In this document: positions 1 to 64,000 of the stretch, piece by piece | Layout: each line of letters starts with the position of its first letter | How positions within the stretch are numbered: position 1 is the stretch's first letter | Origin: Pantoea nemavictus | Lineage (GTDB): Bacteria > Pseudomonadota > Gammaproteobacteria > Enterobacterales > Enterobacteriaceae | DNA: 64,000 bases | Assembly (NCBI RefSeq): GCF_037479095.1 | Contig: NZ_JBBGZW010000001.1 | Coordinates: forward strand, 3,348,001 to 3,412,000 | Reading direction: 5' to 3' | Made by a program: the position numbers and the translations under genes | Notes under the pieces: generated by a model | Told to the model about the DNA's origin: nothing | What the model saw: the letters and a program-made list of their open reading frames with translations, nothing else | Database searches by the model: none

Positions 1-1204
1 CGGTCAGCTCCATCACATTCTTGCGTGAAATTCCTTCGACCAGTACGCGCTGCGTAGTGCCCAACATGCGGCGGCTCCACGCCATTACCTGTTGATTGAT
101 GCGGTCTTGCAGGATGTAGAGACGCTGCTTTTTCTCCTCTTCCGACACATCATCTGGCAGATCGGCCGCTGGCGTGCCTGGGCGCATCGAGTAAATAAAG
201 CTGAAGCTCACATCGAAATTCACTTCGCCCACCAGCTTCATGGTCTGCTCGAAGTCCTGCTGTGTCTCACCCGGGAAGCCGATGATGAAATCAGAGCTCA
301 GCTGGATATCCGGACGCGCCGCTTTCAGCTTGCGAATAATCGCTTTGTACTCCAGTGCGGTGTGAGCACGCTTCATCAGGGTCAGGATACGATCCGAGCC
401 GCTCTGGACGGGCAGGTGCAGGAAACTTGCCAATTCGGGGGTATCACGATAAACCTCGATAATGTCATCGGTAAATTCAATCGGATGGCTGGTGGTAAAG
501 CGAATACGGTCAATGCCGTCGATTGCCGCCACTAAGCGCAGCAATTCAGCAAAGGTACAGATATCGCCATCAAAGGTGGCACCGCGATAGGCATTGACGT
601 TCTGGCCCAGCAGGTTAACTTCTCGTACGCCCTGAGCGGCCAACTGGGCGACCTCAAGCAGAATATCGTCGCTTGGACGGCTTACTTCCTCACCGCGGGT
701 GTAAGGCACCACGCAGAAAGTGCAGTATTTGTTGCAGCCTTCCATGATGGAAACAAACGCGGTTGGGCCATCTGCGCGCGGTTCGGGCAGGCGGTCAAAT
801 TTTTCGATTTCCGGAAAGCTGATGTCTACGATTGGGCTTTTACTGCCGCGTACGGTGTTGATCATCTCCGGCAGGCGATGCAACGTTTGTGGACCAAACA
901 CGATATCAACGTAACTGGCGCGTTGACGCAGACGTTCACCTTCCTGCGAGGCTACACAACCACCCACCCCGATGATCACCTCAGGATTATCGGCTTTCAG
1001 CTTTTTCCAACGGCCTAACAGTGCAAAAACCTTCTCCTGCGCTTTTTCACGAATTGAGCAGGTGTTGAGCAGCAGAACGTCCGCTTCTTCAGCTGCCTCA
1101 GTGAGGGTATAGCCGTGCGTACTGTTCAACAGATCGGCCATCTTCGATGAATCATATTCATTCATCTGACAGCCCCAGGTTTTGATATGCAGTTTTTTGG
1201 TCAT
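1..1204 (-). CDS. miaB: MiaB, tRNA-2-methylthio-N6-dimethylallyladenosine synthase (partial, C-terminus beyond window)
   Basis: Radical-SAM methylthiotransferase that adds the 2-methylthio group to i6A37 of tRNAs reading UNN codons. About 401 N-terminal codons are visible; the rest runs off the left edge (the E. coli protein is about 474 aa). The N-terminus reads [20 protein letters not shown], the MTTase domain with its first cluster Cys. The GGC and NTCSIREKA segments and the radical-[11 protein letters not shown] motif followed by VPYTRG are all present. I chose the ATG at 1204 because it matches the family start; an in-frame ATG at 1216 (MASS extension) is possible and neither has a strong Shine-Dalgarno. 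Divergent from ubiF across about 180 bp. The visible part is intact. Confidence 0.95.
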
Positions 1205-1385
1205 CGAACTAGCCATTGGTTAACGCGAAGTGCAGGGCGCGTATTGTAATGCCTCGCTGCAGCTGTGACCAGCTAACCCTGCATACTTCACGCATGCACG
1301 TCGCATCGAATGACGAATTTCCGGTACACTTTAGCTATCAACGTGATGCTGTAAGGTCTCACGGCAAAAAGAAGGATTAGAGTCG

Positions 1386-2558
1386 ATGCAGGATTCACAT
1401 TTTGATGTGGTGATCGTGGGCGGTGGCATGGTTGGCGCGGCGCTGGCGTGTGGTCTGGCGCAGCAACAGTTCCGCGTGGCAGTGATTGAACGAGCGGAGC
1501 CAGCGGCCTTTGATGCTAGCAGCGAGCCGGATGTGAGAATTTCCGCGATTGGTGCCTCCTCAGTCGCGCTACTGCAGCAGCTGGAGGTTTGGCAGCGCGT
1601 TCTGGATATGCGCTGTGCACCTTATCGGCAGTTGGAAACCTGGGAGTGGCAAAACGCGCATGTATCATTTGATGCAGCGTCGCTTGGCTTACCTGAGCTG
1701 GGCTTCATGGTGGAGAACAGCGTGCTGCAGCGGGCGCTGTGGGAAAAGATGCAGGAAGAGGGCATCACGCTAATTTGCCCGGCGAGTTTACAGGGTTTGC
1801 AGCCGCACAGCGCTGGCTGGCATGTGCAACTGGATACCGGCCAAACGCTGGATACGCGTTTAGTGGTCGGCGCAGATGGTGCCAACTCTCGGGTGCGTCA
1901 ATTAGCGGGCATTGGCGTGCGAGGCTGGCACTATGCGCAATCCTGTATGCTTATCAGCGTGGAGTGCGAGCAGGATGTTGGCGACTCCACCTGGCAGCAG
2001 TTTACGCCGCAAGGGCCACGTGCTTTCCTGCCGCTGTTTGATCGTCGTGCTTCGCTGGTGTGGTATGACGCGCCGGCGCGTATTCGTCAGCTGCAAAGTT
2101 TGCCGTTGTCACAGCTGGAGAAAGAGATTCATGCGAACTTTCCGGCCCGTGTGGGAAACTTTAAAGTCAAAACCGCAGCATCGTTCCCGCTGGTGCGACG
2201 TCATGCTACGCGTTATGTGATGCCCGGATTAGCGCTGGTGGGGGATGCGGCGCATACCATCAACCCGTTGGCCGGGCAGGGTGTTAATCTGGGCTATCGG
2301 GATGTGGATGCTTTGATCACTACGCTGGTTGAGGCGCGCAGCCAGGCGGAGCTTTGGGCATCGGATGCCGTGCTGCAGCGTTATCATCGTCAGCGTTATA
2401 AAGACAACTTACTGATGCAGGGCGGGATGGATCTGTTCTATTTCGCATTTAGTAATAAGCTGCCGCCATTACGCTTTGCGCGCAATCTGGCGCTGATTGC
2501 CGCGGAGAATGCCGGAGCGTTAAAACGCAAGGTGCTGCGCTACGCGCTAGGTTTATAA
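1386..2558 (+). CDS. ubiF: UbiF, 3-demethoxyubiquinol 3-hydroxylase
   Basis: FAD-dependent monooxygenase of ubiquinone biosynthesis that hydroxylates the ring before the last UbiG methylation. The 390-aa protein opens with a Rossmann dinucleotide motif (VVIVGGGMVGAALACG, residues about 8-23). It has the mid-protein VVGADGANSRVR segment and the C-terminal FAD/ribityl motif GDAAHTINPLAGQGVN, the order expected for the UbiH/UbiF/VisC family. Length matches the E. coli protein. The ATG is preceded by an AAGAAGGA ribosome binding site. Position between miaB and the tRNA operon is the same as in E. coli, which favours UbiF over the paralogues UbiH or UbiI. Confidence 0.95.
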   Translation: MQDSHFDVVIVGGGMVGAALACGLAQQQFRVAVIERAEPAAFDASSEPDVRISAIGASSVALLQQLEVWQRVLDMRCAPYRQLETWEWQNAHVSFDAASLGLPELGFMVENSVLQRALWEKMQEEGITLICPASLQGLQPHSAGWHVQLDTGQTLDTRLVVGADGANSRVRQLAGIGVRGWHYAQSCMLISVECEQDVGDSTWQQFTPQGPRAFLPLFDRRASLVWYDAPARIRQLQSLPLSQLEKEIHANFPARVGNFKVKTAASFPLVRRHATRYVMPGLALVGDAAHTINPLAGQGVNLGYRDVDALITTLVEARSQAELWASDAVLQRYHRQRYKDNLLMQGGMDLFYFAFSNKLPPLRFARNLALIAAENAGALKRKVLRYALGL

Positions 2559-2560
2559 AT

Positions 2561-2585
2561 CGTAGGGGGCGCATCAATGCGCTCC
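2561..2585. repeat. Palindromic intergenic repeat, copy 1
   Basis: Three bases after the ubiF stop lies a hairpin with arms GCGCAT / ATGCGC (2569-2574 and 2577-2582) in a G-rich context beginning CGTAGGGGGC. The same arms, spaced by two bases, recur at 24165-24182. Probably a short dispersed palindromic element of this genome; two copies in 64 kb is thin evidence. Confidence 0.45.
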
Positions 2586-2610
2586 GGGTTTATGCCCGAA
2601 CGCAGAAAAC

Positions 2611-2638
2611 AATAAAGCCCGCAAAAGCGGGCTTTATT
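2611..2638. terminator. Bidirectional terminator between ubiF and the tRNA operon
   Basis: A 12-bp stem (AATAAAGCCCGC / GCGGGCTTTATT) with an AAAA loop. T-rich sequence follows on the minus strand (TTTATTGTTTTC), so it should end the tRNA transcript, and it can also serve ubiF. Confidence 0.8.
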
Positions 2639-2646
2639 GTGCAATT

Positions 2647-2721
2647 TGGCTGGGGTGCAGGGATTCGAACCCCGGAATGCTGGTATCAGAAACCAGTGCC
2701 TTACCGCTTGGCGACACCCCA
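2647..2721 (-). tRNA. glnX: tRNA-Gln (anticodon CTG)
   Basis: 75 nt including encoded CCA. Acceptor TGGGGTG/CACCCCA, T-arm GGTTCGAATCC, anticodon loop TTCTGAT (CTG). Last gene of the seven-tRNA operon; it differs from the copy at 2750-2824 by one base beside the anticodon stem. Symbol assigned by position relative to E. coli. Confidence 0.96.
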
Positions 2722-2749
2722 ATAGGTGTTTAATCAAATTGTCTTTTTA

Positions 2750-2824
2750 TGGCTGGGGTGCAGGGATTCGAACCCCGGAATGCTGGTATCAGAAACCAGA
2801 GCCTTACCGCTTGGCGACACCCCA
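2750..2824 (-). tRNA. glnV: tRNA-Gln (anticodon CTG)
   Basis: 75 nt with encoded CCA. Same cloverleaf and anticodon loop (TTCTGAT) as the neighbour at 2647-2721. Sixth gene of the operon. Confidence 0.96.
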
Positions 2825-2830
2825 ATAATT

Positions 2831-2907
2831 TGGTGGCTACGACGGGATTTGAACCTGTGACCCCATCATTATGAGTGATGTGCTCTAACCAGCTGAGCTA
2901 CGTAGCC
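2831..2907 (-). tRNA. metU: tRNA-Met (elongator, anticodon CAT)
   Basis: 77 nt with encoded CCA. Starts GGCTACG, D-arm AGCTCAGTTGG, anticodon loop CTCATAA, T-arm with TTCAAATCC. The paired first base (G1) marks it as elongator, not initiator. Identical to the copy at 3231-3307. Confidence 0.96.
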
Positions 2908-2933
2908 TTGGTACTGCTTACTGCATCCGACGA

Positions 2934-3008
2934 TGGCTGGGATACCTGGATTCGAACCAGGGAATGCCGGTATCAAAAACCGGTGCCTTACCGCTTGGCG
3001 ATATCCCA
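2934..3008 (-). tRNA. glnW: tRNA-Gln (anticodon TTG)
   Basis: 75 nt with encoded CCA. Anticodon loop TTTTGAT (TTG) closed by a CCGGT/ACCGG stem. The acceptor begins TGGGATA, slightly different from the other Gln genes. Confidence 0.96.
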
Positions 3009-3042
3009 TTCGTCGATTTTGTATCCACAACATATTCCGGAT

Positions 3043-3117
3043 TGGCTGGGGTACCAGGATTCGAACCTGGGAATGCTGGTATCAAAAACCAGTGCCTTAC
3101 CGCTTGGCGATACCCCA
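3043..3117 (-). tRNA. glnU: tRNA-Gln (anticodon TTG)
   Basis: 75 nt with encoded CCA. Acceptor TGGGGTA/TACCCCA, anticodon loop TTTTGAT (TTG) closed by CTGGT/ACCAG. Third gene of the operon. Confidence 0.96.
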
Positions 3118-3138
3118 TCCGGCTGCCGAAGACTGAAA

Positions 3139-3223
3139 TGGTGCGGGAGGCGAGACTTGAACTCGCACACCTTGCGGCGCTAGAACCTAAATCTAGTGCG
3201 TCTACCAATTTCGCCACTCCCGC
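3139..3223 (-). tRNA. leuW: tRNA-Leu (anticodon TAG)
   Basis: 85 nt with encoded CCA and the long variable arm of class II tRNAs. Acceptor GCGGGAG/CTCCCGC, anticodon loop TTTAGGT (TAG). Second gene of the operon. Confidence 0.96.
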
Positions 3224-3230
3224 AAAAAGA

Positions 3231-3307
3231 TGGTGGCTACGACGGGATTTGAACCTGTGACCCCATCATTATGAGTGATGTGCTCTAACCAGCTGAGCTA
3301 CGTAGCC
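3231..3307 (-). tRNA. metT: tRNA-Met (elongator, anticodon CAT)
   Basis: 77 nt with encoded CCA, identical to 2831-2907. First gene of the operon; its 5' end lies about 38 bases downstream of a consensus-like -10 element. Confidence 0.96.
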
Positions 3308-3345
3308 ATCTTTTTCGCGTAACCTTCATCGGCGTTGCGGGGCGC

Positions 3346-3374
3346 ATTATGCGTATTGAGTCTTGTAGCGTCAA
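3346..3374 (-). promoter_or_regulatory. sigma-70 promoter of the metT-leuW-gln-met tRNA operon
   Basis: On the minus strand: -35 TTGACG (3374-3369), 17-bp spacer, -10 CATAAT (3351-3346), then the GC-rich discriminator GCGCCCCGC. A GC-rich discriminator is typical of stable-RNA promoters under ppGpp/DksA control. Confidence 0.85.
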
Positions 3375-3474
3375 CAATTTTTTTGCCGTTTTTCGCCTTA
3401 AAACGCCTGTTTGTCTGGCTTGTAACCAGGCTGGTGGTTTATTCGGCAATTTTCACTCATGACATCATCGATTG

Positions 3475-3503
3475 CACAAAAAAGGGGCTCATTTGAGCCC
3501 CTT
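3475..3503 (-). terminator. Terminator of asnB
   Basis: 9-bp stem AAGGGGCTC / GAGCCCCTT with a 4-base loop, followed on the minus strand by a run of T residues (TTTTTTG), 19 bases past the asnB stop. Confidence 0.9.
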
Positions 3504-3522
3504 ATCTTGTTGAGTAAAAACC

Positions 3523-5190
3523 TTATTTATAAGCGGACTGATGCACACCTACGGCACGGCCTGAAGGGTCATCCATTGATTTAAAGGCTTCATCCCACTC
3601 GATGGCTTTAGCTGAAGAACAGGCCACCGATGGACCGCCCGGTACACACTCTGCAGCGCTGGCAATTGGGAACAACTCCTCAAAGATTTCGCGATACAGA
3701 TACGCTTCTTTCGAGTTCGGTGTGTTGTACGGGAAGCGGAAATGCGCAGTCGACAACTGTTGGTCAGTGATCTGCTTCGCCGCCACTTCTTTCAGCGTAT
3801 CGATCCAGCTGTAGCCAACACCGTCAGAGAACTGCTCTTTCTGGCGCCACGCCACGCTTTCTGGCAGATATGAAGAGAAGCATTCACGCAGAATGTGTTT
3901 CTCCATCTTGCCGTTGCTGCCGCACAGTTTATCTTCCGGGTTGATACGCATCGCCACGTCGAGGAATTTCTTATCGAGGAACGGTACGCGCGCTTCCACG
4001 CCCCAGGCGGACATCGCTTTGTTGGCGCGAGCGCAGTCAAACATATGCAGAGCCAGCAATTTACGCACGTTCTCTTCATGGAATTCTTTAGCGTTTGGCG
4101 CTTTATGGAAATAGAGATAGCCGCCAAAGACTTCATCCGCACCTTCGCCTGACAGCACCATTTTGATGCCCATCGCTTTGATCTTACGCGACATCAAATA
4201 CATCGGCGTAGATGCGCGAATGGTGGTCACATCGTAGGTTTCAATGTGATAAATCACATCACGAATCGCATCCAGACCTTCCTGCACGGTGAAATGGATT
4301 TCGTGGTGCACGGTGCCAAGATGCTCTGCCACCGATTTCGCTGCTTTCAGGTCTGGAGAACCTTCCAGGCCCACCGCAAAGGAGTGCAGCTGCGGCCACC
4401 AGGCATCGCTCTTATCGGCATCTTCTACACGTTTTGCGGCGAAACGCTTGGTGACGGCAGAGATAATGGAAGAGTCGAGTCCACCAGACAGCAGCACGCC
4501 GTAAGGTACGTCGGACATCAGGTGACTTTTCACTGACTCTTCCAGCGCATGTTTCAGCTCTGCTGCGTCGGTGGTGTTGTGCTCGACGGCGGAAAATTCC
4601 ATCCAGTCACGCTGCCAGTAACGACGAATTTCACCATCGGCGCTCGACATGTAGCTTCCCGGCGGGAACTCTTTAATGCTGCGACATACTGGCACCAGTG
4701 CTTTCATTTCGGAAGCAACATACAGGTTGCCGTGCTCATCGTTGCCCATATACAGCGGGATAATGCCGATATGGTCGCGGCCAATCAGGTATTGCTGCTT
4801 AACGCTGTCCCACAGAATAAAGGCGAACATGCCCTGCAGTTCGTCGAGAAAATCAACGCCTTTTTCCTGATACAGCGCCAGAATAACTTCGCAGTCGGAA
4901 CCGGTCTGGAAGGCGTAACGATCGCTCAGCTCGGCACGCAGCGCTTGATGGTTATAAATTTCACCGTTAACAGCCAGTACGTGGGTGTGGTCAGCGTTAT
5001 ACAGCGGCTGTGCGCCGTTGTTAACGTCAACAATCGACAAGCGCTCATGCACCAGAATGGCTTTATCATCCGCATAAACACCTGACCAATCTGGGCCGCG
5101 GTGACGCATCAGACGAGAAGATTCCAGCGCTTTCTTGCGCAGCTCAATAGGATCGCTCTTCAGATCCAGCACACCAAAAATTGAACACAT
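3523..5190 (-). CDS. asnB: AsnB, asparagine synthase B (glutamine-hydrolysing)
   Basis: Converts aspartate, glutamine and ATP to asparagine, glutamate, AMP and PPi. The 555-aa protein starts MCSIFGVLD; Cys2 becomes the N-terminal nucleophile of the class II glutaminase domain (about residues 1-210, with RHRGPD, HERLSIVD and NGEIYNH). The synthetase domain follows with the PPi-loop SGGLDSS (about residue 234) and SGEGADEVFGGY. Length equals the E. coli enzyme. A good AGGAG site lies before the ATG. Transcribed alone, with its own terminator and a leader of about 265 bp. Confidence 0.97.
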   Translation of the reverse strand: MCSIFGVLDLKSDPIELRKKALESSRLMRHRGPDWSGVYADDKAILVHERLSIVDVNNGAQPLYNADHTHVLAVNGEIYNHQALRAELSDRYAFQTGSDCEVILALYQEKGVDFLDELQGMFAFILWDSVKQQYLIGRDHIGIIPLYMGNDEHGNLYVASEMKALVPVCRSIKEFPPGSYMSSADGEIRRYWQRDWMEFSAVEHNTTDAAELKHALEESVKSHLMSDVPYGVLLSGGLDSSIISAVTKRFAAKRVEDADKSDAWWPQLHSFAVGLEGSPDLKAAKSVAEHLGTVHHEIHFTVQEGLDAIRDVIYHIETYDVTTIRASTPMYLMSRKIKAMGIKMVLSGEGADEVFGGYLYFHKAPNAKEFHEENVRKLLALHMFDCARANKAMSAWGVEARVPFLDKKFLDVAMRINPEDKLCGSNGKMEKHILRECFSSYLPESVAWRQKEQFSDGVGYSWIDTLKEVAAKQITDQQLSTAHFRFPYNTPNSKEAYLYREIFEELFPIASAAECVPGGPSVACSSAKAIEWDEAFKSMDDPSGRAVGVHQSAYK

Positions 5191-5454
5191 AACTGACTCC
5201 TGATCTCACCTTGTGGCGAAGTTATTTCTACGTTTGTCCGGCAGCAATGACTGCGTGATGTATAAGAAAATGCGCTAAGTGATGGTGGTAGTGCAAGTGA
5301 AATCACGATCCTTTGATAAAAAGAATGTTGATAGGCGCGTAACTTTGTATTTTATTCAATAAATACAGATTTAATTTAGATGGTATCTAATAAATCTGGA
5401 TTGTTGCTCGATTTGTGTTCAGGTGATGATCGCTGGAGGAGGGATTTACCTCAT
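5191..5454. other. Intergenic region upstream of asnB
   Basis: An AT-rich gap between asnB and the end of the nag operon, with no supportable ORF. It presumably carries the asnB promoter, but no clear -35/-10 pair stood out. An imperfect AT-rich palindrome at 5347-5366 (arms GTATTT / AAATAC) is the only structured site seen; no regulator can be assigned. Confidence 0.5.
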
Positions 5455-5484
5455 CAAAAACAAAAGCCCTACTTGAGCAGGGCT
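5455..5484 (-). terminator. Terminator of the nagBACD operon
   Basis: Stem AGCCCT / AGGGCT (5465-5470 and 5479-5484) with an 8-base loop, followed on the minus strand by TTTTGTTTTTG. It lies 23 bases past the nagD stop. Confidence 0.8.
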
Positions 5485-5507
5485 ATAAGAAGAGATTATG
5501 GCTGATA

Positions 5508-6260
5508 TCAAAAGAGATCGATATCGGCGACCGATGGGTAAATCCAGTCCGGTCGGAATGGCATCGCATCAATATCACTGAGCGTTGAAACGCCCGACAG
5601 CACCAGAATGGTTTCCAGGCCGGCCTGGAAGCCTGCCAAAATATCGGTACGAAGGTTATCCCCGACAATCACCGTCTCTTCAGAATGCGCATGCATTTTG
5701 TTTAATGCCGCGCGCATGATGTACGGGCTTGGCTTACCAACATAAAACGGTTTGCGGCCAGAAATGGTCTCAATCCCGGCACAGAGCGCCCCGCAGGCGG
5801 GAACAAAGCCACGCGCATGCGTATCGGGATTGGTTGCGATAAAGCGTGCGCCGTTAGCAACGAAGAACGCCGCTTTATGCATCATGTCCCAATTAAATGA
5901 GCGCGTTTCACCCACGATAACGAAATCTGGATTGACGTCGGTGATAGTAAAGCCCGCTTTGTACAGCTCATGGATTAATGCACCTTCGCCAATCACATAG
6001 GCTTTTTTCCCCTCCTGACGCTTGAGGAAGTCAGCCGTGGCCATCGCCGAGGTATAAAACACCGAATCTGGCACCTCAACTCCCGCGTTGGCAAAGCGGT
6101 TGGCCAGATCAAGAGCCGTTTGTGATGGGTAGTTGGTCAATACCACCAATGGCATATCTTTCGCCAGAATGCGCTGCAGAAATTCGTTCGCGCCGGGAAC
6201 GGCGGTGTTGTCGTGCATCAACACGCCGTCAATGTCACAGATTACGCTTTTAATCGTCAT
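5508..6260 (-). CDS. nagD: NagD, HAD-family ribonucleotide monophosphatase
   Basis: Haloacid-dehalogenase phosphatase encoded last in nagBACD; the E. coli enzyme hydrolyses nucleoside monophosphates such as UMP and GMP. The catalytic motif DIDGVLMHDN is at the N-terminus, VVLTNYPSQT is motif II and GKPSPYIM plus VGDNLRTDI are motifs III/IV. I start at ATG 6260 (MTIKSVICDID, 250 aa), the family length; an ATG at 6269 (MQS extension) is also in frame. Cytoplasmic. It follows nagC by about 40 bp on the same transcript. Its exact role in amino-sugar use is uncertain even in E. coli. Confidence 0.95.
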   Translation of the reverse strand: MTIKSVICDIDGVLMHDNTAVPGANEFLQRILAKDMPLVVLTNYPSQTALDLANRFANAGVEVPDSVFYTSAMATADFLKRQEGKKAYVIGEGALIHELYKAGFTITDVNPDFVIVGETRSFNWDMMHKAAFFVANGARFIATNPDTHARGFVPACGALCAGIETISGRKPFYVGKPSPYIMRAALNKMHAHSEETVIVGDNLRTDILAGFQAGLETILVLSGVSTLSDIDAMPFRPDWIYPSVADIDLF

Positions 6261-6301
6261 AGATTGCATCCGGTCGGGCCTGCCAGATAGCAGGCTGGTG
6301 A

Positions 6302-7522
6302 TTACTCTTCCAGCAGATGTTGCAACAAAATGCCATTCAGCATAGCGCGTTTTGCTAAGGCAAAGGCGCCAATTGCCGAGCGATGATCGAGCTCGGAACG
6401 CATCACCGGCAGATTCTTACGAAATGCCGGAAGTGTCTGCGTATTGATGCAACCTTCAATGGCAGGAAACAGCACTTTGTCGGCTTCAGTGATTTCACCG
6501 GCCAGCACCACTTTTTGCGGATTGAACAGGTTGATGGCGATGGCAATCGCTTTACCCAAATAGCGGCCGACGTATTCGATAACTTCGCACGCCAGCGCGT
6601 CACCTTGATTAGCTGCGCGACAGATCTGCGGCATCAGGCAATCATTAAGTGTTAGTGAGCTGGGATAGCCCTGATTAAGCAGGTGCCGCACGCGATTTTC
6701 AATCGCACCATTGGCAGCGATGGTTTCCAGACAACCGAAGTTTCCGCAATGGCAGCGTTCACCTAACGGATCGACCTGAATATGGCCGATCTCGCCAACG
6801 TTACCGTTGCTGCCGAGGAAAATATGGCCATTGGCAATAATCCCAGCGCCGGTACCACGGTGTAAACGCACCAGAATGGAGTCAGCACAGTCGCGGCTTG
6901 CACCGAAGTAGTGCTCTGCCAGTGCCAAACTGCGAATGTCATGACCAACAAAACTGGTGACGTTAAAGCGTTTTTTCAGACTGGAAACCAGTGGCCAGTG
7001 ACTTACCGCGATATGCGGCATATAGCGAATGATGCCATTAATCGGATCGACTAAACCTGGCAGAATCACCGCGATAGCGATCAGCTCATGAATCTTACGC
7101 TGATGTGATGCCATAAAAGCGCTGATGGCATTGAACAGCGCATTCTCCAACGTTTCCTGGGTGCGCTCCGGCAGCGGATAATCTTCCTGCGCCAGTGATT
7201 TTCCGCTCAGATCGAACAGCGTCAGCGTGGCGTCATTACGCCCTAAGCGTACGCCGATAGTATGAAAATGACGGGTTTCGGTAATAATCGAGATGGCGCG
7301 GCGCCCACCGGTGGAGGCTTGTTGCTCCACCTCTTTAATGAGGCCGCGCTCAATGAGCTGGCGGGTGATTTTGGTGACACTGGCGGGCGCAAGCTGACTG
7401 TGTTCGGCTATCTGTATGCGCGAAATGGGCCCTTGTTGATCTATTAGCCGATAAACGGCTGCACTATTAAGTTGTTTAACAAGATCGACATTTCCTATTT
7501 GAGACTGGCCGCCAGTGGTCAT
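6302..7522 (-). CDS. nagC: NagC, ROK-family repressor of amino-sugar genes
   Basis: Transcription factor that binds operators in the nagE-nagB region and is inactivated by GlcNAc-6-phosphate. The 406-aa protein has an N-terminal winged helix (about 15-75; SRIQIAEHSQLAPASVTK, then the TGGRRAI wing region). The ROK sugar-binding fold follows, with the zinc motif GHIQVDPLGERCHCGNFGCLE split as GHIQ...CHCGNFGC. Length equals E. coli NagC. It is cotranscribed after nagA (7-bp gap). Both NagC operators are visible upstream of nagB and nagE. Confidence 0.96.
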   Translation of the reverse strand: MTTGGQSQIGNVDLVKQLNSAAVYRLIDQQGPISRIQIAEHSQLAPASVTKITRQLIERGLIKEVEQQASTGGRRAISIITETRHFHTIGVRLGRNDATLTLFDLSGKSLAQEDYPLPERTQETLENALFNAISAFMASHQRKIHELIAIAVILPGLVDPINGIIRYMPHIAVSHWPLVSSLKKRFNVTSFVGHDIRSLALAEHYFGASRDCADSILVRLHRGTGAGIIANGHIFLGSNGNVGEIGHIQVDPLGERCHCGNFGCLETIAANGAIENRVRHLLNQGYPSSLTLNDCLMPQICRAANQGDALACEVIEYVGRYLGKAIAIAINLFNPQKVVLAGEITEADKVLFPAIEGCINTQTLPAFRKNLPVMRSELDHRSAIGAFALAKRAMLNGILLQHLLEE

Positions 7523-7529
7523 TCAATAC

Positions 7530-8678
7530 TTACTCGCTGAGGACGTTGTCTCCGTTGACTAACGTCTTAGTGATTTGATAATCGCGGGTAAAGACAGTCA
7601 GGTTGGCGACTTTTCCTGCTTCAACCGTACCTAACTGTTTCTCCACACCCATTGCCTGCGCCGGATAAAGTGTTGCCATACGCAGCGCTTCATCAAGAGC
7701 GATGCCACAGTGTTCAACGCTATTCTGCACCGCTTCAATCATGGTTAATGCAGAACCGCTGAGCGTACCGTTCTCATCAACGCAAAGGCCATCGCGATAG
7801 TATATTGTTTTGCCTGCAAAAATGAATTGATCAATCGAAGCGCCAGCTGGTGCTGTGGCATCCGTCACTAACACCAGTTTGTCGCCCTTGATGCATTTTG
7901 CATTGCGCACATTAGCGTAATGGACATGTAAACCATCTGCAATGATGCCGCAGTATACATCAGGCGAATCAAACAGCGCACCGATCAGACCTGGCTCACG
8001 TCCGGCAAACGTTGGCATTGCATTATAGAGGTGCGTGGCAAAGCTCACACCGGCGCTAAAGCCGATTTTTGCCTCTTCATAGGTCGCATTAGAGTGACCC
8101 GCTGAGACGATAATTCCCGCATCACGTAATTGACGAATCACGTCACTGCCGGCGTTTTCAGGGGCCAGCGTGACTTTAGTGATGACATCCGCGTTTGCAC
8201 AGAGAAAATCCACCAACTCGGCATCCGGCAGACGAATCAATTCAGGATTGTGCGTGCCTTTTTTGGCTTTGTTCAACCACGGACCTTCCAGGTGCAAGCC
8301 CAGCGCCTGATTCTGATGCTTAGCCAAATAGGCGCGCATGGTTTCGATTGCGCGTTTCATTAGCGCATCGGTGCTGGTAATCAGCGTTGGCAAATAGCTG
8401 GTACAGCCTGATTTTTCATTGGCACGCTGCATAATCTCCAATGTATCCACGCTTAACGCATTGATATCGTCATTGAACTGCACGCCGCCGCAGCCATTCA
8501 GCTGCAAATCAATAAAACCAGGAGCGATAAACGCACCAGCCACATCCTGCTGTGCCATTGCCGCGTCCAGGGCATCACGCGGACACACACGCTCAATCAG
8601 GCCATCCGTAATCACAACTGCATGATTGTCCAGAATTTCATGACCGGTAAAAATCCGGCCGTTCACTAATGCGTACAT
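7530..8678 (-). CDS. nagA: NagA, N-acetylglucosamine-6-phosphate deacetylase
   Basis: Amidohydrolase that removes acetate from GlcNAc-6-P to give glucosamine-6-P, the NagB substrate. The 382-aa length equals E. coli NagA. Metal and substrate motifs appear in order: [19 protein letters not shown] (metal Glu), [11 protein letters not shown] (His), [10 protein letters not shown] (His) and [10 protein letters not shown] (catalytic Asp). Second gene of nagBACD, 61 bp after nagB. Cytoplasmic. No anomalies. Confidence 0.97.
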
Positions 8679-8739
8679 CGTTTATCTCTCCCGGCTAAGC
8701 CTGCCGCCAACCAGCAGCAGGTTTTTTTACAACGTGTTT

Positions 8740-9540
8740 TCACACACCTTTCATATTTTCCGCTTCCATTTCGCGGAAATATTTCACGGTTTTCACTTTC
8801 AGTTCCATCGTTGCTGGTTCATCACATACCACGACGGATTTTGCATGCAGCTGGAGGCAGCTAATGGTCCACATATGGTTGACGTTACCTTCAACCGCGG
8901 CCTGCAGCGCTTGCGCTTTCAAATGACCTGTTACCAGAATCATTACCTCTTCTGCATCCAGCAGCGTACCAACGCCAACGGTCAGCGCGTATTTTGGTAC
9001 CTGATCCACATCACCGTTAAAGAAGCGAGAGTTTGCGATGCGGGTATCGTGCGTCAGGGTTTTAATGCGGGTACGAGATGAGAGGGATGAAGCCGGTTCA
9101 TTGAAAGCAATATGACCATCGTTGCCTACGCCGCCCATAAACAGGTTAATTTTGCCGTAAGCGCGGATCTTCTCTTCGTATTGGCGGCATTCTGCGTCAA
9201 TATCTTCGGCATTACCATTGAGAAGATTGATGTTTTGCTCTTGAATATCAACATGATCGAAAAAATTACGATACATGAAGCTGTGGTAACTTTCTGGATG
9301 CTCTTTTGGCAGACCTACATACTCATCCATATTAAAGGTGACCACGTGCTTAAAACTAACCTGGCCCGCTTTGTGCATGTCGATCAGGTGCTTGTAGGCT
9401 TCCAGCGGTGTTCCACCGGTTGGTAAACCCAACACAAAAGGACGTTCTGCGCTAGGCTTAAACGCATTAATGCGGTTAACAATGTGGCGTGCAGCCCATT
9501 TACCCACTTGGGTCGGTGTGGCCAAAGGGATCAGTCTCAT
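8740..9540 (-). CDS. nagB: NagB, glucosamine-6-phosphate deaminase
   Basis: Isomerises and deaminates glucosamine-6-P to fructose-6-P and ammonia, feeding glycolysis; the E. coli enzyme is an allosteric hexamer activated by GlcNAc-6-P. The 266-aa protein shows the phosphate-binding GLPTGGTP, the catalytic Asp in FNMDEYVGL, and [11 protein letters not shown] carrying the active-site His and Glu. A GAGGTGAA ribosome binding site precedes ATG 9540. First gene of nagBACD, divergent from nagE over a 337-bp control region. Confidence 0.97.
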
Positions 9541-9650
9541 GTCTTCACCTCAATTAAGATTGGAAATGTGGAGTTGCCGTTTCTCTGACAGTATTCTGCC
9601 CTTAAGCGTAATGCGTTTAAGCGTAGCCATTAGGGAAAAGTGCGACTCGA

Positions 9651-9669
9651 TATTTTTCATCATAAAATA
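9651..9669. promoter_or_regulatory. NagC operator proximal to nagB
   Basis: Perfect inverted repeat TATTTT-N7-AAAATA, the AT-armed form of NagC sites. Its centre (9660) is 94 bp from the centre of the second operator at 9744-9764, about nine helical turns, which suits repression by looping. Confidence 0.75.
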
Positions 9670-9715
9670 AGTTTGTGGTGCTGGCTAGCATTTCGCATTA
9701 TCAAACCATCATTTT

Positions 9716-9731
9716 GGTGATTAAAGTCACA
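9716..9731. promoter_or_regulatory. CRP-cAMP site between nagB and nagE
   Basis: GGTGA-N6-TCACA matches the CRP consensus TGTGA-N6-TCACA at nine of ten positions and lies between the two NagC operators. It is expected to activate the divergent nag promoters when glucose is absent. Confidence 0.75.
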
Positions 9732-9743
9732 GTTGGAGTGGTT

Positions 9744-9764
9744 TTAATTTGCGAGGCGAATTAA
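9744..9764. promoter_or_regulatory. NagC operator proximal to nagE
   Basis: Near-perfect inverted repeat with arms TTAATTTGC and GCGAATTAA around GAG (one arm mismatch). It pairs with the operator at 9651-9669. Confidence 0.75.
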
Positions 9765-9877
9765 TTTATCTTTACACTGCGCCTCGTGGTCAAAAGTGTC
9801 ATCAAGGTACCGGGCGACGGGATAATAAAATCAACTCGCGCTACGGCAAAACGCCAGTCTCATAGGGGGAGAATAAG

Positions 9878-11911
9878 GTGAGTATTCTAGGATATCTGCA
9901 AAAGGTCGGCCGCGCGCTTATGGTGCCGGTAGCGACTTTGCCGGCAGCGGCAATCTTGATGGGTGTTGGATATTGGATCGATCCAGATAGCTGGGGTGCA
10001 GGTAATGCACTGGCGGCACTGCTGATCAAATCCGGTTCGGCAATCATCGACAATATGTCCGTGCTGTTTGCCATTGGTGTGGCATACGGTATGTCAAAAG
10101 ATAAAGACGGTGCAGCAGCATTGACCGGTTTCGTGGGCTTCCTGGTGGTAACCACACTCTGTTCACCGGCAGCGGTAGCGATGATTCAGAAAATGCCGGT
10201 GGAGCAAGTTCCTGCCGCCTTCGGCAAAATTAACAACCAGTTTGTCGGTATCCTCGTCGGTATCCTCTCTGCTGAGGTTTACAATCGCTTTAGCCATGTT
10301 GAACTGCCAAAAGCGCTGTCATTCTTTAGCGGCCGCCGTCTGGTGCCTATTCTTGTCTCCTTCCTGATGATTGCCGTGGCCTTCGTGCTGATGTATGTCT
10401 GGCCGCTCATTTTTGGTGGGCTGGTGAGCTTCGGTGAGCACATTCAGAAGATGGGCTCAGTGGGTGCGGGTGTCTATGCCTTCTTTAACCGCTTGCTGAT
10501 TCCTGTTGGCCTGCATCATGCGCTGAACTCAGTGTTCTGGTTCGACGTCGCGGGTATCAACGATATTCCTAAATTCCTGGGCGGCGCACAGTCTATCGCG
10601 GAAGGTACGGGTATCCCAGGTATCACCGGTCGTTATCAGGCGGGCTTCTTCCCAATCATGATGTTTGGTCTTCCGGGGGCAGCGCTGGCAATTTATCACT
10701 GCGCCCGTCCAGAAAACCGCGCCAAAGTCGGCGGTATCATGCTGGCGGCAGCATTTGCGGCCTTCTTTACCGGTATTACCGAACCGCTGGAGTTCTCCTT
10801 CATGTTCGTGGCGCCGGTACTGTATGTGATTCACGCTGCACTGACCGGTCTCTCCGTGTTCATCGCCGCGAGCATGCAGTGGATTGCCGGTTTCGGCTTC
10901 AGTGCGGGTCTGGTGGATATGGTGCTATCGACGCGCAACCCGCTGGCCGTGCACTGGTGGATGCTGATCCCACAAGGTCTGGTGTTCTTCGTTATCTACT
11001 ATGCGGTGTTCCGCTTCACCATTCAGAAATTTAACCTGATGACACCGGGTCGTGAACTCTCTGCGGGCGATGAAACCGATGGTTATGATGTGAATGTCGA
11101 CCATAGCGGTAATGGTGAAAGCCAAACCGAATCTTTGGCGCGCCGTTACATTGCAGCCGTGGGTGGTTCTGAAAACCTCACGACCATCGATGCCTGTATT
11201 ACCCGACTGCGTCTGAACGTCAAAGACTCTGCACAGGTAAATGAAGGCGTCGCTAAGCGTCTGGGTGCTTCAGGTGTGATTCGCCTGAACAAACAGAGCG
11301 TACAGGTTATCGTCGGCACCCAGGCTGAAAGCATTGCTACAGCGATGAAAACGGTACTGAGCAAAGGCCCGGTTGCGGCATCTGCAGCGGCGTCACCTGT
11401 AGCACCGGCTCCAGCGGCAAAACCGCAGGCGGTACTGAACAGTGAAAAAGCGGTAATCGCTACGTTACTGGCTCCGGTTACCGGTGAAATTGTTGCGCTG
11501 GAAAATGTTCCTGATGAAGCGTTCGCCAGTAAAGCAGTGGGTGATGGTCTGGCAATCAAGCCAACCGGAAAAACCGTTGTCGCGCCAACTGCTGGCACCG
11601 TGGTGAAGATCTTCAACACTAACCATGCGTTCTGCCTCGAAGCGGAAAATGGCGTTGAGATTGTGGTGCACATGGGTCTGGATACGGTTGCGCTGGAAGG
11701 TAAAGGTTTCACGCGTCTGGTGGAAGAGGGCGCAACGGTAACAGCAGGTCAGCCAATCCTCGAAATGGATCTGGATTATCTCAACGCCAACGCGCGCTCG
11801 ATGATCAGTCCAGTCGTCGTCAGTAATAGCGATGATTTCGCGGGTCTGAATTTACTGGCAACCGGTTCAGTGGTTGCAGGTCAAACTCCGCTGTACGAGG
11901 TTAAAGGCTAA
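9878..11911 (+). CDS. nagE: NagE, PTS N-acetylglucosamine transporter EIICBA
   Basis: Membrane permease that imports GlcNAc and phosphorylates it to GlcNAc-6-P, the inducer and NagA substrate. 677 aa, start GTG 9878 behind AGGGGGAGAA. Domains: EIIC membrane part (about 1-395, with the FFPIMMFGLPGAALA and GITEPLEF substrate motifs), EIIB (about 410-500, phospho-Cys440 in DACITRLRL), an Ala/Pro linker, then EIIA (about 525-677, phospho-His598 in VVHMGLDTVALEG). About 30 residues longer than my recollection of E. coli NagE, mainly in the first EIIC helices. Divergent from nagBACD, with its own terminator. Confidence 0.96.
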   Translation: MSILGYLQKVGRALMVPVATLPAAAILMGVGYWIDPDSWGAGNALAALLIKSGSAIIDNMSVLFAIGVAYGMSKDKDGAAALTGFVGFLVVTTLCSPAAVAMIQKMPVEQVPAAFGKINNQFVGILVGILSAEVYNRFSHVELPKALSFFSGRRLVPILVSFLMIAVAFVLMYVWPLIFGGLVSFGEHIQKMGSVGAGVYAFFNRLLIPVGLHHALNSVFWFDVAGINDIPKFLGGAQSIAEGTGIPGITGRYQAGFFPIMMFGLPGAALAIYHCARPENRAKVGGIMLAAAFAAFFTGITEPLEFSFMFVAPVLYVIHAALTGLSVFIAASMQWIAGFGFSAGLVDMVLSTRNPLAVHWWMLIPQGLVFFVIYYAVFRFTIQKFNLMTPGRELSAGDETDGYDVNVDHSGNGESQTESLARRYIAAVGGSENLTTIDACITRLRLNVKDSAQVNEGVAKRLGASGVIRLNKQSVQVIVGTQAESIATAMKTVLSKGPVAASAAASPVAPAPAAKPQAVLNSEKAVIATLLAPVTGEIVALENVPDEAFASKAVGDGLAIKPTGKTVVAPTAGTVVKIFNTNHAFCLEAENGVEIVVHMGLDTVALEGKGFTRLVEEGATVTAGQPILEMDLDYLNANARSMISPVVVSNSDDFAGLNLLATGSVVAGQTPLYEVKG

Positions 11912-11930
11912 GTCCTTGTGATTGAGCCAG

Positions 11931-11962
11931 AAGGCAGGAAGCGATTCCTGCCTTTTTTGTTT
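11931..11962 (+). terminator. Terminator of nagE
   Basis: 10-bp stem AAGGCAGGAA / TTCCTGCCTT with a GCGA loop, followed by TTTTGTTTT. Confidence 0.92.
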
Positions 11963-12063
11963 TAAAACGACCAACAAACGGTTGTTTCCCTCCTGCGCTT
12001 TGTGGATCATACTCCGTTACTTCGTGGTACAAATCACCCGTTATAGCTTTTGAGGATTTTGAG

Positions 12064-13731
12064 ATGAGTGAGGCTGAAGCCCGCCCAACGAACTTTATTC
12101 GTCAGATCATCGACGAAGATTTGGCGAGCGGTAAGCACAACACTGTGCATACCCGTTTCCCGCCTGAGCCCAATGGTTATCTGCATATTGGCCATGCGAA
12201 ATCTATCTGCCTGAACTTTGGTATCGCACAAGATTACCAGGGGCAGTGCAACCTGCGTTTCGACGACACCAACCCAGTGAAAGAAGATCTGGAGTTTGTC
12301 GAATCCATAAAGCGTGACGTGCAATGGCTGGGCTTTGAGTGGAGCGGCAACATTCGTTACTCCTCAGACTACTTCGACCAACTCTTCAACTATGCCGTTG
12401 AGCTGATTAATAAAGGCTTGGCGTATGTTGATGAATTGTCGGCAGATGAGATCCGCGAGTATCGCGGTTCTCTCACAGCACCAGGCAAAAACAGCCCGTA
12501 TCGCGATCGCAGCGTGGAAGAGAACTTAGCGCTGTTCCAGAAAATGCGCGATGGTGGCTTCGAAGAGGGCAAAGCCTGTTTACGTGCCAAAATCGATATG
12601 GCATCCAGCTTTATCGTGATGCGCGATCCCGTGCTGTATCGCATCAAGTTTGCCGATCACCATCAGACTGGCAGCAAGTGGTGCATCTATCCAATGTACG
12701 ACTTCACTCACTGCATTTCTGATGCGATTGAAGGTATTACGCATTCTCTCTGCACGCTGGAGTTCCAGGATAACCGTCGTCTGTACGATTGGGTGCTGGA
12801 TAACATCACCATTCCGGTGCACCCGCGTCAGTATGAGTTTTCACGTCTGAATCTGGAATACGCAGTGATGTCCAAGCGTAAACTGACTCAGCTGGTGAGC
12901 GAAAAAGTTGTGGAAGGCTGGGACGATCCGCGCATGCTGACCGTTTCCGGTTTGCGTCGTCGTGGTTACAGCTCGGCTTCGATTCGTGAGTTCTGCCGCC
13001 GCATTGGCGTTACTAAGCAGGACAATATCGTAGAAATGGCTTCACTGGAGTCGTGCATTCGTGACGATCTCAATGAAAACGCGCCGCGTGCGATGGCCGT
13101 GATGGATCCCCTGAAGGTGGTGATTGAAAATCTGCCAGCGGGTCACGAAGAGATCATCACCATGCCAAATCATCCTAACAAACCGGAGATGGGTACGCGT
13201 GAAGTGCCATTCAGCCGTGAAGTGTGGATCGATCGCGCTGACTTCCGCGAAGAAGCCAATAAACAATACAAGCGTCTGGTGCTGGGTAAAGAAGTGCGTC
13301 TGCGTAATGCTTACGTGATCCGTGCTGAACGTGTAGCGAAGGATGATGAAGGCAATATCACCTGTATCTACTGTACTTGCGATGTTGATACGCTGAGCAA
13401 AGATCCTGCTGATGGGCGTAAAGTGAAAGGCGTTATCCATTGGGTTTCTGCAATTCACGCGTTGCCGGCGGAATTCCGCCTGTATGATCGTCTGTTTAGT
13501 GTGCCAAATCCGGGCGCGGCTGAGGATTTCCTCACCACCATTAACCCGAACTCACTCGAAACTAAACAGGGCTTCGTTGAGCCTGGTCTGCGCGAGGCCG
13601 ATTCAATGGCACCGTATCAGTTCGAACGTGAAGGCTACTTCTGTGCTGATAGCGTTTATTCGCAGCCGTCAAAATTGGTGTTTAACCGCACCGTTGGATT
13701 GCGCGATACCTGGGCGAAAATCGGCGATTAA
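12064..13731 (+). CDS. glnS: GlnS, glutaminyl-tRNA synthetase
   Basis: Class I aminoacyl-tRNA synthetase charging tRNA-Gln (four such genes lie at 2647-3117). The 555-aa protein has the ATP-binding HIGH signature in [10 protein letters not shown], the KMSKS equivalent VMSKRKL, and the C-terminal anticodon-binding beta barrels. Length is close to the E. coli enzyme. Monocistronic: its own leader after the nagE terminator, and a strong terminator 30 bases past the stop. Confidence 0.97.
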
Positions 13732-13762
13732 TTATTTTGTCGCTAACACGATAAGATCATGA

Positions 13763-13786
13763 AAGGGCGAGCAATCGCCCTTTTTT
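13763..13786 (+). terminator. Terminator of glnS
   Basis: 8-bp stem AAGGGCGA / TCGCCCTT with a GCAA loop, then a run of T residues. Confidence 0.92.
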
Positions 13787-13965
13787 ATTGCCTCTATTTG
13801 GCCACCTGCAATCTTTTATGCTGCCTTCCTGTTGATGCGATTAATTCCTCATTTACGACTATTCTGACTTTAGCAAAATTAAACCATTTGCCAGTGTGAA
13901 AAACTTTTTTTCAGGTAGGCTATGCGCACTCAAACGTTGCTCCGCGGGTTATCAAAGGATAAAAA

Positions 13966-14361
13966 ATGACAAGTCTTGCCCTGGAAGCCAAGCACAGTGT
14001 GGTTGTATTACATCAGCTTATCGAACGTATTTTCAATCAGGTTGAAGGCAGTGATGACAGCATTGATCTGTTTTTATCGCACTTTCATCCCGAATTTAAA
14101 ATGGTGACACCGCAAGGTAAACAGTTGGATCTTAATGAGATGGAAACGCTGTTTCGCCAATTGAATGGGCAACGCGAAGGCATGCGTATTGCGACCAGTG
14201 AGCACGCCATTATCTCGCAGCAAAGCGAAGAGGTGACGATTCAATATCGTGAATTACAAATGATGAATGGCATCAATCAGAGCCGCATTTCACTGGCGGT
14301 TCTCGATTGCAGCACCAGCATTCCGCGCTGGCGTTACCTGCAAGAAACCATCGTTGCCTGA
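13966..14361 (+). CDS. NTF2/SnoaL-like (DUF4440-type) protein of unknown function
   Basis: A 131-aa soluble protein with no signal peptide or membrane segment. Its alternating helix and strand pattern (helix at 8-28, FLSHFHPEFKMVTPQGK, then paired strands ending RWRYLQETIV) looks like a small NTF2-like alpha+beta fold; this is inference, not a recognised family match. An AAAGGA site precedes the ATG. It sits alone between glnS and fur, where E. coli has chiPQ, and is bounded by terminators on both sides. Codon use resembles its neighbours. Function unknown. Confidence 0.8.
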   Translation: MTSLALEAKHSVVVLHQLIERIFNQVEGSDDSIDLFLSHFHPEFKMVTPQGKQLDLNEMETLFRQLNGQREGMRIATSEHAIISQQSEEVTIQYRELQMMNGINQSRISLAVLDCSTSIPRWRYLQETIVA

Positions 14362-14371
14362 TTTCAGGTAT

Positions 14372-14401
14372 AAAAAAACCGGCTCAAGCGCCGGTTTTTT
14401 T
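14372..14401. terminator. Bidirectional terminator between the NTF2-like gene and fur
   Basis: Stem CCGGC / GCCGG extended by A-run and T-run arms, so it has a U-tract on both strands. Serves the convergent genes at 13966-14361 and 14422-14871. Confidence 0.88.
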
Positions 14402-14421
14402 ATACTGCATAGCACACTCAA

Positions 14422-14871
14422 TTACTTATCGTGGAGCGTGTCGTCTTCGCGGCAGTCTCCCAGAGCACAGTGACCGTACAAGTACAGGCTGTGGTTACTG
14501 AGTTTGATACCATGGCGAGTGGCAATTTCACGCTGACGCGTTTCAATTGATTCATCGCTAAATTCGATAACCTTGCCGCAATCGAGGCAAATCAGGTGAT
14601 CGTGGTGATGTTGCTGGGTCAGTTCAAAGACAGATTTACCGCCTTCAAAATTATGACGGGTAACGATGCCCGCGTCGTCAAACTGGTTAAGAACGCGATA
14701 TACCGTTGCCAGACCAATCTCTTCGCCCATATCGATCAGGCGCTTATACAAATCCTCCGCACTGACGTGATGGGACTCGGGTCCGGGTCCCTGAAGCACT
14801 TCCAGAATTTTCAGTCTGGGGAGCGTGACTTTCAGGCCAGCCTTCTTCAATGCGGAGTTGTTGTCAGTCAT
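14422..14871 (-). CDS. fur: Fur, ferric uptake regulator
   Basis: Fe(II)-responsive dimeric repressor of iron-acquisition genes. The 149-aa protein has a winged helix (about 1-82, recognition helix around GLATVYRVLNQF), the metal-rich HHHDHLIC stretch (88-95), the zinc Cys pair C95-LD-C98 and the C-terminal CALGDC pair. Length and sequence are near those of E. coli Fur. A short uof-like ORF lies just upstream, as does a promoter with a TATAAT -10 overlapping a Fur-box-like sequence. Downstream of fldA on the same strand, as in E. coli. Confidence 0.97.
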   Translation of the reverse strand: MTDNNSALKKAGLKVTLPRLKILEVLQGPGPESHHVSAEDLYKRLIDMGEEIGLATVYRVLNQFDDAGIVTRHNFEGGKSVFELTQQHHHDHLICLDCGKVIEFSDESIETRQREIATRHGIKLSNHSLYLYGHCALGDCREDDTLHDK

Positions 14872-14894
14872 GCGGATATTGTCCTGTTACTTTG

Positions 14895-14948
14895 CTAGTC
14901 ACTTGCGGCGCAGGGGCCTTGAATGTTTAGGTCAACGCGCATTCTCAT
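14895..14948 (-). CDS. uof-like leader peptide, 17 codons ending in amber
   Basis: ATG at 14948 opens a short frame, MRMRVDLNIQGPCAASD, ending at TAG 14897-14895, 23 bases before the fur ATG. Past the amber codon the same frame continues for eight sense codons (QSNRTISA) to a TGA at 14870-14868 that overlaps the fur start. In E. coli a 28-codon uof overlaps and is translationally coupled to fur and is the target of RyhB. The 27-codon span to the TGA fits that layout, but here an amber codon interrupts it. I do not recall the exact E. coli uof sequence, so homology is inferred from position and length. Confidence 0.45.
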   Translation of the reverse strand: MRMRVDLNIQGPCAASD

Positions 14949-15184
14949 TTGCGTCTCATTATAGAACTCAAGCAGTGAAATGAAAACCAAGGCAACGTCC
15001 TTAATCACCAAAAGCAGTAAGGATAATGTCACTAACGCCTTCAAGACGCTTGGGTTTTGGATTCCATTTCACTCAGCCTCATTCTAATGCCAGAGGAATA
15101 AGCGGATGACCATTGCGGGTATTCTACAGATTTGCGGGGAAAAGTTAAAAAACCGTAGCTATTATTTTTATAGGAAATTCCGTT
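14949..15184 (-). promoter_or_regulatory. fur promoter and leader region
   Basis: On the minus strand TATAAT (14963-14958) is a perfect -10, with a weak -35 (TTTTCA) 17 bp upstream. The -10 runs into AATGAGACGCAAATGAGA, two AATGAGA repeats resembling a Fur box, which would give autoregulation. The rest of the fldA-fur gap holds no supportable gene. Confidence 0.6.
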
Positions 15185-15214
15185 GCCCGATGTGAACTTG
15201 CGCGCACATCGGGC
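15185..15214 (-). terminator. Stem-loop at the fldA 3' end
   Basis: Perfect 10-bp stem GCCCGATGTG / CACATCGGGC with a 10-base loop, 12 bases past the fldA stop. No T-run follows, so it may be an mRNA 3'-end stabiliser or a partial terminator. Confidence 0.55.
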
Positions 15215-15225
15215 AGAGCAGGGGA

Positions 15226-15756
15226 TTACGCTTCAATAATCTCTTTCAGCTGCAGTTCATCGAAGATCTGCTTCACCCAGGTTTCAACGCGCTCATTGGT
15301 CAGTTCGGGTTGACGGTCTTCGTCAATCGCCAGACCGAGGAAGTGTTTATCATCGGCCAAACCTTTAGATGCTTCAAAATGGTAGCCTTCGGTTGGCCAG
15401 TGGCCGACGATGACTGCACCATTCGGCTCAATGATGTCGCGGATGGTGCCCATCGCGTCGCAGAAGTATTCGGCGTAATCTTCCTGATCGCCACAACCAA
15501 ACAGCGCTACCAGCTTGCCATTGAAATCAATCTCTTCCAGCGTCGGGAAGAAATCATCCCAGTCACACTGCGCTTCACCATAATACCAGGTTGGAATGCC
15601 CAGCAGCAGGATATCGAACGCATCGAGATCTTCTTTGGTGCTCTTAGCAATGTCATGCACTTCGGCGACATCTTTACCCAGTTGTTTCTGGATCATTTTT
15701 GCAATGTTTTCAGTGTTGCCGGTATCGCTGCCGAAGAAAATGCCTACGATTGCCAT
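15226..15756 (-). CDS. fldA: FldA, flavodoxin I
   Basis: Long-chain flavodoxin, FMN-dependent electron carrier for enzymes such as IspG/IspH, MetH reactivation and radical-SAM activases (MiaB, encoded at 1-1204, is a radical-SAM enzyme). The 176-aa protein has the FMN phosphate loop FGSDTGNTENIA (about 8-19), the isoalloxazine-binding IPTWYYGEAQCDW and the GCGDQEDYAEYFCDAMG segment. Length matches E. coli FldA. Cytoplasmic. A purine-rich AGAGGTTACC site precedes the ATG. Confidence 0.97.
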   Translation of the reverse strand: MAIVGIFFGSDTGNTENIAKMIQKQLGKDVAEVHDIAKSTKEDLDAFDILLLGIPTWYYGEAQCDWDDFFPTLEEIDFNGKLVALFGCGDQEDYAEYFCDAMGTIRDIIEPNGAVIVGHWPTEGYHFEASKGLADDKHFLGLAIDEDRQPELTNERVETWVKQIFDELQLKEIIEA

Positions 15757-15893
15757 GGGTTAGGTAACCTCTTAGATCCTGATTGTGAAAGTAAGTCAGT
15801 TGACTGCACAGTAATGCGAATAATAGCAGACCGGTAAAAAGTGCGGAACTTGTAAAGCCGTGACTTTGTGTTCCAGCGTGCGGTCTTCGCGCG

Positions 15894-16169
15894 TTACGAC
15901 AGTTTGAGCTGTGCCAGCAGCATTTGTTCAATCAATTCGCTGCGACTGATGTTTTGCTGGTCGGCCAGCGTGCTGAGCGCGTCAACCGCCTCGCTGGACA
16001 TCTTCAGCTCGACACGACGCAGCCCACGCACTTTATCGCGCTTGAGCTGATTACGTTTGTTGATGCGTAATTGTTCATCACGCGTCAGCGGGCTGGTTTT
16101 CGGGCGACCAGGACGCCGCTCGTCTGCAAAGAGATCAAGCGTAGTGCGGTCTGTCTGTTCTTTTGCCAT
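15894..16169 (-). CDS. ybfE: YbfE, small CopG/Arc-type predicted DNA-binding protein
   Basis: 91-aa protein beginning MAKEQTDRTTLDLFADERRP, the start of E. coli YbfE, a LexA-regulated protein in that species. The N-terminal half is basic and has an AT-hook-like GRPKTSPLTRDEQ; the C-terminal half (VELKMSSEAVDALSTLADQQ, then ISRSELIEQML) has the pattern of a ribbon-helix-helix domain. A few residues shorter at the C-terminus than E. coli YbfE. I searched the upstream 130 bp for a LexA box and saw no good CTG-N10-CAG match. It lies between ybfF and fldA as in E. coli. Confidence 0.9.
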   Translation of the reverse strand: MAKEQTDRTTLDLFADERRPGRPKTSPLTRDEQLRINKRNQLKRDKVRGLRRVELKMSSEAVDALSTLADQQNISRSELIEQMLLAQLKLS

Positions 16170-16337
16170 GGTTTGTAAAACTGAGTGGGCGCGAACGGCG
16201 GAAAGGCGCTGCGCGATTAAAACATTATCGGCCCGACCACGGTGAAAAAATCATCCGTGGCAAATTTTTAGCGCGACATGATACTCCAGCGCCTTCCTTG
16301 ACGCCAACCCTAAAGCGCACGCGGCAAGCTTTTGCTT

Positions 16338-17102
16338 TTACAGGTTAAAAAATCGACGCACCGCGCGTAGCACCGCCTCAGGTTTCTCTGCATGCACCCA
16401 ATGTCCGGCCCCGCTAATCACATGCGCGTGTGCCTGTGGGAATTGACGCAATAGCGCATCGCGATGCTGATTATCCAGATAGGGCGAGTCGCCACCACGA
16501 ATAAACAGCGCAGGGTGCGGCCATGCAGGCACCTCTTCCCAGCCGGAAATGGTGGTGTAATTCTCCCACAGCACCGGCACATTAAAGCGCCATTCACCTT
16601 CGGCAAACGACTTGAGGATGAACTGAATCACGCCATCCTCATTAATGTGCTGACGCATCACCTCAGCCGCTTCACTGCGGCGCGTCACGCCAGCAGCGCT
16701 AACGGCACGGATAGCGGCAAAGATTTCGTCATGGCGGCGAGTTTGATAATCAACCGGCGCGATATCGATCATCACCATTTTTTCTATGCGTTCTGGCGCT
16801 ATGGCACTGAGCGCCATAGCGATTTTGCCGCCCATTGAGTGGCCGATTACGCTAGCGCGTTCAATGTTGTGCGCATCCAACGTTTCGACCATGTCCTGCG
16901 CCATGGCGTGATAATTCATCACCTCACTGCGTGCAGACAGGCCGTGGTTACGCACATCAACCTGCAATGTTGGGCGTGCATCACGCACCCCGCGCGCTAA
17001 TACGCCGAGGTTATCAAGGCTGCCAAAAAGACCATGGATTAACAGAATGGGTGTGGCATCAGAGGCTGATTGTTCAGTTTGCAGACGGGCGTTCAAAATC
17101 AT
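16338..17102 (-). CDS. ybfF: YbfF, alpha/beta-hydrolase esterase
   Basis: 254-aa cytosolic alpha/beta hydrolase; E. coli YbfF has esterase activity on acyl-CoA and p-nitrophenyl esters. Visible features: oxyanion-hole LLIHGLFGS near residue 25, nucleophile elbow GHSMGG (about 88-93), and the C-terminal catalytic His in GAGHWVHAEKPE. Length equals the E. coli protein. Divergent from seqA over about 250 bp. The physiological substrate is not known. Confidence 0.94.
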   Translation of the reverse strand: MILNARLQTEQSASDATPILLIHGLFGSLDNLGVLARGVRDARPTLQVDVRNHGLSARSEVMNYHAMAQDMVETLDAHNIERASVIGHSMGGKIAMALSAIAPERIEKMVMIDIAPVDYQTRRHDEIFAAIRAVSAAGVTRRSEAAEVMRQHINEDGVIQFILKSFAEGEWRFNVPVLWENYTTISGWEEVPAWPHPALFIRGGDSPYLDNQHRDALLRQFPQAHAHVISGAGHWVHAEKPEAVLRAVRRFFNL

Positions 17103-17350
17103 GGCTAAAGTTCTTACGGTTGTGACCTTGGCTTAGGTTATCATGGATTCACCTGTCCAGCAGTCAGGCCGGCGGGCATTAGGGCATATTCCGACTTTTG
17201 CCCGGAAACGTTGCCAACGCTATCGGCTGCCACGGATTTAACTTTATAATCCTTATGTTAGAACCCGCTCACGTTTTGCACGACTGGATTTTGCTAAGGC
17301 CGTTGCAATAATGCGTGGTTCTGTCATTTGCCAGAATCGTACGGAAAAAG

Positions 17351-17890
17351 ATGAAAACGATTGAAGTTGACGAAGAACTCTACCGTTATATTGCCAGCCA
17401 CACGCAGCACATTGGTGAAAGCGCCTCAGATATTTTGCGCCGCATGTTGAAGTTCACCGCCGGCCAGAGCGCAGCTGCTGCGCCCGCCGCGGGTGCGTCA
17501 GTGAAAGAAGCACCTTCAGCGAGTCGCGAAGCGCGTCCTCAGGATCGTGTGCGCGCGGTACGTGAGCTGCTGCTTTCCGACGAATATGCCGAGCAGAATA
17601 AGGCGGTAAACCGCTTCATGCTGGTACTGTCAACGCTCTATCGTCTTGATCCGGCTGCGTTTGCTGAAGCTACGGCTTCGCTGCAGGGCCGTACCCGCGT
17701 CTACTTTGCGGGCGACGAGCACACGCTGCTGCAAAATGGCACCCATACTAAGCCGAAGCATGTTCCCGGCACGCCGTACTGGGTGATCACGAATACCAAT
17801 ACAGGTCGCAAATGCAGCATGGTGGAACACATCATGCTGGCTATGCAGTTCCCTCAGGAACTGACAGAGAAAGTTCGCGGCACCATTTAA
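17351..17890 (+). CDS. seqA: SeqA, negative modulator of replication initiation
   Basis: Binds hemimethylated GATC sites, sequesters oriC and delays reinitiation. I start at ATG 17351 (MKTIEVDEELYRYI), giving 179 aa; an upstream in-frame GTG at 17315 adds residues not seen in the family. The N-terminal oligomerisation domain (1-40, SASDILRRML) is followed by a variable Ala-rich linker and a C-terminal DNA-binding domain with the conserved TRVYFAGDE and TNTNTGRKC motifs. Followed 24 bp later by pgm, the E. coli arrangement. Confidence 0.96.
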   Translation: MKTIEVDEELYRYIASHTQHIGESASDILRRMLKFTAGQSAAAAPAAGASVKEAPSASREARPQDRVRAVRELLLSDEYAEQNKAVNRFMLVLSTLYRLDPAAFAEATASLQGRTRVYFAGDEHTLLQNGTHTKPKHVPGTPYWVITNTNTGRKCSMVEHIMLAMQFPQELTEKVRGTI

Positions 17891-17914
17891 CTGAAGCGTC
17901 AGGGAGAAGCGCCA

Positions 17915-19555
17915 ATGGCCAATCACCCCCGTGCCGGGCAGCCTGCCCAGCAGAGCGATTTGATTAACGTTGCACAATTAACCTCGCAGTATTACGTCCT
18001 GAAGCCCGATGTGGCGAATCCGGATCATGCGGTGAAATTTGGCACTTCAGGCCATCGCGGTAGCGCGGGACGCCAAAGCTTCAACGAACAGCACATTTTA
18101 GCGATCGCGCAGGCGATTGCTGAAGAGCGCAAAAAGAACGGCATCACCGGACCGTGCTACGTGGGTAAAGACACGCACGCACTGTCTGAGCCGGCGATCT
18201 TGTCGGTGCTGGAAGTGCTGGCCGCTAACGGCGTGGACGTGATTGTACAGCAGGACAATGGTTACACGCCGACGCCTGCCATCTCTAATGCCATTCTTGA
18301 GCACAACAAACGCGGCGGCGCGCAGGCGGACGGTATCGTTATCACGCCTTCGCACAACCCACCGGAAGATGGCGGTATCAAATACAATCCGCCAAACGGT
18401 GGACCGGCGGATACCAACGTCACCAAAGTGGTGGAAGATCGTGCTAACCAGCTGATCAAAGGCGAGCTGAAGGACGTTAAGCGTCTGCCGCTGGATCAGG
18501 CTTGGGCAAGCGGCCATATCGTTGAGCAGGACCTGATCCAGCCGTACGTTGAAGGTTTGGCGCAGGTAATCGATTTCTCGGCCATCCAGAAAGCGGGCCT
18601 GAAAATTGGCGTCGATCCATTAGGCGGCTCGGGTATTGCTTACTGGCAGCGCATTGCTGAGCACTACAAGCTTGATCTGACCATCGTTAACGATGCTATC
18701 GATCAGACTTTCCGCTTCATGCATCTGGATAAAGATGGCGTGGTGCGTATGGACTGCTCGTCCGAATGCGCGATGGCGGGTTTGCTGGCGTACAAAGACA
18801 AATTCGATTTGGCCTTTGGTAACGATCCTGATTACGATCGCCATGGCATCGTCACGCCAGCCGGTCTGATGAATCCGAACCACTATCTGGCGGTGGCAAT
18901 CAACTACCTGTTCCAGCATCGTCCGCAGTGGGGCAAAGAGGTGGCTGTCGGTAAAACGCTGGTTTCCAGCGCGATGATCGACCGCGTAGTTAACGACATT
19001 GGCCGTAAGCTGGTGGAAGTGCCGGTTGGTTTCAAATGGTTCGTTGATGGCCTGTTCGATGGCAGCTTCGGTTTCGGCGGCGAAGAGAGCGCGGGCGCAT
19101 CGTTCCTGCGTTTCGATGGCTCAGCCTGGTCAACCGATAAAGACGGTATCATTCTGTGCCTGCTGGCCGCAGAAATCACCGCGGTAACCGGCAAGAACCC
19201 GCAGCAGCATTATGACGAGCTGGCCGCGCGCTTTGGAGCGCCTAGCTACAATCGTCTGCAGGCACCGGCAACTTCAGCACAGAAAGCGGCACTGTCTAAA
19301 CTGTCTCCAGAAATGGTGAGCGCGGATACGCTGGCGGGTGATCCAATCACCGCACGCTTGACTGCTGCACCGGGTAACGGTGCATCAATCGGTGGTCTGA
19401 AAGTGATGACGGAAAACGGCTGGTTTGCCGCTCGTCCATCGGGCACGGAAGACGCCTACAAAATCTACTGTGAAAGCTTCCTCGGCGCTGAACACCGTCA
19501 GCAGATCGAGAAAGAAGCGGTTGAGATTGTTAGCGAAGTACTGAAAAACGCCTGA
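17915..19555 (+). CDS. pgm: Pgm, alpha-D-phosphoglucomutase
   Basis: Interconverts glucose-1-P and glucose-6-P through a phosphoserine enzyme, linking glycogen, galactose and UDP-glucose metabolism. The 546-aa length equals E. coli Pgm. Active-site loop [11 protein letters not shown] carries the phosphoserine; the metal loop is DPDYDRHG, the sugar-specificity loop GEESAG and the C-terminal phosphate loop [19 protein letters not shown] site precedes the ATG. Probably cotranscribed with seqA; a strong terminator follows. Confidence 0.97.
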
Positions 19556-19571
19556 TTGGCAGTGAAGAGAA

Positions 19572-19595
19572 AAGGCCGCTAAGCGGCCTTTTTTT
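19572..19595. terminator. Bidirectional terminator between pgm and kdpE
   Basis: 8-bp stem AAGGCCGC / GCGGCCTT with a TAA loop and a T-run on the plus strand. The kdpE stop codon overlaps its right edge. Confidence 0.9.
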
Positions 19596-20268
19596 ATGGC
19601 ATAAAACGGTAGCCGATACCGGTTTCGGTCAGCAAATGGCTGGGCTGGGTGGGATTCGCTTCCAGCTTTTGCCGTAAATGGCCCATGTAGATGCGCAAAT
19701 AGTGGCTGTGCTCCACCGCATTCGGTCCCCAAACCTGGTTGAGCAACTGACGTTGCGTCAGCACCTTTCCGGCATTATTCAATAGCAAGCTGAGCAGACG
19801 GAACTCGGTTGGCGTCAGATGCACTTCCTGTTCACTGCGCAGCACACGGCGTGCCGCCAAATCGACACTCACTTCACCAAATTTCACAATCGGTTCTGGC
19901 TGGCTGCTTTGATGCCGCCGCAGCGCCACGCGTACGCGCGCCAGCAACTCACCGATGCCAAAGGGCTTAGTGAGATAATCATCTGCACCTGCATCCAGCG
20001 CATCGATCTTATCCTGCTCGTCGCTGCGCGCCGACAGCACAATCACCGGCATACTGCTCCACTGGCGCACTTCACGAATAAAGTCATTACCATCGCCATC
20101 GGGCAAGCCAAGATCGAGGATCACCAGATCGGGCTTACGCGTTGCCGCCTCAATCAGACCCCGCTGTAGCTGTTCCGCTTCCACAATCTTTAAACCTTCG
20201 CTCTCCAGCGCCAGGCGCACGAAACGGCGAATCTCTTTTTCATCTTCCACAATCAAGATGGTCGTCAC
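19594..20268 (-). CDS. kdpE: KdpE, OmpR-family response regulator (orphan)
   Basis: 224-aa response regulator; in E. coli KdpE is phosphorylated by KdpD and activates the kdpFABC potassium pump. The receiver domain has VEDE at the N-terminus, phospho-Asp in LVILDLGLPDGDG and the Lys in YLTKPFG; the C-terminal winged helix has HLTPTEFRLL and HSHYLRIYMGHLRQKL. Sequence is KdpE throughout. Start GTG 20268. No kdpD or kdpFABC lies in the window: ybfA, which in E. coli flanks the far end of the kdp cluster, is directly upstream. The frame ahead of the start ends NFLPLEAA-TGA with a GTGA overlap, possibly the tail of a deleted kdpD. Confidence 0.93.
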   Translation of the reverse strand: MTTILIVEDEKEIRRFVRLALESEGLKIVEAEQLQRGLIEAATRKPDLVILDLGLPDGDGNDFIREVRQWSSMPVIVLSARSDEQDKIDALDAGADDYLTKPFGIGELLARVRVALRRHQSSQPEPIVKFGEVSVDLAARRVLRSEQEVHLTPTEFRLLSLLLNNAGKVLTQRQLLNQVWGPNAVEHSHYLRIYMGHLRQKLEANPTQPSHLLTETGIGYRFMP

Positions 20269-20511
20269 GCTGCCTCCAGCGGCAAAAAGTTAACGCATCA
20301 CTTTAGCAATAAAGCAGCTCCGCGTCCGTCATATAGTTTTTAACTTGCTGCGATCTTATCGATCACAATTCTGTAACTAAATTTCATCTCCAGCAAAATG
20401 GTGCAAAAAAACAGCAAATAAAGTGGTCGGATGAGTAGTAAATTACACAATTCCGGGTAATATCTGAACCAGATCACATTTCAACGCAATGTTCACCACA
20501 AGGGGGCCAAG

Positions 20512-20712
20512 ATGGATCGAGCATATCCACTGTATAAAATCGTACTGCGCCGTGTGCTGGTGCTATCAATCGGTTTGCTGGCGCTGCCAGTGATGTTATT
20601 CCGTCAGGATCGCGCGCGTTTTTATAGCTACTTGCATCGCATCTGGTGCAAAACCAGCACCAAACCGGTATGGCTGGCGCAGTCGGAAGCGGCTGCTGGC
20701 ATCTACTGGTAA
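20512..20712 (+). CDS. ybfA: YbfA, small DUF2517 membrane protein
   Basis: 66-aa protein with one hydrophobic segment (about 10-28, VLRR then VLVLSIGLLALPVMLF) followed by the conserved DRARFYSYLHRIWCKTS motif and an acidic tail. This is the DUF2517 pattern of E. coli YbfA. Probably an inner-membrane protein with a cytoplasmic C-terminus; function unknown. In E. coli ybfA is next to kdpF, here next to the orphan kdpE. A terminator follows. Confidence 0.9.
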   Translation: MDRAYPLYKIVLRRVLVLSIGLLALPVMLFRQDRARFYSYLHRIWCKTSTKPVWLAQSEAAAGIYW

Positions 20713-20732
20713 ACGAATTCTACGCATCATCC

Positions 20733-20755
20733 ACCCGGCGCTTGCCGGGTTTTTT
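20733..20755 (+). terminator. Terminator of ybfA
   Basis: 7-bp stem ACCCGGC / GCCGGGT with a GCTT loop and a six-T tract. Confidence 0.9.
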
Positions 20756-20820
20756 ATGGCAAATTTTCCCCTCAAACCCGCTTCCCCGCTGTTATCCCGT
20801 GCCATTTCAGCTACACTTAA

Positions 20821-20852
20821 AACCTCTACAAGTTTTATGAGGTTGTACAAGT
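20821..20852 (+). promoter_or_regulatory. Direct/inverted repeat operator ahead of the ybgA-phrB operon
   Basis: AACCTC and GAGGTT (20821-20826, 20839-20844) form an inverted repeat, and TACAAGT occurs twice 19 bp apart (20827-20833, 20846-20852), ending at the start codon. TTGTACA-type motifs are bound by MerR-family regulators of the LitR/MlrA kind, some of which control photolyase genes; that link is an inference. No such regulator is encoded in the window. Confidence 0.45.
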
Positions 20853-21809
20853 ATGAGCGAGAAAATTCCTGTTGGTATCAGCGCTTGCCTGCTCGGGGAT
20901 AACGTCCGATTCGATGGCGGCCACAAACGTTTTGCTTTCGCGACGGACGAGCTCGTGCCATTTGTGCGCTTCGAACCTGTATGTCCTGAAATGGCGATTG
21001 GTTTACCGACGCCACGCCCGGCTTTGCGGCTGGTGAAAGAGAGCGATGACAATATTCATCTCTGCTTCAGCAAGGATGGCGGCGAGGAAGTCACCGATGA
21101 GATGCAGCGCTGGTCCGCCGAGCGCGTGAAATCGCTGCATCATCTGTGTGGGTACATTCTGTGTGCCAAATCGCCTAGCTGTGGGCTGGAGCGCGTTCGC
21201 GTTTACGAGCCCGAAACCAACAATAATCGTAAAGCGGGCACCGGCATGTTTACCGCATTTCTGCAGAAAGAGATGCCGTGGTTGCCGCTGGAAGAGGACG
21301 GCCGCCTGCATGATGATGCCATCCGCGAAAACTTCATTGGCCGCGTTTATGCGCTGCACGAATTCAATGAAATGTGGCGCAGCGGTCTGTCGCGCCACAA
21401 GCTGATGGCCTTTCATAGCCGCTATAAATTGCTGCTGCTTTCCCATGCGCAGGATGAGTACCGTGAAATGGGACGTTTTGTGGCGGCAATGGATCAGTGG
21501 GATTCGCTGGAAGATTACGCCGTTGAGTATCGCAATCGCCTGATGCATCTGATGTCCCATCAGGCATCGCGCCGCAATCACACCAACGTGCTGATGCATG
21601 TGCAAGGCTATTTCCGCCCGCAGTTGAGTTCGCCGCAGCGTCAGGAGTTGGCGCAGCTGATCGATCGTTATCGTCTCGGCGTGCAGCCGTTGCTCGCACC
21701 GATCACCATGCTGAAACACTACATGGCGGAATATCCGCATCCATGGCTGGCTCAGCAGCGTTATTTTGATCCTTATCCAGAAGCGCTGCGTTTGCGCTAC
21801 GGACAATAA
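20853..21809 (+). CDS. ybgA: YbgA-type DUF523-DUF1722 fusion protein (TudS-like)
   Basis: 318-aa two-domain protein. The N-terminal half (about 1-150) is DUF523: Cys12 in GISACLLG, Cys44 in EPVCPE, and Cys104/Cys110 in LCAKSPSCG. DUF523 enzymes such as TudS use an Fe-S cluster on conserved Cys residues to remove sulfur from thiouracil. The C-terminal half (about 190-310) is DUF1722 (LMAFHSRYKLLLLSH, then VQGYF), equivalent to the whole of the shorter E. coli YbgA. The start has no Shine-Dalgarno and follows a repeat directly, so the start or leader is uncertain. phrB begins 12 bp later. Activity on thiolated bases is inferred from family. Confidence 0.88.
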   Translation: MSEKIPVGISACLLGDNVRFDGGHKRFAFATDELVPFVRFEPVCPEMAIGLPTPRPALRLVKESDDNIHLCFSKDGGEEVTDEMQRWSAERVKSLHHLCGYILCAKSPSCGLERVRVYEPETNNNRKAGTGMFTAFLQKEMPWLPLEEDGRLHDDAIRENFIGRVYALHEFNEMWRSGLSRHKLMAFHSRYKLLLLSHAQDEYREMGRFVAAMDQWDSLEDYAVEYRNRLMHLMSHQASRRNHTNVLMHVQGYFRPQLSSPQRQELAQLIDRYRLGVQPLLAPITMLKHYMAEYPHPWLAQQRYFDPYPEALRLRYGQ

Positions 21810-21821
21810 TTTCGGGGCTTT

Positions 21822-23249
21822 ATGACCACCCATTTAGTTTGGTTGCGCAACGATCTGCGCATCAATGACAACATGGCGCTGGCAGCCGCCTGTCGCGACA
21901 GCAATGCCAACGTGATGGCGCTGTTTATCGCCACGCCACAGCAGTGGCAGCAGCATCACATGGCACCGAAGCAGGCGGCGTTTATCCAGCAAAATCTCCG
22001 CTTATTGCAGGCGTCATTGGCGGAACGCGGCATCCCTTTGCATTATCATCAGTGTGATGACTTTGCTGCCTCGATTGATTTTCTCAGCGAGTTTTGCCAC
22101 CAGCAGCACGTCGACGCGCTTTATTACAACTATCAGTACGAAATAAACGAACGTGAGCGCGATGCACAGGCCGAAAAGCGGCTGGATGCGCAGGGCGTGA
22201 TTTGTCAGGGATTTGACGATAGCCTGCTGTTGCCGCCGGGCAGCGTACAAACCGGCAGTAACACCATGTTCAAAGTGTTTACGCCATTCAGCAAAGCCTT
22301 TGTCCGCCGCCTGCATCAGGGCTTGCCGGAGTGCTATCATGCTCCGAAAGCCCGCCCGAATGCACCAATCCGTATCGAACAGCACATTCCAGCATTTGAT
22401 TATCCTTGCGAAGATGTTGATGAGAGCTGGTTCCCTGCCGGTGAAGAGGCAGCGTTAAAACAGCTGCGTCATTTCGCCAAACAGGCGGTGCAACACTACC
22501 CGGATCAGCGCGACTTACCGGCGATTGATGGCACCAGCCGCTTATCGGCTTATCTGGCGATTGGTGTGCTATCGCCGCGCCAGTGCTTACATCGGGTATT
22601 GAAAGAGCACCCCGACGCGCTCAATGAGGGCAAGGCGTTTACCTGGCTGAACGAGCTGATCTGGCGCGAATTTTACCGCCATCTGATGGTGGCATTCCCG
22701 GCATTGTGTAAGCACCAACCGTTTGTCGATTGGACGCGCAACGTGAATTGGCAGAAAAATGACCATCATCTTGCGGCCTGGCAGCAGGGTAAAACCGGCT
22801 ATCCGATTGTCGATGCGGCGATGCGTCAGCTCAACACGCTGGGCTGGATGCACAATCGGCTGCGCATGATTACCGCCAGTTTTCTGGTAAAGGATCTGCT
22901 CATCGATTGGCGTGAAGGTGAGCGCTACTTTATGCAGCAATTGATCGATGGCGATCTGGCCGCCAATAACGGTGGCTGGCAATGGGCGGCATCAACCGGC
23001 ACCGATGCCGCGCCTTATTTCCGCATCTTCAATCCCACCACTCAGGGCGAACGCTTCGATAAACAGGGCGACTTTATCCGCCAGTGGTTGCCGGAACTGC
23101 GCTCTGTACCAGACAGCGATATCCATCAGCCACAGGTTTGGGCGCAGAAAAATAACAAGAAACTCGATTATCCGGCACCAATCGTGGAACATAAGGATGC
23201 ACGTAAAAAGACACTAGACGCCTTTGAGCGCGCTCGCAGCGCGGCTTGA
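21822..23249 (+). CDS. phrB: PhrB, deoxyribodipyrimidine photolyase
   Basis: Light-dependent repair of cyclobutane pyrimidine dimers. The 475-aa protein has the N-terminal antenna domain (starting TTHLVWLRNDLRIND) and the C-terminal FAD domain, including TSRLSAYLAIGVLSPRQ, LNELIWREFYRHL and the closing WMHNRLRMITASFLVKDLL and NGGWQWAASTGTDAAPYFRIFNP segments (key residues W, R and N). Length is close to the E. coli enzyme. It follows the DUF523-DUF1722 gene by 12 bp and precedes ybgI by 18 bp, so the three are probably one transcript. Confidence 0.97.
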   Translation: MTTHLVWLRNDLRINDNMALAAACRDSNANVMALFIATPQQWQQHHMAPKQAAFIQQNLRLLQASLAERGIPLHYHQCDDFAASIDFLSEFCHQQHVDALYYNYQYEINERERDAQAEKRLDAQGVICQGFDDSLLLPPGSVQTGSNTMFKVFTPFSKAFVRRLHQGLPECYHAPKARPNAPIRIEQHIPAFDYPCEDVDESWFPAGEEAALKQLRHFAKQAVQHYPDQRDLPAIDGTSRLSAYLAIGVLSPRQCLHRVLKEHPDALNEGKAFTWLNELIWREFYRHLMVAFPALCKHQPFVDWTRNVNWQKNDHHLAAWQQGKTGYPIVDAAMRQLNTLGWMHNRLRMITASFLVKDLLIDWREGERYFMQQLIDGDLAANNGGWQWAASTGTDAAPYFRIFNPTTQGERFDKQGDFIRQWLPELRSVPDSDIHQPQVWAQKNNKKLDYPAPIVEHKDARKKTLDAFERARSAA

Positions 23250-23267
23250 GGCGATCAGGGAGCCGTA

Positions 23268-24011
23268 ATGAACAATGTTGAATTAGAACAGATCGTCAAC
23301 CAGCAGCTTAACAACAGCGCCTTCAGCGATTACGCACCGAACGGTTTGCAGGTTGAAGGACGCGCTGAAGTAAAAACCCTCATCACCGGCGTAACGGCTT
23401 GTCAGGCGTTGCTGGATGAAGCGGTGAAGCGCAACGCTGATGCGGTGCTAGTGCATCACGGCTACTTCTGGAAGAGTGAAGCGCCGGTGATTAAAGGCAT
23501 GAAGCGCCAGCGCCTGCGTACCTTGCTGGCCAATGATATCAACCTGTATGGCTGGCATCTGCCACTGGATGCGCACGCCGAGTTGGGTAACAACGCGCAG
23601 CTGGCGCGTCTGTTTGATATCGAGGTCAAAGGCGAAATTCAGCCGCTGGTGCCGTGGGGCGAATTGGCACAGCCGTTGAGCGGTGCGGCGTTGGCGGAAA
23701 AAATCGCCCAGCGTTTAGGCCGTACGCCGCTGCACTGCGGTGATAACGCGCCTGCGTTGATCAAACGCGTTGCCTGGTGTAGCGGTGGCGGTCAGGGCTT
23801 TATCGATAGCGCGGCGGCATTTGGTGTCGATGCCTTTATTACCGGTGAAGTTTCTGAGCAAACCATTCATAGCGCGCGCGAACAGGGGTTGCACTTCTTC
23901 GCTGCTGGCCATCACGCGACCGAGCGCGGCGGGATTAAGGCGCTCGGCGAATGGCTAGCGACACATCACGGTCTTGATGTGACCTTTATTGACATCGACA
24001 ATCCTGCCTGA
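23268..24011 (+). CDS. ybgI: YbgI, NIF3-family metal-binding protein
   Basis: 247-aa NIF3/DUF34 family protein, the length of E. coli YbgI, whose structure is a toroidal hexamer with a two-metal site. Ligand motifs are visible: VHHGYFWK (two His), HLPLDAH, and GHHATERGG near the C-terminus. Annotated by some as GTP cyclohydrolase I type 2, but that activity is not well supported for enterobacterial members. Cytoplasmic. GGGAGCCGTA before the ATG is a reasonable ribosome binding site. Last gene of the ybgA-phrB-ybgI unit. Confidence 0.94.
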   Translation: MNNVELEQIVNQQLNNSAFSDYAPNGLQVEGRAEVKTLITGVTACQALLDEAVKRNADAVLVHHGYFWKSEAPVIKGMKRQRLRTLLANDINLYGWHLPLDAHAELGNNAQLARLFDIEVKGEIQPLVPWGELAQPLSGAALAEKIAQRLGRTPLHCGDNAPALIKRVAWCSGGGQGFIDSAAAFGVDAFITGEVSEQTIHSAREQGLHFFAAGHHATERGGIKALGEWLATHHGLDVTFIDIDNPA

Positions 24012-24025
24012 TTGCTCCTCTCTCA

Positions 24026-24049
24026 CGCCCTTAACACACGTTAAGGGCG
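24026..24049 (+). terminator. Stem-loop after ybgI
   Basis: Perfect 10-bp stem CGCCCTTAAC / GTTAAGGGCG with an ACAC loop, 14 bases after ybgI. It lacks a T-tract, so termination strength is uncertain. Confidence 0.55.
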
Positions 24050-24164
24050 CAAATCTGTTGACACATCTCTGTCACTTTCGCATAACGTATTGCCTTTACG
24101 CATAAACGCGCACCCGGTCGCCATAAATGGCGCCCCGCTAACCTGATGGTGCGGGTTGTGTAGT

Positions 24165-24182
24165 GTGCGCATTAATGCGCAC
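24165..24182. repeat. 18-bp perfect palindrome, intergenic repeat copy 2
   Basis: GTGCGCATTAATGCGCAC is a perfect palindrome, 47 bases before the pxpB start. It shares GCGCAT-N2-ATGCGC with the element at 2561-2585. It may be a dispersed repeat, or an operator for the 5-oxoproline operon. Just upstream (24117-24135) the sequence GGTCGCCATAAATGGCGCC adds another short inverted repeat. Confidence 0.5.
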
Positions 24183-24228
24183 CTCAATTATCTGTTTTTC
24201 GGCATGTTTTTTTACCAGGAGGTCGTTT

Positions 24229-24885
24229 TTGCAACGAGCACGTTGTTATCTGCTAGGTGAGCGCGCGGTGGTGCTGGAACTGGAACCGCCGGTTTCGTTG
24301 ACCAGCCAGCAGCGCATTTGGGGATTGTGTCAGCGATTGCAGCAGAACGAGCAGGTAGAGGAAGTGATTCCTGGCATGAACAACCTGACACTGCTGCTGC
24401 GCGACCCGCAACTGAATGCGCTGGACGCTATTGAACGTTTGCAGCGCTGGTGGGAAGAGAGCGAAGCGCAGCTGCCGGAATCGCGCCGGGTAGAAATTCC
24501 GGTGGTGTACGGCGGTGAAGGCGGACCGGATCTGCAGGTAGTCGCTGAGCGCGCCAATATGACGCCAAAACAAGCGGTGGAACTGCACAGCAGCATTGAT
24601 TACGTGGTCTATTTCATTGGCTTCCAGCCCGGATTCCCTTATCTCGGCGGACTGGATGAGCGGTTACACACGCCGCGCCGCGCCGAGCCGCGATTAATTG
24701 TACCGAGCGGCTCTGTGGGCATTGGTGGCAGCCAAACCGGCATCTATCCCTTAGCCGCGCCGGGCGGCTGGCAGCTGATAGGCCATACGCCGCTTAGCCT
24801 GTTCGATCCGCTGCAACATCCGCCAACCCTATTACGTCCTGGCGATAGCGTGCGCTTCGTGCCGCAGCAGGAGGGCGTATGTTAA
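24229..24885 (+). CDS. pxpB: PxpB, 5-oxoprolinase subunit B
   Basis: Subunit of the ATP-dependent 5-oxoprolinase PxpABC, which turns pyroglutamate into glutamate. I start at TTG 24229 because a perfect AGGAGGT (24217-24223) lies five bases before it and the resulting 218 aa equals E. coli PxpB; a longer reading from 24163 has no support. Conserved motifs include [33 protein letters not shown] and [12 protein letters not shown], characteristic of the KipI/PxpB fold. The stop overlaps the pxpC start by 7 nt (coordinates 24879-24885), indicating translational coupling. Confidence 0.96.
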
Positions 24886-25811
24886 AGATTCTACGCGCGG
24901 GCATGATGACCTCGCTTCAGGACCACGGCCGTACCGGTTTTCGGCAATATGGCATCAGCGTTGGCGGCGCGCTGGATCAACCGGCGATGCGCACGGCCAA
25001 TATGCTGGTGGGCAATCCCGAGCAAAGCGCGGTGCTGGAAATCGTGCTCGGCCAGTTCAAAGTGCAGTTTACCCGCGATGGCTGGTTTGCACTGACGGGC
25101 GCCGGCTGTAATGCCGATCTGGATGGCCAACCGGTCTGGACCGGCTGGCGACTGCCGGTGAAGAAAGGTCAGGTGCTGACGTTAGCAACGCCAACGCGCG
25201 GCATGCGCAGCTATCTGGCGATTAACGGTGGCTTTGCCGTGCCGGAAATGCTCGGTTCAGTCAGTACCGATCTCAAGGCGGCGTTTGGCGGCTGGCAGGG
25301 ACGAAAATTACAAGACGGTGACGAATTGCCGTTAGGCAAACCCACGCGTGACTTCAAAGACAAAGCCGGCGTGCGCCAGCTGCTGTGGGGCAATCGCATT
25401 CGCGCTCTGGCGGGGCCGGAATACAGCGAATTCTCGCGTGAAGCGCAGCAAGGTTTTTGGCGCAGCCCGTGGAAACTCAGTCCGCAAAGTAATCGCATGG
25501 GATATCGCCTACAGGGACGTCAATTGCAGCGCGACGCGACACGCGATTTGCTGTCGCACGGTTTAGTGCCCGGCGTGGTGCAGGTGCCGCCCAATGGCCA
25601 ACCGATTGTGTTGATGGCCGATGCGCAAACCACCGGTGGTTATCCGCGTATCGCCTGCATCATCGAAGCCGATCTCTATCATCTGGCGCAAATTCGTCTC
25701 GGCGAACCGATTCACTTCATTCATTGCACGCTGGAAGATGCCATTGCGGCTAAGCAGCATCAGCAGCGCTCGTTTGACCAAATTGCCTGGGGACTGGGAC
25801 ATGAAGATTGA
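24879..25811 (+). CDS. pxpC: PxpC, 5-oxoprolinase subunit C
   Basis: 310-aa KipA/PxpC carboxyltransferase-like subunit; forms the 5-oxoprolinase complex with PxpB and PxpA. Motifs: [21 protein letters not shown] near the start, given here by its key DHGR and GGALD elements, LAINGGF, and [20 protein letters not shown] with GGYPRIACI toward the C-terminus. Length equals E. coli. Its stop overlaps the pxpA ATG (25801), so all three subunits are translationally coupled. Confidence 0.96.
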
Positions 25812-26538
25812 TCTTAATGCCGATCTTGGCGAAGGCAGCGCCAGCGATCGGGAACTGCTCACGCTGGTCAGCTCGGCCAATATCGCCTGCGGCTTCCACG
25901 CCGGTGATGCGCAAACCATGCTGCAATCAGTGCGCTGGGCGAAAGCCAGTGGCGTGGCGATTGGTGCGCATCCCAGTTTCCCCGATCGGGAAAACTTTGG
26001 TCGTAGCGCGATGCAACTGCCGCCGGAAACAGTGTATGCGCAGATGATTTACCAGATTGGCGCGCTAAAAAGTATCGCGGAGAGCGAAGGTGAACGTCTG
26101 GTGCACGTCAAACCGCACGGCATGTTGTATAACCAGGCGGCGGGCGATCCGCAGCTGGCCGATGCTATCGCGCGCGCGGTGAAAGCCGTGGATGCGGGAT
26201 TAATTCTGGTGGGATTGGCGGGCAGCGCCTCGATTGCGGCGGCGGCTCATCATGGTTTGCGCACACGCGAAGAGGTATTTGCCGATCGCGGTTATCTGGC
26301 GAGCGGGGCGCTGGTGCCTCGCAGTCAGCCTAACGCGATGATTGAAGATGCCGACCAGGCGCTCGCGCAAACGCTGGCGATGGTGCAGCAGCGTCAGGTG
26401 CAGAGCATCAGCGGCGAATGGGTGCCGGTCAACGCGGAAACCGTGTGTCTGCATGGTGACGGCGCCCACGCGCTCCAGTTCGCCCGTACGTTGCGCGCCG
26501 CCTTTGCGACCAATCAGATTGCCGTTACCAGCGCATAA
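25801..26538 (+). CDS. pxpA: PxpA, 5-oxoprolinase subunit A (LamB/YcsF family)
   Basis: 245-aa LamB/YcsF-family subunit of 5-oxoprolinase. I start at ATG 25801 ([12 protein letters not shown]), the family start, which overlaps pxpC by 11 nt; a longer frame from 25621 only reads through pxpC. Motifs: [48 protein letters not shown] and the C-terminal [12 protein letters not shown]. coli PxpA is 244 aa. A hairpin follows before the transporter genes. Confidence 0.96.
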
Positions 26539-26551
26539 CATTTTACTGATT

Positions 26552-26580
26552 GCCCGGCCTCACGCCGGGCTTTGTCTTTT
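26552..26580 (+). terminator. Intra-operon hairpin/partial terminator after pxpA
   Basis: 7-bp stem GCCCGGC / GCCGGGC with a CTCAC loop, followed by TTTGTCTTTT. It has the form of an intrinsic terminator and could lower expression of the downstream transporter genes relative to pxpBCA. Confidence 0.65.
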
Positions 26581-26595
26581 ACATAAGGGAACAAC

Positions 26596-27324
26596 ATGGA
26601 TAACGTGGTAAACCTCTGGCCGCTACTGGGCATTGCCGCCATCATTGTGGGTTTTGTGCTGCGCTTTAACCCGGTGCTGGTGGTGATAGTGGCGGGCTTC
26701 GTCACCGGGCTGGCGGCGCATCTGCCGCTGGCGGATATTCTGGAAAAACTCGGTTCTGGCTTCCTCAATACGCGTAATCTGCCGCTGATTCTGCTGCTGC
26801 CGTTAGCGGTCATCGGCTTGCTGGAGCGTCATGGTTTGAAAGAGCGCGCGCAGAGCTGGATCGCGCAGATCAAAACCGCGACCGCCGGGCGCTTGCTGAT
26901 CGTCTACCTGTTCGTGCGTGAAGCCACTGCGGCGCTGGGCTTAACCAGCCTTGGCGGTCATCCACAAATGGTGCGTCCGCTGCTGGCGCCGATGGCCGAA
27001 GGGGCCACGGAAAACCGCTACGGCGAAGTGCCGCCAGACGTGCGTCATCGCCTGCGCGCCATGTCGGCCGCCACCGATAACATTGGTCTGTTCTTTGGTG
27101 AAGATATCTTCGTCGCTTTTGGCGCAATTATCTTCATGCATAACTTTATGCAGGAGTCTGCCGGTATCAGCACCGAACCGCTGCATATCGCGCTGTGGGG
27201 TATTCCTACTGCACTCTGTGCTTTCCTCATTCATTCAGCCCGTCTGGTACGCCTTGATCGTCAGCTGGCGCGAGAACTGGGCGCGTTGAATCAGCAGGCG
27301 CTGAACGCCAAAGGAGGGAAGTAA
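26596..27324 (+). CDS. DUF969 membrane protein, predicted 5-oxoproline transporter subunit
   Basis: 242-aa polytopic membrane protein of the DUF969 family. Hydrophobic segments at about 8-45, 62-75, 100-118, 160-178 and 200-217 suggest several transmembrane helices; conserved features include LILLLPLAVIGLLERHGLKERA, of which LPLAVIGLLERHGL is the core, SLGGHPQMVRPL and AATDNIGLFFGEDIFVAFGA. Family members occur beside DUF979 and pcp or pxp genes and are annotated as a two-subunit 5-oxoproline transporter; that fits the context here. An AAGGGAAC site precedes the ATG. Its TAA overlaps the ATG of the DUF979 gene by one base. Substrate is inferred, not shown. Confidence 0.85.
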   Translation: MDNVVNLWPLLGIAAIIVGFVLRFNPVLVVIVAGFVTGLAAHLPLADILEKLGSGFLNTRNLPLILLLPLAVIGLLERHGLKERAQSWIAQIKTATAGRLLIVYLFVREATAALGLTSLGGHPQMVRPLLAPMAEGATENRYGEVPPDVRHRLRAMSAATDNIGLFFGEDIFVAFGAIIFMHNFMQESAGISTEPLHIALWGIPTALCAFLIHSARLVRLDRQLARELGALNQQALNAKGGK

Positions 27325-28340
27325 TGTTCCAGCAACAATATTTGATGTGGCTGGCAGGGGTGATCCTGCTGGTGGTGGCGCTGCTTTCCTGGCGCGACAG
27401 CGCCAACCCGCGCCGTTTTACCACCGGGCTGTTCTGGGCCTTGTATGGGCTGATTTTCCTGATCGGCGACGGCGCTTATCAGTTGATGGGGCAATGGGCG
27501 GGCGATGCCGAACTGGGCCGCCGCTGGTTGCACATCGCGGTCGGCGTGGCTGTGGTGGTGATGGCGTTGATTGCCGGTTTCGGCGGCGTGCGTCTGGGAC
27601 GCTATCATCAGCGCAGCGACGAGCAGAAACAGGAGAGCGCCAAACGTCTGCACAACAAACTGTTCTTGCCGGCGCTGGCGATCCCGCTGGTCACCGTGAT
27701 TGGCGTGCTGGCGTTTAACCACATTCCTGGGCTGCAGGACACCGTGTTTGGCCCCGGCAATCACTCAACATTGGTGACGCTATTCTCAATGATGATCGGC
27801 TGCCTGTTGGGCTGGCTGATTGCACTGAAAATCACCCATGAAAAGCCGCTGCAGTCGATGCAGGAGACCCGTCGCTTGCTGGATGCGGTGGGTTGGGCCT
27901 TTATTCTGCCGCAAATTCTCGCCACGCTCGGCCTGCTGTTCACCAGCGCCGGTGTCGGCACCGCGATTTCGCACCTTACCGAGCAGTATCTGGCGGTGGA
28001 TAATCGCCTGATCGCCGTCGCGGTCTACGCGGGTGGCATGGCGCTGCTGACCATGGTGATGGGCAATGCGTTCGCGGCCTTCCCGATTGTGACGGCCGGG
28101 ATTGGGATTCCGATTCTGGTGCTGCAACACGGTGGCAATCCGGCGGTGATGGCGGCAATCGGCATGTTCTCCGGCTATTGCGGGACTTTGATGACGCCGA
28201 TGGCGGCCAACTTCAACATCGTTCCGGCGCGTCTGTTAGAGCTGCCGGACCGCAACGCGGTGATCAAGGCTCAGGTGCCAACCGGTGTGCTACTGTTGGT
28301 AGTGAATATTTTCCTGCTCTACTTCCTGATGTTCTTGTGA
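27324..28340 (+). CDS. DUF979 membrane protein, predicted 5-oxoproline transporter subunit
   Basis: 338-aa polytopic membrane protein with roughly ten hydrophobic stretches and a charged loop near 90-105 ([15 protein letters not shown]). The C-terminal half contains [18 protein letters not shown] and [24 protein letters not shown], a repeat-like pattern shared with carboxylate transporters. It overlaps the DUF969 gene (TAATG), suggesting a fixed subunit ratio. pcp starts 7 bp after its stop. Placement between 5-oxoprolinase and pyroglutamyl peptidase argues for uptake of pyroglutamate or pyroglutamyl compounds. Confidence 0.85.
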
Positions 28341-28347
28341 GGTTGCA

Positions 28348-28995
28348 ATGAAAACGGTGTTAATGACGGCGTTTGAGCCGTTTGGTGGCGAAAGCATCAA
28401 CCCTTCGTGGGAAGCGGTGCGCAGCTTTGACGGCAAAGAGATCGCCGGTGCACGTATTGTGGTGCGCCAGCTGCCGGTGGTGTTTGCCACCTGCGGTGAA
28501 GTGTTAACGCGTGCGCTGGAAGAGATTCAGCCCGATCGCGTGCTGTGCGTTGGGCAGGCGGGTGGTCGATCCGACATTACCGTTGAACGCGTCGCCATCA
28601 ATGTGGATGACGCACGTATTCCGGACAACGACCAGCAGCAGCCGATCGATCAGCCGATTGAGGCCGATGGCCCGGCGGCCTATTTCTCCACGCTGCCGAT
28701 CAAAGCCATGGTTGCCGCACTGCGTGAAGTGGGCGTGCCGGCGTCGGTATCGCAAACCGCCGGTACTTTTACCTGTAATCACGTGATGTACAGCCTGCTG
28801 CACTGGATTCATACCACCAACAGTAGGGCGCGCGGCGGTTTTATTCACATTCCTTACATGCCGGAACAAGCGGTGCATCATCCTGGTGTGGCGAGTATGG
28901 CCACCGCTAGCGTGATCAAGGCGCTGGAAACCTCGCTGCAGGTGATATTGAGTACCGAAAATGATATTCGCGTCGTCGGTGGCGCCACGCATTAA
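28348..28995 (+). CDS. pcp: Pcp, pyrrolidone-carboxylate peptidase
   Basis: 215-aa cysteine peptidase (family C15) that releases N-terminal pyroglutamate from peptides. The catalytic triad is intact: Glu80 in TVERVAIN, Cys143 in [11 protein letters not shown], His167 in [10 protein letters not shown]. The N-terminal [16 protein letters not shown] is characteristic. Cytoplasmic, usually a tetramer. It supplies 5-oxoproline to PxpABC encoded upstream, completing a pathway from pyroglutamyl peptides to glutamate in one operon. The E. coli K-12 locus has no such gene. A GAGG site precedes the ATG. Confidence 0.95.
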
Positions 28996-29006
28996 CAGGA
29001 GTTGTT

Positions 29007-29795
29007 ATGCCTGAGGGACCGGAGATCCGTCGTGCGGCGGATCAACTGGCAGAGGCAATGGAAGGCAAACCGCTCACCGATGTATGGTTTGCCTTTCCCG
29101 AGCTGAAAACCTATGAACCCGCGCTGATGGGAACCACCATCAATGCGTTTGAAACGCGGGGCAAAGCGCTGCTCACGCACTTCTCAAATGGCCTGACGCT
29201 TTACAGCCACAATCAGCTGTACGGCGTCTGGCGCGTGGTGCCAACCGGCACGCAGCCGAATACCACGCGACAACTCCGCGTGCGGCTCGCCAATGCGGAT
29301 AACACCATTTTGCTGTACAGCGCGTCGGATATTGAGCTGCTCAACGCTGCTACCTTGGCGGCGCATCCGTTTCTGCAACGGGTGGGACCAGACGTGCTGG
29401 ATGCCAGCTTAACGGTGGAGGAGGTGCGCGAGCGTCTGCTGTCGCCGCGCTTTCGTCGTCGCCAGTTCAGCGGCTTGTTGCTCGATCAGGCATTTCTCGC
29501 CGGTTTAGGTAATTATCTGCGCGTGGAGATTTTATGGCATGCCGGTTTGCTGGCGTCGCACCGGGCGCAGGATCTCAGCGAGCAGCAGCTCACGGCGCTG
29601 AGTGAGGCGATGCTGTCGGTGCCGCGTTTGTCATATCAGATGCGTGGCAGCATGAAGAAGTATCACGAAGATGCCGCGTTTCGCTTCGAGGTGTTTCATC
29701 GGCAGGGCAAAAAATGTCGGCGTTGCGGAGCGGTGATTGAGAAGGGCGTGTTGTCATCGCGGCCGTTTTACTGGTGTCCGGGATGCCAATTGTAG
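29007..29795 (+). CDS. nei: Nei, endonuclease VIII
   Basis: 262-aa bifunctional DNA glycosylase/AP lyase that removes oxidised pyrimidines. After Met removal Pro2 ([13 protein letters not shown]) is the Schiff-base nucleophile and Glu3 assists; the H2TH region includes [15 protein letters not shown], and the C-terminal zinc finger has Cys pairs in CRRCG and CPGC. Length is close to E. coli Nei. It follows pcp by 11 bp with an AGGAG site, so it is probably cotranscribed with the pxp genes; in E. coli it directly follows pxpA. Confidence 0.96.
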
Positions 29796-29814
29796 CGGCA
29801 CGATTTATCGCGCA

Positions 29815-29845
29815 ATAAAAAAGGCGGCCGTTTGGCCGCCTTTTC
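29815..29845. terminator. Bidirectional terminator between nei and gltA
   Basis: 9-bp GC-rich stem AAGGCGGCC / GGCCGCCTT with a four-base loop, flanked by an A-run and a T-run, so it works for both convergent genes. Confidence 0.9.
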
Positions 29846-29846
29846 C

Positions 29847-31130
29847 TTATTTATCCAGCGCCGAGGTAAATGGACGCTCGGTGTAACCGGTATACAGCTG
29901 ACGCGGACGGGCAATTTTCATGCCTTCGTCATGCATCTCTTTCCAGTGTGCAATCCAGCCTACGGTACGCGCCATGGCGAAGATGACGGTAAACATGGAA
30001 GACGGAATGCCCATCGCTTTCAGAATGATGCCTGAGTAGAAATCGACGTTAGGATAGAGCTTACGCTCAATGAAGTACGGGTCGTTCAGCGCGATGTGTT
30101 CCAGCTCCATCGCCACTTCCAGCAGATCATCTTTCATGCCCAGTTCATTCAGCACTTCGTGACAGGTATCGCGCATCACGGTGGCGCGCGGATCGTAATT
30201 TTTGTAGACGCGGTGGCCAAAGCCCATCAGACGGAACGAATCGTTTTTGTCTTTCGCACGTTTAACAAACTCAGGGATGTGATCAACAGTGCTGATCTCT
30301 TCCAGCATGCGCAGTGTCGCTTCGTTGGCACCGCCGTGCGCCGGTCCCCACAGTGAAGCGATACCGGCGGCGATACAGGCAAACGGGTTGGCGCCTGAAG
30401 AGCCTGCGGTACGTACGGTAGAGGTTGAAGCGTTCTGCTCATGGTCGGCGTGCAGAATCAGAATACGGTCCATGGCGCGTTCCAGTACCGGATTCACTTT
30501 GTACTCTTCGCATGGCGTGGCGAACATCATGTGCAGGAAGTTACCGGCATAAGAGAGGTCGTTGCGCGGATACACAAACGGCTGGCCGATGGAGTATTTG
30601 TAGCACATCGCCGCCATGGTCGGCATTTTCGACAGCAGGCGGAACGCAGCGATTTCACGGTGACGTTCAATATTGACGTCTAAAGAGTCGTGATAAAACG
30701 CGGCCAGCGCACCGGTCACACCACACATTACCGCCATAGGATGCGAATCGCGGCGGAAGCCATGGAACAGTCGGGTGATTTGCTCGTGTATCATGGTGTG
30801 GCGGGTAACGGTCGTGCGGAACTCTTCAAACTGGGCTTGGGTCGGGGCTTCGCCATTCAGCAAGATGTAACACACTTCGAGATAGTTGGAGTGGGTTGCC
30901 AGCTGGTCAATCGGGAAACCACGGTGTAACAGAATACCTTCGTCACCATCAATAAAGGTGATTTTGGATTCGCAGGACGCAGTAGAGGTGAAGCCGGGAT
31001 CGAAGGTGAACAGGCCTTGAGAGCCAAGGGCGCGGACATCAACAACATCTTGTCCCAGCGTACCTTGCATCACGTCCAGTTCAACAGACGTATTATCTTG
31101 TAGGGTTAGCGTCACTTTTTTATCTGTCAT
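29847..31130 (-). CDS. gltA: GltA, type II citrate synthase
   Basis: Condenses oxaloacetate and acetyl-CoA to citrate, the entry step of the TCA cycle. The 427-aa length equals the E. coli hexameric, NADH-inhibited enzyme. The N-terminal beta domain ([20 protein letters not shown] region) is followed by the catalytic fold with [14 protein letters not shown], the His in [23 protein letters not shown] and the Asp-bearing [10 protein letters not shown]. Divergent from sdhC across 651 bp, as in E. coli. Confidence 0.97.
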
Positions 31131-31537
31131 TATTTCGTCTCCATAGCGCCTTTAAGGTAAGGATCTTAGACACCAGAATAGCCTTCATGTTGCAAATATC
31201 AGCAAGCGATATAACCACAATCTTCACAGCATCACTCTGCGGTAACGTGGGTCGTGCAGGGTTACAGAGTAAACGCTGATTTGGGCCATTCGGTGGCGTC
31301 GGGGCATGACATGCTGCACATCGAGGATGTTAAAGTTCCTGTCACGACATAACTTCTTGGTAACCAATAACCTGATGCTTTGTATTGCTTGTATTGGCAA
31401 TGTTACATAACTTGAGCTTAGGGGAAAGTGTATCCCCATAACTTTTGTGCATCATAGGGCTTTAATGCGATTGTTTGTAACTGAAATGTTGATCTTTTGT
31501 CAAATCAGATAATTAAAAATGTATAAATTGTGAAATT

Positions 31538-31553
31538 CGTGAGCATGATCACT
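31538..31553. promoter_or_regulatory. CRP-like site upstream of sdhC
   Basis: CGTGA-N6-TCACT matches eight of ten CRP core bases. Its centre lies about 81 bp before the expected sdhC start point, near where E. coli has its CRP site. Confidence 0.55.
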
Positions 31554-31590
31554 GTTCAACCTAAATGTGACCAAAGAGATTGTAGGGGAA

Positions 31591-31619
31591 TTGTAATCAG
31601 AATGTGATCCTCCTATACT
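31591..31619 (+). promoter_or_regulatory. sigma-70 promoter of sdhCDAB-sucABCD
   Basis: -35 TTGTAA (31591-31596), 17-bp spacer, -10 TATACT (31614-31619). Transcription should begin near 31627. Confidence 0.8.
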
Positions 31620-31781
31620 GCGGCCAGGTCTCCGGAACACCCTGACACCAGGAGCCACCCAGCGTTTTACCCGCTTTATTTAACACTGGATGTTGCTATT
31701 TTGGTGGCGGTTGCAGTCTGAACACATGCTGTGTCTCTGATGCAACTCAGGACCGGAGGAAGCAAAATAAAAAAGAGCTGT

Positions 31782-32171
31782 GTGGGCAAAACCGTGAAAA
31801 AACAAAGACCTGTTAACTTGGATCTCTCGACGATCCGGTTTCCCGTTACTGCAATATCGTCCATTCTCCACCGCGTCTCCGGCGTGATCACCTTTGTCGC
31901 TCTCGGAATTCTGCTCTGGTTACTGGGTCTCTCTCTCTCCTCTCCAGAAGGTTTCCAGCAAGCGGCATCCATCATGGATAGCTTCTTCGCCAAATTCATC
32001 ATGTGGGGCATTTTAACTGCGCTGGCGTATCACGCTGTGGGCGGTATTCGTCATATGTTGGCTGATTTTGGCTTTATGGAAGAAACCCTGCAGGTGGGAA
32101 CCCGTTCCGCGCAAGCGGCTTTTGTTATCACTGTCGTGCTCTCAATTTTGGCTGGAGTCCTCGTATGGTAA
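31782..32171 (+). CDS. sdhC: SdhC, succinate dehydrogenase cytochrome b556 subunit
   Basis: Membrane anchor of complex II that binds heme b and ubiquinone with SdhD. I start at GTG 31782 (reading [10 protein letters not shown]), which gives 129 aa and aligns residue for residue with the E. coli start; an upstream extension to 31731 is in frame but unlike the family. Three transmembrane helices; conserved ILHRVSG (quinone site Ser/Arg) and the heme-ligand His in [12 protein letters not shown]. Its stop overlaps the sdhD ATG by 7 nt. GTG start and a distant GGAGGA suggest modest initiation. Confidence 0.94.
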
Positions 32172-32512
32172 GCAATGCTTCTGCATTAGGACGCAACGGT
32201 ATCCATGACTGGCTGTTACTGCGTGCTGCTGCAATCTTAATTACGCTCTACATTCTCTACATCCTCGGTTTTGTCGTGATGACAGGCACGCTGACGTATG
32301 ACGTCTGGCACGGCTTCTTCTCGTCCGCCTTCACTAAAGTGTTCACCATGTTGACGCTGTTCTCGATTCTGATCCACGGCTGGATTGGGATGTGGCAGGT
32401 GCTGACTGACTACGTGAAACCAGTAGCAACCCGGTTGCTGCTGCAGTTTGTGATTGTGGTTGCGCTGTTGTCGTATGCGATTTATGGAACCGTTGTCGTG
32501 TGGGGTGTGTAA
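32165..32512 (+). CDS. sdhD: SdhD, succinate dehydrogenase membrane anchor subunit
   Basis: 115-aa second membrane anchor with three transmembrane helices. The motif [16 protein letters not shown] carries the heme-ligand His and the quinone-site Asp-Tyr pair. Overlaps sdhC by 7 nt and abuts sdhA directly, so translation of the operon is tightly coupled. Length equals E. coli SdhD. Confidence 0.95.
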
Positions 32513-34279
32513 ATGAGTTTGCCAGTCAGAGAATTTGATGCCGTGGTGATCGGCGCGGGTGGCGCAGGAATGCGCGCTGCTCTGCAAATCTCCCAATCGG
32601 GCCAGACTTGTGCCCTTTTATCCAAAGTTTTCCCAACCCGTTCCCATACCGTATCGGCGCAGGGCGGTATCACCGTTGCGCTGGGTAACACCCATGAAGA
32701 TAACTGGGAATGGCACATGTACGACACCGTCAAAGGTTCCGACTTTATCGGCGACCAGGACGCGATCGAATATATGTGTCATGTCGGTCCGGAAGCGATT
32801 CTGGAACTGGAACATATGGGGTTGCCTTTCTCCCGTCTTGATGACGGCCGCGTCTATCAGCGTCCGTTTGGTGGTCAGTCGAAGAATTTCGGTGGTGAGC
32901 AGGCGGCGCGTACCGCTGCGGCTGCCGACCGTACGGGCCACGCCTTGCTGCATACGCTGTATCAGCAGAATCTAAAGAACAAAACCACCATCTTCTCCGA
33001 ATGGTATGCGCTGGATCTGGTGAAAAACGAAGACGGTGCGATTGTCGGCTGTACGGCTATCTGCATGGAAACCGGCGAAACCGTCTACTTCAAAGCCAAA
33101 GCGACCATTCTGGCGACCGGCGGCGCGGGCCGTATTTACCAATCCACCACTAACGCGCACATCAACACCGGTGACGGCGTCGGTATGGCGCTGCGCGCAG
33201 GCGTGCCGGTGCAGGATATGGAAATGTGGCAGTTCCACCCAACCGGCATTGCCGGTGCGGGCGTGCTGGTTACCGAAGGTTGCCGTGGTGAAGGCGGTTA
33301 CCTGCTGAATAAGCACGGTGAACGCTTCATGGAGCGCTATGCGCCGAACGCCAAAGATCTGGCGGGCCGTGATGTAGTAGCACGCTCCATGATGGTGGAA
33401 ATCCGTGAAGGTCGTGGTTGCGATGGCCCTTGGGGTCCGCACATCAAACTGAAGCTCGACCATCTCGGTGCCGACGTGCTGGAGTCGCGCCTGCCGGGCA
33501 TCCTTGAGCTGTCGCGTACCTTTGCGCACGTTGACCCTATTAAAGAACCGATTCCGGTGATCCCAACCTGCCACTACATGATGGGCGGCGTGCCGACCAA
33601 AGTGACCGGTCAGGCGCTGCGCGTGAACGAGCAGGGCGAAGATGTGGTGATTCCGGGTCTGTTCGCCGTCGGCGAAATCGCCTGCGTATCGGTACACGGC
33701 GCTAACCGCCTTGGCGGTAACTCACTGCTCGATCTGGTGGTGTTTGGTCGCGCAGCTGGCGTGCACTTGCTGGAGTGTATTGAAGAGCAGGGCGAACTGC
33801 GTGAAGCCACGCAGGAAAATCTGGATGAAGCGATGGCGCGCTTCAATCGTTGGGAAAATAACACCACCGGTGAAGATCCTGTCGAAATCCGTAAAGCGCT
33901 GCAGCGCTGCATGCAGAACAACTTCTCGGTATTCCGCGATGGCGATGCGATGCGTGAAGGTCTGGAAGAGCTGAAAGTGATTCGTGAGCGTCTGAAATCA
34001 GCCCGTCTTGATGACCGTTCGCCGGATTTCAACACCCAGCGTATTGAGTGCCTTGAGTTGGATAACCTGATGGAAACCGCGTATGCCACCGCTGTCGCTG
34101 CCAACTTCCGTACTGAAAGCCGTGGCGCACACAGCCGCTTCGATTATCCGGAGCGTGATGATGCCAACTGGCTGTGCCACAGTCTCTATGTTCCGCAGAC
34201 GGAAAGCATGACGCGCCGTGAGGTGAACATGCAACCGAAACTGCGTGCGGCCTTCCCGCCGAAAGCGCGTACTTACTAA
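32513..34279 (+). CDS. sdhA: SdhA, succinate dehydrogenase flavoprotein subunit
   Basis: 588-aa catalytic subunit that oxidises succinate to fumarate with covalently bound FAD. Dinucleotide fold [14 protein letters not shown] at the N-terminus; the FAD-attachment His is in [10 protein letters not shown]; substrate and proton-relay residues lie in [18 protein letters not shown] and PTCHYMMGG. Length equals E. coli SdhA. Faces the cytoplasm, docking on SdhB. Confidence 0.97.
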
Positions 34280-34293
34280 TTGCGGAGATGATC

Positions 34294-35010
34294 ATGAGAC
34301 TCGAATTTTCAATCTATCGTTACAACCCAGAAGTCGATGCCAAGCCGCGTATGCAGGAGTACACGCTGGAATCGGAAGATGGTCGCGACATGATGTTGCT
34401 GGATGCGCTGATCCGTCTGAAAGAGAAAGATCCGACGCTGGCTTTCCGTCGCTCATGCCGTGAAGGCGTGTGCGGTTCAGATGGTCTGAACATGAACGGT
34501 AAAAATGGTCTGGCGTGCATCACACCGATTTCTGCGCTCGGTAACGGTTCGAAGAAAATTGTTATCCGTCCTCTGCCTGGTTTGCCGGTGATCCGCGACC
34601 TCGTGGTAGACATGGGACAATTCTATGCACAGTATGAGAAGATTAAGCCTTTCCTCTTGAATAATGGGGAAAATCCACCGGCGCGCGAGCATTTACAGAG
34701 CCCGGCAGAGCGTGAGCATCTGGATGGTTTGTACGAGTGTATTCTCTGCGCCTGCTGCTCTACCTCATGCCCGTCGTTCTGGTGGAATCCGGACAAATTC
34801 GTGGGTCCGGCGGGTCTGCTGGCCGCTTACCGTTTCCTGATCGACAGCCGCGACACTGAAACCAATGCGCGTCTCGACAATCTAAACGATGCTTTCAGTG
34901 TTTTCCGCTGTCACAGCATCATGAACTGTGTGAGCGTGTGCCCGAAAGGCCTAAACCCAACGCGCGCTATCGGCCATATTAAGTCGATGCTGCTGCAACG
35001 CGGGGCGTAA
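34294..35010 (+). CDS. sdhB: SdhB, succinate dehydrogenase iron-sulfur subunit
   Basis: 238-aa electron-transfer subunit. Cluster motifs appear in order: [2Fe-2S] CREGVCGSDG with a later Cys in NGLAC, [4Fe-4S] CILCACCSTSCP, [3Fe-4S] CHSIMNCVSVCPKG. I start at ATG 34294 (MRLEFSIYRYNP) because GGAG sits six bases before it and the length equals E. coli; ATG 34288 would add two residues. Followed by a 206-bp gap with two hairpins before sucA. Confidence 0.96.
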   Translation: MRLEFSIYRYNPEVDAKPRMQEYTLESEDGRDMMLLDALIRLKEKDPTLAFRRSCREGVCGSDGLNMNGKNGLACITPISALGNGSKKIVIRPLPGLPVIRDLVVDMGQFYAQYEKIKPFLLNNGENPPAREHLQSPAEREHLDGLYECILCACCSTSCPSFWWNPDKFVGPAGLLAAYRFLIDSRDTETNARLDNLNDAFSVFRCHSIMNCVSVCPKGLNPTRAIGHIKSMLLQRGA

Positions 35011-35025
35011 CAAAGAAGTCACTGT

Positions 35026-35090
35026 CCGGGAACTGAGGTTCCCGGATGTTTACGGAAGCCTCTATAAGCGCGGTATTGACCACGCTTATA
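35026..35090 (+). other. Two stem-loops in the sdhB-sucA intergenic region
   Basis: First stem CCGGGAAC / GTTCCCGG with a TGAG loop (35026-35045). Second stem TATAAGCG / CGCTTATA (35063-35070, 35083-35090) with further pairing inside the loop. Neither has a T-tract. They may mark an RNA processing or stabilising point between the sdh and suc halves of the transcript. Confidence 0.6.
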
Positions 35091-35216
35091 AAGGTTCCCT
35101 TACGAGCCAGGCGCCGGTAGCGCACAGGTTCGTATCGCTGAACTCACTACGGCAAGCCGCGTAAGCGGTAACAAATGAAACCTCATAAAAAGCAGATTAA
35201 TGCTTAAGGGATCACA

Positions 35217-38024
35217 ATGCAGAACAGCGCGATGAAACCCTGGCTGGACTCCTCCTGGCTGGCCGGCGCGAACCAATCCTACATAGAGCAACTCTATGAG
35301 GATTTCCTGACCGATCCTGACTCAGTTGATGACATGTGGCGCGAGCTGTTCCAGCAGCTGCCGGGCACTGGCGTGAAACCTGAGCAATTTCACTCCACCA
35401 CGCGTGATTACTTCCGCCGCCTGGCTAAAGACGCAACGCGTTACACATCAACCGTGACCGATCCGGCCGCCAACTCCAAACAGGTTAAAGTACTGCAGCT
35501 GATTAATGCGTTCCGCTTCCGCGGCCATCAGCATGCCAACCTTGACCCGCTTGGCCTGTGGAAACAGGACACGGTAGCCGACCTCGATCCGGCTTATCAC
35601 GATCTGACCGACGCCGATTTTCAGGAAAGCTTTAACGTAGGCTCATTTGCTATCGGCAAAGAGACGATGAAGCTGGCCGATCTGTTTGCGGCGCTGCAGC
35701 AGACTTACTGTGGCTCAATTGGTGCAGAGTACATGCACATCAACAACACCGATGAGAAGCGCTGGATCCAGCAGCGTCTGGAGTCGGTGGTGGGCCACGC
35801 GTCTTTCAGCAGCGACGAGAAAAAAGGTTTCCTGAAAGAGCTGACCGCGGCAGAAGGCCTGGAAAAATATCTGGGGGCGAAATTCCCAGGTGCGAAACGC
35901 TTCTCGCTGGAAGGCGGCGATGCGCTGGTACCGATGCTGCGTGAGATGATTCGTCACGCTGGCAAGAGCGGTACGCGTGAAGTGGTGCTGGGTATGGCGC
36001 ACCGCGGTCGTCTGAACGTGCTGATCAACGTCCTGGGTAAAAAACCGCAGGATCTGTTCGACGAATTCTCCGGTAAGCACAAAGAACATCTTGGCACCGG
36101 CGACGTGAAGTACCACATGGGCTTCTCATCTGATGTGGAAACCGAAGGTGGCCTGGTGCACCTGGCGCTGGCGTTCAACCCGTCGCATCTGGAAATCGTC
36201 AGCCCGGTAGTGATGGGTTCGGTGCGTGCGCGTCTGGATCGTCTGGCAGAGCCAAGCAGCAACAAAGTTCTGCCGATCACCATTCACGGTGATGCTGCGG
36301 TGATTGGCCAGGGCGTGGTGCAGGAAACCCTGAACATGTCGCAGGCGCGGGGTTACGAAGTGGGCGGTACCGTGCGCATCGTGATCAACAACCAGGTTGG
36401 TTTTACCACTTCCAACCCGAAAGATGCGCGTTCCACGCCGTACTGCACCGACATCGGCAAAATGGTGCTGGCACCGATTTTCCACGTTAACGCCGATGAT
36501 CCAGAAGCGGTGGCGTTTGTGACGCGTCTGGCGCTGGATTATCGCAACACCTTTAAACGCGATGTCTTCATCGATCTGGTGTGCTATCGCCGTCACGGCC
36601 ACAACGAAGCCGATGAGCCAAGTGCCACTCAGCCGTTGATGTACCAGAAAATCAAAAAGCATCCAACGCCGCGTAAACTCTATGCCGACCAGCTGGAAAG
36701 CGAAGGCGTAGCGACCAGCGAAGATGCCACTGAAATGGTTAATCTGTATCGTGATGCGCTGGATGAAGGCGAGTGCGTGGTGCTGGAATGGCGTCCAATG
36801 AGCCTGCACTCCTTCACCTGGTCGCCGTATCTCAACCACGAGTGGGATGAGAGCTACCCGGCAACCGTTGAACTGAAACGTCTGCAGGAGCTGGCGCGCC
36901 GCATCAGCAGCGTACCGGAATCGGTAGAAGTGCAGTCACGCGTCGCCAAGATTTACAACGATCGTAAAGAGATGGCCGAAGGCAACAAAGCGTTCGACTG
37001 GGGCGGTGCAGAAAACCTCGCCTACGCCACGCTGGTTGACGAAGGCATTCCGGTTCGTCTGTCTGGTGAAGATACCGGTCGCGGTACCTTCTTCCACCGT
37101 CATGCGGTGATTCACAATCAGACTAACGGCTCAACCTACACGCCGCTGCACCATGTCCATAACGGCCAGGGTCAGTTCAAAGTGTGGGATTCGGTGCTGT
37201 CGGAAGAAGCGGTACTGGCCTTCGAATACGGTTACGCCACCGCAGAGCCGCGCGTGCTGACCATTTGGGAAGCGCAGTTCGGCGACTTCGCCAACGGTGC
37301 ACAGGTCGTCATCGATCAGTTCATCAGCTCCGGCGAGCAGAAATGGGGCCGTATGTGTGGCCTGGTGATGTTGCTGCCGCACGGTTATGAAGGCCAGGGC
37401 CCTGAGCACTCCTCGGCGCGTCTGGAGCGTTATCTGCAACTCTGTGCTGAACAGAACATGCAGGTGTGCGTGCCTTCAACACCAGCGCAGGTTTACCACA
37501 TGCTGCGTCGTCAGGCGCTGCGCGGTATGCGCCGTCCGCTGATCGTCATGTCGCCGAAATCTCTGCTGCGTCATCCGCTGGCAATCTCCACGCTGGAAGA
37601 GCTGGCGACCGGTAGCTTCCAGCCGGCGATTGGTGAGATCGACGATTTGGATCCGCAGCAGGTGAAACGTGTGGTGCTGTGTTCGGGCAAGGTTTATTAC
37701 GATTTGCTGGATCAGCGTCGTAAGAACGAGCAGACCGACGTGGCCATCGTACGTATCGAACAGCTCTATCCGTTCCCGCACAAAGTCGTGCAGGACGTAT
37801 TGAAAAACTATGCTCATGTGCAAGATTTCGTGTGGTGTCAGGAAGAGCCGCTCAATCAGGGCGCATGGTATTGCAGTCAGCATCATTTCCGCGAAGTGGT
37901 TCCATTTGGTGCGTCACTGCGTTATGCAGGCCGTCCGGCTTCTGCTTCACCGGCCGTGGGCTACATGTCCGTACATCAAAAACAGCAGCAAGACCTGGTT
38001 AATGACGCGCTGAACCTTGGTTAA
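35217..38024 (+). CDS. sucA: SucA, 2-oxoglutarate dehydrogenase E1
   Basis: 935-aa thiamine-diphosphate decarboxylase of the 2-oxoglutarate dehydrogenase complex. Near the N-terminus are SWLAGANQSYIEQLYEDF (E2-binding helix) and FRFRGHQHANLDPL; the ThDP fold has GMAHRGRLNVL, GDAAVIGQGVV and NNQVGFTTSNP; the C-terminal transketolase-like half has GEDTGRGTFFHRH. Length is essentially that of E. coli SucA. sucB starts 15 bp after its stop behind AAAAAGGAAAG. Confidence 0.97.
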   Translation: MQNSAMKPWLDSSWLAGANQSYIEQLYEDFLTDPDSVDDMWRELFQQLPGTGVKPEQFHSTTRDYFRRLAKDATRYTSTVTDPAANSKQVKVLQLINAFRFRGHQHANLDPLGLWKQDTVADLDPAYHDLTDADFQESFNVGSFAIGKETMKLADLFAALQQTYCGSIGAEYMHINNTDEKRWIQQRLESVVGHASFSSDEKKGFLKELTAAEGLEKYLGAKFPGAKRFSLEGGDALVPMLREMIRHAGKSGTREVVLGMAHRGRLNVLINVLGKKPQDLFDEFSGKHKEHLGTGDVKYHMGFSSDVETEGGLVHLALAFNPSHLEIVSPVVMGSVRARLDRLAEPSSNKVLPITIHGDAAVIGQGVVQETLNMSQARGYEVGGTVRIVINNQVGFTTSNPKDARSTPYCTDIGKMVLAPIFHVNADDPEAVAFVTRLALDYRNTFKRDVFIDLVCYRRHGHNEADEPSATQPLMYQKIKKHPTPRKLYADQLESEGVATSEDATEMVNLYRDALDEGECVVLEWRPMSLHSFTWSPYLNHEWDESYPATVELKRLQELARRISSVPESVEVQSRVAKIYNDRKEMAEGNKAFDWGGAENLAYATLVDEGIPVRLSGEDTGRGTFFHRHAVIHNQTNGSTYTPLHHVHNGQGQFKVWDSVLSEEAVLAFEYGYATAEPRVLTIWEAQFGDFANGAQVVIDQFISSGEQKWGRMCGLVMLLPHGYEGQGPEHSSARLERYLQLCAEQNMQVCVPSTPAQVYHMLRRQALRGMRRPLIVMSPKSLLRHPLAISTLEELATGSFQPAIGEIDDLDPQQVKRVVLCSGKVYYDLLDQRRKNEQTDVAIVRIEQLYPFPHKVVQDVLKNYAHVQDFVWCQEEPLNQGAWYCSQHHFREVVPFGASLRYAGRPASASPAVGYMSVHQKQQQDLVNDALNLG

Positions 38025-38039
38025 TAAAAAGGAAAGAAA

Positions 38040-39263
38040 ATGAGTAGCGTAGAAATTCTCGTTCCCGATTTGCCTGAATCCGTAGCGGACGCAACGGTTG
38101 CAACCTGGCACAAAAAACCTGGCGACTCTGTGAGCCGCGATGAAGTACTGGTAGAGATTGAAACCGACAAAGTGGTGCTGGAAGTGCCTGCTTCCGCAGA
38201 CGGCATTTTGGAAGCCGTGCTGGAAGATGAAGGTGCTACCGTCACTTCTCGCCAGATTCTGGGCCGCTTGAAAGAGGGCAACAGCGGCGGGAAAGAGACC
38301 GCGGCAAAAGCGGAAAGCAACGAGTCTACTCCGGCTCAGCGCCAGACAGCTTCGCTGGAAGAAGAGAGCAACGATGCGCTCAGCCCAGCGGTACGCCGTC
38401 TGATTGCTGAAAACAACCTCGATGCTGGCCAGATCAAAGGCACCGGCGTGGGCGGCCGTCTGACGCGTGAAGATGTGGAAAAACATCTGGCGAAGAAAGC
38501 CGACAGCGGCAAAGCAGCGCCAGCACCCGCCGCTGCGGCTGCACCGCAGGCTGCTGTGGCTAACCGCAGCGAAAAACGCGTACCGATGACGCGTCTGCGT
38601 AAGCGTGTTGCCGAGCGTCTGCTGGAAGCAAAAAACAGCACCGCCATGTTGACCACGTTCAACGAAATCAACATGAAGCCAATCATGGATCTGCGTAAGC
38701 AGTACGGCGATGCGTTTGAGAAGCGTCACGGCGTGCGTCTGGGCTTCATGTCCTTCTACATCAAAGCGGTGGTTGAAGCGCTGAAACGCTTCCCGGAAGT
38801 GAACGCGTCTATTGATGGCGAAGATGTGGTTTACCACAACTATTTCGATGTGAGCATTGCGGTTTCTACCCCGCGTGGTCTGGTAACGCCGGTGCTGAAA
38901 GATGTTGATGCGCTGAGCATGGCCGACATCGAGAAGAAGATTAAAGAGCTGGCAGTGAAAGGCCGTGACGGCAAGCTAACGGTTGACGAGTTGACCGGCG
39001 GTAACTTCACCATCACCAACGGTGGTGTATTCGGTTCGCTGATGTCTACGCCAATCATTAACCCGCCGCAGAGCGCGATTCTGGGCATGCACGCCATCAA
39101 AGAGCGCCCAATGGCGGTCAATGGTCAGGTAGTGATTCTGCCAATGATGTATCTGGCGCTCTCTTACGATCACCGTCTGATTGATGGTCGTGAATCCGTT
39201 GGCTATCTGGTCGCGGTGAAAGAGATGCTGGAAGATCCAGCTCGCCTGCTGCTGGACGTCTAA
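38040..39263 (+). CDS. sucB: SucB, dihydrolipoyl succinyltransferase E2
   Basis: 407-aa E2 core of the 2-oxoglutarate dehydrogenase complex. One N-terminal lipoyl domain (about 1-80, lipoylated Lys in ETDKVVLEV), a linker, the peripheral subunit-binding domain (about 112-150, [20 protein letters not shown]; core [10 protein letters not shown]), an Ala/Pro linker, then the catalytic domain ending with the His-Asp motif [11 protein letters not shown]. Length is close to E. coli SucB. A hairpin lies between it and sucC. Confidence 0.97.
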
Positions 39264-39271
39264 ATTTCGCC

Positions 39272-39296
39272 GGGCGCGCGGAGTGACGGCGCGCCC
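39272..39296 (+). other. GC-rich stem-loop between sucB and sucC
   Basis: 8-bp stem GGGCGCGC / GCGCGCCC with a 9-base loop followed by AAAA; no T-tract. Likely an RNA-processing or stabilising hairpin inside the operon. Confidence 0.6.
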
Positions 39297-39324
39297 AAAA
39301 TCTTACCTGAATGGATAGAACATC

Positions 39325-40491
39325 ATGAACTTACATGAATACCAGGCGAAGCAGTTGTTTGCACGCTATGGCATGCCAGCACCGACAGGCTACGCCTGCA
39401 CCACGCCACGTGAAGCCGAAGAAGCCGCTTCTAAAATTGGCGCCGGTCCGTGGGTAGTGAAATGTCAGGTTCATGCCGGTGGCCGCGGTAAAGCGGGCGG
39501 CGTGAAAGTGGTTAATAGCAAAGAAGACATTCGTGCTTTTGCTGAGCATTGGTTGGGCAAACGTCTGGTGACCTATCAAACTGACGCGCACGGCCAGCCG
39601 GTAAACCAGATTCTGGTTGAAGCAGCCACTGATATCGATCAAGAGCTGTATCTGGGCGCGGTGGTTGATCGTGCAACCCGTCGCGTGATCTTCATGGCCT
39701 CGACTGAAGGCGGTGTTGAGATTGAGAAAGTGGCAGAAGAAACGCCACACTTGATCCACAAGATGGCACTGGATCCATTAGCGGGTCCACAACCGTATCA
39801 GGGCCGCGAGTTAGCATTCAAACTTGGTCTGACCGGTAAGCAAGTCAGCCAGTTCACCAAAATCTTTATGGGTCTGGCGACCATGTTCCTTGAGCGCGAT
39901 CTGGCAATGGTTGAGATCAACCCGCTGGTGATCACCAAGCAGGGCGATCTGATCTGCCTCGACGGCAAATTGGGCGCAGACGGTAACGCACTGTTCCGTC
40001 AGCCGGAGCTGCGTGAAATGCGCGACCCGAGCCAGGAAGATCCACGTGAAGCGCACGCGACACAGTGGGAACTGAACTACGTTGCGCTGGATGGCAACAT
40101 CGGCTGTATGGTGAACGGCGCCGGTCTGGCGATGGGCACCATGGACATCGTGAAACATCACGGTGGTGAGCCGGCAAACTTCCTCGATGTTGGCGGTGGC
40201 GCAACCAAAGAGCGCGTAACCGAAGCCTTCAAAATCATCCTGTCTGACGATGCGGTGAAAGCGGTATTCGTTAACATCTTCGGCGGCATCGTACGTTGCG
40301 ACCTGATCGCAGACGGCATCATTGGTGCAGTGGCAGAAGTGGGTGTGAACGTGCCAGTGGTGGTACGTCTGGAAGGTAACAACGCCGAGCTGGGCGCTAA
40401 GAAACTGGCGGACAGCGGTCTGAATATCATTGCAGCAACCAGCCTGACAGACGCAGCACAGCGTGTTGTCGCTGCAGCGGAGGGTAAATAA
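39325..40491 (+). CDS. sucC: SucC, succinyl-CoA synthetase beta subunit
   Basis: 388-aa ATP-grasp subunit that makes ATP from succinyl-CoA. Starts [16 protein letters not shown]; the ATP-grasp region has [18 protein letters not shown] (core [11 protein letters not shown]), the metal-binding MVEINPL and the C-terminal [14 protein letters not shown]. Length equals E. coli SucC. Its TAA overlaps the sucD ATG by one base (TAATG), coupling the two subunits. Confidence 0.97.
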
Positions 40492-41366
40492 TGTCCATTT
40501 TGATCGACAAAAACACCAAAGTCATTTGCCAGGGTTTCACCGGTGGTCAAGGGACGTTTCACTCTGAGCAGGCGCTGGCCTACGGTACGCAGCTGGTTGG
40601 CGGTGTAACGCCAGGCAAAGGCGGCACCACGCATCTCGGCCTGCCCGTGTTCAATACCGTGCGTGAAGCGGTAGAAGCGACCGGCGCAACTGCCACCGTG
40701 ATCTATGTTCCGGCTCCGTTCTGCAAAGACGGTATCCTGGAAGCGATCGATGCGGGCATCAAGCTGATCATCACCATCACCGAAGGTATTCCAACGCTGG
40801 ATATGCTGACCGTGAAAGTGAAGCTGGATGAAGCCGGCGTGCGCATGATCGGCCCGAACTGCCCAGGCGTGATCACGCCAGGCGAATGTAAAATCGGTAT
40901 TATGCCGGGCCACATTCACCAGCCGGGCCGCGTAGGTATCGTCTCGCGTTCCGGTACGCTGACCTATGAAGCCGTTAAGCAGACTACTGACATCGGCTAC
41001 GGCCAGTCTACCTGCGTCGGTATCGGTGGTGACCCGATCCCAGGCTCTAACTTCATCGACATCCTGAAACTGTTCCAGGACGATCCACAGACCGAAGCGA
41101 TCGTGATGATCGGTGAGATCGGTGGTAGCGCGGAAGAAGAAGCAGCTGCCTACATCAAAGCTCACGTGACTAAGCCAGTTGTCGGCTACATCGCGGGTGT
41201 GACTGCACCGAAAGGCAAGCGTATGGGCCACGCCGGCGCCATCATTGCCGGTGGTAAAGGCACCGCTGATGAGAAGTTTGCTGCGCTGGAAGCGGCCGGT
41301 GTGAAAACCGTACGTAGCCTGGCTGACATTGGTGACGCGGTTAAAGCGGTTCTGCCAATCAAATAA
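40491..41366 (+). CDS. sucD: SucD, succinyl-CoA synthetase alpha subunit
   Basis: 291-aa CoA-binding subunit. N-terminal Rossmann part contains [18 protein letters not shown] (core [10 protein letters not shown]) and [34 protein letters not shown] follows, and the phosphohistidine is in [19 protein letters not shown]. Two residues longer than E. coli SucD. Last protein gene of the sdh-suc transcript; its 3' UTR holds a strong terminator. Confidence 0.97.
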
Positions 41367-41416
41367 GCCATCATCGTAGTGATGTAAAAAGGCCACCTTC
41401 GGGTGGTCTTTTTTTT
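41367..41416 (+). ncRNA. sdhX: Candidate SdhX-type 3'-UTR small RNA with terminator
   Basis: In E. coli the processed 3' end of the sdh-suc mRNA is the Hfq-binding sRNA SdhX (RybD). The equivalent 50 bases here contain a small CATCA/TGATG hairpin (41370-41374, 41380-41384), a single-stranded GTAAAAA and a terminator stem GGCCACC / GGTGGTC with a TTCG loop (41391-41408) followed by eight T residues, as expected for Hfq binding. The terminator is secure; the sRNA is inferred from position. Confidence 0.4.
41391..41416 (+). terminator. Terminator of the sdhCDAB-sucABCD operon
   Basis: 7-bp stem (one G-U pair) with a UUCG tetraloop and an eight-T tract, 24 bases past the sucD stop. Confidence 0.93.
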
Positions 41417-41614
41417 GGCAATATCCTGCTAAAAATCAGGGGAAAAAGCGCAACGGGTTAAAAAAGTGCGGCTATGCTTACTTTGGGTTCAAGGTAAAGA
41501 AGGGAAAAGGCGCTAGATCTCTGTCAAAGAATTGACGCGTAACTTTCCAGATCGAGGTTAAATAATTGCGGAAAAGGTAATTATATTCTTAATTTTACCA
41601 ACTGGTTGTGACAA

Positions 41615-41624
41615 CTAATTAACA
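41615..41624. promoter_or_regulatory. ArcA-like box upstream of cydA
   Basis: CTAATTAACA is, on the reverse strand, TGTTAATTAG, nine of ten to the ArcA consensus WGTTAATTAW. ArcA activates cydAB in E. coli at low oxygen. Confidence 0.5.
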
Positions 41625-41660
41625 ACCATTCTTACACTACACATCTGGAAATTTATAGCC

Positions 41661-41674
41661 TTAATCCAGATCAA
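41661..41674. promoter_or_regulatory. FNR-like box upstream of cydA
   Basis: TTAAT-N4-ATCAA matches FNR consensus TTGAT-N4-ATCAA at nine of ten positions. FNR represses cydAB under full anaerobiosis in E. coli. Confidence 0.55.
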
Positions 41675-42031
41675 TAAATAGCGAGTTATAGCAAACTTTA
41701 CCACTGGCTAAGCGCGGGCCAACCGGTTTAAATTGCGCTGCATCAATTCAGTCTACTTCATAATTTTTCAGGAGTTTGTGTCAGGCGTTGTTATATCAAT
41801 TCTGTCGCCTCCTTAACTCACTTCTGCCTGAACCTGACTGGAAAGAGAGTTTATTTCGGGAAATTTTTATCACTGTTACTCGCTCACTTCGGGCAACAGG
41901 TTTCTCTGTTATCTCAGTAATAAAACTGGAATCAATAATCAGTCGTTCCTGAATCTAATTCTGCGCATCAATGTCAGTGTGTTTGCCGTTGTATCCGCAG
42001 AGCGAGTTTATGCGAGGAGCAAGGAGTCATC

Positions 42032-43603
42032 ATGTTAGATATTGTCGAGCTGTCGCGTTTACAGTTTGCCCTGACGGCGATGTACCATTTCCTGTTTGTC
42101 CCATTAACGCTCGGTATGGCGTTTTTATTGGCAATCATGGAAACCGTATATGTCCTGACGGGGAAACAGATTTATAAAGATATGACCAAATTCTGGGGCA
42201 AGTTGTTTGGTATCAACTTTGCACTGGGCGTGGCTACCGGTTTGACCATGGAGTTTCAGTTCGGTACCAACTGGTCATATTACTCACACTACGTCGGCGA
42301 TATCTTCGGTGCGCCGCTGGCCATTGAAGGCCTGATGGCGTTCTTCCTCGAATCCACCTTTGTCGGCCTGTTCTTCTTCGGCTGGGATCGTCTCGGTAAA
42401 GTGCAGCACCTTGCAGTCACCTGGCTGGTCGCGCTCGGTTCTAATATGTCCGCGCTGTGGATTCTGGTAGCGAACGGCTGGATGCAAAACCCGATCGCTT
42501 CTGAGTTCAACTTCGAAACCATGCGCATGGAGATGCTGAGCTTCTCCGAGCTGGTGCTGAATCCGGTGGCGCAGGTGAAGTTTGTGCACACCGTTGCCGC
42601 CGGTTATACCGCGGGTGCGATGTTCATCCTGGGTATCAGCGCCTGGTATCTGCTGAAAGGGCGCGATATCGCCTTCGCAAAACGCTCTTTTGCTATTGCA
42701 GCCAGCTTCGGTATGGCGGCGATTTTGTCGGTGATCGTACTGGGTGATGAATCGGGTTATGAGATCGGCGATGTGCAGAAAACCAAACTGGCCGCGATTG
42801 AAGCGGAGTGGGAAACTCAACCGGCGCCAGCCGCGTTTACCCTGTTTGGTATTCCGGATCAGGAGACGCAAGAAAACAAATATGCAATTCAGATCCCTTA
42901 TCTGCTCGGCCTGATTGCCACGCGTTCGGTCGATACGCCGGTTACCGGGCTGAAAGATCTGTTGGCGCAGCATGAAGTGCGTATTCGTAACGGCATGAAA
43001 GCGTATGCATTGCTGAACGAGTTGCGTGGGGGCAGTAAAGATCCGGCAGTACGCAGCCAGTTCGAGGCGAGCAAACAAGATCTCGGTTACGGCCTGCTGC
43101 TGAAGCGCTACACCGCTGATGTCGCCAACGCCACGGAAGAGCAAATTCAGCAAGCGAAACAGGATTCGATTCCCCGCGTTGCGCCGCTCTACTTCGCCTT
43201 CCGCATCATGGTGCTGGGTGGTGTGCTGATGCTGGGTATTATCGCGCTCTCATTCTGGAGCGTCATCCGCAACCGCATTGGCAAATCTCGCTGGCTGCTG
43301 AAAGCGGCGCTGTACGGTATTCCTTTGCCATGGATTGCGATTGAGTCGGGTTGGTTTGTCGCTGAATACGGTCGTCAGCCGTGGGCGATTGGTGAAGTGC
43401 TGCCGACCGCAGTCGCTAACTCATCATTAACCGTAGGCGATCTGCTGTTCTCGATGATTCTGATTTGCGGTCTTTACACCTTGTTCCTTGTGGCCGAAAT
43501 GTACCTGATGTTCAAGTTTGCGCGCCTCGGTCCAAGCAGCCTGAAAACCGGCCGCTATCATCATGAAACGCTGAAGACATCATCTCAGCCGGTGCGTGGA
43601 TAA
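42032..43603 (+). CDS. cydA: CydA, cytochrome bd-I ubiquinol oxidase subunit I
   Basis: 523-aa catalytic subunit of the high-affinity quinol oxidase. Heme ligands are visible: His19 in [10 protein letters not shown] (high-spin heme b595), the His in [10 protein letters not shown] (heme b558) and the Met in FRIMVLGG (heme b558). The Q-loop (about 250-380) contains the [23 protein letters not shown] region (core [15 protein letters not shown]), with the long insertion of E. coli-type enzymes. About nine transmembrane helices. Strong AAGGAG site. Confidence 0.97.
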
Positions 43604-43614
43604 GGAGAGCTACC

Positions 43615-44754
43615 ATGTTTGATTATGAAGTTTTACGCTTTGTCTGGTGGCTGCTGATTGGTGTCCTACTGATCGGTTTTGCCGTCACTGATGGCTTTGA
43701 TATGGGTGTTGGTATGTTGACCCGTATTCTTGGGCGCACCGATACCGAACGTCGCATCATGATTAACAGCATTGCGCCACACTGGGACGGCAACCAGGTT
43801 TGGCTGATTACGGCGGGTGGTGCGCTGTTTGCCGCCTGGCCGATGGTCTATGCCGCTGCTTTCTCAGGCTTCTATGTAGCGATGATTTTGGTGCTCGCTT
43901 CACTGTTCTTCCGCCCGGTCGGTTTCGACTACCGTTCAAAGATTGAAGATATGCGCTGGCGTGGCATGTGGGATTGGGGCATTTTCATCGGCAGCTTTGT
44001 TCCGCCGTTAGTCATTGGTGTGGCATTCGGCAACTTGCTGCAAGGGGTGCCGTTCCATGCTGACGAATATCTGCGCCTCTTCTATACCGGCAACTTCTTC
44101 CAGCTGTTGAACCCATTTGGTTTACTGGCCGGCGTAATCAGTGTGGCGATGATCCTGACACAGGGCGCAACCTACCTGCAGATGCGTACTGCGGGTGATT
44201 TGCACCTGCGCAGCCGTACCACCGCGCAAATCACTGCGCTGGTGATGATGGTGTGTTTCATTCTGGCCGGTGTTTGGGTGAAATACGGTATCGACGGTTA
44301 TGTGGTGAAGAGCGTCATCGATCATCACGCGGCATCTAACCCATTGGGTAAAGATGTGGTGCGTGAAGCCGGTGCGTGGATGGTGAACTTTGAGCAAACG
44401 CCGGTGCTGTGGCTGTTTCCGCTGTTAGGTGTGGTGCTGCCGCTGCTGACCATTCTCTGCTCGCGTCTGGAGAAGGGTGCCTGGGCATTCATCTTCTCTT
44501 CACTGACGCTGGCTTGCGTCATTATGACGGCGGGTATTGCGATGTTCCCGTTCATCATGCCATCCAGCACCGTGCCGGGCATCAGCCTGACAATGTGGGA
44601 TGCCACATCTAGCTTGCTGACGCTGAAAGTAATGACCATTGCAGCCATCATCTTTGTACCCATTATCCTGGCGTACACCGCCTGGTGTTATTACAAGATG
44701 TTTGGCCGTATCACCAAAGAACACATTGAGAGCAATACGCACTCCCTGTACTGA
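43615..44754 (+). CDS. cydB: CydB, cytochrome bd-I ubiquinol oxidase subunit II
   Basis: 379-aa subunit II with about eight transmembrane helices; starts MFDYEVLRFVWWLLIG, followed by FAVTDGFDMGVG, typical of CydB. Contains HWDGNQVWLITAGGALFAAWP (core HWDGNQVWLI). Length equals E. coli CydB. 11 bp after cydA; cydX begins 15 bp after its stop. Confidence 0.97.
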   Translation: MFDYEVLRFVWWLLIGVLLIGFAVTDGFDMGVGMLTRILGRTDTERRIMINSIAPHWDGNQVWLITAGGALFAAWPMVYAAAFSGFYVAMILVLASLFFRPVGFDYRSKIEDMRWRGMWDWGIFIGSFVPPLVIGVAFGNLLQGVPFHADEYLRLFYTGNFFQLLNPFGLLAGVISVAMILTQGATYLQMRTAGDLHLRSRTTAQITALVMMVCFILAGVWVKYGIDGYVVKSVIDHHAASNPLGKDVVREAGAWMVNFEQTPVLWLFPLLGVVLPLLTILCSRLEKGAWAFIFSSLTLACVIMTAGIAMFPFIMPSSTVPGISLTMWDATSSLLTLKVMTIAAIIFVPIILAYTAWCYYKMFGRITKEHIESNTHSLY

Positions 44755-44769
44755 TTAAGGAGATTGAGC

Positions 44770-44883
44770 ATGTGGTATTTTGCCTGGATTCTTGGCACCT
44801 TGCTGGCCTGTGCGTTCGGTGTGATTACGGCGCTGGCGCTGGAGCATGTAGAAGAGAGCAGCGCGAAGGACGAACAAGTCTGA
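44770..44883 (+). CDS. cydX: CydX, small subunit of cytochrome bd-I
   Basis: 37-aa single-pass membrane peptide needed for stability and activity of cytochrome bd-I. Translation begins MWYFAWILGTLLACAFGVIT, matching E. coli CydX almost exactly, then ALALEHVEE and a charged tail. An AAGGAG site lies ahead of ATG 44770. The TGA overlaps the ybgE ATG (TGATG). Easily missed because of its length. Confidence 0.95.
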   Translation: MWYFAWILGTLLACAFGVITALALEHVEESSAKDEQV

Positions 44884-45176
44884 TGCGCGCACTGATTCAG
44901 ACACTCTATCGTCTGATGGACAAGGGCCCACTGCGGGCCCTTTCGCTCATCCTTGCGCTGTGGCTGGCGGGCTGTGTGATTTGGCAGCCATCGCGCTTCG
45001 CCGCGCGGACCAGTGATTTAGCAATATGGCATGGATTAGTGCTGATTTGGGCAGTGTGCGCGGGCGTGGTGCACGGTACTGGATTCCGACCGCAGCGCCT
45101 ACGCTGGCAGGCACTGTTTTCACCGTTGCCGGCGATGCTGGTGCTGTTGACAGGAATAGTCTGGTTCTACTATTAA
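44883..45176 (+). CDS. ybgE: YbgE, cyd operon membrane protein
   Basis: 97-aa inner-membrane protein of the cyd-tol locus. I start at ATG 44883 (MRALIQTLYRLMDKGP), overlapping the cydX stop and giving the E. coli length of 97 aa; a longer frame from 44772 only reads cydX out of phase. Hydrophobic segments at about 17-34, 48-64 and 80-96. Function unknown; cotranscribed with cydABX. Confidence 0.92.
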   Translation: MRALIQTLYRLMDKGPLRALSLILALWLAGCVIWQPSRFAARTSDLAIWHGLVLIWAVCAGVVHGTGFRPQRLRWQALFSPLPAMLVLLTGIVWFYY

Positions 45177-45195
45177 GTCCTGTCTCAGGACTTAA
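45173..45195 (+). terminator. Stem-loop at the end of the cyd operon
   Basis: Perfect 10-bp stem TTAAGTCCTG / CAGGACTTAA with a TCT loop that includes the ybgE stop codon. The T-tract is weak (TTTTTC appears only about 11 bases later), so readthrough into the tol operon is possible. Confidence 0.55.
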
Positions 45196-45374
45196 AATTG
45201 CTGCTTTTTCAGGCGTTGACGTGAGTTTTTGTCAGTGCCAGGTCAAGAAACATCCCAAAAATCCTTCCAGTTGTTAACGTGTGATAATTATTTTCTCCTG
45301 GCTCTGGCGGACCATTCCCAAGCCGATCTCTCTTGCGTATAGTAGCAACGTTTAAAATGAGACCGGGATGTAGA

Positions 45375-46462
<1,088 letters not shown>

Positions 46463-46475
46463 GTCGAGGTTTACG

Positions 46476-46904
46476 ATGGCCAGAACCCGTGGTCGCGGTA
46501 AGCGCGACCTTAAGTCGGAAATCAACATTGTTCCACTGCTGGACGTACTGTTGGTGTTGCTGCTCATCTTTATGGCAACCGCGCCGATTATTACCCAGAG
46601 CGTGGAAGTGGATCTGCCGGATGCGACAGATTCGAAAACCGTCTCAACTGATGATAATCCACCGGTGATTGTTGAAGTGGCTGGCGTTGGCCAGTACAGC
46701 CTGGTAGTGGATCACGATCGTATGACGCAGCTGCCGCCGGAGCAGGTGGTAAGCGAAGCGCAGCGCCGGATTGAAGCCAATCCGAAAACGGTCTTCCTGA
46801 TCGGCGGTGCGAAAGACGTGCCTTACGACGAAATCATCAAGGCGCTGAACCTGTTACATCAGGCCGGCGTGAAATCTGTCGGTTTGATGACGCAGCCGAT
46901 TTAA
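46476..46904 (+). CDS. tolR: TolR, Tol-Pal motor subunit
   Basis: 142-aa ExbD-family protein with one N-terminal transmembrane helix (about 18-37). The proton-conducting Asp is in NIVPLLDVLLVLLLIF. The periplasmic domain ends GVKSVGLMTQPI. Length equals E. coli TolR. Starts 13 bp after tolQ. Confidence 0.96.
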   Translation: MARTRGRGKRDLKSEINIVPLLDVLLVLLLIFMATAPIITQSVEVDLPDATDSKTVSTDDNPPVIVEVAGVGQYSLVVDHDRMTQLPPEQVVSEAQRRIEANPKTVFLIGGAKDVPYDEIIKALNLLHQAGVKSVGLMTQPI

Positions 46905-46929
46905 AGCGAACCGTTTTTGGGAACCGAGA

Positions 46930-48216
46930 GTGTCGAAGGCAACCGAGCAGAACGACAAGTTAAAGCGCGCGATAATTGTTTCGGTGATTCTGCACATCGT
47001 GCTGATCGCCTTACTGATTTGGAGCTCGTTTAACGAAAAAATCGAATCCAGCGGCGGTGGCGGCGGCAGTGATATTGACGCAGTGATGGTCGATTCAGGC
47101 GCCGTGGTTGAGCAATATAACCGCCAGCAGAATCAGCAACGAGACAGTCAGCGTGCCGAGCAGCAGCGGCAAAAACAGTCGCAGCAGCAGGCCGAAGAGT
47201 TACAGCAGAAACAAGCTGCCGAGCAGCAACGCTTGAAAGAGATGGAAAAAGAGCGCTTGCAGGCACAGCAGGAAGCCAAAGAGCAGGCCAAACAGCAGGC
47301 TGAGCAACAGAAAGCCGCTGAAGCCGCCGCTAAGCAAGCGCAGGAACAGCAGAAAACCGCCGAAGCGGCCGCCGCGAAAGCCAAAGCGGATGCCAAAGCA
47401 GAAGCGGACGCGCAGGCAAAAGCAGCCGCCGATGCCAAAGCCAAAGCGGTAGAAGAGGCTAAGCAAGCCGCGGCTGATGCGAAGAAGAAAGCCGAAGAGC
47501 AAGCGAAAGCGGCTGCTGCTGAAGCGGCGAAAGAGAAAGCGGCACAACAGGCGAAAGCCGCCGCAGAATCGAAAGCCAAAGCGGACGCTGAAGCGAAAGC
47601 CCAGGCTGCTGCCGATGCGAAGGCGAAAGCAGCTCAGGAAGCAAAAGAGGCCAAAGAGCAAGCGGCGGCTGAGGCGAAAGAGAAGGCCGCTGCAGAAGCG
47701 AAAGAGAAAGCTGCAGCAGAGGCGAAAGCCAAGGCCGATGCGGCTGCCAAGGCAAAAGCGGATGCGGCGGCGAAAGCCAAGGCAGCGGCGGATGCGAAGA
47801 AAAAGGCAGCAGCTGAAGCGGCGAAAAACGAAAGTGACGTCGATAACCTGTTAGGTGGTTTATCTTCTGGTAAGAACGCACCGAAAAGCGGTACCGCTTC
47901 GGGCGGCGCGGCTGGGCAGGGCAATCAGAAGAAGTCTGGCGCATCGGGTGCAGACATTAGTAATTATGCAGGCCAAATCCAGGCAGCAATCAAAAGTAAA
48001 TTTTATGATTGGGAAAGCTTTAAGGGCAAAACCTGTACTTTGCGTATTCAGTTGATGTCAGACGGTACTGTGGCTGGCGTTAAATCTGAAGGAGGCGACC
48101 CGGCACTTTGCCAGGCTGCGGTTGCAGCTGCTCAGCAGGCTCGTATTCCTAAGCCGCCGAGCCAGGAAGTTTATCAGGTGTTCAAAAACGCACCTCTGGA
48201 TTTCAAGCCTCAATAA
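46930..48216 (+). CDS. tolA: TolA, Tol-Pal periplasm-spanning protein
   Basis: 428-aa protein with an N-terminal transmembrane helix (about 14-34, with the SHLH-like SVILHIVLIALLIWSS), a long Ala/Lys/Glu-rich helical domain II (about 60-300) built of imperfect AEAKAKADA-type repeats, and a globular domain III (about 330-428, DISNYAGQIQAAIKSKF onward) that contacts TolB, Pal and group A colicins. Start GTG 46930. The repetitive domain II gives GC-rich open frames in other phases that are not genes. Repeat number is expected to vary between strains. Confidence 0.95.
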   Translation: MSKATEQNDKLKRAIIVSVILHIVLIALLIWSSFNEKIESSGGGGGSDIDAVMVDSGAVVEQYNRQQNQQRDSQRAEQQRQKQSQQQAEELQQKQAAEQQRLKEMEKERLQAQQEAKEQAKQQAEQQKAAEAAAKQAQEQQKTAEAAAAKAKADAKAEADAQAKAAADAKAKAVEEAKQAAADAKKKAEEQAKAAAAEAAKEKAAQQAKAAAESKAKADAEAKAQAAADAKAKAAQEAKEAKEQAAAEAKEKAAAEAKEKAAAEAKAKADAAAKAKADAAAKAKAAADAKKKAAAEAAKNESDVDNLLGGLSSGKNAPKSGTASGGAAGQGNQKKSGASGADISNYAGQIQAAIKSKFYDWESFKGKTCTLRIQLMSDGTVAGVKSEGGDPALCQAAVAAAQQARIPKPPSQEVYQVFKNAPLDFKPQ

Positions 48217-48333
48217 ATGCAGTAACGTACGGCAGGTTGAACTAAGGTTAGCTTGCCGTACTCTATGAGTACTCGTGTTTTTCAGGAACTGTGCGAATTA
48301 TCATGAACCTCTGGTTCAGGTAAGGGAGATAAG

Positions 48334-49629
48334 ATGAAGCAGGCACTTCGTGTAACCTTAGGTTTTTTTGTACTGCTGTGGGCAGCCATGCTCCATGCAG
48401 AAGTACGTATTGAAATTACGCAGGGCGTTAACACCGCACGTCCTATTGGTGTGGTTCCGTTCCAATGGGCTGGCCCAGGCGCGGCACCAGAAGACATCGG
48501 CGGCATTGTTAGCGCTGACTTACGCAACAGCGGTAAATTTAACCCGCTGGATCGTTCTCGTCTGCCACAACAACCCACCAGCGCGCAGGAAGTACAGCCT
48601 GCCGCGTGGAGTGCATTAGGTATTGATGCAGTCGTTGTCGGTCAGGTAACCCCTAACGCTGACGGCAGCTATCAAATTGCCTATCAGCTGGTGGATACCG
48701 GCGGTGCCCCAGGTACCGTGTTGGCCCAGAACTCTTATAAAGTGACTAAGCAGTGGCTGCGTTATGCCGCGCACACCGCCAGTGATGAAGTGTTCGAGAA
48801 GCTGACGGGCATTAAAGGTGCATTCCGTACCCGTATCGCTTACGTGGTCCAGACCAATGGCGGTCAGTTCCCGTATGAGCTGCGCGTGTCGGATTACGAT
48901 GGCTACAACCAGTTTGTGGTTCACCGCTCACCGCAGCCATTGATGTCGCCAGCCTGGTCGCCAGATGGCAGCAAAGTGGCCTATGTGACCTTCGAAAGCG
49001 GCAAATCTGCGCTGGTAGTGCAGACGCTGTCTAACGGCGCAATCCGTCAGGTAGCTTCTTATCCGCGTCACAACGGTGCGCCAGCCTTCTCACCAGACGG
49101 TTCTAAATTGGCCTTCGCGCTGTCGAAAACCGGTAGCCTGAACCTGTACGTGATGGATCTGGCTTCAGGTCAGACGCGTCAGGTTACAGATGGCCGCTAC
49201 AACAGCACTGAACCGACGTGGTTCCCGGATAGCCAGACGCTGGCTTATACCTCGGATCAGGCCGGTGCGCCTCAGATTTATAAAGTTGGAGTTAACGGCG
49301 GTGCGCCACAACGTATTACCTGGGAAGGTGCGCAAAACCAGGATGCGGACGTGTCAACTGACGGTAAAACGATGGTGATGATCAGCAGCGCCGGTGGCGC
49401 TCAGCATGTCGCCAAACAGGATCTGGTAACGGGAGCCGTTCAAACAATAACGGACACGTTCCTGGATGAAACGCCAAGTCTGGCGCCAAACGGCACAATG
49501 GTAATCTATAGCTCTACTCAGGGGATGGGTTCCGTGTTGCAGTTGGTTTCAACCGACGGGCGTTTCAAAGCGCGTCTTCCGGCAACTGATGGACAGGTCA
49601 AATTCCCTGCCTGGTCGCCGTATCTGTGA
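48334..49629 (+). CDS. tolB: TolB, periplasmic beta-propeller protein
   Basis: 431-aa periplasmic protein with a cleavable signal peptide ([20 protein letters not shown], cut after HA). An N-terminal alpha/beta domain ([11 protein letters not shown] onward) is followed by a six-bladed WD/PD40 propeller with repeated [17 protein letters not shown] blades. It shuttles between Pal and TolA to control outer-membrane anchoring. The ATG follows GGGAGATAAG. One residue longer than E. coli TolB. Confidence 0.97.
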
Positions 49630-49693
49630 TGCATAGGTCCCCTGCACGGCGGGGGATTAAAATGTATGGCAAACAAAATAATAGGATAAAGAA

Positions 49694-50215
49694 ATGCAAC
49701 TGAATAAAGTGCTGAAGGGTTTGATGCTGGCTCTGCCGGTTATCGCAGTAGCTGCATGTAGCTCACACAAAAACAACAACAACGATCAGACTGGTATGGG
49801 CGCTAACGACGGTGCTTACGGTGCTGGTGCGGGCCAGAACGGTAACATGTCTTCTGACGAGCAAGCACGTCTGCAGATGCAGCAGCTGCAGCAGAACAAC
49901 ATCGTTTACTTCGGTCTGGACAAGTATGACGTGCAGTCTGATTACGCTCAGATGCTGGATCAGCACGCTGCATTCCTGCGTGGCAACCCGTCTTACAAAG
50001 TGACCATCGAAGGTCATGCGGATGAGCGCGGTACCCCAGAATACAACATCGCCCTGGGCGAACGTCGTGCAAGCGCCGTTAAGATGTATCTGCAAGGCAA
50101 AGGCGTTTCTGCTGACCAGATGTCTATCGTGTCTTACGGTAAAGAAAAACCAGCTGTACTGGGTCATGACGAAGCGGCTTACGCTAAAAACCGTCGTGCC
50201 GTACTGGTTTACTAA
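49694..50215 (+). CDS. pal: Pal, peptidoglycan-associated lipoprotein
   Basis: 173-aa outer-membrane lipoprotein. The signal sequence ends in the lipobox VAAC (Cys22 region, [13 protein letters not shown]); the OmpA-like C-terminal domain binds peptidoglycan through FDKYDV-type and [20 protein letters not shown] motifs (core [12 protein letters not shown]). Binds TolB and TolA. It follows tolB by 64 bp with an AGGATAAAG site. Confidence 0.97.
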
Positions 50216-50224
50216 GATAATCGT

Positions 50225-51019
50225 ATGATGAGTAACTTCAGACTTCATCTATTGAGTCTGTCGTTACTGGTTGGTTTAGCGGCCCCCTGGGCCGCTAATG
50301 CCCAGGCGTCAATCAGTAGCGTTGGCTCAGGCTCGGTCGAAGACCGCGTCACCACTCTTGAACGTATCTCTAATGCCCAGGCTCAGCTTCTGCAGCAGTT
50401 GCAGCAGCAGATGAGCGATAACCAAAGCGATATCGATTCGCTGCGCGGGCAAATCCAGCAAAATAGCTATCAGCTTAATCAGGTGATTGAGCGCCAGAAA
50501 CAGCTTTATCAGCAGATCGATAGCCTCAGCTCCGGCAGCAACGGTGCCCAGGCGAGCGGTGGTGCCGATGCTGCTGCAGCGGGCGCAGCGACCTCTGATA
50601 GCGGCAGCAACAGCAGCGCCACTGCGGCAGCGCCAGCTCAAACCGGCGATGCCAATACGGACTACAATGCTGCCGTTGCGCTGATTCTGGAGAAGAAGCA
50701 GTACGATCAGGCGATTACCGCCCTGCAGGCTTGGGTGAAGAAATATCCTGATTCTACCTATCAGCCGAACGCCAACTATTGGCTTGGTCAGCTGTTTTAC
50801 AACAAGGGTAAAAAAGACGATTCCGCTTACTATTTTGCCACAGTGGTAAAGAATTATTCGAAATCGCCAAAAGCCCCAGAAGCGCTGTTTAAAGTTGGCG
50901 TGATCATGCAAGAGAAGAATGACACGGCGAAAGCCAAGGCCGTCTTCCAGCAAGTGATCAAACAATTCCCAAATAGTGATTCTGCGAAGCAGGCGCAAAA
51001 ACGCCTTGCCGGGTTGTAA
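50225..51019 (+). CDS. cpoB: CpoB (YbgF), cell division coordinator
   Basis: 264-aa periplasmic protein that links PBP1B and Tol-Pal during septation in E. coli. Signal peptide to about residue 26 (ending AANAQA), a trimerising coiled coil (about 38-100, VEDRVTTLERISNAQAQLL and Gln-rich repeats), a Ser/Ala/Gly-rich linker, then TPR repeats (about 143-264, TDYNAAVALILEKKQYDQAI). Start ATG 50225 or the adjacent ATG 50228. Last gene of the tol-pal cluster. Confidence 0.95.
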   Translation: MMSNFRLHLLSLSLLVGLAAPWAANAQASISSVGSGSVEDRVTTLERISNAQAQLLQQLQQQMSDNQSDIDSLRGQIQQNSYQLNQVIERQKQLYQQIDSLSSGSNGAQASGGADAAAAGAATSDSGSNSSATAAAPAQTGDANTDYNAAVALILEKKQYDQAITALQAWVKKYPDSTYQPNANYWLGQLFYNKGKKDDSAYYFATVVKNYSKSPKAPEALFKVGVIMQEKNDTAKAKAVFQQVIKQFPNSDSAKQAQKRLAGL

Positions 51020-51106
51020 TTTGTGCATAAAAGACCGGATTTCGTGTGATTTCTGGTCTTACAGCATGAAAGGTAAGCAATTGAGACATTTAGTGGAAAA
51101 TAAGGG

Positions 51107-51134
51107 TTGCGCCGCCCCGCTAAATCAGTAATAT
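51107..51134 (+). promoter_or_regulatory. sigma-70 promoter of the tRNA-Lys cluster
   Basis: -35 TTGCGC (51107-51112), 16-bp spacer, -10 TAATAT (51129-51134), then a GC-rich discriminator GCCGCCG. The first tRNA begins about 51 bases downstream. Confidence 0.65.
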
Positions 51135-51185
51135 ATGCCGCCGTTGCCGGGACATATCTTAACAAGTATCGGCAGCACTGAAGAT

Positions 51186-51261
51186 GGGTCGTTAGCTCAG
51201 TTGGTAGAGCAGTTGACTTTTAATCAATTGGTCGCAGGTTCGAATCCTGCACGACCCACCA
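51186..51261 (+). tRNA. lysT: tRNA-Lys (anticodon TTT)
   Basis: 76 nt with encoded CCA. Acceptor GGGTCGT/ACGACCC, D-arm AGCTCAGTTGGTAGAGC, anticodon loop CTTTTAA, T-arm GGTTCGAATCC. Identical to the next two copies. In E. coli this array alternates with tRNA-Val; no Val gene is present here. Confidence 0.97.
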
Positions 51262-51314
51262 TCTCAACCCGTTGTTAGTGAGATGATTTCTTCAGTAAGC
51301 TTCACAACCTTGAT

Positions 51315-51390
51315 GGGTCGTTAGCTCAGTTGGTAGAGCAGTTGACTTTTAATCAATTGGTCGCAGGTTCGAATCCTGCACGACCCACCA
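51315..51390 (+). tRNA. lysW: tRNA-Lys (anticodon TTT)
   Basis: 76 nt with encoded CCA, identical to 51186-51261; 53-base spacer from the first copy. Symbol by position only. Confidence 0.97.
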
Positions 51391-51417
51391 TCAAGCATAA
51401 GGTTGTAAGCCCTCAAC

Positions 51418-51493
51418 GGGTCGTTAGCTCAGTTGGTAGAGCAGTTGACTTTTAATCAATTGGTCGCAGGTTCGAATCCTGCACGACCCACCA
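51418..51493 (+). tRNA. lysY: tRNA-Lys (anticodon TTT)
   Basis: 76 nt with encoded CCA, identical to the two preceding genes; 27-base spacer. Symbol by position only. Confidence 0.97.
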
Positions 51494-51503
51494 GTTATGT
51501 AGA

Positions 51504-51527
51504 AAGGCGCCCTAAAGGCGCCTTTTT
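51504..51527 (+). terminator. Terminator of the tRNA-Lys cluster
   Basis: 8-bp stem AAGGCGCC / GGCGCCTT with a five-base loop and a T-tract. Confidence 0.92.
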
Positions 51528-51817
51528 GCTTTTCTACGTTTTAATAAAATTTTAGCAGTGTTGCTTTGGGATGGGTGCCGGGCTCTAAAAGGCGGGACGG
51601 ATCGCGAAGACACATCACATCCCTGTGGATCGGCCTCGCAAGTACTCGCCTCATCCATGAGGCTCGCCCGCACGCGGGCAACGCTTCGCGTTGTGCAAAA
51701 ACGCTCCCGGCGTTTTTGTCCATGGCTCGGACGCTTAGCTCCTTCCGCACTCGCCTTTACTGGCCCTTAAGCTTTGTCGTTGCTTTAAATAATCGCACCG
51801 ATGCATAACGAAGACGG
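51528..51817. repeat. Hairpin-dense intergenic region
   Basis: No credible gene. A tight series of inverted repeats: GCCCGC-AC-GCGGGC (51666-51679), CAACGC-TTC-GCGTTG (51679-51693) and AAAAACGC / GCGTTTTT around TCCCG (51697-51717). The density of stem-loops and absence of coding signal suggest accumulated repeat elements rather than a transcription unit. The left part has ACATCCCTGTGG, related in inverse to CAGGGATGTATCCACGG inside the element at 51818-51915. Confidence 0.55.
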
Positions 51818-51915
51818 AAGGATCGGGCGGTGGAGTAAAGCTTCCGGCGCATGGATGCGCCGGCAGAGCCTACAGGGATGTATCCACGGCGATTTTACGC
51901 AACCGCCCGATCCTT
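51818..51915. mobile_element. 98-bp element with 14-bp perfect terminal inverted repeats (MITE/ERIC-like)
   Basis: Ends AAGGATCGGGCGGT (51818-51831) and ACCGCCCGATCCTT (51902-51915) are exact reverse complements. Inside is a second perfect hairpin, CCGGCGCAT / ATGCGCCGG around GG (51844-51863). The whole can fold into a large cruciform. No ORF and no obvious target duplication at the borders. The size and nested palindromes resemble ERIC-type or miniature inverted-repeat elements. Lies 17 bp from the alkA stop. Confidence 0.6.
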
Positions 51916-51932
51916 TCGGCTGTTGGCACGGT

Positions 51933-53405
51933 TTAATTACTTTTAATGACCTTAACCGGCGTCAGACTTTTCCAAATATGCAGCACAGCATAGCTGCGCC
52001 ACGGTCGCCAAACCTGTGATAACTGTTCCGCCACTTTGGCACTCACGCCGCCAAGATTATTACGAATCGCAATATCCTCTTTCGGAAACGCATCCGGCCA
52101 ACGCAGAGCGCGCATCGCAATATAACTCGCCGTCCACGGCCCAATCCCTTTCAGCGCCAGTAACTGTTGCTGAACCACATCAGGATTCACCGCACCGTTA
52201 AACCGCAAAGCGCCAGAAGCACGCGCCTGCGCCAAAGCCTGAATGGCTTGTGAACGCGCACTGACAATTCCGAGGCTGGCGATATCATCAATGCTTGCCG
52301 CCGCCAGCGTCTCCGCATTGGGTGGCAAACGAGACAGCTCTGGCCACGGCGTTGCTAGTGATTCGCCAAAGCGTTGTGCCATACGACTGCTCAACGTCGT
52401 TGCGGCTTTCACGGTAACCTGCTGGCCGAGTATCGCACGCACACCCAGCTCAAAGCCGTCAAACGCACCAGGAACGCGTAAACCGGGAAAGCGCGATAAA
52501 CTCTCCGCCAGTAGCGGATCGTGGCTCAGATGCTCTGCTATACGCTGTGGTTGCGCATCCAAATCAAACAGATCGCGCAGACGACGCAGTAGGGCGGGAA
52601 GCACCGGCGTCAACGACGTGGTGAATTGCACTTTCAACGACTGTTTCTCAGCAAGATGGCTCACGCGCACCCAGCCGCGACAATTGCCCAACGCCACGGT
52701 GCGGTGGTAAATGCCGCCGTTCACCCATTCCACCTCTTTCATCACGCGCTGCTGTAGAAAATCGAGTATTGCGTCCCAATCATAAGGCGGGCGATAACTC
52801 AGGCGCAGCTCGGCACTTTCCTGAATGGGAGTGACAGAATCGGGTTGGCTCTGCTTGCGTAAGCGGGAAGGCGTCATGCGATAACGTGCCTGAAACACAT
52901 CATTAAAACGCCTCAGACTACGAAAGCCGCTCGCGTAAGCGATTTCCGTCACTGGCAGCGAGGTTTCAGTTAAAAGTTGCTTAGCGAGCAGCATACGGCG
53001 CGTCTGACGCAATTCTAATGGCGACACACCTAGCTCATGCTGCACTACTCGACGGAGTTGGCGCTCACTTAGGTCAAACTCGCGAGCAATCTCTGCGAGC
53101 GTCTCCTGCTCCTCCAGCAAACCTTCTTCGATGCGTCGAATTAAGCGATCGGCAATACGATGATGACTGTCCACCGGTGCAAAGCCCGGCGCCAGCTCAG
53201 GGCGGCAACGCAAACAGGGGCGGAAATGCGCTTTCTCGGCGGCTTCAGCGCTGCTAAAAAACAGGCAGTTCTTCTGCATCGGCGCTTTCACCGGGCAAAT
53301 GGGCCGACAATAAATGCCGGTTGACGTCACGCCAACGAAAAACAGCCCGTCGAAGCGACTATCACGCGAGGTCAGCGCCTGGTAAGCAATTTCAGGATCA
53401 AACAT
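51933..53405 (-). CDS. alkA: AdaA-AlkA fusion: methyl-accepting regulator plus DNA-3-methyladenine glycosylase II
   Basis: About 490-aa three-part protein. Residues 1-85: Ada N-terminal zinc domain with GIYCRPICP and FRPCLRCRPE, the four Cys that bind zinc, one of which accepts methyl groups from phosphotriesters. Residues 90-190: AraC-type double helix-turn-helix (ETLAEIAREFDLSERQLRRV, core EFDLSERQLRR; VTEIAYASGFRSLRRFNDVF). Residues 200-490: AlkA N-terminal domain and HhH-GPD fold (LKGIGPWTASYIAMRAL, catalytic Asp in KEDIAIRNN). I start at ATG 53405, seven bases after GGAG; ATG 53408 and an ATG at 53441 are alternatives. Excises alkylated bases and probably senses alkylation. Divergent from ogt. 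Confidence 0.93.
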   Translation of the reverse strand: MFDPEIAYQALTSRDSRFDGLFFVGVTSTGIYCRPICPVKAPMQKNCLFFSSAEAAEKAHFRPCLRCRPELAPGFAPVDSHHRIADRLIRRIEEGLLEEQETLAEIAREFDLSERQLRRVVQHELGVSPLELRQTRRMLLAKQLLTETSLPVTEIAYASGFRSLRRFNDVFQARYRMTPSRLRKQSQPDSVTPIQESAELRLSYRPPYDWDAILDFLQQRVMKEVEWVNGGIYHRTVALGNCRGWVRVSHLAEKQSLKVQFTTSLTPVLPALLRRLRDLFDLDAQPQRIAEHLSHDPLLAESLSRFPGLRVPGAFDGFELGVRAILGQQVTVKAATTLSSRMAQRFGESLATPWPELSRLPPNAETLAAASIDDIASLGIVSARSQAIQALAQARASGALRFNGAVNPDVVQQQLLALKGIGPWTASYIAMRALRWPDAFPKEDIAIRNNLGGVSAKVAEQLSQVWRPWRSYAVLHIWKSLTPVKVIKSN

Positions 53406-53563
53406 CATGATCTCCAGCAAATAAACCGCATGGTCGCGCAAGCTGAACAGGAAAACTCGCTACTTTCGGACAGCTAACCAGTTTATGCTGATGACCGAAA
53501 ACAGCCAGTTTCTCAGGTTAGAAGTGCGATAATCGCCAACAGAGATTACGTCGGAGGTGCACT

Positions 53564-54070
53564 ATGTATCATGCCAAAAATATCGCCACCCCTGTTGGGG
53601 AGCTCACGCTTATTGCTACTGACAACGGATTGTCGGCCATTCTGTGGGAAAACGAAGGTGCGCAGCGCGTACCGTTGACGCCGATCAGCCATAACGATCA
53701 ACACCCCATTCTCTGTGAGGCGGAACGCCAGCTGCGCGAATACTTCGCTGGTGAGCGCCAGCAGTTTGATATGACATACGACACGGTTGGTACCGAATTC
53801 CAGAAAAAAGTCTGGCAAGCGCTACTCACGATTCCGTTTGGTGAAACCCGTAGCTATCAGCAAATCGCCGTTCAAATCGGTAATCCCAAAGCGGTGCGCG
53901 CGGTAGGCGCGGCGAACGGTAAAAACCCGCTGTCGATTATGGCGCCGTGCCATCGCGTGATTGGCAGCAACGGAAAACTGACCGGCTTCGCGGGCGGTCT
54001 CAGCGTTAAAGCATTCCTGCTGGAATTGGAAAGCCCACAGAAATCTATGAGCAGCGTATTGTTGCTATAG
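53564..54070 (+). CDS. ogt: Ogt-type methylated-DNA-[protein]-cysteine S-methyltransferase
   Basis: 168-aa suicide enzyme that transfers alkyl groups from O6-alkylguanine and O4-alkylthymine to its own Cys. The active-site PCHRVIGSNGKLTGFAGG is present, preceded by GNPKAVRAVGAANGKNP and the helix-turn-helix IPFGETRSYQQIA. A CGGAGGTG site precedes the ATG. Divergent from the AdaA-AlkA gene over about 160 bp, so both repair genes may share control. In E. coli ogt is elsewhere. Confidence 0.94.
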   Translation: MYHAKNIATPVGELTLIATDNGLSAILWENEGAQRVPLTPISHNDQHPILCEAERQLREYFAGERQQFDMTYDTVGTEFQKKVWQALLTIPFGETRSYQQIAVQIGNPKAVRAVGAANGKNPLSIMAPCHRVIGSNGKLTGFAGGLSVKAFLLELESPQKSMSSVLLL

Positions 54071-54111
54071 GGCGCGCAAAAAAGAGACGACACTCTCGCG
54101 TAATTCCGCTA

Positions 54112-54135
54112 TCGTGTTTAGCATATAAAACACGA
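54112..54135. promoter_or_regulatory. NadR-type operator upstream of nadA
   Basis: Perfect inverted repeat TCGTGTTT-N8-AAACACGA; its core TGTTTA-N6-AAAACA differs by one base from the NadR box TGTTTA-N6-TAAACA. Located about 70 bp before nadA, overlapping an AT-rich -10-like sequence (CATATAAA). NadR represses nadA-pnuC when NAD is plentiful. Confidence 0.75.
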
Positions 54136-54205
54136 CAGCGGTTTTGATGCCGCATCATTGCCGTAGCAGGCAATTTTGTTAAATTGAGAAAACGAGAGCC
54201 GTGTC

Positions 54206-55267
54206 ATGAGCCTGATGTTTGATCCTGAAAGCGCAATCTATCCTTTCCCGCCGAAACCGGCACGTCTCAGCCACGATGAAAAAGCCCACTATAAGAACGA
54301 AATCAAACGCCTGCTGAAAGAACGTGATGCGGTGATGGTGGCGCACTACTACACCGATCCCGAAATTCAGGCGCTAGCGGAAGAGACCGGCGGCTGCGTG
54401 TCGGACTCACTGGAAATGGCGCGTTTTGGCAGCACGCATCCGGCGAAAACCTTGCTGGTGGCGGGCGTGCGTTTTATGGGGGAAACCGCGAAAATCCTCA
54501 GCCCGGAAAAAACCGTACTGATGCCCACGCTGCAGGCCGAATGTTCGCTCGATCTCGGCTGCCCCATTGAAGAGTTCAATCGCTTCTGCGATCAACATCC
54601 TGACCGCACCGTGGTGGTGTATGCCAACACTTCAGCGGCGGTCAAAGCGCGTGCGGATTGGGTGGTAACATCAAGCATCGCGGTTGAGCTGATTGAGCAT
54701 CTCGACAGCCTCGGCGAGAAAATTATCTGGGCACCCGATCGCCATCTTGGCCGTTACGTCACGCAGCAGTCCGGCGCCGATGTGCTGTGCTGGCAGGGCG
54801 CGTGCATCGTGCATGACGAATTCAAAACCCAGGCGCTGCAACGCATGAAGGCACTCTATCCGGATGCAGCGGTGCTGGTGCATCCGGAATCACCACAGGC
54901 GATTGTCAATCTGGCCGATGCGGTGGGCTCCACCAGCCAGCTGATTCAGGCGGCGCAAAGCTTGCCGCATCCACAAATGATCGTCGCCACCGATCGCGGT
55001 ATCTTCTACAAAATGCAGCAGGCGGTGCCGGAAAAAGAGCTGTTGGAAGCGCCAACCGCCGGCGAGGGCGCGACTTGCCGCAGCTGCGCGCACTGTCCGT
55101 GGATGGCGATGAACGGCCTGAAAGCGATTGCTGAAGGATTGGCGCGCGGCGGCAGCGAGCATGAAGTTCACGTGGACAGCGCCTTGCGGGAGGCCGCGTT
55201 GCGACCGCTCAACCGCATGCTATCCTTTGCAGCAGATCTCAAACTCAAGGTAAAAGGGAACGCATGA
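54206..55267 (+). CDS. nadA: NadA, quinolinate synthase
   Basis: 353-aa [4Fe-4S] enzyme that condenses iminoaspartate and dihydroxyacetone phosphate to quinolinate in NAD synthesis. The three cluster Cys are in the segments [22 protein letters not shown] and [14 protein letters not shown]. The [15 protein letters not shown] segment near residue 45 is also conserved. Length is close to E. coli NadA. pnuC follows 36 bp later. Upstream NadR-type operator. Confidence 0.96.
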
Positions 55268-55303
55268 CGCGCACCCTTAATATTTAGGGTATAGGTACTT
55301 AGC

Positions 55304-56026
55304 ATGGACTTCTTTAGCACGCAAAATATCCTGGTTCACATCCCGCTCGGCGTGGGCGGCTACGATCTCTCATGGATTGAAGCCGTCGGCACCGTCGCGG
55401 GCCTGATGTGCATCTGGCTTGCCAGTCTCGAAAAAATCATCAACTACTTCTTCGGTCTGATTAACGTCACGCTGTTCGCGGTGATCTTTTTCCAGATCCA
55501 GCTCTATGCCAGCTTGCTGTTGCAGTTGTTCTTCTTCGTCGCCAACGTCTATGGCTGGTACGCGTGGAGTCGGCAAACGTCCAATAACGAACACGAGTTA
55601 CGGATTCGCTGGCTGCCGCTGCCGAAAGCGTTGGGCTGGGGTGCGGCATGCGTGGTGGCGATTGCCTTGATGACGGTGTACATCGATCCGGTGTTCGCTT
55701 TTCTAACCAAAACCGCGGTGGGTATCATGCAGAGCATGGGACTCAACGTGGCGATGCCGCAGCTACAGCCCGATGCGTTCCCATTCTGGGATTCGTGCAT
55801 GATGGTATTGTCGATTGTGGCGATGATTCTGATGACGCGTAAATACGTTGAAAACTGGCTGCTGTGGGTGGTGATCAACGTGATTAGCGTAATGATTTTC
55901 GCCCGTCAGGGCGTGTATGCGATGTCGCTCGAGTACGCGATCCTGACGCTGATTGCCCTCAACGGTTCGCGCTTGTGGATGCAAAGCGCACGCGAACACG
56001 GCTCGCGTGCGCTATCACATCAGTGA
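55304..56026 (+). CDS. pnuC: PnuC, nicotinamide riboside transporter
   Basis: 240-aa membrane protein with about seven transmembrane helices that imports nicotinamide riboside. Features: [47 protein letters not shown] (conserved W-x-x-W) and [20 protein letters not shown] (core NVISVMIF). Cotranscribed with nadA. Its last seven bases overlap the 3' end of zitB on the opposite strand. Confidence 0.95.
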
Positions 56027-56988
56027 TGGTGATGGGCATGTCCTTCCAGCGCAGCATGATCATGATGATCGTGCTGCGCTGCATGACTCTCTAAACCGAG
56101 CTCGCAATCTGGTCCGCTACAGGCTTGATACTCCATCTGCACCGTGGCGTGGGCAATTTGATAGTGCTCGTGCAAATAGTGGTGAATACGTTGCAGCAAG
56201 CCGTCATGGTCGTAAGGCGGTATCACCTGCACATGCAGCGTCAGCACCGGTTTTTCACCTACTTGCCAAACGTGCACATGATGCACATTACGCACCTCAT
56301 CAATATTGCGCGTCAGCTCGCGCGACAGCTTATCGGCATTGATATGGCCTGGCGCGCCTTCCAGTAACTCATGCAAACTCTCACGCAGCAGCGACCAGGC
56401 GCTGCGCACCACCAGTAATGACACCAGCAGCGAAAGAATCGGGTCAATCGGCGTCCAGCCAGTCAGCATAATGATTACGGCGGCGACAATTGCACCAACC
56501 GAACCGAGTAAATCGCCGAGCACGTGCAGCGCTGCAGCGCGCACGTTAAGATTTTTCTCTTCACTGCCGCGATGCAGTAGCCAGAATGACAGCAGATTAG
56601 CGAATAATCCGGCAATGGCGATGCCTAACATCAAACCACCGGCAATCGGCTGTGGCTGATAGAAGCGACGCAGCGCCTCCCAGACAATCAGCACGGTAAT
56701 TACCAGCAGCGCGATAGCGTTAACGAACGCCGCCAGCGTGGTCAAACGCAGCAGACCAAACGTATGACGCGCATTTGGCTTGCGCTGGGCAAACTGTACG
56801 GCCAGCAGCGCCATCAGCAGTGCGGCGGCATCGGTCAACATATGTCCGGCATCCGCCAGTAACGCCAGCGAACCTGAAACCAGTCCGCCAATCACTTCGG
56901 CCACCATAAACAGCGCGGTCACGCCAAATGCGGCCGCCAGTCGCGTGCGGTTGCCGTTAGCTGAGCCGTGAGAATGAGTGTGTGCCAT
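56020..56988 (-). CDS. zitB: ZitB, cation-diffusion-facilitator Zn(II) exporter
   Basis: 322-aa CDF transporter that exports zinc in exchange for protons. Six transmembrane helices; zinc site motifs HxxxD-type: [15 protein letters not shown] (helix II, Asp and His) and [11 protein letters not shown] (helix V). Cytoplasmic C-terminal domain with [12 protein letters not shown], then a long His-rich tail ([15 protein letters not shown]). N-terminal His motif MAHTHSHGS. Unlike E. coli, its ATG lies inside the last 32 bases of an upstream hybrid sensor kinase gene on the same strand, so expression is probably coupled to that two-component system. Confidence 0.96.
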
Positions 56989-59900
56989 AATTTTCCAGTT
57001 GTTTTAGTAACCTGTTTGTTAATGATATCAGTAAATTGAGATTATCAACCTGCAACTGTTGCTGTTTAGCCTGCACAATCAGTTGCTGGCAGCGCTCGGC
57101 TACCTCCTCCATACCCAACATCAACCAGCTGCCCTTCATGCGGTGCGCCGCCTGTTCCAGTAAGGACCAGTTCTGGGTCGCGCGCGCGTTAAGCAGCGCA
57201 TCACGATCCTGCTGTAGGGTACGTTGCAGAGTCTGGCAAATGCGCGGAATAAACGCCTGATTATTCTGCGCCAGAATCAGCAGGCTATTTGGCAACGCAG
57301 CCAATGGATCCATTGCCGCTCGCGCCAGCAGCGGTGCCAGATGATCGAGCTCGAACGGTTTTAACAGTAATGCTTCATCATCCTGCAGCGTCATTTTCAG
57401 CAACTGTACATCGGCAGAGCAGAGCACGCGCAGCACGTTTGTGCCACGCTGGCGCTGACGACGGCGCAGAATGCGCAGCAGGGTTAAACCATCCGGGCGC
57501 GGCATCATCTGGTCGATAAACAGCATATCAAACGGCTGCCTGTCATCTGCCTGCAGCAGCGCTCGACCCTCTTCAAACACCATTGCTTCCACGCCAAAGT
57601 TGGCCAGCTGCTGCTGCATCACTAAAAGATTGGTGGGATGATCGTCAACGATCGCTACGCGCAAATGGGAATAGCGTGGCCAGCTTGCTGTGCGCTCGGT
57701 TGATGGCGCTTCACTCAGCACCAGCGGCAATTGCACCCTAACCGTGGTGCCGAGTCCTGGCTGCGAAGTCAGCGTCAGCGTGCCCCCCATGCGTTGCACG
57801 ATTTCGCGGCAGATAAACAGCCCCAAGCCGCTGCCTTGCACGGCATGGCTTTTGCCGGACGGCGCTTGGTACCATGGCTCGAACAGCTGCGCTTGCTCGC
57901 TGAGCGGGATGCCACTGCCGCTGTCGGTCACCGTCAGCTGAATATCTTCCTCGACCGCCAGCGACAGGCGCACTTCGCCCGCGCGGGTAAATTTTAGCGC
58001 GTTGGCCACCAGATTATTCACCACCTGCTGCAGGCGATCGCCATCCAGCAACACGCAGGCTGGTAGCGGCGTCAGCGCTTCAGCAATCAGCACTGGCCCG
58101 GTGTCACGCATCAAAGGATGATAAAACTGCTGCTGTTGCTGTAGCCAGTGCACCAGATTAAGCGGGCGTGGCGCCAGGCGGAAGCTCTGACTCTCAATGC
58201 GTGCGTGATCCTGCAGATCGTTCAACAGGGCCATCAGCGATCGCGCGCTGCTGTGCATCAGCGCCAGGCGTTCGCTCGGATGCTGCTGCTGTTCCAGCTC
58301 CAGCAAACCGAGAATTGCCTGCATCGGCGTACGCAGCTCGTGACTGGCGGTGGCGAGAAACTGGCTCTTGGCGGCATTAGCGCGCTCGGCCTGTTCGCGC
58401 TGCCGCCGGTCGCGGCGCTGTTGCCAATAGCGACGCAGCAACAAGGCTAATAGCAGCAAAATCGTCATGCCGGCGACGATCAGGATCATCAACGGAATAT
58501 TGCGCATCGCCATGCTGTTACCCGGCTGTGGCGGCTGTGACCAGCTCACGCGCATCTGGTTGAGCGTGTCGGGGGGAATCTGTTGGAGTGCATGATCGAG
58601 CAGCGCACGTAACTGCGGTTGTGCAGCACTGACCTGCGGCGCCAATGGCCAGGCAATATCGCTGGCGGCAAACGCCAGATGAACGCGATTATCCTGATGA
58701 CTCGCCATGCGCCAGCGCGCTGACAGCACGTTATCCACTAAGGCATCGATCTGACCACTGTTCAGCGCCTGCCACAGCTGTGCGCGATCCTCAAACAGCT
58801 GTGGCACCATGCCGGGTGGCAACAAACGCTGGGCTAAATCTGCGCGCACGATGCCAACGCGCTGGCCTTGCAGGGTTTGCCAGTTCATGGGTTGCGATGT
58901 GGAAAGGGTATAAATCCCCCAAATGGCGCGCCAAACCGGCAAGGTATTGCTGTTGGCATCGTCGCCAAACAGCGGCTGAAACAGTTTCAGCATCACCTGC
59001 TGTTGTTGCATTAACGTGGTGGCCTGTTGCGGATTGCTAACCCAATGCGGCGTAAAGCGCAGGCCGGTGCTTTGGCTGAGCGCATTGAGCAGATCGATAC
59101 CAAAGCCGCGAGCATTGCCATTGCTATCGCGATAGCTCCACGGGGCGTTATCTGCTTCAACGGCGTAAGGGATGTCAGTATGCTGCGCCAGCCACTGCTT
59201 TTCGCTGGCTGAGAGCATCAGGGTTTGCGTGTCCTGATAGCGCAACAGCGGCGGGCTCCAGCGCTGCTGTACGCGATTGCTGAACTCGGCGGGCAGCAGG
59301 CGCAGCTGGCTGTTGAGCCAGTGAATCAGGGCTTGATCGCGCGTTAAAGCGCGTAAGGTTAACTCGCTGGCGCCGGGATCGGCGGTAATCTGATAAATCT
59401 GTCCCTGCTGCAGCTGGCCGAGCAAAAAGCCCGCGCTGGCTTCGTCAGCCACCAGATAATCGCTCTGCTGATTCAGCAAGGCATACAGCGCCTGCAGATC
59501 ACCCGGCAGGCTATGCCAGCGGTGCTGCTGCACAAAATCGGCTGGCAGTTGGGCCAGCGTGGCTTCAGCGATAGTGAGCTGGGCGGTCTCGCTATTGAAC
59601 ATCACCGCGCGCTGGTTATCGCGGTTGCGATAGATGCGAATCGGGCTGCTGTACCAGCTGTCGCTCAGCAGAATATCGGGCGGCAACTGTGTGTGTTCGG
59701 TGCTCAACACCAAATCCACCTCGCCGCGCTGCAGCGCCGCCAGCTGCTGACTACGATCCGCATAGCTTTGCAGCGTAAAGTGGGTGCCGGTCAGTTGGCT
59801 GAGAGCACTAAGATAATCAGCATCAATGCCCCAAATGCGATCGCCGATCCGCATCGCCCATGGGGCGCTATTTTGCGCCGGAACCGCGACGCGCAACGAT

Positions 59901-60028
59901 GCACCGGGCCATGGCTCAGCATGCGGCGCAGGCATCATGGCGGGCAACATCACGCTGCTGGCGGGTTGCAAATCGGCTCTCGCCAGCAGACTCAGCAGTA
60001 ACGTACACAGCAACAGCCAAATCCTCAC
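56957..60028 (-). CDS. BvgS/EvgS-type hybrid sensor histidine kinase
   Basis: About 1023 aa. Start GTG 60028 chosen: GTGA overlap with the regulator stop, GGAAAG upstream, and the signal peptide [18 protein letters not shown] at once; GTG 60043 would add five residues. Two periplasmic family-3 solute-binding domains (about 45-265 and 275-490), one membrane helix (about 511-531), a short linker with no PAS domain, HisKA with His563 in [10 protein letters not shown], HATPase ([26 protein letters not shown]), a receiver with Asp839 in [12 protein letters not shown], and a C-terminal Hpt with His962 in AHRMKGSW. All phosphorelay residues are present. Resembles EvgS/BvgS but lacks the usual PAS. 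Ligand unknown. Overlaps zitB by 32 nt. Confidence 0.92.
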
Positions 60029-60609
60029 TGCTGCGCTTTCCACAGTTCGGCGAGTTCTACAACCGATTGCACGCCGGTTTTCTCCAGAATATTTTTCTTG
60101 TGGGTGCTTACGGTTTTATTACTGATATGCAGCTGTTCGCCAATCTGCAAATTCGACAATCCCTTCACCAGCAGCGCCACAATTTGCTGCTCTTTCTCGG
60201 TTAAAGGCAGTTCGATACGTTCTGGCAGCGGCGGGAAGGCTTGTTGGCCGCCGAGCACCGCCAAAATGGCACTGAGCAGTTGCGCCATACTTTGGCTCTT
60301 TACCACATAACCGGCGGCACCGAGCGATACCGCACTGAGCAACGTGTGGCGACTCTGCTGTGCTGAGTAGATCAACACCGGGCATTGCTGATTGCGCAGG
60401 CGTAAACGGCGCAATAGCTCCAGTCCGTCGCAGTCCGGCAAACCGATATCAAGCACAATCACATCAATGTGATGCAGCTGAAGCAGTTGGCGTGCTTGCG
60501 CTTCATCGCCAGCAGCGTGAATTTTTAAGGGGATGGGGGCGTGAGCACTCGCCGCTTCCAGTGCGACGGCAACTAACGGATGATCATCAATAAGTAGCAA
60601 TGAAGCCAT
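60025..60609 (-). CDS. LuxR/NarL-family response regulator (EvgA/BvgA-like)
   Basis: 194-aa regulator. Receiver (1-120): acidic pair D8-D9, phospho-Asp54 in VIVLDIGLPDCDG, Thr/Ser switch in LIYSAQQS, Lys in GYVVKSQS. C-terminal LuxR-type helix-turn-helix (about 135-194): LTEKEQQIVALLVKGLSNLQIG and ISNKTVSTHKKNILEKTG (core TVSTHKKNIL). First gene of the operon; its TGA overlaps the kinase GTG. The likely acceptor of the phosphorelay through the kinase Hpt. Regulon unknown; zitB downstream is an obvious candidate. Confidence 0.93.
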   Translation of the reverse strand: MASLLLIDDHPLVAVALEAASAHAPIPLKIHAAGDEAQARQLLQLHHIDVIVLDIGLPDCDGLELLRRLRLRNQQCPVLIYSAQQSRHTLLSAVSLGAAGYVVKSQSMAQLLSAILAVLGGQQAFPPLPERIELPLTEKEQQIVALLVKGLSNLQIGEQLHISNKTVSTHKKNILEKTGVQSVVELAELWKAQQ

Positions 60610-60662
60610 GAATCAGTTCCTGTGAATTTCATTGCTCCAGCATAGCGGAAAAGGGCAGGGGG

Positions 60663-60694
60663 AAAAATAAAAGGGAGAGCCGAAGCTCTCCCTT
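60663..60694 (-). terminator. Terminator of ybgS
   Basis: 10-bp stem AAGGGAGAGC / GCTCTCCCTT with a TTCG loop on the minus strand, followed by TTATTTTTCC. It separates ybgS from the two-component operon. Confidence 0.9.
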
Positions 60695-60713
60695 ATTTAA
60701 ACTGCTGGTAACC

Positions 60714-61079
60714 TTATTGCGCGGTACCGTCAGTTTTATGTTTCACGTGGCCGCCACCTTCTTTAGTGTCGACTTTCTTATTCATATCCGGGCATTTGCC
60801 GTCTTTACACATGCTGTTTTTGTGAACCTGGCTGGCTGACATATTGCTTGAATCAGTGCCTGAGGTTGCCGCGCTATTAGTATTGGTGCTGCCACTGTTG
60901 ATTTTGCTGTTATCAACGTTATTCGGTGGCAGGTTCTGTTTTGCATCGCCCGCTGCTGCGCCCGCTTCAGCTGCAGCATTAGCCGCGCCATTATTGTCTG
61001 AAGAGTTATCTGCAGCCATAACCGCACCGCTACCTAAAGTCATCGCTGCCGTCAGAAAGATAATTGCAAACTTATTCAT
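60714..61079 (-). CDS. ybgS: YbgS, small secreted protein of unknown function
   Basis: About 121-aa protein with a signal peptide (MNKFAIIFLTAAMTLGSGAV, cleavage after VMA-A). The mature part is low-complexity, rich in Asn, Ser, Ala and Gly, then a conserved KNSMCKDGKCPDMNKKV motif with two Cys, and a charged tail. The motif and position match E. coli YbgS. Start ATG 61079 has GGAG seven bases upstream; the adjacent ATG 61082 is possible. Periplasmic or surface location is inferred; function unknown. Confidence 0.9.
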   Translation of the reverse strand: MNKFAIIFLTAAMTLGSGAVMAADNSSDNNGAANAAAEAGAAAGDAKQNLPPNNVDNSKINSGSTNTNSAATSGTDSSNMSASQVHKNSMCKDGKCPDMNKKVDTKEGGGHVKHKTDGTAQ

Positions 61080-61379
61080 CATTATGCTCCAGTAATTAAT
61101 GGATAGTTGCCGTCAAACACCTGCTGGTGTTGTGTGACGAAAATAGCGTGCCGCGATGGAATAAAATTCCACCTTATACGCTTCGCTTAAATATTAAATT
61201 TTGCAAACACATCAATCCTTAGTGCTTACATTTAAAAAGCTTAGTGCATGGAAATATAAATGCAAATTTGAGATGTACATTTTAAGACGGGTACGTAATT
61301 TACACCCACCCTGTGAAGGGCTAAAGTGGGCGGGTTGCGCCCGACGGACGTTGGGCCAGAAATTTGAATGGAATGACGT

Positions 61380-62432
61380 ATGGATTACCAGAACGACGAT
61401 TTACGCATCAGAGAGATCAAAGAGTTACTTCCTCCTGTTGCCTTACTTGAAAAATTCCCCGCCACCGATAAAGCGGCTGAAACCGTAGCGCAGTCACGGC
61501 AGGCAATTCACCGCATCCTGCACGGCGAAGATGATCGTCTGCTGGTGGTGATTGGTCCTTGCTCAATTCACGATACCAAAGCGGCGAAAGAGTATGCCGC
61601 TCGTCTGCTGCCACTGCGTGATGAGCTGAAAGACGATCTTGAAGTGGTGATGCGCGTTTACTTTGAGAAACCGCGTACCACGGTGGGCTGGAAAGGGCTG
61701 ATTAACGATCCCTTCATGGATGGCAGCTTCCAGATTAACGATGGTCTGCGTCTGGCACGTAAGCTGTTGGTGGATATCAATGATATCGGCTTGCCGGCGG
61801 CCGGTGAGTTCCTCGACATGATCACGCCACAATATATGGCCGATCTGATGAGCTGGGGCGCCATTGGCGCGCGCACTACTGAATCGCAGGTGCACCGTGA
61901 ACTCTCCTCCGGTCTTTCCTGCCCGGTTGGTTTCAAAAATGGCACCGACGGTACCATTAAAGTGGCGATTGACGCGATTGGTGCAGCCAGCGCGCCTCAT
62001 TGCTTCCTCTCGGTGACCAAATATGGCCACTCAGCGATTGTGGAAACCAGCGGTAACGAAGATTGCCATATCATCCTGCGCGGCGGTAAAGAGCCGAACT
62101 ACAGTGCTGAGCATGTGGCAGCGGTGAAAACCGGTCTGGAGAAAGCGGGCCTGCGTCCGCAGGTGATGATCGACTTTAGCCACGCCAACAGCAGCAAGCA
62201 GTTCCAGCGTCAGATGGTGGTTGCCGATGACGTTGCGCAGCAGATTGCGGGCGGCGAGCAGGCGATTACCGGCGTGATGATTGAGAGCCATCTGGTGGAA
62301 GGTAACCAGAGCCTCGAAAGCGGCAAACCGCTGGTGTATGGCCAGAGCGTCACCGATGCCTGCATTGGCTGGGAAGACACGGAAAAAGCCCTGCGTCAGC
62401 TGGCGCAGGCGGTGAAACAGCGCCGCGGTTAA
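61380..62432 (+). CDS. aroG: AroG, 3-deoxy-7-phosphoheptulonate synthase (Phe-sensitive)
   Basis: 350-aa class I DAHP synthase: phosphoenolpyruvate plus erythrose-4-phosphate, first step of the shikimate pathway. Start MDYQNDDLRIREIKELLPPV matches the E. coli Phe-inhibited isozyme. Metal and substrate motifs: VVIGPCSIHD, EKPRTTVGWKGLINDP (core KPRTTVGWKG), GARTTESQVHRE, and DFSHANSSK. A TyrR site is expected upstream; only a single TTTACA half-site is visible at 61299-61304. Monocistronic with a strong terminator. Confidence 0.96.
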   Translation: MDYQNDDLRIREIKELLPPVALLEKFPATDKAAETVAQSRQAIHRILHGEDDRLLVVIGPCSIHDTKAAKEYAARLLPLRDELKDDLEVVMRVYFEKPRTTVGWKGLINDPFMDGSFQINDGLRLARKLLVDINDIGLPAAGEFLDMITPQYMADLMSWGAIGARTTESQVHRELSSGLSCPVGFKNGTDGTIKVAIDAIGAASAPHCFLSVTKYGHSAIVETSGNEDCHIILRGGKEPNYSAEHVAAVKTGLEKAGLRPQVMIDFSHANSSKQFQRQMVVADDVAQQIAGGEQAITGVMIESHLVEGNQSLESGKPLVYGQSVTDACIGWEDTEKALRQLAQAVKQRRG

Positions 62433-62448
62433 TCGCGACATGCAATAA

Positions 62449-62477
62449 AAAAGGCCAGACTCGCGTCTGGCCTTTTT
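62449..62477. terminator. Bidirectional terminator between aroG and gpmA
   Basis: 10-bp stem AAGGCCAGAC / GTCTGGCCTT with a TCGC loop, flanked by an A-run and a T-run. Confidence 0.93.
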
Positions 62478-62493
62478 GCGTTTCAGCGTTCGC

Positions 62494-63246
62494 TTACTTG
62501 GCTTTACCCTGGTTTGCAACGGCTGCTGCTTTCGCAGCGATCTCGTCAGCATCACCCAGATAGTAACGTTTGAGCGGCTTGAAGTTTTCGTCGAACTCAT
62601 ACACCAACGGCACGCCAGTTGGGATGTTCAGTTCGAGGATTTCATCTTCGCTCAGGTTGTCGAGGTATTTAACCAGTGCGCGCAGTGAGTTACCGTGTGC
62701 GGCAACGATCACTTTCTCACCGCTCTTGATGCGCGGCAGAATGCTTTCGTTCCAGTAAGGGATTACACGTTCGATGGTCAGCGCCAGGCTTTCGGTGGTT
62801 GGCAGCTGTGCATCAGTCAGTGAGGCGTAACGCGGGTCGTGGCCTGGGAAACGCTCATCAGCGCGATCCAGTTCCGGTGGGGTGATGGCAAAGCCACGAC
62901 GCCACTGTTTAACTTGCTCGTCACCGTATTTTGCTGCGGTTTCCGCTTTATCCAAACCTTGCAGCGCACCGTAGTGACGCTCGTTCAGACGCCAGGTTTT
63001 CTCAACCGGCAGCCAGGCCTGATCCAGCTCATCCAGCACGTTCCACAGGGTGTGGATAGCGCGCTTCAGCACGGAAGTGTAAGCGAAATCAAACACGAAA
63101 CCTTCTTTCTTCAGCAGCTGACCGGCTGCTTTGGCTTCCGTGCGACCTTTGTCAGACAGGTCCACGTCGTACCATCCGGTGAAGCGGTTTTCCTGGTTCC
63201 ACTGGCTTTCGCCGTGTCGCACCAGTACCAGCTTAGTTACGGCCAT
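62494..63246 (-). CDS. gpmA: GpmA, 2,3-bisphosphoglycerate-dependent phosphoglycerate mutase
   Basis: 250-aa glycolytic mutase interconverting 3- and 2-phosphoglycerate by a phosphohistidine. Catalytic His in [18 protein letters not shown] (core RHGESQWN) and second His in [13 protein letters not shown]. Length equals E. coli GpmA. An AAGGAG site precedes the ATG. Next to galM as in E. coli, on the same strand but separated by a terminator. Confidence 0.97.
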
Positions 63247-63337
63247 AGCTTTACTCCTTAATGCTCGATTTACGATTAGTATTGAAACCGGCTGCGGCCA
63301 CCGAGAAGCGGCTCACTAATAGCGCCATACCATAGCG

Positions 63338-63384
63338 GAAAACAGCGCACTGCGTAAGCCTGTCGGCAGCGCAGTGCGCGTTTT
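63338..63384 (-). terminator. Terminator of galM
   Basis: Perfect 10-bp stem GCGCACTGCG / CGCAGTGCGC (63345-63354, 63370-63379) with a 15-base loop, then TGTTTTCC on the minus strand; a T-run also follows on the plus strand. Confidence 0.75.
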
Positions 63385-63395
63385 TCATCCGGCGG

Positions 63396-64000
63396 CTAGT
63401 GCGACGTGAAGCGATAACGCGTCACGGACTGCCAGCTGTCGCCGGGTTGCAGCCAGCAATCGGGCTGCGGCCATTCCGTATGATTGGGCGAGTCCGGTAA
63501 AAATTCACTTTCAAGAGCAATGCCCTGGAAAGCAGTATAGCTGTCTTGCTCACGGGCGCGTGTTCCCGCCAGATAGTTACCGGTGTAGAACTGCAGCGCC
63601 GGCGCAGCGGTAAATACGCTCAACTCCAGCTTGCCATCGGCAGACCACAAATGGGCGGCGGGCTGGCTGCTGTCGCCAGCGGTGTTGAGTAAAAAGGCAT
63701 GGTCATAGCCCTTCACCGCTTTTTGATCGTCATCAGCAAGGAACTCATCGGCAACGCACTTCGGCTGGCGGAAATCAAAACTGTTTCCCGCCACCTCTTT
63801 CAGCGGCGCGTTGGGGATGCCCTCGCTATCCACCGGCAAGTAACGATCGGCGTGCAGTTGTAAGCGATGCTGGCGCGCATCACCATGATGCGCATCAAGA
63901 TTGAAGTAAGCATGGTTGGTCAGATTGACCGGGCAGGGCTTATCCGTCTTCGCTTCATAACGAATCGACAGGCAATTATCATCATCAAGCTGATAGATCA
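63396..64000 (-). CDS. galM: GalM, aldose 1-epimerase (partial, N-terminus beyond window)
   Basis: C-terminal 200 or so residues of galactose mutarotase, which interconverts alpha and beta anomers of hexoses. Visible catalytic His in VNLTNHAYFNLD and catalytic Glu in ALESEFLPDSPNH. The frame is open to the right edge, so the start lies beyond 64000; an internal Met at 63839 is not the start. Other conserved stretches are GYDHAFLL and APALQFYTGN. In E. coli galM is the last gene of galETKM, so gal genes probably continue to the right. Confidence 0.95.
   Translation of the reverse strand, partial: IYQLDDDNCLSIRYEAKTDKPCPVNLTNHAYFNLDAHHGDARQHRLQLHADRYLPVDSEGIPNAPLKEVAGNSFDFRQPKCVADEFLADDDQKAVKGYDHAFLLNTAGDSSQPAAHLWSADGKLELSVFTAAPALQFYTGNYLAGTRAREQDSYTAFQGIALESEFLPDSPNHTEWPQPDCWLQPGDSWQSVTRYRFTSH

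Follow-up and report, generated by a model that had tools for sequence, protein, structure and literature searches.

A conserved locus of a response regulator, an EvgS/BvgS-like hybrid kinase and zitB with two candidate promoters

In the stretch of Pantoea nemavictus DNA analysed here (64,000 nucleotides, hereafter the window), the genes of a response regulator, a hybrid sensor kinase and the zinc exporter ZitB make up a conserved locus which, in a reading whose chances of being right we judge to be evenly balanced, is served by two promoters. Comparison at the level of sequence establishes the gene order, the linkage, the domain make-up and the relay residues, as well as the conservation of two putative promoter elements, P1 and P2, in loci of the Erwiniaceae type and the survival of P2 without the kinase in four relatives. 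We infer that P1 and P2 act as promoters, that transcription from P1 reads through into zitB, and that the regulator acts on P1.

The three genes follow each other head to tail on the minus strand in the order regulator, hybrid kinase, zitB, just as a sequence-only reading had described them. The regulator gene (60025..60609) codes for a protein of 194 aa of the NarL/FixJ type, with a receiver domain (REC) and a GerE/LuxR-type helix-turn-helix (HTH), and the kinase gene (56957..60043) for 1028 aa, or 1023 aa with the GTG at 60028 as start. The gene for the CDF-family exporter, zitB (56020..56988), codes for Cation_efflux and ZT_dimer domains and scores 565.4 bits against the ZitB equivalog model NF002923, above the cut-off of 408, which makes it a member; the same model matches in 3 of 14 control genomes, E. 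coli included, and exceeds the cut-off in one of the 14. The kinase 3′ end and zitB have 32 nt in common, as previously read, while the overlap of 4 nt claimed for the regulator and kinase genes holds for the GTG 60028 start and becomes 19 nt with the GTG at 60043. Since the -19 position is a start codon in 15 of 16 Erwiniaceae-type loci (GTG in 11, ATG in 3, TTG in 1; CTG in the remaining locus) and GTG also stands at -4 in 15/16, either start of the kinase is possible. Upstream, ybgS (60714..61082, minus strand; PF13985, 165.8 bits) runs in the same direction and is separated from the pair by an intrinsic terminator-like site in the gap between ybgS and the regulator gene (60671..60694, minus strand), for which the consensus scan gave a 10-pair stem, a 4-nt loop and a T-rich tail. 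Downstream, zitB is the sole gene in the direction of the pair, and the convergent pnuC (55304..56026, plus strand) overlaps the 3′ end of zitB with its own 3′ end by 7 nt.

In regard to the linkage, kinase orthologues were found in 19 of 295 genomes of the family (at least 712 bits, with the next related kinase at 282 bits), and zitB was the next gene in all 19. Among 61 Pantoea genomes, 57 hold the kinase, whole or broken; in 56 it adjoins zitB, and in one the locus is cut by the contig end. Three Pantoea genomes devoid of zitB are devoid of the kinase as well. Chance adjacency is excluded by this arrangement, which occurs in Pantoea, Mixta, Erwinia, Winslowiella and Serratia. The search for co-occurrence proposed in the sequence-only reading thus revealed a conserved linkage, and a pair without zitB downstream, which that reading had named as evidence against itself, did not turn up; neither did a pair away from zitB or at another site, in the family and Pantoea genomes and with orthologues as distant as about 40% identity. 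In both the Erwiniaceae-type and the Serratia-like groups, broken-frame loci aside, the kinase gene and zitB overlap or lie at most 81 nt apart. Two loci, L037 and L045, have regulator, kinase, zitB and pnuC intact, with gpmA, aroG and ybgS not found in more than 5 kb upstream, and in L037 other genes occupy the place usual for these three. The regulator, kinase and zitB genes therefore stayed together as the upstream neighbourhood changed.

The best reading of the kinase is a PAS-less relay of the EvgS/BvgS-like kind, in agreement with the type originally assigned to it. Its domain set comprises SBP_bac_3 (PF00497, in two stretches), HisKA, HATPase_c, REC and Hpt, all encoded on the minus strand. 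Tandem periplasmic Venus-flytrap (VFT) domains are supported by PF00497 and by comparison of sequence and fold with 9ilw and 4q0c: the first (about aa 45-270; 59234..59911) resembles these EvgS/BvgS periplasmic structures, and the second (about aa 278-510; 58514..59212) matches PF00497 as well as 9ilw (E 3.7e-19) and 4q0c (E 2.2e-7). The best fold match by E-value was 4q0c, the periplasmic part of BvgS, with a TM-score of 0.44 by target length. HisKA (58190..58372), with the phospho-acceptor His568, begins about 20 aa past the membrane segment, followed by HATPase_c (57722..58045), an internal receiver domain with Asp844 (57335..57658) and an Hpt domain with His967 (57014..57238). All four were assigned by domain match, and those bearing the relay residues also by alignment of orthologues, in which H568, D844 and H967 are invariant (25 orthologues), so the His-Asp-His phosphorelay is intact. 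The domain search gave no PAS match between the membrane and HisKA in the window kinase, where the spacer is about 20 residues long; other aligned orthologues have at most about 15 more. As BvgS homologues differ among themselves in domain composition (PMC4352136, in excerpt), the missing PAS excludes BvgS/EvgS proper and leaves the wider family. The regulator, with its REC and LuxR-type HTH and a gene adjoining that of the kinase, resembles BvgA and EvgA. Equivalog scores place the two proteins outside EvgS and EvgA (253.9 of 1995 bits for the kinase, 93.7 of 251 bits for the regulator), and the NCBIfam equivalog matches shown for the regulator are far below their cut-offs.

In Erwiniaceae-type loci, it is strongly indicated by comparative evidence that zitB owns a promoter within the last codons of the kinase gene. 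This candidate, P2, is an extended -10 element, TGATATCAT, at kinase codons 1005-1007 (57022..57030, minus strand). Its codons ATA, TCA and AAT show 12, 0 and 0 synonymous differences against the 194, 179 and 95 expected, and rare codons (a set of eight of our own choice) are kept across this stretch of the kinase gene. Within the last 75 nt, the extended -10 is matched at 7 of 8 positions in 26 of 33 loci, which share kinship and whose per-locus probabilities are hence not independent, and at 6 in the remaining 7; none of 462 background windows drawn from these genes reaches 7. The best match lies 40-45 nt 5′ of the zitB start in 42/42 loci. Over the final 1.2 kb, GC content is also lowest in the 60 nt that precede this start in 29/33 loci; in the window kinase it is 0.25 there versus 0.58 for the whole gene. 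The 33-locus set was compiled without L035 and L036 (5′ end cut), L044 (near-identical to the window), L047 (broken frames), and L004-L009 and L117-L120 (further copies of genomes already included); at least one genome is represented by two entries (L039 and L139), and L049, with a kinase frame shortened to 686 aa, was retained. No conserved -35 element was identified, and a simple promoter scan restricted to sites with a -35 at a distance of 16-18 nt picked up neither P1 nor P2; its 3 sites compare with a shuffle mean of 4.0. With a putative zitB promoter inside the kinase gene, the regulator is not necessarily required for zitB. The dependence of zitB on the regulator had been proposed with precisely such a promoter given as counter-evidence, and in Erwiniaceae-type loci the comparison speaks against it.

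For the Serratia-like group, an embedded zitB promoter was considered from TATAAT-like sites seen by eye and was dropped, as remnants and -10 scores stayed at background: the -10 matches for the most part do not stand out from those in the rest of these kinase genes, and a profile search for P2 remnants in the kinase-less L087, L088 and L096 gave nothing significant (E 0.41 in L096, no match in the others).

The other candidate, P1, is a -10-like TATGCT of the regulator gene (60639..60644, minus strand) within a conserved block, TTTTCCGCTATGCT, kept 5′ of the regulator gene in the 17 Erwiniaceae-type loci aligned. The P1 profile also matches the Serratia-like L107, L113 and L106 (11.6, 11.2 and 8.9 bits), and in the kinase-less L084 the block stands immediately 5′ of zitB (16.5 bits, against at most 9.9 in 2820 shuffles). 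A possible P1 remnant in L083, with 5.4 bits, was below the best shuffle and was discarded. Because no binding site for the regulator was identified, its autoregulation is argued from analogy with EvgA (PMC5573083, in excerpt).

Among the 149 genomes of the family whose zitB passes the cut-off, 131 lack the pair, and kinase-less zitB loci were examined in 130 of these 131 (G283 was left out). Going upstream from zitB, the first gene recognised is ybgS in 86 loci, aroG in 42 and gpmA in 1, with none in 1, and no kinase or regulator matches were present upstream of zitB at E ≤ 1e-6. More than 500 nt of unannotated DNA lie 5′ of zitB in 11/130 loci, and the sequence upstream of zitB in L217 contains N letters. 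The aroG-(ybgS)-zitB-pnuC block is largely stable with the pair present or absent, and the placement of the pair between ybgS and zitB, relative to the E. coli-type order, proved right in outline. The kinase 3′ end with the P2 element is kept in four kinase-less genomes (25.7, 23.9, 18.2 and 11.9 bits, against at most 7.4 in 2740 shuffles), the remnants in L082, L083, L085 and L178 being borne out by profile search, and the other 126 of the 130 loci hold no significant P2 remnant. A score of 7.7 bits in L095, barely above the best shuffle, was left uncounted. An additional test of L121 (Pantoea G592) gave 1.5 bits and no P2 remnant, L122-L126, which are decayed or broken, formed a separate test, and L216 was too short for the tree. 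Protein comparison in 50 kinase-less loci detected a remnant of the pair in L083 alone (E 6.6e-4). These comparisons indicate repeated loss of the pair within the Erwiniaceae-type group. The earlier alternative of an insertion or a loss in E. coli is thus favoured on the side of loss inside this group, while at the base of the E. coli side it may have been either gain or loss. The four remnants represent a clean case of a putative promoter inside the coding sequence of a neighbour, retained once that neighbour was lost.

In the mechanism we propose, P1, located just past the ybgS terminator, would transcribe the regulator and kinase genes, and zitB through read-through, and P2 would transcribe zitB only, at a basal level independent of the regulator. 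The envelope sensor, with its two Venus-flytrap domains, one membrane segment and His-Asp-His relay, would serve as phosphate donor to the NarL-type regulator. The regulator in turn most probably targets P1, its own promoter, and under some envelope condition ZitB would be lifted above the basal level via P1. A more far-reaching form of this proposal is tentative and, taken as a whole, less likely than not: an undescribed, PAS-less family of BvgS/EvgS-like phosphorelays would be dedicated to ZitB in Erwiniaceae and the Serratia-like group and, upon a signal in the envelope distinct from free zinc, raise zinc efflux via read-through, in Erwiniaceae atop a kinase-embedded basal zitB promoter that outlives the lost kinase.

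It is also possible, and an explanation to be taken seriously even if we lean against it, that the pair is present at this site by descent, with its regulon elsewhere, zitB being served by P2 alone and the adjacency having no function. Vertical inheritance at one fixed position could likewise hold the pair beside zitB, given the stability of the aroG-(ybgS)-zitB-pnuC block; the many zitB genomes without the pair (131/149) and the four loci in which P2 outlives it fit such a history. However, the pair was never found elsewhere or without zitB across orthologues to about 40% identity, it was kept with zitB in L037 and L045 despite their changed upstream neighbourhood, and the overlap or short spacing between kinase and zitB recurs in both groups.

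The original suggestion of a dedicated zinc system, in which periplasmic zinc is sensed and the regulator turns on zitB through the operon, is unlikely. It agrees with the gene order and the conserved linkage, and there are two-component systems that respond to zinc and are linked to CDF genes, such as czcDRS (PMC10127602, in excerpt). However, the periplasmic part of the sensor contains no Cys in 25/25 orthologues and no invariant His, the best column, H288, being His in 88%. Conserved His/Cys ligands of the CzcRS and ZraSR kind are therefore missing and direct zinc sensing through them is unsupported, although a site made of Asp/Glu only would escape this comparison. Zur- or ZntR-like boxes were absent from 55001-61500 (the closest sites differ from the respective consensus at 10 of 23 and 8 of 22 positions), and zitB in Erwiniaceae-type loci has a putative promoter element of its own. 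Least probable is the sensing of a small organic ligand, nicotinate-like or another metabolite, with zinc efflux as a secondary output. The sensor matches the periplasmic parts of BvgS and EvgS, nicotinate is bound by the second VFT domain of BvgS (PMC4352136, in excerpt), and nadA and pnuC, two genes of NAD metabolism, are neighbours. Against this, pnuC is convergent, and in most loci compared it adjoins zitB whether the pair is present or absent. In addition, by our reading of the alignment, VFT2 lacks an Arg that is found at that position in the EvgS, BvgS and glutamine-binding sequences and that has a ligand role in them.

With respect to known systems, zitB of E. coli and Salmonella belongs to the same gene family, and no two-component pair is known to adjoin it there. 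Like the two-promoter locus described here, EvgS/EvgA of E. coli combines tandem VFT domains, a HisKA-HATPase-REC-Hpt chain and an adjoining NarL-type regulator, and 9ilw aligns; the locus kinase differs by having neither PAS nor the VFT2 Arg of EvgS, and it is linked to zitB instead of emrKY. BvgS/BvgA of Bordetella has its overall architecture in common with the locus kinase, except for the PAS domain, and the bvg genomic context differs from the zitB locus. In czcDRS of Cupriavidus metallidurans, the CDF gene stands at the front, and its kinase is not known to be of the tandem-VFT phosphorelay type. Like the locus, czcDRS joins a CDF zinc exporter and a two-component system in one transcript, and excerpts of its description mention no CDF promoter embedded in a kinase gene (PMC10127602). 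The regulator-kinase pair was not among the matches listed from openly licensed full texts (titles and abstract starts), and EvgS, BvgS and zitB do not appear in the main text, as far as available, of a two-component study of E. amylovora (PMC2698875). The supposed unusual character of the locus needs qualification, as the czcDRS transcript was known and efflux pumps are already under EvgS control (PMC5573083, in excerpt); no CDF-plus-two-component operon with a tandem-VFT, EvgS/BvgS-like sensor was found described in the openly licensed literature. The control of zitB in enterobacteria is itself unsettled, being zinc-inducible (PMC4424684), constitutive (PMC5768658) or PhoB-dependent under phosphorus starvation (PMC10055408) according to excerpts of the respective papers. 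The locus offers a concrete, testable candidate regulator for zitB in several genera and, if the proposal is true, would broaden the known outputs of BvgS/EvgS-like sensors.

In the window's genome, which comprises 5.19 Mb in two contigs, a response regulator gene (60025-60609, minus strand; REC and LuxR-type HTH in the domain search) is followed by a hybrid kinase gene (56957-60043, minus strand; two stretches of SBP_bac_3 with HisKA, HATPase_c, REC and Hpt) and by zitB (56020-56988, minus strand), encoding a CDF transporter that scores above the ZitB cut-off. The minus-strand gene ybgS precedes the regulator gene, with a terminator-like site in between (60694-60671, minus strand), while pnuC lies convergent with zitB on the opposite strand, their 3′ ends overlapping by 7 nt at 56020-56026. 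Among the matches listed, the closest named one is Pantoea sp. RIT-PI-b (L044), with a kinase identity of 99%. The genome also holds a second, distant EvgS-like kinase (G000:C1:1319979-1323044; 27% identity, 233 bits), and the window contains a match to the CpoB/ybgF RNA thermometer (Rfam RF02782) at 50116-50254 (+), with 115 bits and a gathering score of 51.

The association of the regulator-kinase pair with zitB, proposed in the sequence-only reading from gene order, was borne out by genome comparison. Of 295 family genomes, 19 have the kinase with a score of at least 712 bits, and the group is sharply bounded, since the next related kinase reaches 282 bits. At all 19 loci zitB is the next gene downstream, in one case (L021) broken. 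Within Pantoea, the kinase, whole or broken, occurs in 57 of 61 genomes and zitB in 58; 56 of the 57 kinases adjoin zitB by match coordinates, and in genome G583 a cut kinase and zitB lie on separate contigs. One Pantoea genome (G592) lacks the kinase but has zitB, both genes are absent from three small genomes, and in another three (G590, G591, G609) a decayed kinase lies next to a zitB frame that is still open. The order kinase-zitB-pnuC was found in 17 named loci (14 labelled Pantoea, 3 labelled Enterobacter or Erwinia), with the regulator present in 15, wherever the contig reaches. The loci labelled Enterobacter ludwigii, Enterobacter cancerogenus and Erwinia sp. (L046, L035, L043) have kinases 83-88% identical to the Pantoea one and lie in Pantoea-type surroundings; they look like mislabelled Pantoea. 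Named relatives in the protein search, among the best 120 of 133 matches, were Pantoea, Mixta, Winslowiella, Erwinia and Serratia entomophila, and when 295 genomes were drawn at order level, E <= 1e-80 was reached 4 times, always within the same genus, the rows without a match being listed in part.

The strongest rival explanation is that this adjacency is passive, as the surrounding gene order is mostly constant in any case and zitB usually occurs without the pair (131 of the 149 family genomes over the cut-off). In two of the named Pantoea loci, L037 and L045, gpmA, aroG and ybgS were not found upstream in more than 5 kb searched, and in L037 aminotransferase-like and SIS-domain-regulator-like genes, read from translations, stand there instead; regulator, kinase and zitB are intact in both, and thus remained adjacent while their surroundings changed.

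A promoter of zitB's own within the kinase gene, which the sequence-only reading named as evidence against its proposal, is predicted by comparison of the Erwiniaceae-type loci. G+C is 25% in the final 60 nt of the kinase gene ahead of the zitB start, versus 58% gene-wide, and this stretch contains the sole ATA codon of the gene as well as the tightest clustering of its rare codons (a set of our own choice). Among 33 Erwiniaceae-type loci, a set with at least one genome present twice, 29 have their lowest GC within the final 1.2 kb at this place. Out of 391 windows, synonymous differences are fewest in proportion to expectation in a 10-codon window of the kinase 3′ end (observed/expected 0.43, overall 0.82), with 12 observed versus 194 expected for ATA, 0 versus 179 for TCA and 0 versus 95 for AAT. 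An extended -10 element (P2) in the last 75 nt matches 7 of 8 positions in 26 loci and 6 of 8 in seven, while among 462 background windows of the same genes none scores 7 and 23 score 6. Among synonymously resampled sequences, 0 to 3.4% scored at least as high as the real one where a locus stood at 7, and 1.3 to 9.4% where it stood at 6; as the loci are kin, these tests are not independent. When four loci without the kinase and five Pantoea loci with a decayed or broken one are added, the best match lies 40-45 nt before the zitB start in all 42 loci, and the variants TGATATCAT, TGATATTAT, TGCTACTAT, TGTTATTAT, TGATATAAT and others keep the -10 pattern, but not the palindrome of the commonest form. 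A plain consensus promoter scan flagged neither P2 nor P1, the conserved block TTTTCCGCTATGCT before the regulator gene. In the Serratia-like group, the remnant profile and the GC/-10 comparison gave no support for an embedded promoter.

A profile of the kinase's last 75 nt was run against the regions upstream of zitB in 130 loci without the kinase, and against 7 further regions (2740 shuffles, best 7.4 bits). Matches were obtained in the kinase-less loci L082 (25.7 bits), L083 (23.9), L178 (18.2) and L085 (11.9), and in the Pantoea loci L122-L126, whose kinases are decayed or broken (57.7-69.1); L083 also keeps a kinase remnant at the protein level (E 6.6e-4). L095, at 7.7 bits, was not counted, and the other 125 kinase-less loci, as well as L121, a Pantoea genome that lost the kinase, scored at or below shuffles. 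In the Pantoea loci L122, L123 and L124 the kinase genes are decayed, the zitB frame is open and the embedded -10 element is still present. In L084, which lacks the pair, zitB is immediately preceded by the P1 block (16.5 bits, compared with 9.9 for the best of 2820 shuffles), as though a deletion had transferred this regulator-type promoter block to zitB.

In regard to the origin of this arrangement, the nearest recognised gene upstream of zitB in the 130 kinase-less loci is ybgS in 86, aroG in 42, gpmA in 1 and none in 1. On a FastTree zitB tree of 148 rows (19 with the kinase, 129 without), whose deep branches are weakly supported, kinase-bearing rows fall into two regions, Erwiniaceae-like and Serratia-like, and presence or absence of the kinase needs 8 changes versus about 18 with shuffled labels. 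Some kinase-less rows are sister to kinase-bearing ones (L085 with L104, L084 with L103), which, together with the remnants in kinase-less loci, indicates that the pair was probably lost repeatedly within the Erwiniaceae-like group. As to the earlier alternatives, insertion of the pair or its loss in E. coli, the tree does not tell loss on the E. coli side from original absence.

Most likely, P1 would drive the regulator and kinase, and zitB by read-through, while P2 would supply a basal level of zitB independent of the regulator, because the element persists in four genomes without the regulator. The regulator presumably also controls its own expression at P1, by analogy with EvgA, which binds DNA ahead of the operon that encodes it (PMC5573083).

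The periplasmic part of the kinase matches the solved EvgS (9ilw) and BvgS (4q0c) by sequence, and both structures also head the fold search when ranked by E-value, with TM-scores, normalised to target length, of only 0.44; the structure model (mean pLDDT 74, pTM 0.35) was used for fold class only. Relay residues are invariant in 25 aligned orthologues, which leave no room for a PAS domain, and the domain search found none in the window kinase. The periplasmic parts of the orthologues have no Cys and no invariant His. Since our reading of the alignments of the second Venus-flytrap domain (VFT2) also finds the Arg carried by EvgS, BvgS and a glutamine-binding domain to be missing, neither zinc nor a classical amino acid is indicated as ligand.

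A full-text literature search gave no paper on this pair among the matches listed, judged by titles and abstract starts. Published work describes E. coli zitB as zinc-inducible (PMC4424684) and as constitutive (PMC5768658), and Salmonella zitB as PhoB-dependent in phosphorus starvation (PMC10055408). In czcDRS, a CDF exporter and two-component genes share one transcript (PMC10127602), and efflux pumps are under EvgAS control (PMC5573083). In the BvgS family, domain composition varies, and nicotinate is bound by BvgS VFT2 (PMC4352136).
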